Position numbers and translations under genes: made by a program. From a virus: a stretch of DNA of 31,841 nt. This document shows, in pieces, positions 1 through 31,841 of this stretch (the stretch's first letter is position 1; every line of letters starts with the position of its first letter). The notes beneath the pieces were generated by a model. It made no database searches and was not told the DNA's origin. It worked only from the letters and a program-made list of their open reading frames with translations. The DNA is taken from the IMG/VR virus record IMGVR_UViG_3300009603_000034, positions 1 to 31,841 of that record. One strand, 5' to 3'.

Positions 1-150
1 ACATAGAGGTAAAAGATTCTCTGGTAATATATTTATTATTTCTTTAGCGCCATCTGTAAGAAACTGAGTTAATTCAGTTTGCGTAGGAGCACTACTTCCA
101 TCTATTGAAAGACTTGTTAAACCTTCTACCTGTGCTTCAAAAGTAGCCAT
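1..150 (-). CDS. Partial phage structural protein, C-terminal part beyond left edge
   Basis: An open frame starts with ATG at 150 and stays open to the left edge, so only about 50 N-terminal residues are seen (begins MATFEAQVEG, rich in T, S and L). Its ATG overlaps the stop of the upstream gene (TAATG arrangement), typical of this late operon. The position downstream of capsid genes suggests a neck or tail component, but no family motif is visible and the function is inferred only from context. Confidence 0.7.
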   Translation of the reverse strand, partial: MATFEAQVEGLTSLSIDGSSAPTQTELTQFLTDGAKEIINILPENLLPLC

Positions 151-623
151 TAAGTACTCGCTACAAAAACTTCTACTTGACCACTATTAGACCCGGGGTC
201 TACTATAATACTTTCCAAGTCAGTTAAAGCTGTTACAATAGTAGCAGAATCATCATCTGCATGAGCGGATTCATCTGGAGCCCCCATTAAAAAACTTCTA
301 CCAGCTTCAAGTAAATGTGTTATTGATAAATCTGCGGCAGAATTATCCTCACCTGAATCTAACTGTAATGAAACATTAACAGAATTAGAACTATCTAAAT
401 TTGTTATACGAATATATTTTACGTTTTGCAAATCTAATGCACTATCAGCTGAGGCTGTAGTAGATTTAAATACTAAAACAGTAGCATCATCATCTGATGC
501 AATGGTAACTATTTTCTTTGTTATATTAACAATACTCGATATTTCAAATGTACGCTTAGAACCATAATCTTGATTGTCGAGTATAATATCTTCTTGTATT
601 TTAACTTTTAATTTTCCAGCCAT
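150..623 (-). CDS. Hypothetical virion structural protein, beta-rich
   Basis: This 157-residue protein has no recognised catalytic motif. It alternates short hydrophobic beta-like stretches (for example residues 32-52 and 66-88) with acidic, S/T/D-rich turns, as in phage head or tail decoration and adaptor proteins. ATG at 623 overlaps the stop of the lysine-rich gene upstream (TAATG), and an AGGA lies just before it. It sits in the run of small genes after the major capsid gene, so a virion role is the best guess. An adaptor or tail-completion function cannot be told apart from a decoration one. Confidence 0.7.
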   Translation of the reverse strand: MAGKLKVKIQEDIILDNQDYGSKRTFEISSIVNITKKIVTIASDDDATVLVFKSTTASADSALDLQNVKYIRITNLDSSNSVNVSLQLDSGEDNSAADLSITHLLEAGRSFLMGAPDESAHADDDSATIVTALTDLESIIVDPGSNSGQVEVFVAST

Positions 624-751
624 TATCTTTTCCTAGAATTTTTCTTCTTATTAGCAGAAGAGACTTTCTTACCTTTTTTCTTGGCATAAGCCTTGGCTTT
701 CTTTTTACCAGCCTTGGTATATGCAAAATGTTTTTTACCAACTTTAGGCAT
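623..751 (-). CDS. Tiny lysine-rich basic protein (42 aa)
   Basis: This 42-residue ORF begins MPKVGKKHFAYTKAG and is dominated by lysine and alanine, with a KKGKKV core and a C-terminal KKKNSRKR tail. A clear AAAGGAG precedes the ATG at the proper distance and the stop overlaps the next ATG, so it is very likely translated. Very small Lys-rich proteins are common in phage structural modules. A DNA-contacting or capsid-interior role is plausible by charge, but unproven. Confidence 0.75.
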   Translation of the reverse strand: MPKVGKKHFAYTKAGKKKAKAYAKKKGKKVSSANKKKNSRKR

Positions 752-995
752 GTCTATACTCCTTTAGTTTATCTTTCCAAAACTTTTGATTGCGTTCAGT
801 TCTATCTTGTTTAATTTCTTTTATACTATCTTCCATACTAACATGAGAAAATTCTACGTCTGTTCTCTTACCTACTTCACTCATCATATATAGATTAGTA
901 GTAAACTTAGACATTGATGATTTTTTACCACATGCTCTGCAATAAAACCAATGCTCAGGATTAGGACTCGAGCAATTAACGCAATTATTATCCAT
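744..995 (-). CDS. Small zinc-ribbon protein
   Basis: This 83-residue protein has an N-terminal C-V-N-C ... C-R-A-C pair (about residues 5-8 and 21-24), a classic four-cysteine zinc ribbon. A charged, helical C-terminal half follows (KEIKQDRTERNQKFWKDKLKEY). The ATG at 995 was chosen over an in-frame TTG at 1004 because it lies within the last codons of the upstream gene, the coupled arrangement used across this operon. The ribbon could bind nucleic acid or be purely structural. Its place between small virion genes does not decide this. Confidence 0.7.
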   Translation of the reverse strand: MDNNCVNCSSPNPEHWFYCRACGKKSSMSKFTTNLYMMSEVGKRTDVEFSHVSMEDSIKEIKQDRTERNQKFWKDKLKEYRHA

Positions 996-1275
996 AATAA
1001 GCAATCACAGAACCACTATCCAACTCTATTGAAGTAAAGTCTCCATATATAGTTGCACCTGCCGGTATTTTAAAGGTTGCTGGTATTGTACCAGATAACC
1101 ATGTAACATCACATTCTGACGTATCTACTACAGATGCTTCTAAGCCTGTTATTGCTACAAATGGTCCTGATACTGCATCAGTACCATCTATTATAACAGC
1201 ACCAGCTTGCCCTAACTGAAGATTATTAGCTTCTGCTGCCGTATAATTATTTACAGACTTTATTCCACGTGCCAT
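988..1275 (-). CDS. Hypothetical small virion protein
   Basis: This 95-residue protein starts MARGIKSVNN after a perfect AGGAGG. It is Gly/Ala/Thr/Ile-rich with beta-like segments (VIIDGTDAV, GPFVAITGL, TFKIPAGATIYGDF), resembling a small capsid-surface or stopper-type protein. It is the first gene after the hairpin at 1329-1384, so it may depend on read-through or on its own promoter. No family was recognised with certainty. Confidence 0.72.
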   Translation of the reverse strand: MARGIKSVNNYTAAEANNLQLGQAGAVIIDGTDAVSGPFVAITGLEASVVDTSECDVTWLSGTIPATFKIPAGATIYGDFTSIELDSGSVIAYYG

Positions 1276-1328
1276 ATTTACCTCCTACTATAAAAGCTTA
1301 TCGCTCATAAGTAAACTTATTTATTGTT

Positions 1329-1384
1329 AAAAATCTTCTAGAGATTCGGGGTATATCCTTTATCGACATACCCCACAGTTCTCT
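1329..1384 (-). terminator. Probable intrinsic terminator inside the late operon
   Basis: The 136-bp gap between 1275 and 1412 carries a 7-bp GC-rich perfect inverted repeat (GGGGTAT at 1348-1354 with ATACCCC at 1368-1374). It is extended by an outer AGAGA/TCTCT pair (1340-1344, 1380-1384). On the minus strand the stem is followed, after a few bases, by five T residues (1333-1329). It lies just after the capsid/decoration genes and could reduce transcription of the downstream small structural genes. The T-tract is short and displaced, so termination may be partial. Confidence 0.65.
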
Positions 1385-1411
1385 AAAACTGTTAACCCTT
1401 ATTTATTCAGA

Positions 1412-1846
1412 TTATGAAGTGGTGACAGCATCATCAATTCCAGATAGACAGATTGCATTCCACTCACCGCTGTAATAAACCATCTTTATCCAATCTCCTT
1501 TTTGAGCACTTGTCCCAATAACGATATTAGATACTTGAGTTCCCACGGTTGAGTTAGAAGCATTTCCGCCAGCATCTTTCATGACAAGACTGATAATAGC
1601 ACTACCTGCTGCGAGTGTAATCGCTGCAGTTGGAGTTTCTTCTTCTACACAAAACTCATATTCCATACCATCAATACCATTAGATGCTGTGGGTAATGTA
1701 ATTGAAAAAGCTCCAGCGGCTGAGGAAAGCATAAAAACTTTGCCAGAATCAGCTTGAGCTAATGTTCTAGCAACTTTTATTTCTTCAACTTTTCTCAGAA
1801 ATCCGTCAGTTTGTCCACTATTTTCTTCAAGATACGCACTTCTCAT
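1412..1846 (-). CDS. Probable head decoration or head-fibre-like protein
   Basis: This 144-residue protein lies immediately downstream of the major capsid gene. The last capsid codons supply the GGAG ribosome site, so the two are probably translated together. The N-terminal 30 residues are charged and helical. The rest is beta-rich with S/T/G/A-rich loops (KVFMLSSAAGAFSITLPTA, ITLAAGSAIISLVM) and ends with an aromatic strand (GDWIKMVYYSGEWNAICL). That pattern and position fit decoration proteins made in large amounts. The family name is not certain. Confidence 0.7.
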   Translation of the reverse strand: MRSAYLEENSGQTDGFLRKVEEIKVARTLAQADSGKVFMLSSAAGAFSITLPTASNGIDGMEYEFCVEEETPTAAITLAAGSAIISLVMKDAGGNASNSTVGTQVSNIVIGTSAQKGDWIKMVYYSGEWNAICLSGIDDAVTTS

Positions 1847-1849
1847 TTT

Positions 1850-3184
1850 CTACTCCAAGTTATACAGCATGTGTGTTTCTGGAAGCGTTACTTCAAGACC
1901 TGCTTCTGTAAGAATCATATCTTTCCGTAAATCCTCGTCACCATCCTGTACGTTGGTGATAACATGTGTATCACGATTAACGCCATTTCCTACTAATGGG
2001 CGATAAGCAACATGGTCTAAGTCGACCAAAGCTAAATACCCTTTAGAGAAACCTCGAAACATAGGTTCTTTAACCATAGACATACTTCCATTAACTGTAT
2101 CCACTCTCATTAATGCATGTCCAAACGCTCCCTTGATATTTTGCATATCAATATAATAAGCATCTGTACCAGTGGCATTAAGACCAAGATTACCAGCATG
2201 AAAACCTGCCAATTTGTTAAAGAACGTAATTACGGACAGTCCTGCTAGTCCAAGCTTCGATTTTGCTCCGCCCCTTGCAGGGTCAAAAACAACTTCAAAG
2301 TCAGATAGTAAGCGGTCATACGTCATTTCTGATGTAGCTGCACTACGAAAATATGGTGCACCTGAGCTATATGATAGAGCACTATCATCAACAACAGCTG
2401 TTCCATTCTTTACTACGTGTCCAACTATACCTTCGGTATATAAAATACCGCTTTGACTTGCACGCTGTCCAAACAGCATTGCCCGTTCTATGTCAACCTT
2501 ATGCTCTCTCAGCTTTAGATTCCAAATGCGCGCCCATTCATCAGCATAACCACGATAAACCGTAGCACGAGCTGTATTGCTCATTTCTGCCGCTGTTTTG
2601 AAGATTTGAGTATAACCGTAGTCATTATCAATTTCTTCTGACCAAACATCAGGTGAGCCAGTACCTTCAGCAAATGAAGTACCTACAACCTGACATATCG
2701 CATTATCAGCGCCAGTTTCAGCTCCATCAATAGCAGAAATAGTTCTACCAGTAAAAGAGGTATCACTTCCATTATCAACAGGACTGCTTTCAACGCGAAC
2801 AATAATAGTCTCAGGTGCGTTTGATTCTTTATAATCAACAGCAAAAACCATACCCTTAACTAGCCAATCAACACTTGCACCGCCCGATGTATCAACCGTA
2901 TATGTAAGCGTGCTACCAGCAGCAGGTATAGAATGACTTGCTTTCAATAAGAAACTTCTATCACTCCAAGATACCTTTGTTCTATCTTCTAGGAATCTAA
3001 ATTGAGGGTCACTAGTCGGCACTTTTGCTACTTTTGACAAATATACAAAAAATGGTGACTCATCCGGAGCTAGGTCAGCGACTCTATCACTAAAGTCGTA
3101 TAACCTACGTGTACTTAGACTCGCAGAGTCAACAGTAGCTGTTCCAGGGTCAGCATATTGCAATTGTCCTTGATTAATTGCCAT
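1850..3184 (-). CDS. Major capsid protein
   Basis: This 444-residue protein begins MAINQGQLQYADPG with a strong AAGGAGA upstream. Features typical of HK97-fold phage capsids of the SU10/DUF5309 type are an N-terminal segment about residues 28-60 (LYDFSDRVADLAPDESPFFVYLSKV), a central basic region (EWARIWNLKLREHKVDIERAMLFG), and a late stretch about a metal- or receptor-free beta core (DLDHVAYRPLVGNGVNRDTHV). It lies between a scaffold-like gene and a decoration-like gene, the standard order. No separate maturation protease is visible nearby, so scaffold removal may not need one or may use a gene outside the window. Confidence 0.85.
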   Translation of the reverse strand: MAINQGQLQYADPGTATVDSASLSTRRLYDFSDRVADLAPDESPFFVYLSKVAKVPTSDPQFRFLEDRTKVSWSDRSFLLKASHSIPAAGSTLTYTVDTSGGASVDWLVKGMVFAVDYKESNAPETIIVRVESSPVDNGSDTSFTGRTISAIDGAETGADNAICQVVGTSFAEGTGSPDVWSEEIDNDYGYTQIFKTAAEMSNTARATVYRGYADEWARIWNLKLREHKVDIERAMLFGQRASQSGILYTEGIVGHVVKNGTAVVDDSALSYSSGAPYFRSAATSEMTYDRLLSDFEVVFDPARGGAKSKLGLAGLSVITFFNKLAGFHAGNLGLNATGTDAYYIDMQNIKGAFGHALMRVDTVNGSMSMVKEPMFRGFSKGYLALVDLDHVAYRPLVGNGVNRDTHVITNVQDGDEDLRKDMILTEAGLEVTLPETHMLYNLE

Positions 3185-3210
3185 AACTAATCTCCTTAGT
3201 TAGATTATTT

Positions 3211-3996
3211 TTACAAAGTTGTGCTTCTATCAGCTGATAAGATATTACCCCACATCTTATCTTTTTCTGACTTAGGAGCACTCTCCTTACCTCCTTGTAA
3301 AACACCTGCGGTACGTGGTTGTTCTTTAGCATTCTTTACTGCTCTAATAGAATCAGTGACTCGCGTACGCTTACCTGACTGTTCACGCCAAACATTAACA
3401 AGAGTATCTAATGAAAGACTCTCTGCCGGTTTAGTTGCGAACTGCATGAAATCGACTATCTCACCTTCAGGCATTCTGTACACATTTCTTAATTCATTAA
3501 CAGTATTATTAACAAGCATCTGTTCATTAATACTATTCATTTGCTCACTAACAGCTTGTTGAACAACGCCACGCTCCTGATTCATACGATGTTTGTACGA
3601 AGGAGATTCTGGCTTGTAATAGGCATCCCAAGGATTAAACTCTTCCTCAGGAAGCGATGATTCGTTACTATTGCGTCCGACACTACTATTTTGGTTATTG
3701 TTTGAGAGACTTCGCTCCGCCATTTTTAGCATAGCTTCTTCCATCCTTTGCTTATCAGAAACAGTCTTATCATACATAGACTGAAACTTCTTAGCTTCAC
3801 CTTCCCAATCTATATGAGAAGCGGTACTCTCAACATTACCCTGAGGCACATCTTCAAATCCTTGACTTTCATTTTGATATGCATCAGTTTCGTAGTTAGT
3901 TGTATCAGTTTCGGAATAGTCAACATCCACACCGCTACTATCAGAATAGTCTTCGACATATTCCATAGATTGTGCTTCAGCATTGTTATTGTCCAT
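3211..3996 (-). CDS. Probable capsid scaffolding protein
   Basis: This 261-residue protein has a very acidic, low-complexity N-terminal part (about 1-60: D, E, S, Y, N-rich). A coiled-coil-like helix follows (about 66-100: EAKKFQSMYDKTVSDKQRMEEAM), then a Q/N-rich middle and a basic C-terminal third. Acidic start, helical middle and basic capsid-binding end are the usual make-up of phage scaffolds. The place between portal and capsid genes is also usual. There is no sequence motif for catalysis. A good GGAAGGAAAG ribosome site precedes the ATG. Confidence 0.78.
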   Translation of the reverse strand: MDNNNAEAQSMEYVEDYSDSSGVDVDYSETDTTNYETDAYQNESQGFEDVPQGNVESTASHIDWEGEAKKFQSMYDKTVSDKQRMEEAMLKMAERSLSNNNQNSSVGRNSNESSLPEEEFNPWDAYYKPESPSYKHRMNQERGVVQQAVSEQMNSINEQMLVNNTVNELRNVYRMPEGEIVDFMQFATKPAESLSLDTLVNVWREQSGKRTRVTDSIRAVKNAKEQPRTAGVLQGGKESAPKSEKDKMWGNILSADRSTTL

Positions 3997-4025
3997 TTTA
4001 CTTTCCTTCCGCGATGTCTAGCGTG

Positions 4026-6053
4026 CTATTCAGGAGAACCTGTTTCTTCTATGCTTTTGAATAATCCACGAGATTGCTCAGCAGCTAACTTCACCGCATT
4101 TTGAAGCCTTCCGGCTTCTACTTTACTATTTGCTTTAGCGTCCGACTCTACACCTGCAAGTTTAGATTTAAACTTTTCAACCTCAACTCGTTTTCTGTCA
4201 GATACGGACTCCCTTCTTGCCGTTTGCAGGTCACCCTGCAAGTCTTTTACTTGCCCATTTAATTGTTCTACCATACCTCTCAATTGAGATATTTCGCTCA
4301 TACGTTTTATAACACCCTCCTTATCGAATATTTCAGGGTTTTTCTTTAAAACTTCAGTTTTATCTATAATACCTAACTGAAATGCTTCAAGATAAACGCC
4401 ATATTCAGCCCACTTACTAGTAGGCAATGTAGAACCAGGCTGTATACTAATATCATGTTGTCCAATATTATACTTTTCTTTAGCTATATCTATAATAGCT
4501 CCTGTGATATCATCGTAAACATTTACCATAACCTCTGTCTGGTTATTATTGGCTCCCGCCAATCTAAAAATTTTATTATAACTATAATGGCTCTTTGAAA
4601 GCCCATACATTACTTTACCTAATCTAGTAATAGCAAATTCTATATCTCTTAACTTTGATTTAGGTCTTTCTTGACCTAAAGATACCATTTTTTCAGTTCC
4701 CCTAACTGTTTCAGGTGCTTTATCTGCAAATCCGTGCATTAACTCCGGTAATCCGAAAGTAAAATCTATATAAAACTCAGCACTTTGAATTAATCTATAA
4801 AACTCAGAAGCTAGTGGCGTAGGAGCAGGATAATGAGGCTCACCTTGAGAACTATCTACTTCTATTACAGCGTTAGGGTTAGCCCAATCCATCTCTAACT
4901 GGCTTAAATCTTCAACACTGCCAAGCGGAACTAATAGTTTTAATCCTGCGGAAGCTTGAGCATGAGACAATGCTAAAGACCAAAGTTTATTTAAAAGCCT
5001 CTGCATTGGTCTAGCCCTAGCAACATCAGACCTTGGATATGGAGTACCTGTATAAATATTTGGGATAGGAATAATAGGATAGATATCTATATTCATAATA
5101 GATTCATACAAAACCACCTGCCCTATACTAGCAATTACCCCAATACGATTTTGAAGCACCTCTTGATATTCAACTAATCCTCTCTCAAATACATCAGGGT
5201 TAGCAGATAAGAACTCTTGAAATTCTACATCGCTAAGAATCTGCTCTTCGCCGTTTCTACTATCAACTATTCTATAGAAAGGAACCTTAGTCTTAAAAAA
5301 CCTTTCGAGTATCTGATACTTATCTACATCACCATAAGCTAAATCATTTGCATCTGCAGGTGTTGTATATTTTATACTTTGCTTATTATTTGCAGCAGGA
5401 TAATCTTCCTCGTTATTCCAAACCTCAATAGATTTTAATATACCCTCTTCTAACTCCCCAGTTTCTGGATTCACTCTATCACCTAATTCAGGGTAGAGAC
5501 GAGTAACTTGTTCTTTAGTGAGAATAGTAGAAAGTATAATGCTATCAGCATCATCAAAAAAGCGGTCCCGCGAAGTAGGCGGAACATAAACACGAAATGG
5601 ATTCACACTAGTAAACTTAACATCGCCTCTACCAAAATCAGATTCGCCATCAACATATGCATAAAGATACCCAAGACCTGCCACGGAATAATCATGTATA
5701 GCTTGTTTAAGATGCATATCCCCATTAGATATTTCCCAACAATACCCAAGAACTGTACGCCATACGCTTGATAATTGACTATCTGAGTCTTCTCTCGGTA
5801 TTATTGTGAAAGCAGGAGGTCTAGCTGTAATAACGCTTTTTAGCTTTTCTACAGCAGGTCCAATCCTATCCATGGGGACGCCAGCTTGATTAACAGCAGC
5901 AAGGTCATCGCTTTCTTGAGCGCTAAAATGATTACCACCATAAAAGTCTAAATCTATCCTAGCTTCAGTATCCCACTCACTGCGCGCATCGCGCCAGCGG
6001 CGGTATAATTCAAGATTTTCGTTAGCTCTAGTATCTCTTTCCAAATCCGGCAT
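4026..6053 (-). CDS. Portal protein
   Basis: This 675-residue protein forms the dodecameric ring at the packaging vertex and lies directly downstream of the large terminase gene. Visible portal features are an N-terminal helical block with a W-D/F-Y-x-G-N-H-F motif (about residues 28-45), a wing-type stretch (AGLGYLYAYVDGE...VNPFRVYVPP) and a central stem-like region (RPMQRLLNKLWSLALSHAQ). The last 90 residues are a long coiled coil rich in E, K and Q (EISQLRGMVEQLNGQVKDLQ), longer than in minimal portals. No obvious Shine-Dalgarno precedes the ATG. Confidence 0.85.
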   Translation of the reverse strand: MPDLERDTRANENLELYRRWRDARSEWDTEARIDLDFYGGNHFSAQESDDLAAVNQAGVPMDRIGPAVEKLKSVITARPPAFTIIPREDSDSQLSSVWRTVLGYCWEISNGDMHLKQAIHDYSVAGLGYLYAYVDGESDFGRGDVKFTSVNPFRVYVPPTSRDRFFDDADSIILSTILTKEQVTRLYPELGDRVNPETGELEEGILKSIEVWNNEEDYPAANNKQSIKYTTPADANDLAYGDVDKYQILERFFKTKVPFYRIVDSRNGEEQILSDVEFQEFLSANPDVFERGLVEYQEVLQNRIGVIASIGQVVLYESIMNIDIYPIIPIPNIYTGTPYPRSDVARARPMQRLLNKLWSLALSHAQASAGLKLLVPLGSVEDLSQLEMDWANPNAVIEVDSSQGEPHYPAPTPLASEFYRLIQSAEFYIDFTFGLPELMHGFADKAPETVRGTEKMVSLGQERPKSKLRDIEFAITRLGKVMYGLSKSHYSYNKIFRLAGANNNQTEVMVNVYDDITGAIIDIAKEKYNIGQHDISIQPGSTLPTSKWAEYGVYLEAFQLGIIDKTEVLKKNPEIFDKEGVIKRMSEISQLRGMVEQLNGQVKDLQGDLQTARRESVSDRKRVEVEKFKSKLAGVESDAKANSKVEAGRLQNAVKLAAEQSRGLFKSIEETGSPE

Positions 6054-6120
6054 GGGTCTAATTTATCCTAATTAAATTTACTTTTCAATAGTTAATACTC
6101 ATTTTTTAAAAAAAGTTCCG

Positions 6121-7722
6121 CTAAATCCTCATTCCGGTTATCCAATTATACACTCTACCACGGTTTTCTCTACTTTTTGAGCGTTTTTCAAAGGTTTCAG
6201 CGTCCATTCTACCACTAGAAGGTGGCTTAGAGTAGTAATCAGCATAGTACAAAGCATCCATTATATCATCATTTTTTTGGAATGGGTGCTCAAAAAACTC
6301 ATCAACCAACTCAGTCATATCTTTTCGTAGATGAAGTCTCTTTGAATTAACTATAGTCCCTAAAGATGTCTCAAGTCTATCTTGTTTTCTTATACCTGCA
6401 GGTGGTTTTACTCCCTTGAAAATACCAGGCATAAGCCTTCTATCCTTAGCTGCTAATCTTGATGTCATATCCCTAGCCATCTCCTGAGAAGCTACTGTTT
6501 CTATCGTTACACGCCTTACCGGACTATATTTATTGGCAATCTCAAGAATCTTTTTCGGAACGTCAAACGTGGGAATACGTTCACGGAAATATTCCAAAAC
6601 ATACCTGTTTTTTTCCTTATCAACTGCCAAAACCAAGATAGCTTGATAGTCAGACGTTGAAGTTGCTGTTGCTGCCAAGTCGACTCCAAGATAAATGTTA
6701 ACCGGAACCAAATCATCTCCAATGTGAAGATACGGAAACTTGTCGATTGTTTCGAACCTTGCAGTATGGTATTGTATGCGGTCAATTTTAAACGCCGCTT
6801 CACTTGTATCCCTTGCATCATTCATATACTCCTGTGCATACTTATTAACCAATCCAGCTTCTATGAACTCTTGCTTCTTGGTCTTTAACTTATCTATCGA
6901 AAACTGTTCTTCCCATATTGCCTTACCGTCTTCTATGGCTCTATAAAAATGCAAAGCCCACGGATATTCTCTATTATCCCTATCTGCTTCTTTACTACCA
7001 TCCACAACAGTCTGAAGAAAACTATCATAGTGAACAATAGTGCCACTCAACCAAATCCACCCCTCATTGCCAGGAGATTCTTCCAACGAAGGATAAACCG
7101 TAGATACTACCCATTTTTTAATTTCTTGTCTACGTTCAGGTGTTTTGGTATTTAATTCGGACTCAAAATCATCTAAAATGATTCCGGTATAACGAACATC
7201 TATTTCAGTACGACCACGCAGCCTTTGCGTTGTACCTTTAGCTATAATTCTATCGCCCTTAGCAGTTACAATATCTTTCTCAGTCCATCTATTCCCAACC
7301 GTATCACCGGCTAATTCACCAAAATAATACTTAATATTTTGATTCATTTCAAAATGACTCTTAATATATTTCAAATGGTCAATAGCCTGACCCTGCTCTT
7401 CAGCTACCCAACCTATAAATTGTTTAGAATCTTTTGGATTAAATAGCATTTTATGCATTATAGCAGCTTTTGCTAAAATAGACTTACCAAACCCCCTTGG
7501 CAATATATTACATATCCTACTACCAGGTTTTGATGAAATAAGTTTTTTAGCTATTTCTTCGTGAAATGGCGGGGAAGAGCTCTTATTTAAAAAATCCTTA
7601 GGTAAGAAAGCCCTACCAAAATACAACAAATCACCATATGACTTATAAAGAACTTCGTCGTCAATCTTTAACTGAGATGGAGACTTGCCAATATTAAATT
7701 CTTTGGTTAGTTCTTTTTCCAT
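6121..7722 (-). CDS. terL: Terminase large subunit
   Basis: This 533-residue packaging motor has an ATPase and a nuclease domain. Walker A is LPRGFGKS (residues 74-81) and Walker B is GIILDDFE (180-187). The RNase-H-like nuclease shows YLGVDLAA (D348), TIETVA (E408) and DDIMDALYYADYY (485-497), giving the expected acidic metal ligands. Length is normal for the family. The ATG abuts the stop of a tiny basic gene (TAAATG), and the portal gene follows, as in most tailed phages. No inactivating change is seen. Confidence 0.95.
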   Translation of the reverse strand: MEKELTKEFNIGKSPSQLKIDDEVLYKSYGDLLYFGRAFLPKDFLNKSSSPPFHEEIAKKLISSKPGSRICNILPRGFGKSILAKAAIMHKMLFNPKDSKQFIGWVAEEQGQAIDHLKYIKSHFEMNQNIKYYFGELAGDTVGNRWTEKDIVTAKGDRIIAKGTTQRLRGRTEIDVRYTGIILDDFESELNTKTPERRQEIKKWVVSTVYPSLEESPGNEGWIWLSGTIVHYDSFLQTVVDGSKEADRDNREYPWALHFYRAIEDGKAIWEEQFSIDKLKTKKQEFIEAGLVNKYAQEYMNDARDTSEAAFKIDRIQYHTARFETIDKFPYLHIGDDLVPVNIYLGVDLAATATSTSDYQAILVLAVDKEKNRYVLEYFRERIPTFDVPKKILEIANKYSPVRRVTIETVASQEMARDMTSRLAAKDRRLMPGIFKGVKPPAGIRKQDRLETSLGTIVNSKRLHLRKDMTELVDEFFEHPFQKNDDIMDALYYADYYSKPPSSGRMDAETFEKRSKSRENRGRVYNWITGMRI

Positions 7723-7854
7723 TTACCAACTATTTTGAGCTTCTTCTTTCTTCCTACGCTTCATCACCTGATTTCTTGTACGTCCATGAGTCTTTAAATA
7801 CTCATTTAGTTTTCTACGTTTTCTTTTTCTCTCTTTTGCTTTTTTGTTCGGCAT
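7723..7854 (-). CDS. Tiny basic protein between terminase genes (43 aa)
   Basis: This 43-residue ORF starts MPNKKAKERKRKRRK and is about half Lys/Arg. It also carries a T-H-G-R-T-R-N-Q-V-M-K-R-R central segment and ends NSW. Its stop touches the ATG of the large terminase gene (TAAATG), so translation is probably coupled. The upstream A-rich stretch has no strong Shine-Dalgarno. The position suggests a role with DNA or packaging, but this is inference from charge and neighbours only. Confidence 0.65.
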   Translation of the reverse strand: MPNKKAKERKRKRRKLNEYLKTHGRTRNQVMKRRKKEEAQNSW

Positions 7855-7928
7855 TTTTAAATATGTAGTTTACAATGTGTTTTTTACAACTAGTAGTAGT
7901 AACCCAATCTGATTTTCGATAATAAACT

Positions 7929-8168
7929 TTAAGATTCACCAGCCATATCTCCACTACCAACATTAACAATTACCAAAGTATCGCTATCGCTATAAACAGA
8001 ACTACAAAACCTACAAGAAAATAACGTAGCTGTACCGCTATCATCAAATATTACCATTTTATCTCTATCGGTAAGATATTCATCGCAAACCTCACAACTG
8101 CGAAGTTTTGTCTCGAAAAACGGCAACATCTCCATATCTATGTCGCTAAACTGTTTCTTTTTCACCAT
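7929..8168 (-). CDS. Small four-cysteine zinc-binding protein
   Basis: This 79-residue protein contains C-E-V-C (about 25-28) and C-R-F-C (about 52-55) pairs around an acidic beta-like segment (DKMVIFDDSGTATLFS), consistent with one zinc ribbon. The ATG at 8168 is preferred over the in-frame TTG at 8174. It overlaps the 3' end of the small terminase gene by 23 bases. Between TerS and TerL it might bind DNA or another packaging factor. No family was recognised. Confidence 0.7.
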   Translation of the reverse strand: MVKKKQFSDIDMEMLPFFETKLRSCEVCDEYLTDRDKMVIFDDSGTATLFSCRFCSSVYSDSDTLVIVNVGSGDMAGES

Positions 8169-8889
8169 GAGCAATCATCTTTACTTCAGCATCACGCAAT
8201 TGCTCCAATTGCTCATTACTGAAACCTTGAAATACAGTAAGAGACTCTTTTTGTGTATCTTTCGGAAACATACCTGCAATACGCATTAACATATCTAAAG
8301 CTCGCAATTTATCAGAATCCTTAGATTCTAAGTTATCTACTATTGTTTTAGCATTATTAAGCAGGTATTCCTCATCTATACCAACTTTACTTAGAGACTT
8401 CTTTATTTCTTCACTAACCAATTTACTAACTCTCTCCGATTTTAACAGAGAAGTAGCCTGAGTTTGTGCATACTTCTCATTTTTAGTTTTAAAGACTTTT
8501 AGGTAGGCTTCTACAGGTTTAACACCTTGAGCTACATATTTAGCAAACATTATCTCATTTTGAGATATATTCTTCTTTTCGCGCCTATGTACGGTTCTAC
8601 TCATGTCTCTACTGAAACTGTAGATGTTTTTAGGCATATCCCCTGCAAGCAACTCTTTTGTTGCTACAGAATACGAACCAAGCACAGTGACAATGTAATC
8701 AGCCCTACCTTCGCACTTTCCGCGCTTTATGACCCTACATACCTGTTTATCGTCAGTAAGTATCCAATCATTGAGCTCTCCATCCCTCCAGTCACCAACA
8801 AGACTGTCTTTAGGATAAACCTTCCTAAACTCGTCCTCATTTTCAAATAACGGCTGCATGATGTTCTTAACTTTGCGATACCGCGTCAT
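8146..8889 (-). CDS. Terminase small subunit-like protein
   Basis: This 247-residue protein has a helix-turn-helix-like core at about residues 108-160 (ISQNEIMFAKYVAQGVKPVE, then AYLKVF and QATSLLKSERVSKLV). This is the pattern of Terminase_2-type small subunits that recognise phage DNA and load TerL. An extra N-terminal 100-residue region (GDWRDGELNDWILTDDKQVCRV) looks like a separate beta domain. The C-terminal helical part (SDKLRALDMLMRIAGMFP) fits the oligomerisation region. It is near terL and in the same operon. The DNA site it would recognise is unknown. Confidence 0.8.
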   Translation of the reverse strand: MTRYRKVKNIMQPLFENEDEFRKVYPKDSLVGDWRDGELNDWILTDDKQVCRVIKRGKCEGRADYIVTVLGSYSVATKELLAGDMPKNIYSFSRDMSRTVHRREKKNISQNEIMFAKYVAQGVKPVEAYLKVFKTKNEKYAQTQATSLLKSERVSKLVSEEIKKSLSKVGIDEEYLLNNAKTIVDNLESKDSDKLRALDMLMRIAGMFPKDTQKESLTVFQGFSNEQLEQLRDAEVKMIAHGEKETV

Positions 8890-8903
8890 TACCCTTCCCG
8901 TTC

Positions 8904-9728
8904 TTACTTGATAGTCTTATTTTGACTAATACCCCCCTGACGCGGGTTCTTGTTTCCATCTATCATATTCCCCCATAGAAACGTTTTTCCATTTTGGATA
9001 TCAACAACATCCAGCCTGAAATCTCCATTATCAAACCAATCAACCACAGCAAAGGCATGTGACCAGTTTATTTGCCTATTTCTTAACCACCGGTTCTTTT
9101 CGGCGGACATATCCTTTAAACAACCTAGACTAAACGCGTGATGAGCTCCATCAACGTGCGTTACTCCAATTCTTTGTACATCATGCATATGCCCATATAG
9201 GACATTTTTCCCTAAATTCATAGCATGTTGCCTTGTATGGTACACCGTAGAGTAGTGTCCACCATGATAAAAGAACAATTTACCTATCTGTAACAATTTA
9301 CCATAAGGGTAGTAAATGTACCCTCTATCCTCCAAATTCATGATATTTTTAAATTTATACTGTGGTAAGTACGGATATTCCTCAACAAACGAATTTAGCC
9401 AATCATCATGGTTTCCTTCAATCATGTACTTTTTATCACATTTTACTGATTTCAATACTTTATCAAATAAATCAAGTCCTTCGTTTACAGCTTTAGCATC
9501 CTTATCCACATCTTTAAGCACTATTTCTAGAGGTGGACGCTTTCTGCGCTTATATTTGAAAGGTGAAACGCTCTTCCACTCTCCTAAATCGCCCAAACAT
9601 ACGAAAATATTAGGTTTTACTAGTTTTATAGCTTCTAGGACTACATTTATAGCATTATCACACTGCAACGGAAAATGAACATCAGGTATGATTATTGCTC
9701 TACGTCTACTTTTTTTGCTTTTTGCCAT
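8904..9728 (-). CDS. Calcineurin-like metallophosphoesterase
   Basis: This 274-residue protein shows the full two-metal phosphoesterase motif set. These are P-D-x-H (D16, H18), L-G-D-L-G (D47), G-N-H-D (105-108), Y-H-G-G-H (154-158) and G-H-M-H (179-182). Such enzymes hydrolyse phosphomonoesters or diesters, and in phages some act on nucleic acid ends. It sits upstream of the terminase genes with a good AAGGA site, so a link with late DNA processing is possible. The substrate cannot be read from the sequence. The N-terminus (KSKKSRRR) is basic. Confidence 0.9.
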   Translation of the reverse strand: MAKSKKSRRRAIIIPDVHFPLQCDNAINVVLEAIKLVKPNIFVCLGDLGEWKSVSPFKYKRRKRPPLEIVLKDVDKDAKAVNEGLDLFDKVLKSVKCDKKYMIEGNHDDWLNSFVEEYPYLPQYKFKNIMNLEDRGYIYYPYGKLLQIGKLFFYHGGHYSTVYHTRQHAMNLGKNVLYGHMHDVQRIGVTHVDGAHHAFSLGCLKDMSAEKNRWLRNRQINWSHAFAVVDWFDNGDFRLDVVDIQNGKTFLWGNMIDGNKNPRQGGISQNKTIK

Positions 9729-9972
9729 TCTTTTCCTTATGTTTACGCTTATATACTACAATACTATCCTTTTTACGAGAAAGTTTCGTAGCCTCATCAT
9801 CACGAGACATTGCTATAGCAACCATTCCACCATTATCCTTAAAGTCACGAGAACCATTTCCAACAGTTTCTAACACCACTAAGTGGCGTAAGTTACAATC
9901 GCAGCAATGTAAGTAGAAAAACGACTCCGCATCCACTAAAAACGCCTCGGCATCAAATGTTGTAATATTCAT
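9706..9972 (-). CDS. Hypothetical Cys-rich small protein
   Basis: This 88-residue protein has an H-C-C-D-C-N-L-R-H segment (about residues 22-30) that could bind a metal. A beta-like middle (GMVAIAMSRDDEATKLSR) and a strongly basic C-terminus (KRKHKEKNGKKQKK) follow. Its last 23 bases overlap the phosphoesterase start, and its own start overlaps the upstream gene. Similar small proteins with an HCxDC motif occur near terminase genes in other phages, to my knowledge without a known function. Confidence 0.68.
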   Translation of the reverse strand: MNITTFDAEAFLVDAESFFYLHCCDCNLRHLVVLETVGNGSRDFKDNGGMVAIAMSRDDEATKLSRKKDSIVVYKRKHKEKNGKKQKK

Positions 9973-10177
9973 CCTTTATCCCAGGTATCACTACTTCTTG
10001 AAAAAATCTACATTTTTTGTGCGCAACACAACTTTTGCCAGCCAACTTCTCATCCATAAGCATATGGAGAGAATTATCCCGAATATAGAATACGCCACCA
10101 ATGCAATTACCGTGAAACCAGTTACAGCAATGTTTTTTAGCAGTGTATAATATTCTTCTTTTATCACTTTTTTGCAC
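9953..10177 (-). CDS. Hypothetical Cys-rich small protein, first gene of the late block
   Basis: This 74-residue protein reads K-K-H-C-C-N-W-F-H-G-N-C-I-G-G and later C-V-A-H-K-K-C-R-F-F, suggesting a Cys/His metal site. A GTG at 10177 is the only plausible start; no in-frame ATG lies early enough. The Shine-Dalgarno is weak. It is the first gene leftward from the control region, so its 5' end marks the start of the minus-strand operon. The overlapping 62-residue reading in another frame (9991-10179) looks spurious. Confidence 0.6.
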   Translation of the reverse strand: MQKSDKRRILYTAKKHCCNWFHGNCIGGVFYIRDNSLHMLMDEKLAGKSCVAHKKCRFFQEVVIPGIKDEYYNI

Positions 10178-10183
10178 AAAGGT

Positions 10184-10213
10184 AAGTTACACCCTAAAAA
10201 TAATGTAAATCAA
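10184..10213 (-). promoter_or_regulatory. Possible leftward promoter
   Basis: On the minus strand TTGATT (10213-10208) is followed after 18 bases by TAACTT (10189-10184), a weak sigma-70-like pair directly upstream of the first late gene at 10177. The predicted start would leave almost no leader. Many AT-rich hexamers in this region score similarly, so this is tentative. Confidence 0.25.
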
Positions 10214-10235
10214 GCAGAAAAAAATCGCTGATTTC

Positions 10236-10374
10236 TTGTATATTATATATATATATATATATTATATATCTATACGCTATATTACTATACGCTATAGTAC
10301 TATACTATTACTCTATTATTACTATTATTATTACTATTACTATATTATTACGCTATACGCTAAGTATACTATAG
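10236..10374. repeat. AT-rich control element, left copy (inverted relative to right copy)
   Basis: The element begins with an alternating TA run (10244-10262) and then carries TATACGCTATA twice (10271-10281 and 10286-10296). A TAC/TAT/ATT-rich middle follows, then two more TACGCTA heptamers in tandem (10349-10355, 10356-10362), ending in CTATAG (10369-10374). The reverse complement of 18105-18214 shows the same order of parts. The TA-run side faces the leftward late genes. It may be a promoter/operator array or an origin with iteron-like sites. Confidence 0.7.
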
Positions 10375-10392
10375 ATTTCTAGAATTTTCCAG

Positions 10393-10483
10393 AAAAATAT
10401 TAGCAGAAGTGGAAAATAGAGTCTAACATGGAAAAATAAGCAAAATAGAGAAAAGGTTGAAAAACAGCGAAAAATTTCAAAAA
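10393..10483. other. Phased A-tracts, predicted curved DNA
   Basis: Eight runs of 4-5 A residues are centred near 10395, 10414, 10434, 10443, 10452, 10462, 10472 and 10481. Spacings are about one or two helical turns (9-10 or 19-20 bp). Such phasing is known to bend DNA in one direction. It lies between the heptamer element and the plus-strand TATAAT cluster, as in bent regions at promoters or replication origins. Confidence 0.7.
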
Positions 10484-10587
10484 TATAGTTATTATGTGTG
10501 TCTACCTTTTATTATCGTGGATACCCCCATAGTTCCGTTTTGGCGTTTGGTTTTTTAGTTGAATTAATTATTAGGGCGGGAGGGAGG

Positions 10588-10652
10588 TATAATTTATTAT
10601 ATAATTGTCGTATAATATACCTTATGTATAATACAGAATGTCGTATAATATA
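10588..10652 (+). promoter_or_regulatory. TATAAT cluster with twin 14-bp direct repeats
   Basis: Four TATAAT hexamers start at 10588, 10611, 10627 and 10644. Two lie within exact copies of TGTCGTATAATATA (10606-10619 and 10639-10652), 33 bp apart, about three helical turns. This suggests a plus-strand promoter with a repeated recognition or operator site. Clear -35 boxes at normal spacing are lacking, so an activator or a phage-specific factor may be needed. Confidence 0.5.
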
Positions 10653-10712
10653 TATTATGTCTACTTCTACTACTTCTTTTCATAGTTTATAGCAAAAGTA
10701 ATATATACTATT

Positions 10713-10753
10713 GTTTCGGTGTGCTTGGTCTATCTATGACCACACACCAAAAC
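10713..10753 (+). promoter_or_regulatory. Leader hairpin, possible attenuator
   Basis: In the leader of the first plus-strand gene GTTT-GGTGTG-GGTC pairs with GACC-CACACC-AAAC (arms 10713-10730 and 10738-10753, loop TATCTAT, small internal loops). Four T residues follow at 10754-10757. This resembles a weak terminator or attenuator, or a stabilising 5' structure about 85 bases ahead of the ATG at 10840. Confidence 0.5.
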
Positions 10754-10839
10754 TTTTAAACATGTTTAGGAATTCTCATTTATTCTTTATAATTTCTTAT
10801 ATGAAAATAACCCCTAACAAAACGAATATGGAGACAGTT

Positions 10840-11256
10840 ATGGATAAAACCCGGACAGTTCCATTGGTAGAGGTTAAGTACACTAACAAACAAGTAGAGA
10901 TGCTAAAGGCGACATGCTTAGATAATCATGGTAAATTTGACGAGAAAAAATGGCAGACCATGAAAGAAAGCATGGAGTCTACGGGAGCGAAATTTCCTAA
11001 TGGAGTTCGTAACCATATAGCAACCACTGAAGTTATCACCAAGGTTGATACTTCGGTAACTTCAGCATTTCGTAGTAATCTAGAATATATCAGCCCACAA
11101 GGGAGAAAAGGATATACTTTAGATGCTGACGGTAAATTAGTGGAAATGAGTCTATTATGTAGAATAATAGAGCCTAATAAAAACCAATGGAAAGCAGATA
11201 AAGTTAGTGCTATTAAGAATAGCATTAAAGAGACTCTGAAAACTAAAACCAAATAA
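10840..11256 (+). CDS. Hypothetical early protein, single-gene unit
   Basis: This 138-residue protein starts MDKTRTVPLVEVKYTNKQ. ATG 10840 has GGAG six bases upstream, while the in-frame ATGs at 10801 and 10828 lack a ribosome site. No catalytic motif is seen. It has a helical, charged N-half, a middle S/T-rich segment (TEVITKVDTSVTSAFRSNLEYI) and a basic C-terminus (KNSIKETLKTKTK). It lies between a leader hairpin and a strong terminator, so it is probably a short, abundant early transcript of its own. A regulatory or host-takeover role is inference. Confidence 0.72.
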   Translation: MDKTRTVPLVEVKYTNKQVEMLKATCLDNHGKFDEKKWQTMKESMESTGAKFPNGVRNHIATTEVITKVDTSVTSAFRSNLEYISPQGRKGYTLDADGKLVEMSLLCRIIEPNKNQWKADKVSAIKNSIKETLKTKTK

Positions 11257-11270
11257 CAACAGTTAGTATA

Positions 11271-11308
11271 TGAGTGTCGGTATTAATTTATCGGCACTCA
11301 TTTTTTTT
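11271..11308 (+). terminator. Strong intrinsic terminator
   Basis: TGAGTGTCG (11271-11279) pairs with CGGCACTCA (11292-11300), nine pairs with one G-U, over a 12-base loop. Eight T residues (11301-11308) follow at once. It stands 15 bases after the stop of the gene at 10840 and should end that transcript, separating it from the next genes. Confidence 0.88.
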
Positions 11309-11342
11309 GTCATTATTTCAAGACACAGTAAAAAAACATTAA

Positions 11343-11807
11343 ATGATTATATTAAACATCAGCAAACACTCAATAAATATAAAAGCCACACTCCAGAACC
11401 AAGAGACCTATAGCGATATTATACCTCATGGCGGTAAAGATTTATACCATGCGTTAGTGAAAAAGTATAGCGCATTAAGAAAAATTACAACAGAAAAAAT
11501 AGTCATCTCATATAATCCAGGCGATAAAAGAAAAAGCATCACATGTACCATAAATAGTGATGTAAAACCGCCAAGTATAGATAAGTATAAAAATATACCA
11601 AACGCAAGATATATTCCTGATAAACTTGTAACATTGTGCGCTAATAATTGGATTGTAGATAAGAACGGCGACAAGAAATATATAACAGACAGGGTAATGT
11701 ATAAGCGGAAAATAAACCGAGCGGAAACATTATTAGATTTATTTTATACTGGACAAATAGATTTATTAGAATTTAGAACTAAACTAAACAAGGTAATAGA
11801 CGCATGA
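11343..11807 (+). CDS. Hypothetical protein
   Basis: This 154-residue protein of unknown family has a beta-like N-terminal part (MIILNISKHSINIKATLQN), a central K/Y-rich region and a helical C-terminus (AETLLDLFYTGQIDLLEF). The start has no Shine-Dalgarno and lies 35 bases after a terminator, so its mRNA may come from read-through or a promoter in the A-rich gap. Its stop overlaps the next ATG (ATGA). It opens a run of four small unknown genes leading to the AAA+ ATPase. Confidence 0.65.
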   Translation: MIILNISKHSINIKATLQNQETYSDIIPHGGKDLYHALVKKYSALRKITTEKIVISYNPGDKRKSITCTINSDVKPPSIDKYKNIPNARYIPDKLVTLCANNWIVDKNGDKKYITDRVMYKRKINRAETLLDLFYTGQIDLLEFRTKLNKVIDA

Positions 11808-12019
11808 GATATGCACGCTGTCCATATAAGCATAAATATCAATTAGCGGACTGGTTTGCCAAAAGATTTAATGTAAGTAAAAGCGAAGCAAATAAGCATA
11901 GCAAAGAACAACTGTACGCAATCTATTATAGATTAGCGAGTAAGATATGTGGCGTTGTGCTATTTTCTCCTCTATCCCTCCATATACCCACAAACCACAG
12001 TATGACGCCACTAATATAA
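11804..12019 (+). CDS. Hypothetical small protein
   Basis: This 71-residue protein begins MRYARCPYKHKYQLADWFAK with a helical, basic N-terminal 45 residues (KSEANKHSKEQLYAIYYRLAS). The C-terminal 25 residues are unlike the rest and hydrophobic, and may be poorly conserved. An AAGGT lies upstream, and both ends overlap neighbours (ATGA at the start, TAATG at the end), which supports translation. Function unknown. Confidence 0.55.
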   Translation: MRYARCPYKHKYQLADWFAKRFNVSKSEANKHSKEQLYAIYYRLASKICGVVLFSPLSLHIPTNHSMTPLI

Positions 12020-12252
12020 TGCTAAAGAAATACCAGATAGAAGCCAATGAAAAGTTCTTTGACAATGTCATGGAACTGGTAAAGGATGGCGGGATTTACT
12101 GTTGGGTGTCTATTAATAAACAATTTATAAAGCGAGGTGGTAAACTAATCGCTGAAGATAATGATGCTTATGATAAAGTAAGCGAGATTGTATCACCAGA
12201 ATATTTAAAGAAAAAGTTTGTAAACACAAACAAACCAGGAGACACGCTATGA
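12019..12252 (+). CDS. Hypothetical small protein
   Basis: This 77-residue protein starts MLKKYQIEANEKFFDNVMEL and has a beta-like centre (GGIYCWVSINKQFIKRGGKL) before an acidic and then basic end. The ATG at 12019 overlaps the previous stop (TAATG). An alternative ATG at 11947 in the same frame would add 24 residues inside the upstream gene and is less likely. Its stop overlaps the ATG of the next gene. No family recognised. Confidence 0.6.
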   Translation: MLKKYQIEANEKFFDNVMELVKDGGIYCWVSINKQFIKRGGKLIAEDNDAYDKVSEIVSPEYLKKKFVNTNKPGDTL

Positions 12253-12683
12253 ATGAAGTGCAAAACATAAAAGATATGCCTTCAGTAAAAGCGTTTGAAA
12301 TGATAGTTGGTGAAATAGAAGGCGTTACTAAAGACTGGTCAGATATGCACTCTATAATTAACGGCAGTACAAAGCGATGGGAGTACATAATTGAAAATAC
12401 ATCTGAACTGGCTAAAAGACCTTCAGAATTAGATAGTCTAAAGATTTCTATGCGTCAAAGTCATGAACAAGCGCAATCTAAAATGGATAGTTGCATGGAG
12501 AAAGTCGCTTTTATACTACATATAGGCGGAACATGTAAAAGTTTAGAATCAGAACTTAAATCAATGATTATAAATGATATGCAATTAATATCAGGAGATG
12601 TTCAAGACGCTGAAGAAACTCTTATCAGTATAAATGAACTTTCAGAAGATTTATTTAAATTAATATTACAAAAAACAGTATAG
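12249..12683 (+). CDS. Hypothetical helical protein
   Basis: This 144-residue, almost entirely helical protein with heptad-like patterns (RPSELDSLKISMRQSHEQAQ and EETLISINELSEDLFKLIL) is probably a coiled-coil or oligomeric adaptor. A good AGGAG lies seven bases before the ATG. It is the last gene before the MoxR-type ATPase, 73 bases apart. It could act with that ATPase, but only the proximity suggests this. Confidence 0.65.
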   Translation: MNEVQNIKDMPSVKAFEMIVGEIEGVTKDWSDMHSIINGSTKRWEYIIENTSELAKRPSELDSLKISMRQSHEQAQSKMDSCMEKVAFILHIGGTCKSLESELKSMIINDMQLISGDVQDAEETLISINELSEDLFKLILQKTV

Positions 12684-12697
12684 CTTCGCGTTTAGTC

Positions 12698-12711
12698 CCT
12701 TCTCACGAAGG
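12698..12711 (+). promoter_or_regulatory. Short leader hairpin upstream of the ATPase gene
   Basis: CCTTC (12698-12702) pairs with GAAGG (12707-12711) over a four-base loop in the 73-base gap ahead of the AAA+ gene. No T-run follows, so it is not a standard terminator. It could influence mRNA stability or translation. Confidence 0.35.
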
Positions 12712-12756
12712 ATATGAGCGGAGATAACAAGACAATAACTGAAAAAGGAATAGCGT

Positions 12757-14838
12757 ATGTCGGAACAACTATCCGTAGAATCGCTACACAAAGGGTTAAA
12801 TGAAAAAGGATACATCTGCGATGTAGACTTTGCTTCGCGTGTAGCTACCTCTATGATTGCAAAGCCAACTGGCGGTGCATTTCTGTACGGACCTGCAGGT
12901 ACTGGTAAATCTTATCTGCCGCATGTACTATCTGATGTTCTGAATCGTAAGATGTTCTTTCACCAGTGTTCAGCAGGTACTCGCGAAGATGACCTATTGA
13001 TGCGAATCTTTCCTAGCGAAGATACACGAAGTGGAGTAGAAATACTTTACGGCAAGGTGTATCAAGCGGTAATTGCATCTAATACAGAAAAAGTAGTTCT
13101 GGTATTGGATGAATGGGATAAGACAAGACCAAGCGCAGATGGCTACATGTTAGATTTTCTGCAGTATGGTAGACTGTCAATTCCGGGGGAAGAGATAAAA
13201 GCGAACCTTGATAATCTGATGATATTTTTCACTGCTAACGATGAGCGGGATTTTTCAGAGGCACTGCTTCGAAGATTTCCTAAAATTGATATGGAGCCGC
13301 TACATCCAAAACTTGTGAGAAAAGCATTAGAGAACACGCATGATAAACATGCTAACATTCCAAATGCTATCTCTCTTTATCAGCGTTGTTTAATTGCAGA
13401 TATGCCCAAACCAGCTACAATACAAGAGTTACGTCAGTTACTTGACGCTATTGATTTTCTTGGTCAAGGTTCAGACTGGAACGAATTAGTTTACCAGTAT
13501 ATAACCAAGACCGCAGAAAACCATGAATTACTTGCAGACGCTGAAGGTAAAGATATTGAGGATATTTATGCCAGTTCTAATGGTGTAAAGAAACTTAATA
13601 GTTCCGCATATGAAAACTGTAATGAAGTTGATGATGAAAATGATATAGAGCGGTTTATGCCGAAACTATACAAATTTCAGAAATTCAATACAGATATTGA
13701 TGATAGCGGAGAACTACCTGAAGGCGAAAGTATATATGGTGTATTCAAGAAGAGCAATAGGTCTTATGACGCAGTTGTGCAAATGACCAGGGAAATAGCG
13801 GATGACGCAAAATTTCCTAAATGGTCAAGTGTAATTGGCGATACAATCATAATGGATAAACCTATTGATGTACATAATTACGTATCGTTTAATAATCTTG
13901 TAGAGGAAAAGGAAAATAGCGACAGAGACATTGATGGTGAAGTCATGCTAAAATACGAAGAATGTTCGCGTGAAGAGGCTCGCAGACTTGTATTTCGCAA
14001 ATATGAAGTTCATAAATCTTCTAAAGACGAAATTATAGCTCGCAAGTACTTTAATCACCAATCAGACCGTTATGTTGATTTAAGATGGACTCATGAAGAT
14101 GGATTATGCGTTATAGTGCCTGTTGGTTCAAATGGAATACGCAATATTATTCCTTTGTTTAAAATCAATAAGCATTATAATGTTTTAGGGAAAGAGTTTA
14201 ATGGCGTATCACCTGGAATAGTAGATGTAAGTAAAATAACATCATACTTACTCACTACACTCGATAATGGTAATGCTGTTAGCGACCTTGGAACTGCGAT
14301 GATAAAGAGATTGTCTAAACATAACGGATTTTGCGATATGTCTATATGTTCTACGTTTTACAAACATGGGCATGATGGATTTGAAGAAGCGTCAGGTGAT
14401 TTATTGAAGTCTATTAATTTCAATGAATTTGATGGCGGATATGTGATGTCTGGTAGCGGTATAGTTCTTGAAGTTGGTAATGCTGGTTCAGAAACTGGCA
14501 AGGCGTATGCGAAGTTATACGTTGATTCAATGCCAAATATAAAACTATTTTATTACGCTTTAAAAGGATTGGGTAGGATACCATTCTACTCTTGTTTTAA
14601 AGCGGACATAAAAGAAGTTTCTTCAAAACTATCTAATCGCTCATGGAGTTACAGAAAATCAATAATGATATCGCCAGATTCAAGGTTTATGATGATTGAA
14701 TCATTTGGCTACATATGTTTTATCAGAGTATTTAAACATGATAACTATTATAGCGATGATTCAGATGAACTTAAATCAGATGTCAGGAATGCGATTAACG
14801 AACTACGTAAGTTCAGGAGACGCTTTGAGCAAGATTAA
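12757..14838 (+). CDS. MoxR/CobS-like AAA+ ATPase with long unknown C-terminal region
   Basis: This 693-residue protein has an AAA_5/MoxR-type ATPase in its first 250 residues. Walker A is GPAGTGKS (45-52), Walker B is VVLVLDEWDK (113-122), sensor 1 is IFFTAND (156-162), and an E-A-L-L-R-R-F arginine-finger segment lies at 168-174. MoxR-type ATPases are usually 300-400 residues and work as remodelling rings with a VWA partner, as in CobS-CobT or RavA-ViaA. A VWA gene follows here with a 14-base overlap. About 430 C-terminal residues match nothing I recognise. A cobalt chelation role is unlikely. AAGGA precedes the ATG. Confidence 0.88.
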   Translation: MSEQLSVESLHKGLNEKGYICDVDFASRVATSMIAKPTGGAFLYGPAGTGKSYLPHVLSDVLNRKMFFHQCSAGTREDDLLMRIFPSEDTRSGVEILYGKVYQAVIASNTEKVVLVLDEWDKTRPSADGYMLDFLQYGRLSIPGEEIKANLDNLMIFFTANDERDFSEALLRRFPKIDMEPLHPKLVRKALENTHDKHANIPNAISLYQRCLIADMPKPATIQELRQLLDAIDFLGQGSDWNELVYQYITKTAENHELLADAEGKDIEDIYASSNGVKKLNSSAYENCNEVDDENDIERFMPKLYKFQKFNTDIDDSGELPEGESIYGVFKKSNRSYDAVVQMTREIADDAKFPKWSSVIGDTIIMDKPIDVHNYVSFNNLVEEKENSDRDIDGEVMLKYEECSREEARRLVFRKYEVHKSSKDEIIARKYFNHQSDRYVDLRWTHEDGLCVIVPVGSNGIRNIIPLFKINKHYNVLGKEFNGVSPGIVDVSKITSYLLTTLDNGNAVSDLGTAMIKRLSKHNGFCDMSICSTFYKHGHDGFEEASGDLLKSINFNEFDGGYVMSGSGIVLEVGNAGSETGKAYAKLYVDSMPNIKLFYYALKGLGRIPFYSCFKADIKEVSSKLSNRSWSYRKSIMISPDSRFMMIESFGYICFIRVFKHDNYYSDDSDELKSDVRNAINELRKFRRRFEQD
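14815..14819 (+). promoter_or_regulatory. Ribosome binding site that fixes a TTG start
   Basis: AGGAG lies five bases before TTG 14825. The in-frame ATG at 14696 lies deep inside the ATPase gene without such a site, so TTG is the likely start of the VWA protein. Confidence 0.75.
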
Positions 14839-15859
14839 CAGAAATTGGCGTGACTGGGAAAGTAATCACGCCGATAACGCAGTGTCTCCCAGTAAAAGCG
14901 GTACTACTAACAAAAACAGTACCGTTACGAAGCGGAAGTCTTGTACCAGCAGGGCTTCCGCTCATGGAATAAAGTCTAAATTTTCTGCCCGGGCAGGGAA
15001 GAGGGCGTTTAAACAAAATTTATCAAAAAATAATTTATCTAATAAGAAATTTAATAGCGTTCAAAATGAATCTCAGCGCAAAATGAATAGAGATTTAATG
15101 GATAGAAAAAATCACAACATCTCTTGGAGTCAATTAACTAATGGAGAGCGCGTGAAAATTGATGATTATTATGAAAATGGCGAGGTTTACAGTAGTTCTA
15201 ACACCTTATCAGTAGCGATAAAATCAAATAAAGTTAATTTATGGGAAGCTGAATCTATGGGTTTAGCCGCAAGCTATAGTAAATTAAATAGAATGTCATC
15301 AGCGTTTGCTAGAATGATATATAAATTTGGCGAAGATAACTTTGGAAAAGATACAGAAGGCGATGATTTTTGGTGCGAGAGGATGATTGCTGAAAGAGTT
15401 GTATCACGCAAAAATATTAATCACTGTAAAAAGAGCCTTGAAAAAGACAGAATAATTATTATGTTAGATTCGTCGCCAAGTTGCGAAAACCAGGCATCTT
15501 TTTATTCACAGATTGCTAGTATAGCCGCAAGATTTGGGGATATAGAACTATATGACGCACCTAATGGAAGGATAATAAAGGCATATTCTCCGCGTGATAA
15601 AGATTTTTATTACATTTATAATAAGGATGATGTGCTAAATAACGCTCATCGTTGGAGTTATCTGGAAAATCGGAATATAATTATATTTACAGATGGCGAT
15701 TCTACAGAGGTTGTTGAAGAAAACCAGAAAAGAAATAATATCATTCTTTTAACTACCTCTAATACATCTAATTACATGTATAAAAATATGAGAGTAAACT
15801 GGTTTAAGAATATAGATGAACCGGAAGATTTAATAAAAGTCGCTAAAAAACTTAAATAA
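14825..15859 (+). CDS. VWA-domain partner of the AAA+ ATPase (CobT-like)
   Basis: This 344-residue protein (start MSKINRNWRDWESN) has about 100 S/K/N-rich, basic, probably disordered N-terminal residues, a helical middle and a C-terminal VWA-like domain. Its MIDAS motif is I-M-L-D-S-S-P-S (D215-S219, a D-x-S-x-S). The later I-I-I-F-T-D-G-D (286-292) supplies the aspartate of the last MIDAS strand. Between them the usual conserved threonine is not clear, so metal binding may be altered. The gene overlaps the ATPase stop by 14 bases. Paired MoxR-VWA genes form a two-part remodelling machine in bacteria. Its target here is unknown. Confidence 0.8.
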   Translation: MSKINRNWRDWESNHADNAVSPSKSGTTNKNSTVTKRKSCTSRASAHGIKSKFSARAGKRAFKQNLSKNNLSNKKFNSVQNESQRKMNRDLMDRKNHNISWSQLTNGERVKIDDYYENGEVYSSSNTLSVAIKSNKVNLWEAESMGLAASYSKLNRMSSAFARMIYKFGEDNFGKDTEGDDFWCERMIAERVVSRKNINHCKKSLEKDRIIIMLDSSPSCENQASFYSQIASIAARFGDIELYDAPNGRIIKAYSPRDKDFYYIYNKDDVLNNAHRWSYLENRNIIIFTDGDSTEVVEENQKRNNIILLTTSNTSNYMYKNMRVNWFKNIDEPEDLIKVAKKLK

Positions 15860-15888
15860 TAACAAAACAAAACAAAAAGGAGTTTGCT

Positions 15889-16515
15889 ATGCTAGCGACA
15901 CATATCAAAAATGAAGATGATGCCTTCAGTAAAGCTGAAGATACAAACATCTTTGTTAGCGTCAATCCTGATGATGATGACGCTACTCTCGCAGACGAAA
16001 CGTTAAAAATGTCTAGCGCTCTGCAAAAGATTGTTAGAACGTCAGTAGATGACAAAGACGTTGAGTCTTGGCAGGAATTTTTCGTATTAAGCGAAAAAGC
16101 AATAAGAAACAAAGGCGGTAAGATTGGAGATTACTTTGGAATGGCAAGTTATAATCTAGCAGCTTGCGTCACAATGATGAGCGAGTGGCAACGGTTTGCG
16201 TCCAGATTCAAAGAAGACACTGGTTTAATGCCGCCAATAATGGTAATGGCTTTGAAAAAAGGACTTGGCGATGGTGATACAATACAACAAAAATATGGTT
16301 TTCTCTGTCATTATTCATTGCGACGTAATTATGAAGTGGAAGGAATGTTAACATATATTAATAATGAAATATCATATATGATTAGCAGTCTACTGGCATC
16401 TTATGGATGTGAAAAGGTATCTTCGCAAGAGTTCACATCTGAAGTTGAAGATGGTAATGTGTCATTTAAAGATATTGATTTTATTGCTAATAGCGATGAA
16501 AGATACGAAGCTTAA
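15889..16515 (+). CDS. Hypothetical acidic protein beside the AAA+/VWA pair
   Basis: This 208-residue protein follows a clear AAGGAG. The N-terminal 50 residues are acidic and probably flexible (DEDD-type runs). The rest is helical with Gly/Met/Trp-rich parts (KGGKIGDYFGMASYNLAACV, MMSEWQRFASRFKED). No family was recognised. Its place between the VWA and ParB-like genes makes it a candidate substrate, adaptor or regulator of the ATPase. Its stop codon is inside a 9-bp hairpin (16509-16531). Confidence 0.72.
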   Translation: MLATHIKNEDDAFSKAEDTNIFVSVNPDDDDATLADETLKMSSALQKIVRTSVDDKDVESWQEFFVLSEKAIRNKGGKIGDYFGMASYNLAACVTMMSEWQRFASRFKEDTGLMPPIMVMALKKGLGDGDTIQQKYGFLCHYSLRRNYEVEGMLTYINNEISYMISSLLASYGCEKVSSQEFTSEVEDGNVSFKDIDFIANSDERYEA

Positions 16516-16531
16516 TCAAGAGGATTAAGCT
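16509..16531 (+). promoter_or_regulatory. Perfect hairpin over a stop codon
   Basis: AGCTTAATC (16509-16517) and GATTAAGCT (16523-16531) form a perfect 9-bp stem with a five-base loop (AAGAG). It covers the TAA stop of the upstream gene. No T-run follows, so it is more likely an mRNA stability, processing or translation element than a terminator. Confidence 0.6.
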
Positions 16532-16561
16532 AACTTAACAAAAAAGCGAAGAGGAAGTACA

Positions 16562-17356
16562 ATGGCTACTACTAAACGTACCGCCGTTGAACAAACCCTC
16601 GTAGATGGTACTGTATATGAAGTCGGACAAGATGACGACTTTAAAGTAGGCGATGCTATCCACGCTTCTACGGATTACGCGAAATTTACCCTGATAAAGG
16701 GTAATCGCCATGTCCGTATGAATAAAGTGGAGAATCTGGTTAAGTCTATTGAAAAGCAGAACCTTCTGCGGTGCTTTCCTATTGTGGTAACAAGTAATTA
16801 TCACATAATTGATGGACAGCACAGGTTTGTAGCTGCGGCGAAGCTAAAGATACCTGTATGGTATGTGATGGTCAAAGGTAAAATTGACCTGGAAGTAATA
16901 GCGCTTGTAAACAATCAGCAAAATGCATGGAATATGCGGGATTATCTGCATATGTATCAAATGCTTGGGCTGAATCCGTACAAATCGTTTGCTGGTTACA
17001 TTGATAACTTCGGTTTATCAGTAACAACTGGCATACTATTGTGGCTTGGAAAATGTAACGTGAGTGACCAACTTGCGTTCAAATCAGGTGAATTTCCTGG
17101 TACAGGTTACAATAATGCGTACGAAACTGCAAGTGCATTGTCTGATTTGCAAGAATACATACCGCATTGTAAAATGTATAAGTTTTGCCTTGCGTTCGTA
17201 GATATTCTTACGCATCCAGACTATAACCATAAACAGATGCTTAAGAAGTTGAAAATCACTGGCACTTTTCCAAGGTGCGCTCAAGCCTCTGATTATATCA
17301 GAGAACTTGAAAGGGTTTACAACTTTAAGAGCCGCGAGAAAGTGAGGTTCTTCTGA
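16562..17356 (+). CDS. ParB-like domain protein
   Basis: This 264-residue protein has the ParB/sulfiredoxin-like core. The clear hallmark is H-I-I-D-G-Q-H-R-F (81-89) preceded by a helix-strand unit (KVENLVKSIEKQNLLRCFPI), with A-A-K-L-K-I-P-V-W after it. The domain binds nucleotide in several families (ParB CTPase, Srx). The remaining 160 residues carry no clear ParB DNA-binding helix-turn-helix, and no ParA gene is seen, so classical partition is unlikely. AGAGGAAG precedes the ATG. It shares the segment with the AAA+/VWA genes and may be a regulator or nuclease-like factor. Confidence 0.82.
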   Translation: MATTKRTAVEQTLVDGTVYEVGQDDDFKVGDAIHASTDYAKFTLIKGNRHVRMNKVENLVKSIEKQNLLRCFPIVVTSNYHIIDGQHRFVAAAKLKIPVWYVMVKGKIDLEVIALVNNQQNAWNMRDYLHMYQMLGLNPYKSFAGYIDNFGLSVTTGILLWLGKCNVSDQLAFKSGEFPGTGYNNAYETASALSDLQEYIPHCKMYKFCLAFVDILTHPDYNHKQMLKKLKITGTFPRCAQASDYIRELERVYNFKSREKVRFF

Positions 17357-17359
17357 GTT

Positions 17360-18028
17360 ATGGGATTCGACCTGTATGGTATATCGCCATCGGGTGTTGA
17401 CATCCATGAACCCTCAAGTGACGCATCAAAAGAAGAATGGTCTACATATTTTGAGACCGTAAACCGCATAGATGGCGCTTATTTCCGTAGTAATGTATGG
17501 GGATGGCGTCCTCTATGGGGGCTTATTACTGAAATATGTGATGACATTCTTACTGATGATGATGTTGAGCGTGGAACATATAATGATGGTCTAGAAATAT
17601 CATCTAAAAAGTGTGAGTTAATATCTAAACGCTTAAAAGATGCTATTGATGATGGCGGTGTTAGTCATTTCATTGAAGCTTTTAATGATATGAAAAAACA
17701 GGCACCAAAAGAAACATGTTCTATCTGCGAAGGAACTGGTACTCGTAAAGGATGGGAAGGATGGCAGTCTAAAAAGGAATGGTTAAAACACCATGATAGA
17801 CTGGAATATGGCGATGATAAAGATTCCGTTGAATCTTTAGTCAAGTCTATGGATAAAGAAGCGAGCCCACAAGTTGGTTACAAGTGGGCTAAAGAGTGCA
17901 AAGGATGTAACGCTTGTCATGGAGCTGGTAAGGTTAATGCTTTTTTCTGTCATTATGATATTGACGAAAATGAAGTAAAGCGATTCCTTAACTTCTGTGA
18001 GAATAGCGGAGGATTCAACATCTGGTAA
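17360..18028 (+). CDS. Hypothetical protein with DnaJ-type zinc finger
   Basis: This 222-residue protein has an N-terminal M-G-F-D-L-Y-G-I motif and an aromatic stretch (NVWGWRPLWGLITEIC). It then has paired Cys motifs C-S-I-C-E-G-T-G (120-127) and C-K-G-C-N-A-C-H-G-A-G (180-190), as in the CxxCxGxG zinc fingers of DnaJ. No J-domain is present, so it is not DnaJ. Similar phage and bacterial proteins with this layout are uncharacterised as far as I know. It ends the plus-strand segment, right before a large hairpin. Confidence 0.78.
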   Translation: MGFDLYGISPSGVDIHEPSSDASKEEWSTYFETVNRIDGAYFRSNVWGWRPLWGLITEICDDILTDDDVERGTYNDGLEISSKKCELISKRLKDAIDDGGVSHFIEAFNDMKKQAPKETCSICEGTGTRKGWEGWQSKKEWLKHHDRLEYGDDKDSVESLVKSMDKEASPQVGYKWAKECKGCNACHGAGKVNAFFCHYDIDENEVKRFLNFCENSGGFNIW

Positions 18029-18035
18029 TGAATAC

Positions 18036-18127
18036 AATACGTTAAGCTACGTTATAGTTTTTTCCTTTAATTCGCCCCTGTGAGCGCGATAAGGAGTTCC
18101 TTTTCTATAGCGTAGCTTTAGCGTATT
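18036..18127 (+). ncRNA. Candidate structured RNA: long hairpin after the zinc-finger gene
   Basis: Starting eight bases after the stop at 18028, 18036-18057 pairs with 18105-18127. This gives 22 pairs, two of them G-U on the plus strand, with one bulged U. The 47-base loop has a possible inner stem (CCTT 18064-18067 with AAGG 18091-18094, TCGC 18072-18075 with GCGA 18086-18089). G-U pairs on this strand suggest that the folded form is RNA. No T-run follows, so it is not a usual terminator. The 3' arm is also part of the AT-rich repeat element. It could be a processed leader, a regulatory RNA or a DNA cruciform. Confidence 0.55.
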
Positions 18128-18214
18128 AGTTATTATATAGTAATATAATTAGTAATAGTTATTATATAGTATAGTTATAGTAGCGTATAGGTATATTATA
18201 TATATATATAGAAG
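18105..18214. repeat. AT-rich control element, right copy (inverted relative to left copy)
   Basis: TAGCGTA heptamers occur at 18108-18114, 18119-18125 and 18181-18187, with a TA run at 18197-18210 at the right end. Reverse-complemented, its parts follow the same order as 10236-10374: TA run, CTATACGCTA, TAT/ACT-rich middle, two heptamers, CTATAG. The TA-run side faces the replication genes downstream. A promoter, operator or origin role is possible. With the hairpin it fills the 261-base gap between genes at 18029-18289. Confidence 0.7.
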
Positions 18215-18289
18215 TTCAAATGTTTTAAAAAAAACACTATGAAAAAGATTTTAAATAAGGTAATTTCAAATAACGAAATGGAGTTCAAA

Positions 18290-18505
18290 ATGAAACAAAC
18301 AAAAAGAACGGCGATTAAAACATGTTCTTTCAGATGCCCTGAGGATGTTTATAAGCAACTAAAGATTATCTGCGCGTATGAAGATACCAGCGTACAAGAT
18401 AAAGTAACATCACTTGTAGAAAAATGCGTTAAAAATTCTACTGCTTTTAACAAGTTAAATACATCTAATGAAAATACAAGAAATTTACAACAAGTATCTA
18501 ACTGA
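18290..18505 (+). CDS. Ribbon-helix-helix-like small DNA-binding protein
   Basis: This 71-residue protein has the short strand and two helices of a MetJ/Arc-type regulator. T-A-I-K-T-C-S-F-R-C-P-E-D-V-Y-K-Q-L is followed by a helix about residues 28-46 (EDTSVQDKVTSLVEKCV). The ATG at 18290 has GGAG six bases upstream, while the ATG at 18239 in the same frame has none. It is the first gene after the right AT-rich element and could regulate from those repeats, which is inference. Its 3' end overlaps the next gene by 38 bases. Confidence 0.72.
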   Translation: MKQTKRTAIKTCSFRCPEDVYKQLKIICAYEDTSVQDKVTSLVEKCVKNSTAFNKLNTSNENTRNLQQVSN

Positions 18506-19172
18506 CGAAAATAAAAAGACTCAATCTTCTCGCTACAGCGGGAAGGAACAGTTCTTTCATTCATCTGGCTCTGGTCTATGTATGCGGAAGCATTGGTATG
18601 CATCTGTTGCTAAAATGGAAGGAGATGGTTTTAATGATAAAACACTCCGCATTTTTAGAATGGGCAATCTTATACATGAGGACATACAGGAAGCTCTCCG
18701 CATGTACGCTGAACAAGAAGCTCGCCCTATATTCATAGAAAAAGAATTATTCTTGGACAGATTCAATGTTAGGGGTTTCATAGACCTAGCGCTAGTTGAT
18801 GATGATGTTTTATACGACATAAAAACATGCAATTCTTTTAAGTGGACAAAGATGTTTGGTGCGGCAAAAAATAATAACCCTTCCGTTCAGTATGAGATGC
18901 AATTAGCTACATATGGACTTTGGTATCTTGAAAACTACGGAAGGTTAAGCGGTATGAAATTAGTCTACTATAATAAAAATACTTCTGACATGCGTGAGGT
19001 TGATGTACCTATGGTATATTTAGATAAAGCTGAAGCGTACTGGGAAGAGTGTCATGATAAAGTAATTGGTAGTGAAACACCACCGGAACTAGAGATTGGT
19101 GCTTCTCCTACCTATGAATGGGAATGTTCATATTGTCAGTATAAAAGTGTATGTGGAGGCTATAAGCGATGA
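18468..19172 (+). CDS. Cas4/RecB-like PD-(D/E)XK exonuclease
   Basis: This 234-residue protein resembles Cas4/AddB-type nucleases that trim DNA ends. The motifs are M-G-N-L-I-H-E (H70), R-G-F-I-D (D106), L-Y-D-I-K-T (D117-x-K119) and Q-x-x-x-Y (145-149). Four cysteines fit an iron-sulfur site: C38 near the start and C220, C223, C229 at the end (C-S-Y-C-Q-Y-K-S-V-C). A phage recombination nuclease working with the annealing protein downstream is likely. No CRISPR array or Cas1/Cas2 is present, so an adaptation role is not supported. The Shine-Dalgarno is weak. Confidence 0.87.
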   Translation: MKIQEIYNKYLTDENKKTQSSRYSGKEQFFHSSGSGLCMRKHWYASVAKMEGDGFNDKTLRIFRMGNLIHEDIQEALRMYAEQEARPIFIEKELFLDRFNVRGFIDLALVDDDVLYDIKTCNSFKWTKMFGAAKNNNPSVQYEMQLATYGLWYLENYGRLSGMKLVYYNKNTSDMREVDVPMVYLDKAEAYWEECHDKVIGSETPPELEIGASPTYEWECSYCQYKSVCGGYKR

Positions 19173-19351
19173 GAAAGCCTCTTAAAGCTTCTAAAGACCA
19201 TGATATAAACATCATGAGAAAAACCCTTCTTAAAAGGGGGATATCGCAAAAATTAGTAAATACCCTAAACGAACAGCAAGTTAAAAATATATACTATGTT
19301 GTTGCGGGATTAGTTGTTAACGATAATAAAGAGAGAGATTACAATGAGTAA
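19169..19351 (+). CDS. Hypothetical small protein
   Basis: This 60-residue protein begins MRKPLKASKDHDINI and is basic and helical (KTLLKRGISQKLVNTLNEQQ), ending in a hydrophobic YYVVAGLVV. Its ATG overlaps the nuclease stop (ATGA) and its stop overlaps the annealing-protein start, so it is likely co-translated with the recombination genes. No family recognised. Confidence 0.62.
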   Translation: MRKPLKASKDHDINIMRKTLLKRGISQKLVNTLNEQQVKNIYYVVAGLVVNDNKERDYNE

Positions 19352-19955
19352 AAATCTATCACTTTGGTCTAGCGTAGAAAACACAGACCCACGCTACACT
19401 ACAAAAGTAAATCAAAGAGGCGGGTTTACCGCTATTGGAGCCCAATACCAAGTACGCGAAGCTACTGCAAAATTCGGTCCGCTTGGTATAGGTTGGGGAG
19501 TTAAAGATGAGCGCTTTGCACAGTATGAAGATTCAGGTCTTGTTCTGTACCAAGCTACATTGTGGTACAAATATGAAAGCGAACTTGGAGAGATTCCTAT
19601 ACATTCATCTATTAAATACCATTCTAACAATCGCATTGATGACGACTTTGCTAAAAAAGTAGCTACAGATGCTCTTACAAAAGGTTTGTCGAAGTTAGGA
19701 TTTAACGCTGATGTATTTATGGGTTTGTTTGATGACAACAAATATGTAAGTACAATGAAAGCTAAATTTAATGGTAGCGGTAAAACAACAGTTGATTGGG
19801 AAAGTATAGTCAGGCAAGAGATGGATGGTTTAGACGCAGAAAATATAGAGATGGTTGATAAAGCTATTAAAGATGGCGGTGTAAATTCCAAGAACTATCT
19901 AAAGACTATAGATAGAATAAAAGAACTAAAATCTAAAGCTACTGTTGAAGAATGA
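19344..19955 (+). CDS. Single-strand annealing protein (Sak3/ERF/DUF1071-like)
   Basis: This 203-residue protein starts at ATG 19344 (AGAGAG upstream), and the in-frame ATG at 19314 lies inside the previous gene. N-terminal Y-x-T-K-V-N-Q-R-G-G-F-T-A-I-G and a central K-F-G-P-L-G-I-G-W-G-V are followed by a highly typical D-D-F-A-K-K-V-A-T-D-A-L-T-K-G-L-S-K-L-G-F run. The last part is N-A-D-V-F-M-G-L-F-D-D-N-K-Y-V (about 120-135). These are hallmarks of phage annealing proteins that anneal complementary strands. Neighbours are a Cas4-like exonuclease and an SSB-like gene, a complete recombination set. Confidence 0.82.
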   Translation: MSKNLSLWSSVENTDPRYTTKVNQRGGFTAIGAQYQVREATAKFGPLGIGWGVKDERFAQYEDSGLVLYQATLWYKYESELGEIPIHSSIKYHSNNRIDDDFAKKVATDALTKGLSKLGFNADVFMGLFDDNKYVSTMKAKFNGSGKTTVDWESIVRQEMDGLDAENIEMVDKAIKDGGVNSKNYLKTIDRIKELKSKATVEE

Positions 19956-20425
19956 GCGCTATAGATGACTTAGTGGACTCCGCTTCACCTAAAAAATCTT
20001 ACTATATAGAAGATAGCGTATCTACTCTAAAACCCGGAACATATAGAGCTGTTATATCAGGTCTAAAGACTAAACAGAATGTAACCACAAGAACAGGCGT
20101 TCAATGTGATATATATTGGATGATATATACCATTGAAGAAGAACACCCTGAGTGCGGAGGTGAAGATATTAGAGACTCTGGTATATTTAGGTTTAAGGGA
20201 GATGAGACAAAGCGCAATAGATTCTATAAAAAGTTTTTAGAAAGCCTAGAGATACCGCTTAAACAAATAAAGAAAGATGGAAAAGTTTATTATGAGCTTC
20301 CACCATTGTTAGATGAAAATGTAGTCGGTAAGAAAGTACAAATTAACGCCTTCGAAAATAAATGGGAAGGTAAGTATGGCGTTAACCACGAGATAGTAGC
20401 AAAGATGACAAAGGTGTTAGATTGA
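19952..20425 (+). CDS. Putative SSB-like (DUF669-like) protein
   Basis: This 157-residue protein follows the annealing protein with an ATGA overlap. The beta-rich core (PGTYRAVISGLKTKQNVTTR, GVQCDIYWMIYTIEEE) and end (VVGKKVQINAFENKWEGKYG) look like an OB-type DNA-binding fold seen in phage DUF669-like proteins next to recombinases. There is no exact motif to prove DNA binding. Context suggests protection of single-stranded DNA. Confidence 0.65.
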   Translation: MSAIDDLVDSASPKKSYYIEDSVSTLKPGTYRAVISGLKTKQNVTTRTGVQCDIYWMIYTIEEEHPECGGEDIRDSGIFRFKGDETKRNRFYKKFLESLEIPLKQIKKDGKVYYELPPLLDENVVGKKVQINAFENKWEGKYGVNHEIVAKMTKVLD

Positions 20426-20622
20426 TTAGTTGTGATGATTTTTCAAACGCATACATATTATTATCTCATCTGACAGATTATGGAAAACTCACTAGAACTC
20501 AAGCTAATATTCTTTACAATGAATATTTTGTTGACGCTCAAATTGGATTTTTAAAGTCTTTTGGACACAATATAAAACGTAGAAAAATAAAAGGTGAACA
20601 TGAATGGTATTTAGCGAAATAA
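20422..20622 (+). CDS. Hypothetical small basic protein
   Basis: This 66-residue ORF begins with TTG at 20422 overlapping the previous stop, with AAGGTG upstream. It has a helical centre (TRTQANILYNEYFVDAQIGF) and a basic end (HNIKRRKIKGEHEWYLAK). The gap-free, overlapping position before the helicase suggests it is real. It might be a loader or regulator of the helicase, but nothing in the sequence proves it. Confidence 0.6.
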   Translation: MISCDDFSNAYILLSHLTDYGKLTRTQANILYNEYFVDAQIGFLKSFGHNIKRRKIKGEHEWYLAK

Positions 20623-21971
20623 ATACAAGGCAGATATCGGCACACGCTCCCGAAGCCGAGAAAACATTATTAGGTCAAATCCTAATAGATAATAGCGTGA
20701 TAGATAAAGTCGGAGAATATATTCCAGAGGAAGAAGTTTTTTACGATTCAAAGCATCAGAGAGTATGGAATACAATACAGTCTATGCGTAAAAACGGAGA
20801 TGAGGTAATAGATGTTGTAACTGTGATGTCTAGAATAAAAATCGTAGGTGATGATGATGTATCAGCTTACTATCTTACCGGCTTAATAGAAAATGTTGCT
20901 TCCATATCAAATGCTGAGCATTACGCCAAGATAGTTTATGAAAAATGGTTACTAAGGAAAGTAATTAGAAAAGCTGAGATTATTAAAAATACAATAGATA
21001 TGCCTATTGATGAAGCATACAATGCTTTACAGGCTATTAATAGCGAAATAGAAGATGTGCTGAATATGAGGGTTCGTGAAAAATTCGACCTTGGCAACTT
21101 GGTAGATGAAACGGCTGAACATATTAAAGCTCATGATAGTCTCATACCATTTGGGTACGGAAAACTAGATAAGATGACAGGCGGAATGACAAGAGGTGAA
21201 ATAACAGTAATAGCAGGTCGCCCAGGTCACTTCAAGTCAACTATGATGTTAAACATTGTTAGAAAACTTATACGCTCAGGAAATAAAGTTATTGTTTTTA
21301 ATAGAGAGATGAGTAATGTTGAAATGATGAAAAAGCTTTTTGTTCTTGAGTCTCAAGTGTTGAATTATGATAGTCTCCGCTCTGAAAATATGGCAGATTT
21401 TGAAGTAAGCGACCTTGAATTAGCTAAAAAACATATTAAAAATAAATATCAAAATTTACTGATGTTTGATAATATATTTGATATAGAGCAAGCTATGCGA
21501 GAAATTAGAAAACACAAGCCTGATGTTGTAGTGGATGACTACATAGGTCTTATTGACGTTTTTGGTATTGATGATAATAGACTTCGTGTAGACTCTATTA
21601 TGAAGCAATATAAGCGTGCCGCTAAAACATACAACATGTGCTGTCTACTTGTTTCTCAACTTAATCGAGAATGTGAATCAAGGGCTAATAAACGCCCTAT
21701 ATTACGAGACTTACGGGATTCAGGTTCAATAGAACAAGACGCTGAAATGATACTTTTTATGTACTACGATTGGAGATATAATTACATGGATAGTCAAGGC
21801 GGGGAAAATGAACTTGAAGTAATTTTAGGTAAAAACAGATACGGAAGAACTGGTAGCGTTGGATTGGGAGTTATAGGAGATAGGTGTTCTATTTTTAACG
21901 ATGTCGATGAATCAGTAAACGATTCTTACAGACTAATAAAAGAAAGAGGAAAGCATGTCGGTTCATTATAA
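20604..21971 (+). CDS. DnaB-type replicative helicase
   Basis: This 455-residue protein has a DnaB N-terminal domain (P-E-A-E-K-T-L-L-G-Q-I-L-I at residues 16-28) and a RecA-like motor. Walker A is AGRPGHFKST (204-213), with G-H-F-K rather than the common S-M-G-K. Walker B is V-V-V-D-D-Y-I-G-L-I, then L-L-V-S-Q-L-N-R-E and R-D-L-R-D-S-G-S-I-E-Q-D-A-E, both classic DnaB motifs. It unwinds DNA at the phage fork. No primase or polymerase gene is visible in this window, so host enzymes or genes elsewhere are used. AAGGTG lies seven bases before the ATG. Confidence 0.93.
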   Translation: MVFSEINTRQISAHAPEAEKTLLGQILIDNSVIDKVGEYIPEEEVFYDSKHQRVWNTIQSMRKNGDEVIDVVTVMSRIKIVGDDDVSAYYLTGLIENVASISNAEHYAKIVYEKWLLRKVIRKAEIIKNTIDMPIDEAYNALQAINSEIEDVLNMRVREKFDLGNLVDETAEHIKAHDSLIPFGYGKLDKMTGGMTRGEITVIAGRPGHFKSTMMLNIVRKLIRSGNKVIVFNREMSNVEMMKKLFVLESQVLNYDSLRSENMADFEVSDLELAKKHIKNKYQNLLMFDNIFDIEQAMREIRKHKPDVVVDDYIGLIDVFGIDDNRLRVDSIMKQYKRAAKTYNMCCLLVSQLNRECESRANKRPILRDLRDSGSIEQDAEMILFMYYDWRYNYMDSQGGENELEVILGKNRYGRTGSVGLGVIGDRCSIFNDVDESVNDSYRLIKERGKHVGSL

Positions 21972-22164
21972 AGGTGAAGATGCCCAGTTCATTGTAAACT
22001 GTTTAAAAACATTGCGAAGTTTAATTAAAACTTTAAATATGGGCGAACATGCAGAGTTGTTAAGAATAAATGAAATAGTTAACAAATACGATACGGCAAA
22101 TAATAAATCTAGTAATTTGCCGGATGAAAGGTTAAGAGGTAACGATTGTGAGTCGTGCGAATAA
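21955..22164 (+). CDS. Hypothetical small protein
   Basis: This 69-residue protein starts at ATG 21955 (AGAGG upstream) within the last codons of the helicase gene. A helical N-half (DAQFIVNCLKTLRSLIKTLN) is followed by a polar end with C-E-S-C. Its stop overlaps the next start. No family recognised. Confidence 0.58.
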   Translation: MSVHYKGEDAQFIVNCLKTLRSLIKTLNMGEHAELLRINEIVNKYDTANNKSSNLPDERLRGNDCESCE

Positions 22165-22450
22165 GAAAAAACTGACCATAAGAGAAATAGAGCTAATGTT
22201 ATCGGCTCTAGCTAATAAGGTATCTTCAATAGAAAATAGCATAAATAAAATTGTTATGCCCGGAATGACAGCTTCTATGAATATGTTTGAGATTTATGTT
22301 GACATGAAAGGTGATTTAAACGATTTAGTGGAGAAAATAAATGAATACGCAGAAAAAACAACCAGAAAAGAAAACGAACTTCAAGAAGCAGGGCAAGAGA
22401 AACAGGCAGAGGGGAGCGGAACTTCAGAGACAAGCGGTGAGACTAGCTAA
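22148..22450 (+). CDS. Hypothetical coiled-coil protein overlapping a nuclease gene
   Basis: This 100-residue ORF starts with GTG 22148 (AGAGGT upstream). A helical, coiled-coil-like region (IREIELMLSALANKVSSIEN and DLNDLVEKINEYAEKTTR) leads to a disordered tail rich in E, G, S and T. The last 110 bases overlap the next gene in a different frame. The overlap codes for low-complexity sequence here and a basic N-terminus there, so both can be functional. No function is known. Confidence 0.58.
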   Translation: MSRANKKKLTIREIELMLSALANKVSSIENSINKIVMPGMTASMNMFEIYVDMKGDLNDLVEKINEYAEKTTRKENELQEAGQEKQAEGSGTSETSGETS

Positions 22451-22697
22451 AGATTTTGAGCTTGATTCTAAGAACAGAGATAGAGGCGGTGCTCAACATG
22501 AGCAAGGCGACATAGAAATAGAACATAAATTCTATGGATGCAAGAGAAGAAAAAGAGCACCAAAGTGGATATTCCCTGAAAAAGAGGAAGTTGGTGTTAT
22601 CTTCAAAGCTGATTATATGCCTACATATATATCAGTTGAGCTTGAACACTACCTACTACTTCTTTCATTGGTAAAAAAGGATTTTATAAATGAGTAA
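22341..22697 (+). CDS. PD-(D/E)XK-like resolvase/endonuclease
   Basis: This 118-residue protein starts at ATG 22341 with GGAG seven bases upstream. After a very basic N-terminus comes R-G-A-E-L-Q (E27), then G-D-I-E-I-E-H-K (D57, E61, K63), a plausible E/D/ExK active site like that of Holliday-junction resolvases. A C-terminal beta-like part (VGVIFKADYMPTYISVEL) follows. It lies downstream of the helicase and annealing genes and could cut branched DNA. Assignment rests on a motif, not a full family match. Confidence 0.65.
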   Translation: MNTQKKQPEKKTNFKKQGKRNRQRGAELQRQAVRLAKDFELDSKNRDRGGAQHEQGDIEIEHKFYGCKRRKRAPKWIFPEKEEVGVIFKADYMPTYISVELEHYLLLLSLVKKDFINE

Positions 22698-22866
22698 GCG
22701 CAACAGTCAAAATTGGCATATATCCGTTTCATCAGCTATAAGGATGTATGAGAGACTATTTAAAGCTGGTAAGATTAAGCGTGAAGGAGCAGCTTGGAAA
22801 AGACTAATGGAGCTGTATGATATGCACGCACAGAAAAGAGATTTCAGGTCTAATGAGTCCAGCTAA
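22690..22866 (+). CDS. Hypothetical small helical protein (58 aa)
   Basis: This 58-residue ORF starts MSKRNSQNWHISVSSAIRMY, basic and helical (ERLFKAGKIKREGAAWKRLM). Its ATG overlaps the nuclease stop and an AAGGA precedes it. The 3' end overlaps the next start. Size and context support a real gene. Function unknown. Confidence 0.62.
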   Translation: MSKRNSQNWHISVSSAIRMYERLFKAGKIKREGAAWKRLMELYDMHAQKRDFRSNESS

Positions 22867-23236
22867 TTTTGACATAGACCTAAAATTCGGTAAAATATAT
22901 GAAGAAAAGGTTAGGAATATATTTGAAGGCGAAGGTAAGATTGAAGTCAAAACTGAACGTGATATATGGGCTACAACAGGAAACATGGCTATAGAAATAC
23001 GCTATGACGGAAGAATGAGCGGCATATCTACAACAGAAGCTACGTGGTGGGCTCATGTATTCACTATTGATGGAGACATGAAGTTTTTTCTAACCTTCAA
23101 AGTAGAAAAATTAAAAAAGTACATTAAAAAATTACTGAGTATGAAACTAGCTAGAATAGTAGATGGTGGCGACGACCATAAATCAGAAATAGTTCTCATA
23201 CCTGTAAAATACATAGTTGGAAAATCATGGATATAA
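22853..23236 (+). CDS. Putative PD-(D/E)XK-like phage endonuclease
   Basis: This 127-residue protein starts at ATG 22853 (AGG upstream). The in-frame ATG/TTG-type start farther upstream would lie inside the previous gene. An early helix with Glu (YEEKV about 16-20) precedes K-I-E-V-K (29-33), the E-x-K of this fold, and T-G-N-M-A-I-E-I (42-49). This is a pattern seen in many small phage nucleases. T-E-A-T-W-W-A-H is also typical. It sits just before the methyltransferase gene, but no proof of a restriction pair exists. A general recombination or host-DNA nuclease is equally possible. Confidence 0.65.
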   Translation: MSPANFDIDLKFGKIYEEKVRNIFEGEGKIEVKTERDIWATTGNMAIEIRYDGRMSGISTTEATWWAHVFTIDGDMKFFLTFKVEKLKKYIKKLLSMKLARIVDGGDDHKSEIVLIPVKYIVGKSWI

Positions 23237-24234
23237 TGGACAAAGTTATACTTGGCGACGCTAGAACAAAGTTGTTTGATTTTCCAGAGAAGTGCGTCAA
23301 TACGTGCATAACATCTCCTCCGTACTGGGGCTTGCGAGATTATGGAACGTCTACATGGGTTGGCGGCAATGAAAATTGCACCCATAGAACACAGAGAGAT
23401 AGACGTGGGGAGTATGGCGGTAAGCAGGAAACCAACGTAGGTTCGGTAGTAGGCTCGCGGGAAATAAAAGTGAACTCAGCTTGTCCCACGTGCGGAGCAG
23501 TTAGGGAGGATAATCAAATAGGTCTAGAAGATAGCGTAGATGGATTCGTAGAATCTATGGTAGAGGTATGCAGAGGTATTAGACACGCTCTAAGAGATGA
23601 TGGCACTCTATGGTTAAACCTTGGCGATAGTTATGCAGGTTCCACAGGTCAGTCAGGCGGTGAAGGTATGAGCACAAAGGATGATATTCACGTTAAAAGG
23701 GGCTCTGACAAGGCTCTACGCCCTAGTAATGTAAGCGGTTTAAAACCAAAAGATTTAATTGGAGTTCCTTGGCGTGTTGCTTTTGCATTGCAAGCTGATG
23801 GATGGTATCTTAGACAAGATATCATATGGCATAAACCTGCACCTATGCCTGAGCCTACAAAGGATAGATGCGTCAAGTCTCATGAGTACATATTTTTACT
23901 AAGTAAAGAACCTAGATACTATTTTGATTACGAATCCATACAGGAAGAATCTATTGGTGAAGATTCAGAGATGCGTAACAAGCGCAATGTATGGTCAGTA
24001 AATACAGCATCTTTTTCAGACGCTCATTTTGCTACGTTTCCCCCTGATTTAATTATACCATGCGTTCTAGCAGGTAGCCCTGAAGGCGGATTAGTATTAG
24101 ACCCATTTATGGGTAGCGGTACTGTAGCAATGGTATCAAAAAGATTAGGAAGACACTATACAGGCGTTGAGTTAAACCCTGAGTACCATAAGATAATACA
24201 CAAACGAACATGTCAACAGGAGTTGTTCATATGA
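23227..24234 (+). CDS. DNA methyltransferase (N4/N6 beta-class)
   Basis: This 335-residue protein has motif IV T-S-P-P-Y-W-G (29-35) ahead of motif I D-P-F-M-G-S-G-T-V (about 295-303), the beta-class order of N4-cytosine and N6-adenine enzymes. S-P-P-Y is more usual for N4-cytosine. Inserted after motif IV is a four-ligand stretch (C51, H53, C86, C89), a possible zinc finger. The end V-E-L-N-P-E-Y closes the SAM-binding core. Phages use such enzymes to resist host restriction. A clear cognate endonuclease is not proven. The start overlaps the previous stop. Confidence 0.9.
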   Translation: MDIMDKVILGDARTKLFDFPEKCVNTCITSPPYWGLRDYGTSTWVGGNENCTHRTQRDRRGEYGGKQETNVGSVVGSREIKVNSACPTCGAVREDNQIGLEDSVDGFVESMVEVCRGIRHALRDDGTLWLNLGDSYAGSTGQSGGEGMSTKDDIHVKRGSDKALRPSNVSGLKPKDLIGVPWRVAFALQADGWYLRQDIIWHKPAPMPEPTKDRCVKSHEYIFLLSKEPRYYFDYESIQEESIGEDSEMRNKRNVWSVNTASFSDAHFATFPPDLIIPCVLAGSPEGGLVLDPFMGSGTVAMVSKRLGRHYTGVELNPEYHKIIHKRTCQQELFI

Positions 24235-24461
24235 CAAAAGAAAACAGAGGAGCGTTGTTTAACAACAGCTACAAAGAAGATGGAGATAAGCGACCCGATT
24301 TAATTGGCGAGCTAAACGTAGAAGGTCGTGGATATAGAATAGCCGCTTGGAGAAATACATCCAAGAAAGGCTTATCTTATCTATCCTTATCGGTTGAAGA
24401 ATCTGAAGATGTAGAAACGGATAATAATGCCGAAGAAGAAAGCTCAAAAGTCCCCTTTTAA
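24231..24461 (+). CDS. Hypothetical DUF736-like protein
   Basis: This 76-residue protein begins MTKENRGALFNNSYKEDGDK and continues R-P-D-L-I-G-E-L-N-V-E-G. It then has the strand pattern Y-R-I-A-A-W-R-N-T-S-K-K-G-L-S-Y-L-S-L-S, similar to DUF736-type phage and plasmid proteins. The end is acidic. ATG 24231 is preceded by AGGAG, while the in-frame ATG at 24210 belongs to the overlapping methyltransferase. Function unknown. Confidence 0.65.
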   Translation: MTKENRGALFNNSYKEDGDKRPDLIGELNVEGRGYRIAAWRNTSKKGLSYLSLSVEESEDVETDNNAEEESSKVPF

Positions 24462-24687
24462 GTGGCGATTCGCTCCTAAAGAAACGCAAGAAAAACGCAG
24501 GTACGAACTCTATAGTCAGTTTGCCTTAGCTCAGTACCATATGGGTATTAATACTACTTTAGATATTAAAAATAAAGTAGTTGGACCTGTAACTTTGGCG
24601 AACTGCTCTATAGAGGACTTTGAAAACCTTATGAGTGAGTTGCGTAAAACTTTTAAGAGTGGAGACTACAAAAACGACGATGAGTAA
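24427..24687 (+). CDS. Hypothetical protein
   Basis: This 86-residue protein has a basic, aromatic N-terminus (KKKAQKSPFKWRFAPKETQE) and a helix-rich centre. It overlaps both neighbours (35 bases before, 8 after). No strong Shine-Dalgarno and no known motif are seen. It is retained because the frame is compact and the stop-start overlap is typical of this operon. Confidence 0.55.
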   Translation: MPKKKAQKSPFKWRFAPKETQEKRRYELYSQFALAQYHMGINTTLDIKNKVVGPVTLANCSIEDFENLMSELRKTFKSGDYKNDDE

Positions 24688-25012
24688 ACTCTATAACGAA
24701 AAGGATTATATTGACGCTTTCTATGAACTTGAGAATGGATGGTGGTGGTACTCTACAATTAACTATGTAACAGTTATACCAAAGCATGGTAACGTCAAGA
24801 GAAGAATAAAAGAAAGTAATATAAGAAACAGATGGGTTAAATCTTTTATTACTCCATATATATGCGATAAGTGTGATTATGTATGGACAGAAGATATATA
24901 TCAGGGTAGAAAGGTGTCGATAATCCATGATGATTTTCCAAGGTTTAAACTAAAATGTAAGACATGTCAATTCTGCGATGGCGATAAAAACAATGAACAA
25001 ATTAGAAAATAA
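24680..25012 (+). CDS. Hypothetical protein with four-cysteine motif
   Basis: This 110-residue protein starts MSKLYNEKDYIDAFYELENG at ATG 24680. The in-frame upstream ATG at 24635 is inside the previous gene. Aromatic segments (GWWWYSTINYVTV) come first. Then C-D-K-C (about 65-68) and C-K-T-C-Q-F-C (about 95-101) suggest a zinc ribbon. Nothing further is recognised. Confidence 0.58.
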   Translation: MSKLYNEKDYIDAFYELENGWWWYSTINYVTVIPKHGNVKRRIKESNIRNRWVKSFITPYICDKCDYVWTEDIYQGRKVSIIHDDFPRFKLKCKTCQFCDGDKNNEQIRK

Positions 25013-25139
25013 ATACAGACAGCGAGCGTTTTACTTAGGAAGAAAGATGTATTGGTATGGATTTAAAACCGGTATAATAGTTGGATTAGTAGCGTGTTCT
25101 ATTTTAATGTTAGTAATTATATATATTACTGATGTATGA
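24993..25139 (+). CDS. Small single-span membrane protein (48 aa)
   Basis: This 48-residue ORF has a basic N-terminus (MNKLENKYRQRAFYLGRKMY). One clear hydrophobic helix follows at about residues 28-46 (IIVGLVACSILMLVIIYI). Orientation would be N-in by the positive-inside rule. It overlaps the previous gene by 20 bases and the next start by 4 (ATGA). It could be a lysis-related or superinfection factor, but no catalytic or holin-specific feature is visible. Confidence 0.6.
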   Translation: MNKLENKYRQRAFYLGRKMYWYGFKTGIIVGLVACSILMLVIIYITDV

Positions 25140-25315
25140 ATAACGAGATAATTAAACTAATAGAAAAAAGACTTGAAGCTGGGGCTAAAAAGTATGGCGA
25201 AGAAATGGATGTTTTTGATGGCAGAGACTGGCTACAAGAGACTATAGAAGAGCTATTAGACGCTTGTGTTTATCTGTCAGCTCTATTATTAAAAATCAAG
25301 AAAGAGAGTAAATAA
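25136..25315 (+). CDS. MazG-like nucleotide pyrophosphohydrolase-type protein
   Basis: This 59-residue protein has the charged helix pattern of small MazG-like all-alpha NTP hydrolases. The clearest parts are G-R-D-W-L-Q-E-T-I-E-E-L-L-D-A-C-V-Y-L (29-47) with its E-E-L-L-D, and an earlier K-K-Y-G-E-E. MazG-type enzymes cleave (d)NTPs and are common in phages. The protein is short and metal-binding residues are only partly evident. It ends the plus-strand replication block, and the minus-strand genes end 86 bases further. Confidence 0.6.
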   Translation: MNNEIIKLIEKRLEAGAKKYGEEMDVFDGRDWLQETIEELLDACVYLSALLLKIKKESK

Positions 25316-25400
25316 TATATAATGTGGTATGGAGTGCCGACTCTAACATAAAAGTGTCTTTAAGGGGCAAATTTGGGCTTTATTTGGCTATTGTATGATT

Positions 25401-26570
25401 CTATTTAGGCTTGTTATTTCTTAGTATTTTTGGTAGCCTACTCAATTCTTCACCTTTTAAAAATAGTTTTTGCAAACTATCTAATTCTTCAGCATCTATA
25501 TTTTTACGCAAACTATCTAAAAGTGAGTGAAAAGGTTTATTATGCCCGGTATAATCATCCAGAAAACTATACTCATTAAGTCTTGATTTATCAATCGCTG
25601 GGCTAGCATGAAAAGCCTCATGGGTAGGAACATATTTTTCAATATCATACTGCCTAGATGGCTCATAAAAAAAGACAGAGTCTGGTGCTGTCGCAGCATC
25701 CTTAGCTCTTCTAAAGCGACCCAAAACCTCTTCCACTTCGCCAGTTTTCGGACTGCGCTGAAAATATGACCTATCAGTTTTATATGGAACTAAACCGCCG
25801 GGAGCATCGCCTATGGAAAGTTTGTTTAGTAGATTATTTATAACGCGAGAGCCTTCTCTTGTTCTATTGAAATCTTGTTGATAACCCATAGCTTTTCCTA
25901 TAGACAAAGGGGCTTGTTTATCTTCAAATAATTTTTCCATAATCATTTCATAACTAGGAGCGTGTAGTGGATAAAATGTATTGCCCCTATGGCGAGCTCC
26001 TGGAGTTCCGTATTGTTCATTTACAGGTTTATAGAGTGAATAATCATCTGAAATATTAACTCTAGTAACGTCAGGTAAAGCGTATCCGCCGTTTTCCTTT
26101 CCTTGAATGTTAAATAACTTGGTTAACATTTTTTCAGTACCAGGCTTCACAGTACCATGTTTTTTGTACTGGTTCATAGCAGCGCTCAAGGATTTATTTA
26201 TCATACTTTCCTTTTCTGTCAATTTTTTAAGTTTTACAGGTTCCCCAGCGCTCTGCATTTTATATTTTTTAACTAGCTCTTTATTTAAATTCTCCACCAT
26301 CTTATGATTAACTCTAGACTTACGCAAGTTTTCTATTATTTGTTTTACTATTTTAGATGAAGGAGCAGCAACAGAAGCTCCAGGAGTAGCATATTCTATA
26401 ACTCCTAGACCTTGACCAACCACTCTTTGGTCTTCATGTGGCGGCTGCTCATAAGCGTCAATTACTTGGTCAATATAACTGTGAGCCATTTCAGGAATAG
26501 TAGGCAAATCCTCAGAGGTTTGATACCTTCCTTTTGATAATAACGATAACAATGTTTTCTTGGGCGGCAT
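25401..26570 (-). CDS. Protein with HExxH motif, end of the late block
   Basis: This 389-residue protein (start MPPKKTLLSLLSKGR) has a T-H-E-A-F-H-A motif (H317, E318, H321), the zinc-binding H-E-x-x-H of many metallopeptidases. The N-terminal third is helical and charged, the middle rich in G, P, Y and N. Its ATG comes one base after the stop of the huge upstream gene, so the two are surely co-expressed. It might be an internal virion peptidase or a structural protein with a chance motif. A third zinc ligand was not identified. The 85 bases after it show no clear terminator. Confidence 0.68.
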   Translation of the reverse strand: MPPKKTLLSLLSKGRYQTSEDLPTIPEMAHSYIDQVIDAYEQPPHEDQRVVGQGLGVIEYATPGASVAAPSSKIVKQIIENLRKSRVNHKMVENLNKELVKKYKMQSAGEPVKLKKLTEKESMINKSLSAAMNQYKKHGTVKPGTEKMLTKLFNIQGKENGGYALPDVTRVNISDDYSLYKPVNEQYGTPGARHRGNTFYPLHAPSYEMIMEKLFEDKQAPLSIGKAMGYQQDFNRTREGSRVINNLLNKLSIGDAPGGLVPYKTDRSYFQRSPKTGEVEEVLGRFRRAKDAATAPDSVFFYEPSRQYDIEKYVPTHEAFHASPAIDKSRLNEYSFLDDYTGHNKPFHSLLDSLRKNIDAEELDSLQKLFLKGEELSRLPKILRNNKPK

Positions 26571-26571
26571 A

Positions 26572-29500
26572 TTATTTCCCGTAGTAATTACTTCTATACT
26601 GTCTTACAGCTCTCCAGAAATCTCTCTTCTTCTGTTTATAGAGATTATCCAATTCAATTTCTTCAAAAGCGTCATCACGTTCTAATTTAGAAACATATAT
26701 ATTATATTTTGATGCCTTAGCTCCGCGCTCACGTTTACGCCAACTACCTGGTATAGGTCTTTGTCTGCTGATGATAGACTTTAAAATACTTTTTGCTTTT
26801 TTCTCCGCTCTACGCCTACTTAACCCAGTAGCAACACCTTCTTTTTCAATCTGGTCTGTTAAATATCCCAATGCAGAGTAATAAGCTCTAGCTTTATCTT
26901 CTTCGTCATTATACCAAAATAAACTCCTAATGTGTCTATAAAAAGGAGTGCGAGTAGTCAAAGCATCATCTGAATCAAGAGGAGGATTCCAATCTTTAAA
27001 GTAAGCATCTAAAAACTGACGCTGCCTTCTGCGCGAATCTGTATATCTTTTCCGCGTATCCTTTGTTAAATTATCTGCTATTCTCATAGAAAAGCCAACA
27101 GCAGCTATAGTCCTTTTACTAAGGTCTCCTATAGCTTCAGGGGCACGTTTTTTACCTTCAGCTATATTCATAGCTTCTTTATATACATCAACAAAATTTC
27201 TCATAACTACCGGAGCATACACGTCAATAACTCCTTCTCCGTATTCATCAAAAGCATTGCTTAATAGACCTAGACCCTCTGCTCTGATTAAATTAGACCA
27301 GTAACCAGCTGGAGCGTCTTTGAATCTGTTCTTCCTCTCCTCATCAAATAAATAATAATATGTAGAATATAAAGCAGAACCAGCTCCCATAGAAAGTCCT
27401 ACATATTTCATCATTGGAAATAAATTTCCATCACGTATAGCAGGTGTCATAACATTGTTAACAATATTATTCGTCATCCTATATCCAATGCGATAGAACA
27501 AAGTTAGAGGTCTAGCAAAGTCTTTTCCCATCCAATACGGAACATATGGATAATCTCCAACACCTTGAGTAATAGTATGAGACAAATCAGAAGCTTTTTC
27601 TAAAGCTTTTTTATCGTATCCTCTTCCGCCCAATCTTCTACGCTCCACCATGTTAGCAACTTCTTTAGGGTCAAATTTAAATATATCCATTAAAACATGT
27701 CGCGAAGTAGTTCTCCTCGGGGCAATAAGTGATTTTTTACCAAGACCTGCTAAGTTATCTAAATGCAGTTCTAACATTCTGTGACCCATAGTAGAGCTAA
27801 TAATCCTATTAATCATCTCTGTTTGTTGCATCATACCAGGAAATCTCACTGTTTTTAATACTTTGTCCCAGTAACCGCTAGCCCTATTACTAGATAAATA
27901 CAAATCATAGACACCAGTATACTTAGCCCCTATGCTCTCTGCGAAAGATTTTGAGCCCATCCAGCCGCCTGTCATTAAATCCCAATATGATTTTAATAAA
28001 GACCTAATTTGAAAATGTGTAGCGTTTTGCACTTGTCCCAATAAGATATTTTTAAAACCACTTAGTGGAGCTGACAATCCGATAGATGCACTAGTTCTTG
28101 TTAATTGGCTTACAGCGCTAGATATCATTTTAGCTACAGGTCCACGCTCTGAAACATCTTGCCCCATTACCATAGCGTCTAAAGCTTTTTTAGCATAGTT
28201 TCTATAAAAATCTCCAACGTCTCCGCCACCTGCTTCCTTACGTAGTTTATCCAACTGGACATTAACTTCTCCCTTATTCAATCCCTCGATACCGCCAAAA
28301 GCATCATAAGCAGATGTAGAACGAGCTGTACGTTCTGAATATTTACGCATAATCTCTGGGAAATCAAAATCATATACTTGAAGAACCTTATCAATCTTTT
28401 TACCTTCTAGAGTATCACCAACTTTGAATACCTCGCCTGCCTCATTGGTGGTTCTATTGGTTTTAATTCTAATTAAATTAGAATTTTCAGCTTTTGAGAA
28501 AAACATATGGGTAGGTAAATCTGCTACTCTCGTCCACATTTGTCCAAAAACCTTATTGCGCTTAAACATTCCATCAAAATTTCTAATTTCTTTCATAGCT
28601 AATTCTTTAGCTTCATCAAGAGTAATTTTCCTCGTTCTCAATTTGACTTCAATCTCTGGAGTGGACGAAATAAAATCCAACAGAACAGCATCTTTTAATT
28701 CTGAATTTCTATATATAGTTTTAAAGAAATTATCTGTAATCATTCTTGGGAAATAATTATTATTATATGCATTATCTACAACTTTATTTATAGTATATTC
28801 TACTAGACGTTCACCTTTTAGCTTGGGTATGTACTCTCTAGTATATATTACATTTCCCATTTTTAATTTACCTTGAGCTATGTCTAATATTTGCTGTTCA
28901 GCGCTTAATGTTCTTTCTTCTCTTGAACTTCTAATTTCCTCTTCTATCCCACTTCTTGGTTTTCTAGATGAAATTTTATTAATTGGTATATAGTCAGTTC
29001 CTTTTTTAACTATTATATTTTTAGAACCTTCATCAAGAATACGTTTTGAATTATATAGCACTCTAAGTACAGGCTTTTGTTTATTAGTCCTACTATCTTT
29101 GATTAAATACCCTGATTTAGATTGGGCAACAAACATAGAATCAAAGTAATTACGCATAATATTAGCGGCATATTCCACATTGTTAATGGATGTTTTTGAA
29201 CCGTCAGGTAATTCAACTATAGTATTTTTTTCAGAGTTTTTATCATACCACCTCTGATAATCCTTTCCTTTTCTAAGGGCAATATACTTATCGTCCATAT
29301 GTATAGCTAAATTATGCCAGTCTCTACTTCCAATAAGTTTTTTAACTTCTTTCTCAATTGCTTGAGTAGCTCCCATCATTTTTCTATATACACGTGAACT
29401 CCTCAGCATTTTATTAGAAATCCACTTACCTGCAGGTCCCATCCATTCGATTACAGTATGAATAGGAAATAGACCTGTGTTTTTTGTTAAAATTTTTCTA

Positions 29501-31841
29501 GCTGTAGGGCTAATACCTTCGCTAAGAACTGACGGTGGAGGAGTGACGCCAACATCTTCCGGTAACATATCAAATTTTCTTTTTACTTCAAACCTAGACC
29601 TTAATTCTTTTAACTCAGGCAAGTTTAACAGTTTAATTTCCCCAACTTGATTTTCTGGAAAATATAATTTAACCATTTCTTTTTGTATTTGAACATTCCC
29701 ACTTGTACTTCTCATAATATTCTGAATATCTTTTAGTTCAGTTTGCCACTCTTGGTACTTAGGGCTACCAGAAAACTGATTAACAGCTTCGATTTGAGAT
29801 GTTTCAGCTTCTCTAATAGATTTCTGACCATGCACGCCTCTCCAATTAGCATTAGCCCAAGCCTCTGCTTCTGCGCGAGTCGCAAAACCTTTAGCCGCTT
29901 CAGCGTCTACAGTATGGATATCCTTAAATGGAACCCACTTAGAACCATGCTGTTTTTTATAGTGTAAAGAAACCTCGAACGGTCTATCAGCTTTAACCCC
30001 TAAATCGCTATATCTTTGTATTGCTAATTTATTATAAGGAGCATCTAATGGTAAATCCTCTATAGAAACATCTGCTTTAGGTCTTAGTTTTTGAACGCTA
30101 GGAGCTATACCTGCACTAGCAGGCCCACCTCTCCTTCCTGCTGGCGACCATTTTGAAGGTGTAAAACCTGGTATAATATGAGATACCCTTAAGTCAACGC
30201 CAGGTCTGTTCAGCGTAACATATTCCACTCTCTCAGGTCCCTTTACGTTAGTAACTTCAAAGACATCAGCGTTTTTTAGCTTGGTTGTAGCACCTGTCTT
30301 AATATCTTTAGGGCTTAGCCTTTCACTTTTAATGACATCATCATACTTACCAATAAATTTACCTATACCTGCTTCGACTGTACTAAACTTACCATTACCT
30401 TCATATAAAGGAATACGAACAAAATCTCCTTCTTTATATTTCGGTCTCCCAACTTTTACAGGTTCCGAAAGCCTTGCAGGCGCAGAAGTCTGAATTTCAG
30501 TTTCTATAGATTTATTTTTTCGACTTAACATTTCTATTCTAGAATTTAATTCATCTTTCTTCCATTCAGCTAATTCTTTACCAACTCTAGAACGATTTCT
30601 TTTCAATCGTTTTTTAATATTATTAATTTCTGAATTATTTCTTTTTATTTGACTGCGTAATTCATTTTCTATAGTAAGATATTCTGGTCCTTTAACATTG
30701 TAGTCGGCTCTCTCTGTAACTGTAGCTTTACGCTCTACACCTTCTTTAGACGCTCTCTGTAAAGCAGATGCATACTTTTGATGTACTTTTTGAATTTCAA
30801 GTTCACCCTTAGTTGGACCGCCTGGTAATTGTTCTCTACTTTGAACTTCGGATTTTGCTTCTTTAATGCTAATAAATCTATTATTAAATCTTCTAAGAAC
30901 TTCTACAACAGACTTACCTTCTATTCTTTCATCTCTCCATTTTTTCTCAACAAAACCATCTTTAGAAGGCTCTGCATAAAATCTTTCATATATTAAATAT
31001 GGTTTTTTATTTTTCGGTCTAACAATCATTTCATTCGGGTCAAACCGAATAAGATAATCGCCAAGTTCTTTCTTCTGTTTTCTAGGTCTTCCAACGCCCT
31101 TCTGGAAATAATCCTTAGATACAAACAAATTTTTATCATTTTCTACCAAGCTTTTAGCAGAATCTACTATCCTATCGCCTGTAACAGTCTCGAATGTAAG
31201 TCTTATAGCCTGCTCTTCAGTGTATCCTTGCCTTCTAAGCTCTTCTATCATTTGGCGTTTACTACCTTCCCTACTTAACCCCCGCATTACTCCATGCATA
31301 GTAGATAAGACTAACCCATGAGCCAATCTTTCATGAAAAGGAATGTCAGTAGTACCGCCATCACCCCAAGCGCCAAGACCGAATAAACCCGCTGACTCAG
31401 CAGCTATCATACCTGCTTTCTTTAATCCTGTAGTATTAGACCATAAGATAGTTGACGGAGCTCCAAACGCTGTAAAAGCACCAGTTGTAAGCGTATCAAC
31501 GCCTAATTGTTTGAATCTATCTTCCAATGGAGAATTTGGTTTCATATGTAACTGCCCATAAGCCGCAAATGGAACAAAATTTCTTTGAGCCACATCAAAA
31601 GCTTTAGCCATTTTTACATAACCAGGTCCTTTAGCAGCTATGCTTTGCAATCCTTTTATATACGCTTTACTACCACCAATAAATCCAGTTGCTCCGCGTA
31701 TCATAAACATTCGATTAGTTGGGTCTGTTGCTATTTTCTTAGCTTCTTTTACCCATTGTGACTTACTTATTTTAGAAGCTTTAGCTAAATTTCTATAGAG
31801 TTTAGATGTTTTTTCTATATTAGTAAGCGGTATAGATGCAC
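26572..31841 (-). CDS. Very large virion-associated (polyvalent-type) protein, N-terminus beyond right edge
   Basis: The frame has no stop between the ATG at 31710 and the right edge, so 43 extra codons are readable and the protein exceeds 1755 residues; the true start is outside. The sequence is mixed: Gly/Ala-rich and aromatic N-part, a long charged coiled coil with NNIKKRLKRNR, and a middle domain (IEWMGPAGKWISNKMLRSSR). Near the end is a stretch (THTITQGV-like, RPLTLFYRIGYRMTNNIVNN) that resembles domains of large polyvalent phage proteins, then a hydrophobic segment and a basic end. Such giant proteins are often ejected with DNA. An RNA polymerase signature was not seen. Confidence 0.72.
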   Translation of the reverse strand, partial: ASIPLTNIEKTSKLYRNLAKASKISKSQWVKEAKKIATDPTNRMFMIRGATGFIGGSKAYIKGLQSIAAKGPGYVKMAKAFDVAQRNFVPFAAYGQLHMKPNSPLEDRFKQLGVDTLTTGAFTAFGAPSTILWSNTTGLKKAGMIAAESAGLFGLGAWGDGGTTDIPFHERLAHGLVLSTMHGVMRGLSREGSKRQMIEELRRQGYTEEQAIRLTFETVTGDRIVDSAKSLVENDKNLFVSKDYFQKGVGRPRKQKKELGDYLIRFDPNEMIVRPKNKKPYLIYERFYAEPSKDGFVEKKWRDERIEGKSVVEVLRRFNNRFISIKEAKSEVQSREQLPGGPTKGELEIQKVHQKYASALQRASKEGVERKATVTERADYNVKGPEYLTIENELRSQIKRNNSEINNIKKRLKRNRSRVGKELAEWKKDELNSRIEMLSRKNKSIETEIQTSAPARLSEPVKVGRPKYKEGDFVRIPLYEGNGKFSTVEAGIGKFIGKYDDVIKSERLSPKDIKTGATTKLKNADVFEVTNVKGPERVEYVTLNRPGVDLRVSHIIPGFTPSKWSPAGRRGGPASAGIAPSVQKLRPKADVSIEDLPLDAPYNKLAIQRYSDLGVKADRPFEVSLHYKKQHGSKWVPFKDIHTVDAEAAKGFATRAEAEAWANANWRGVHGQKSIREAETSQIEAVNQFSGSPKYQEWQTELKDIQNIMRSTSGNVQIQKEMVKLYFPENQVGEIKLLNLPELKELRSRFEVKRKFDMLPEDVGVTPPPSVLSEGISPTARKILTKNTGLFPIHTVIEWMGPAGKWISNKMLRSSRVYRKMMGATQAIEKEVKKLIGSRDWHNLAIHMDDKYIALRKGKDYQRWYDKNSEKNTIVELPDGSKTSINNVEYAANIMRNYFDSMFVAQSKSGYLIKDSRTNKQKPVLRVLYNSKRILDEGSKNIIVKKGTDYIPINKISSRKPRSGIEEEIRSSREERTLSAEQQILDIAQGKLKMGNVIYTREYIPKLKGERLVEYTINKVVDNAYNNNYFPRMITDNFFKTIYRNSELKDAVLLDFISSTPEIEVKLRTRKITLDEAKELAMKEIRNFDGMFKRNKVFGQMWTRVADLPTHMFFSKAENSNLIRIKTNRTTNEAGEVFKVGDTLEGKKIDKVLQVYDFDFPEIMRKYSERTARSTSAYDAFGGIEGLNKGEVNVQLDKLRKEAGGGDVGDFYRNYAKKALDAMVMGQDVSERGPVAKMISSAVSQLTRTSASIGLSAPLSGFKNILLGQVQNATHFQIRSLLKSYWDLMTGGWMGSKSFAESIGAKYTGVYDLYLSSNRASGYWDKVLKTVRFPGMMQQTEMINRIISSTMGHRMLELHLDNLAGLGKKSLIAPRRTTSRHVLMDIFKFDPKEVANMVERRRLGGRGYDKKALEKASDLSHTITQGVGDYPYVPYWMGKDFARPLTLFYRIGYRMTNNIVNNVMTPAIRDGNLFPMMKYVGLSMGAGSALYSTYYYLFDEERKNRFKDAPAGYWSNLIRAEGLGLLSNAFDEYGEGVIDVYAPVVMRNFVDVYKEAMNIAEGKKRAPEAIGDLSKRTIAAVGFSMRIADNLTKDTRKRYTDSRRRQRQFLDAYFKDWNPPLDSDDALTTRTPFYRHIRSLFWYNDEEDKARAYYSALGYLTDQIEKEGVATGLSRRRAEKKAKSILKSIISRQRPIPGSWRKRERGAKASKYNIYVSKLERDDAFEEIELDNLYKQKKRDFWRAVRQYRSNYYGK

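Follow-up and report, generated by a model that had tools for sequence, protein, structure and literature searches.

What are the two AT-rich elements that face each other across ≈8 kb of an uncultivated phage genome, and what reads them? The window, as we call the whole stretch of DNA analyzed here, is a 31,841-bp virus record from IMG/VR. The initial annotation described the two elements, here termed E1 and E2, as inverted and diverged versions of one plan bracketing a segment with AAA+, VWA, and ParB genes, and it offered three readings: a matched promoter/operator pair, two origins, or a movable or invertible block with the elements at its ends. Genes to the left of ≈10.2 kb (terminase, portal, and major head protein) run leftward, and those from 10.8 to 25 kb run rightward, encoding an AAA+ protein, a VWA-like partner, a ParB-N-like protein, a ribbon-helix-helix (RHH) protein, a PD-(D/E)XK nuclease, a recombination-associated protein, a DnaB helicase, and a methylase, with the methylase and VWA names coming from reading the sequences. 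E1 lies where leftward and rightward genes diverge, and E2 lies farther right among the rightward genes, immediately ahead of the RHH gene. The features are as follows.

10236-10374, + strand: element E1, comprising a TA-run, TACGCTA repeats, a G-free ACT tract, further TACGCTA repeats, and a CTATAG end
10250-10269, + strand: TA-run of E1, a candidate DNA unwinding element
10273-10294, + strand: TACGCTA pair of E1 (10273-10279 and 10288-10294)
10349-10362, + strand: contiguous TACGCTA pair of E1 (10349-10355 and 10356-10362)
10490-10511, + strand: early-promoter-like block (TATTATGTGTG...CCTTTTA) to the right of E1, conserved and outside the shared element
16562-17356, + strand: ParB-N-domain-like gene upstream of E2, undetected in many E2-bearing lineages
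18105-18214, - strand: element E2, with the plan of E1, inverted
18108-18125, - strand: TACGCTA pair of E2 (18108-18114 and 18119-18125)
18181-18187, - strand: TACGCTA repeat of E2 adjoining its TA-run
18192-18210, - strand: TA-run of E2, towards the RHH gene
18239-18505, + strand: RHH (Arc/CopG/ParG-like) gene, encoding a candidate binder; an internal ATG at 18290 is the better family start
20604-21971, + strand: DnaB-like replicative helicase gene downstream of E2 (phrog_19, E 1e-83)

That E1 and E2 form an inverted, diverged pair was borne out by local alignment against a shuffled control. The Smith-Waterman score of E1 with the reverse complement of E2 is 95, far above dinucleotide shuffles (mean 56.9, sd 7.1, maximum 88; 0 of 2000), and the score in direct orientation is 40. 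With the TA-runs removed, the pair still scores 67 versus 41.8 (sd 6.4) for shuffles, a level attained by 3 of 2000. A repeat search delimits two pairs of inverted arms, one of 30 nt at 93% identity (10250-10279/18181-18210) and one of 54 nt at 76% (10298-10351/18129-18182), and the orientation-informative 8-mers shared by the two elements are all inverted (11 inverted, 0 direct). The proposed common order of parts holds as a similar layout but not as an identical one, since E1 carries four TACGCTA heptamers (10273, 10288, 10349, and 10356, the last two abutting) and E2 three (18181, 18119, and 18108). TACGCTA occurs 12 times in the window versus 3.6 expected, a count reached in 0 of 100 shuffles; seven copies fall inside E1 and E2, and the other five are scattered singles (12751, 19370, 20014, 22998, and 23532), in agreement with the earlier remark that the heptamer also appears elsewhere. 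Among the 100-bp stretches of the 31,841-bp window, E1 ranks first and E2 second for lowest duplex stability.

The bracketed region has no nucleotide match among 50,697 phage records, the AAA+ protein has none among named phages, the terminase is only ≈24-27% identical to those of named phages, and a search of bacterial genomes with the terminase found no relative. Literature searches found no account of this phage clade. Searching IMG/VR with four proteins (AAA+, phosphoesterase, nuclease, and ParB-like) recovered >100 contigs. The pair recurs in an uncultivated phage clade of about 20 lineages, with AAA+ identity down to ≈33%. Members of the close group do not differ in gene order; an element sits at the E1 place throughout and, with one exception among the lineages read, at the E2 place as well. 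In that exception (L138), which is the single instance of the initial annotation's refuting case of a relative lacking one element, the place before the RHH gene is empty, yet the contig has a second AT-rich element with motifs at another place, beyond the methylase. In distant contigs that have only the phosphoesterase in common (L078-L100), the genes are ordered differently and the element is absent. When 100-bp stretches are ranked by duplex stability, E1 and E2 take the two lowest places in 15 of 19 loci, and they do so across the whole of the 49.7-kb G001 and 48.4-kb G005 contigs. The repeat array adjoins an AT-rich, low-stability tract, a feature of the origin type.

Several other features of these genomes recur. 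An AAA_5 (dynein-related, MoxR/CobS-like) ATPase with an adjacent VWA-like protein (window 12757-15859) is present in 20 of 20 lineages. A gene of similar size always comes first after E1 (g1, window 10801-11256) and evolves extremely fast, the g1 proteins of relatives being 8-54% identical to that of the window. Between E1 and this gene, ≈270 bp right of E1, lies a near-palindrome, CGTATAATATATATTATG (10642-10659), a possible operator that is exactly conserved as a single copy in each of the 40 loci fetched, many of them overlapping. At the other end of the window, 26572-31710 is a single leftward gene of 1712 aa, with ORFs of 1208 aa (L037) and 2095 aa (L118 contig) at the matching place. 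Scanning the window for Rfam families and tRNAs gave no matches.

An inverted pair flanking ≈8 kb invites the idea of a block that inverts or moves, with E1 and E2 as its ends, but the bracketed genes have one orientation relative to the terminase in every locus spanning both elements, and hence there is no sign of inversion. What moves instead is a neighbor: the counterpart of gene 17360-18028, which carries CxxC motifs and an MGFDLYG start, comes after E2 rather than before it in L037 and L038 (9097-9558 in L037) and is absent from L005, so that E2 keeps its place while the gene beside it changes. Moreover, no recombinase was recognized within the bracket, and some lineages carry three copies of the element. 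These observations contradict a movable block, which we consider close to negligible as an explanation.

Comparison of the lineages reveals that each has its own repeat. The motif is (T)ACGCTA in the window and L111, TACGCAT in L112, L115, and L116, GCCTAGGC in L125, L126, and L137, an AAGCTT tandem in L118, GCCATAGC in L130, AGCTATA in L122, L129, and L140, ACGTA in L147-L155, and ACTACATAC in L141. In each case, the motif is common to the E1 and E2 of the lineage and differs between lineages. When windows were set by a mechanical rule, each being the 170 bp of lowest stability within a fixed search region, E1 and E2 share on average 4.39 8-mers within a phage versus 1.06 between lineage groups (0 of 100,000 permutations, 10 groups), where the permutation count serves as a guide rather than an exact probability because the ten groups are not fully independent. 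The mechanical placement repeated a test with hand-placed windows, which gave 6.29 versus 1.17 (9 groups, 1 of 50,000) and in which some E2 windows had been set by eye after inspection of the sequence. Across all lineages, orientation-informative 8-mers are 74 inverted versus 27 direct; several lineages have near-palindromic motifs, from which orientation cannot be read.

Could this matching arise with no common binder, from AT-rich intergenic DNA that drifts by slippage while recombination between the inverted copies (gene conversion) keeps E1 and E2 alike? Simple repeats slip easily, and a slight excess within lineages is seen in a mechanically placed control region too (1.52 shared 8-mers within versus 0.78 between). 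The excess at the elements is, however, ≈4-fold versus 2-fold in the control, and both position and extreme instability are kept across the clade. Furthermore, the number, order, and spacing of the motifs differ between the E1 and E2 of one phage, so no block appears to have been copied, and a shared reader fits these differing layouts better than block copying does. We therefore regard drift with conversion as improbable.

Stability minima and motif clusters in longer contigs disclosed additional copies. L118 (contig G009, 32829-32887) and L137 (contig G011, 19233-19330) each have a third copy with the same motif as their E1 and E2, and the 47-kb L118 contig has 10 AAGCTTAAGC sites, every one of them inside its three copies. 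L150 and L155 have an additional element among the late genes. Whereas E1 and E2 lie upstream of genes, the third copies of L118 and L137 lie at a convergent junction, between the ends of rightward and leftward genes, where a promoter operator is not expected.

This placement bears on the proposal of a matched promoter pair, which we judge unlikely. The outward flanks of E1 and E2 are dissimilar, and the early-promoter-like block stands beside E1 only, not E2. It reads TAC(A/T)ATGTGTG...GTCTTTTA, has a poor -35, and is followed by a C-rich leader, with conservation extending to ≈10575; one such block occurs beside E1 in most loci, at the same place in most relatives. Its TCTTTTA part resembles a boxA-like antitermination site. 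Scans for sigma-70 promoters and terminators around E1 and E2 gave hits no commoner than in shuffles.

Because each lineage uses its own repeat at all of its patches, one phage protein probably reads all copies of the repeat of its lineage. As to what that reading achieves, the elements have the anatomy of an iteron origin, with repeats beside the easiest-melting DNA at two or three mostly intergenic places in genomes that encode recombination and helicase proteins; downstream of E2 are the PD-(D/E)XK exonuclease, the recombination-associated protein, and a phage-encoded, DnaB-like replicative helicase (phrog_19, E 1e-83). Judging from sequence, their most likely role is in starting or controlling DNA replication, and with confidence that is evenly balanced, we propose that E1 and E2 may be two copies of one replication-origin-type cis-acting element combining iterons and an unwinding element. 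Replication initiation as the outcome is inferred and is less certain than the common binding protein. Among the readings offered initially, a pair of origins appears to fit best in anatomy, conserved position, and motif covariation, with RHH operators as a possible rival. In such an origin, an AT-rich unwinding element (the TA-run and its very unstable flank) would lie beside iterons bound by a single phage-encoded protein, whose binding would melt the TA-rich DNA and permit loading of the phage DnaB-type helicase, by analogy with lambda ori and SPP1 oriL/oriR. Two or three copies per genome could then provide several start sites, or a start site and a fork-stalling site as proposed for SPP1.

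Other origin signals and candidate binders were also considered. GC skew switches at E1, but the switch coincides with the divergence of transcription and thus gives no independent support. The ACT tract shows TAG/TAA triplets on its complement, but interpreting these as a DnaA-trio was abandoned, since neither triplets nor strand asymmetry persist in other lineages such as the CT-rich L029 and the palindromic L129. The host DnaA-like box (TTTTTCACA) that adjoins E1 in relatives was not seen at that place in the window. A fold search with g1, the universal first early gene, as a potential initiator returned no convincing match. The ParB-like protein was rejected as a universal binder since its gene is undetected in 14 of 20 element-bearing lineages.

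The RHH protein is one candidate binder, and it also underlies the main rival to the origin reading. According to this rival, the small RHH protein, whose gene immediately follows E2, uses both elements as operator arrays. In the manner of ParG or omega, it would coat the AT-rich repeats, repress or time its own operon at E2, and control the divergent early and late promoters around E1. In 17-18 of 20 lineages, E2 is followed directly by the RHH gene, an arrangement that counts against the origin reading insofar as an operator would also explain it. The closest solved relative of the protein is ParG (1p94; profile match, E 8e-6), and its predicted model has the RHH fold, with two helices after the strand region and a core pLDDT of 95-98; the Foldseek matches listed are mostly RHH proteins (Arc, AmrZ, and CopG), with individually weak E-values. 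Moreover, lineages with similar motifs tend to be alike in the predicted DNA-reading strand (partial r 0.35 after accounting for PDDEXK identity; 20 of 5000 permutations). This link is unspecific, however, as AAA+ identity predicts motif sharing equally (partial r 0.43), so the grouping reflects phylogeny as much as recognition.

The protein and the element can also be separated. In L122 (49.7 kb) and L130 (50.7 kb), contigs that may be incomplete, E1 and E2 are kept and share motifs but no RHH gene was detected, which favors origins; L138 has the RHH gene with no element adjoining it. Separation in these three lineages makes the operator reading less likely, and the copy at the convergent junction in L118 and L137 also argues against it. 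We consider the operator reading possible but doubtful, and with the strand-motif correlation matched by AAA+ identity and the RHH gene separable from E2, we regard the RHH protein as a candidate rather than an established binder.

A ParG-like RHH protein together with multiple repeat arrays likewise raises the idea of a partition or DNA-positioning system, in which the elements would serve as centromere-like sites and the RHH protein would be a ParG/omega-like adaptor. However, a PF13614 search of 15 contigs, which may be incomplete, found no ParA-type ATPase over the cut-off (the seven weak hits were to the DnaB gene, and the control was positive in 14 of 14), so a partition system is unsupported. 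The ParB-N-like gene is, in addition, undetected in many lineages. Partition is thus a very improbable explanation.

Returning to the origin reading, we tentatively suggest that these phages use a private origin code, in which the iterons have been replaced repeatedly and in concert at all copies and are read by a fast-evolving phage protein. That reader is possibly the ParG-like RHH protein acting as an origin binder, a role that would be unusual for the fold. Pairs of iterons and unwinding elements are of a known kind; what is new is that, across a clade, the repeat has changed in concert at two to three conserved places. Concerted sequence change at several sites points to one reader protein and provides a natural series of matched protein/DNA pairs. 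If the elements are origins, the clade offers about ten natural repeat sets for studying how initiator and iteron change together, and it lets one ask which of two or three origins fires when. If they are instead RHH operators, they represent a regulon with a fixed layout and a DNA code that has been replaced many times. We also suggest the combination of least stable segments and a private shared repeat as a marker for origin-type elements in uncultivated phages.

Among known systems, ParG of plasmid TP228 belongs to the same RHH family by profile, and it binds arrays of degenerate short boxes separated by AT-rich DNA at parH and represses at the operator upstream of parFG (PMC7308502). The clade differs in that no ParF/ParA partner was found, the boxes are others, and array and RHH gene are separable. 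Omega, the ParB of pSM19035, is likewise an RHH-fold protein that binds nonpalindromic 7-bp repeats at several promoters, its own among them (PMC9499535), but its arrays have 7-10 consecutive heptads, whereas those of the window have three or four mostly spaced heptamers and no Delta (ParA). The lambdoid ori, with iterons beside an AT-rich tract in the early region (PMC7466680), is comparable in anatomy, although it is a single origin inside gene O with longer iterons bound by O-protein. In Bacillus phage SPP1, oriL lies inside the initiator gene, whereas copies in this clade are nearly all intergenic and their origin function is putative. SPP1 nonetheless has two origins kilobases apart, each with repeats and an AT-rich unwinding element bound by one protein, gp38; a proposed role of the second origin is to stall forks and set off concatemer synthesis, and the SPP1 replication set, like that of this clade, includes recombination genes and a DnaB-type helicase (PMC6316719).
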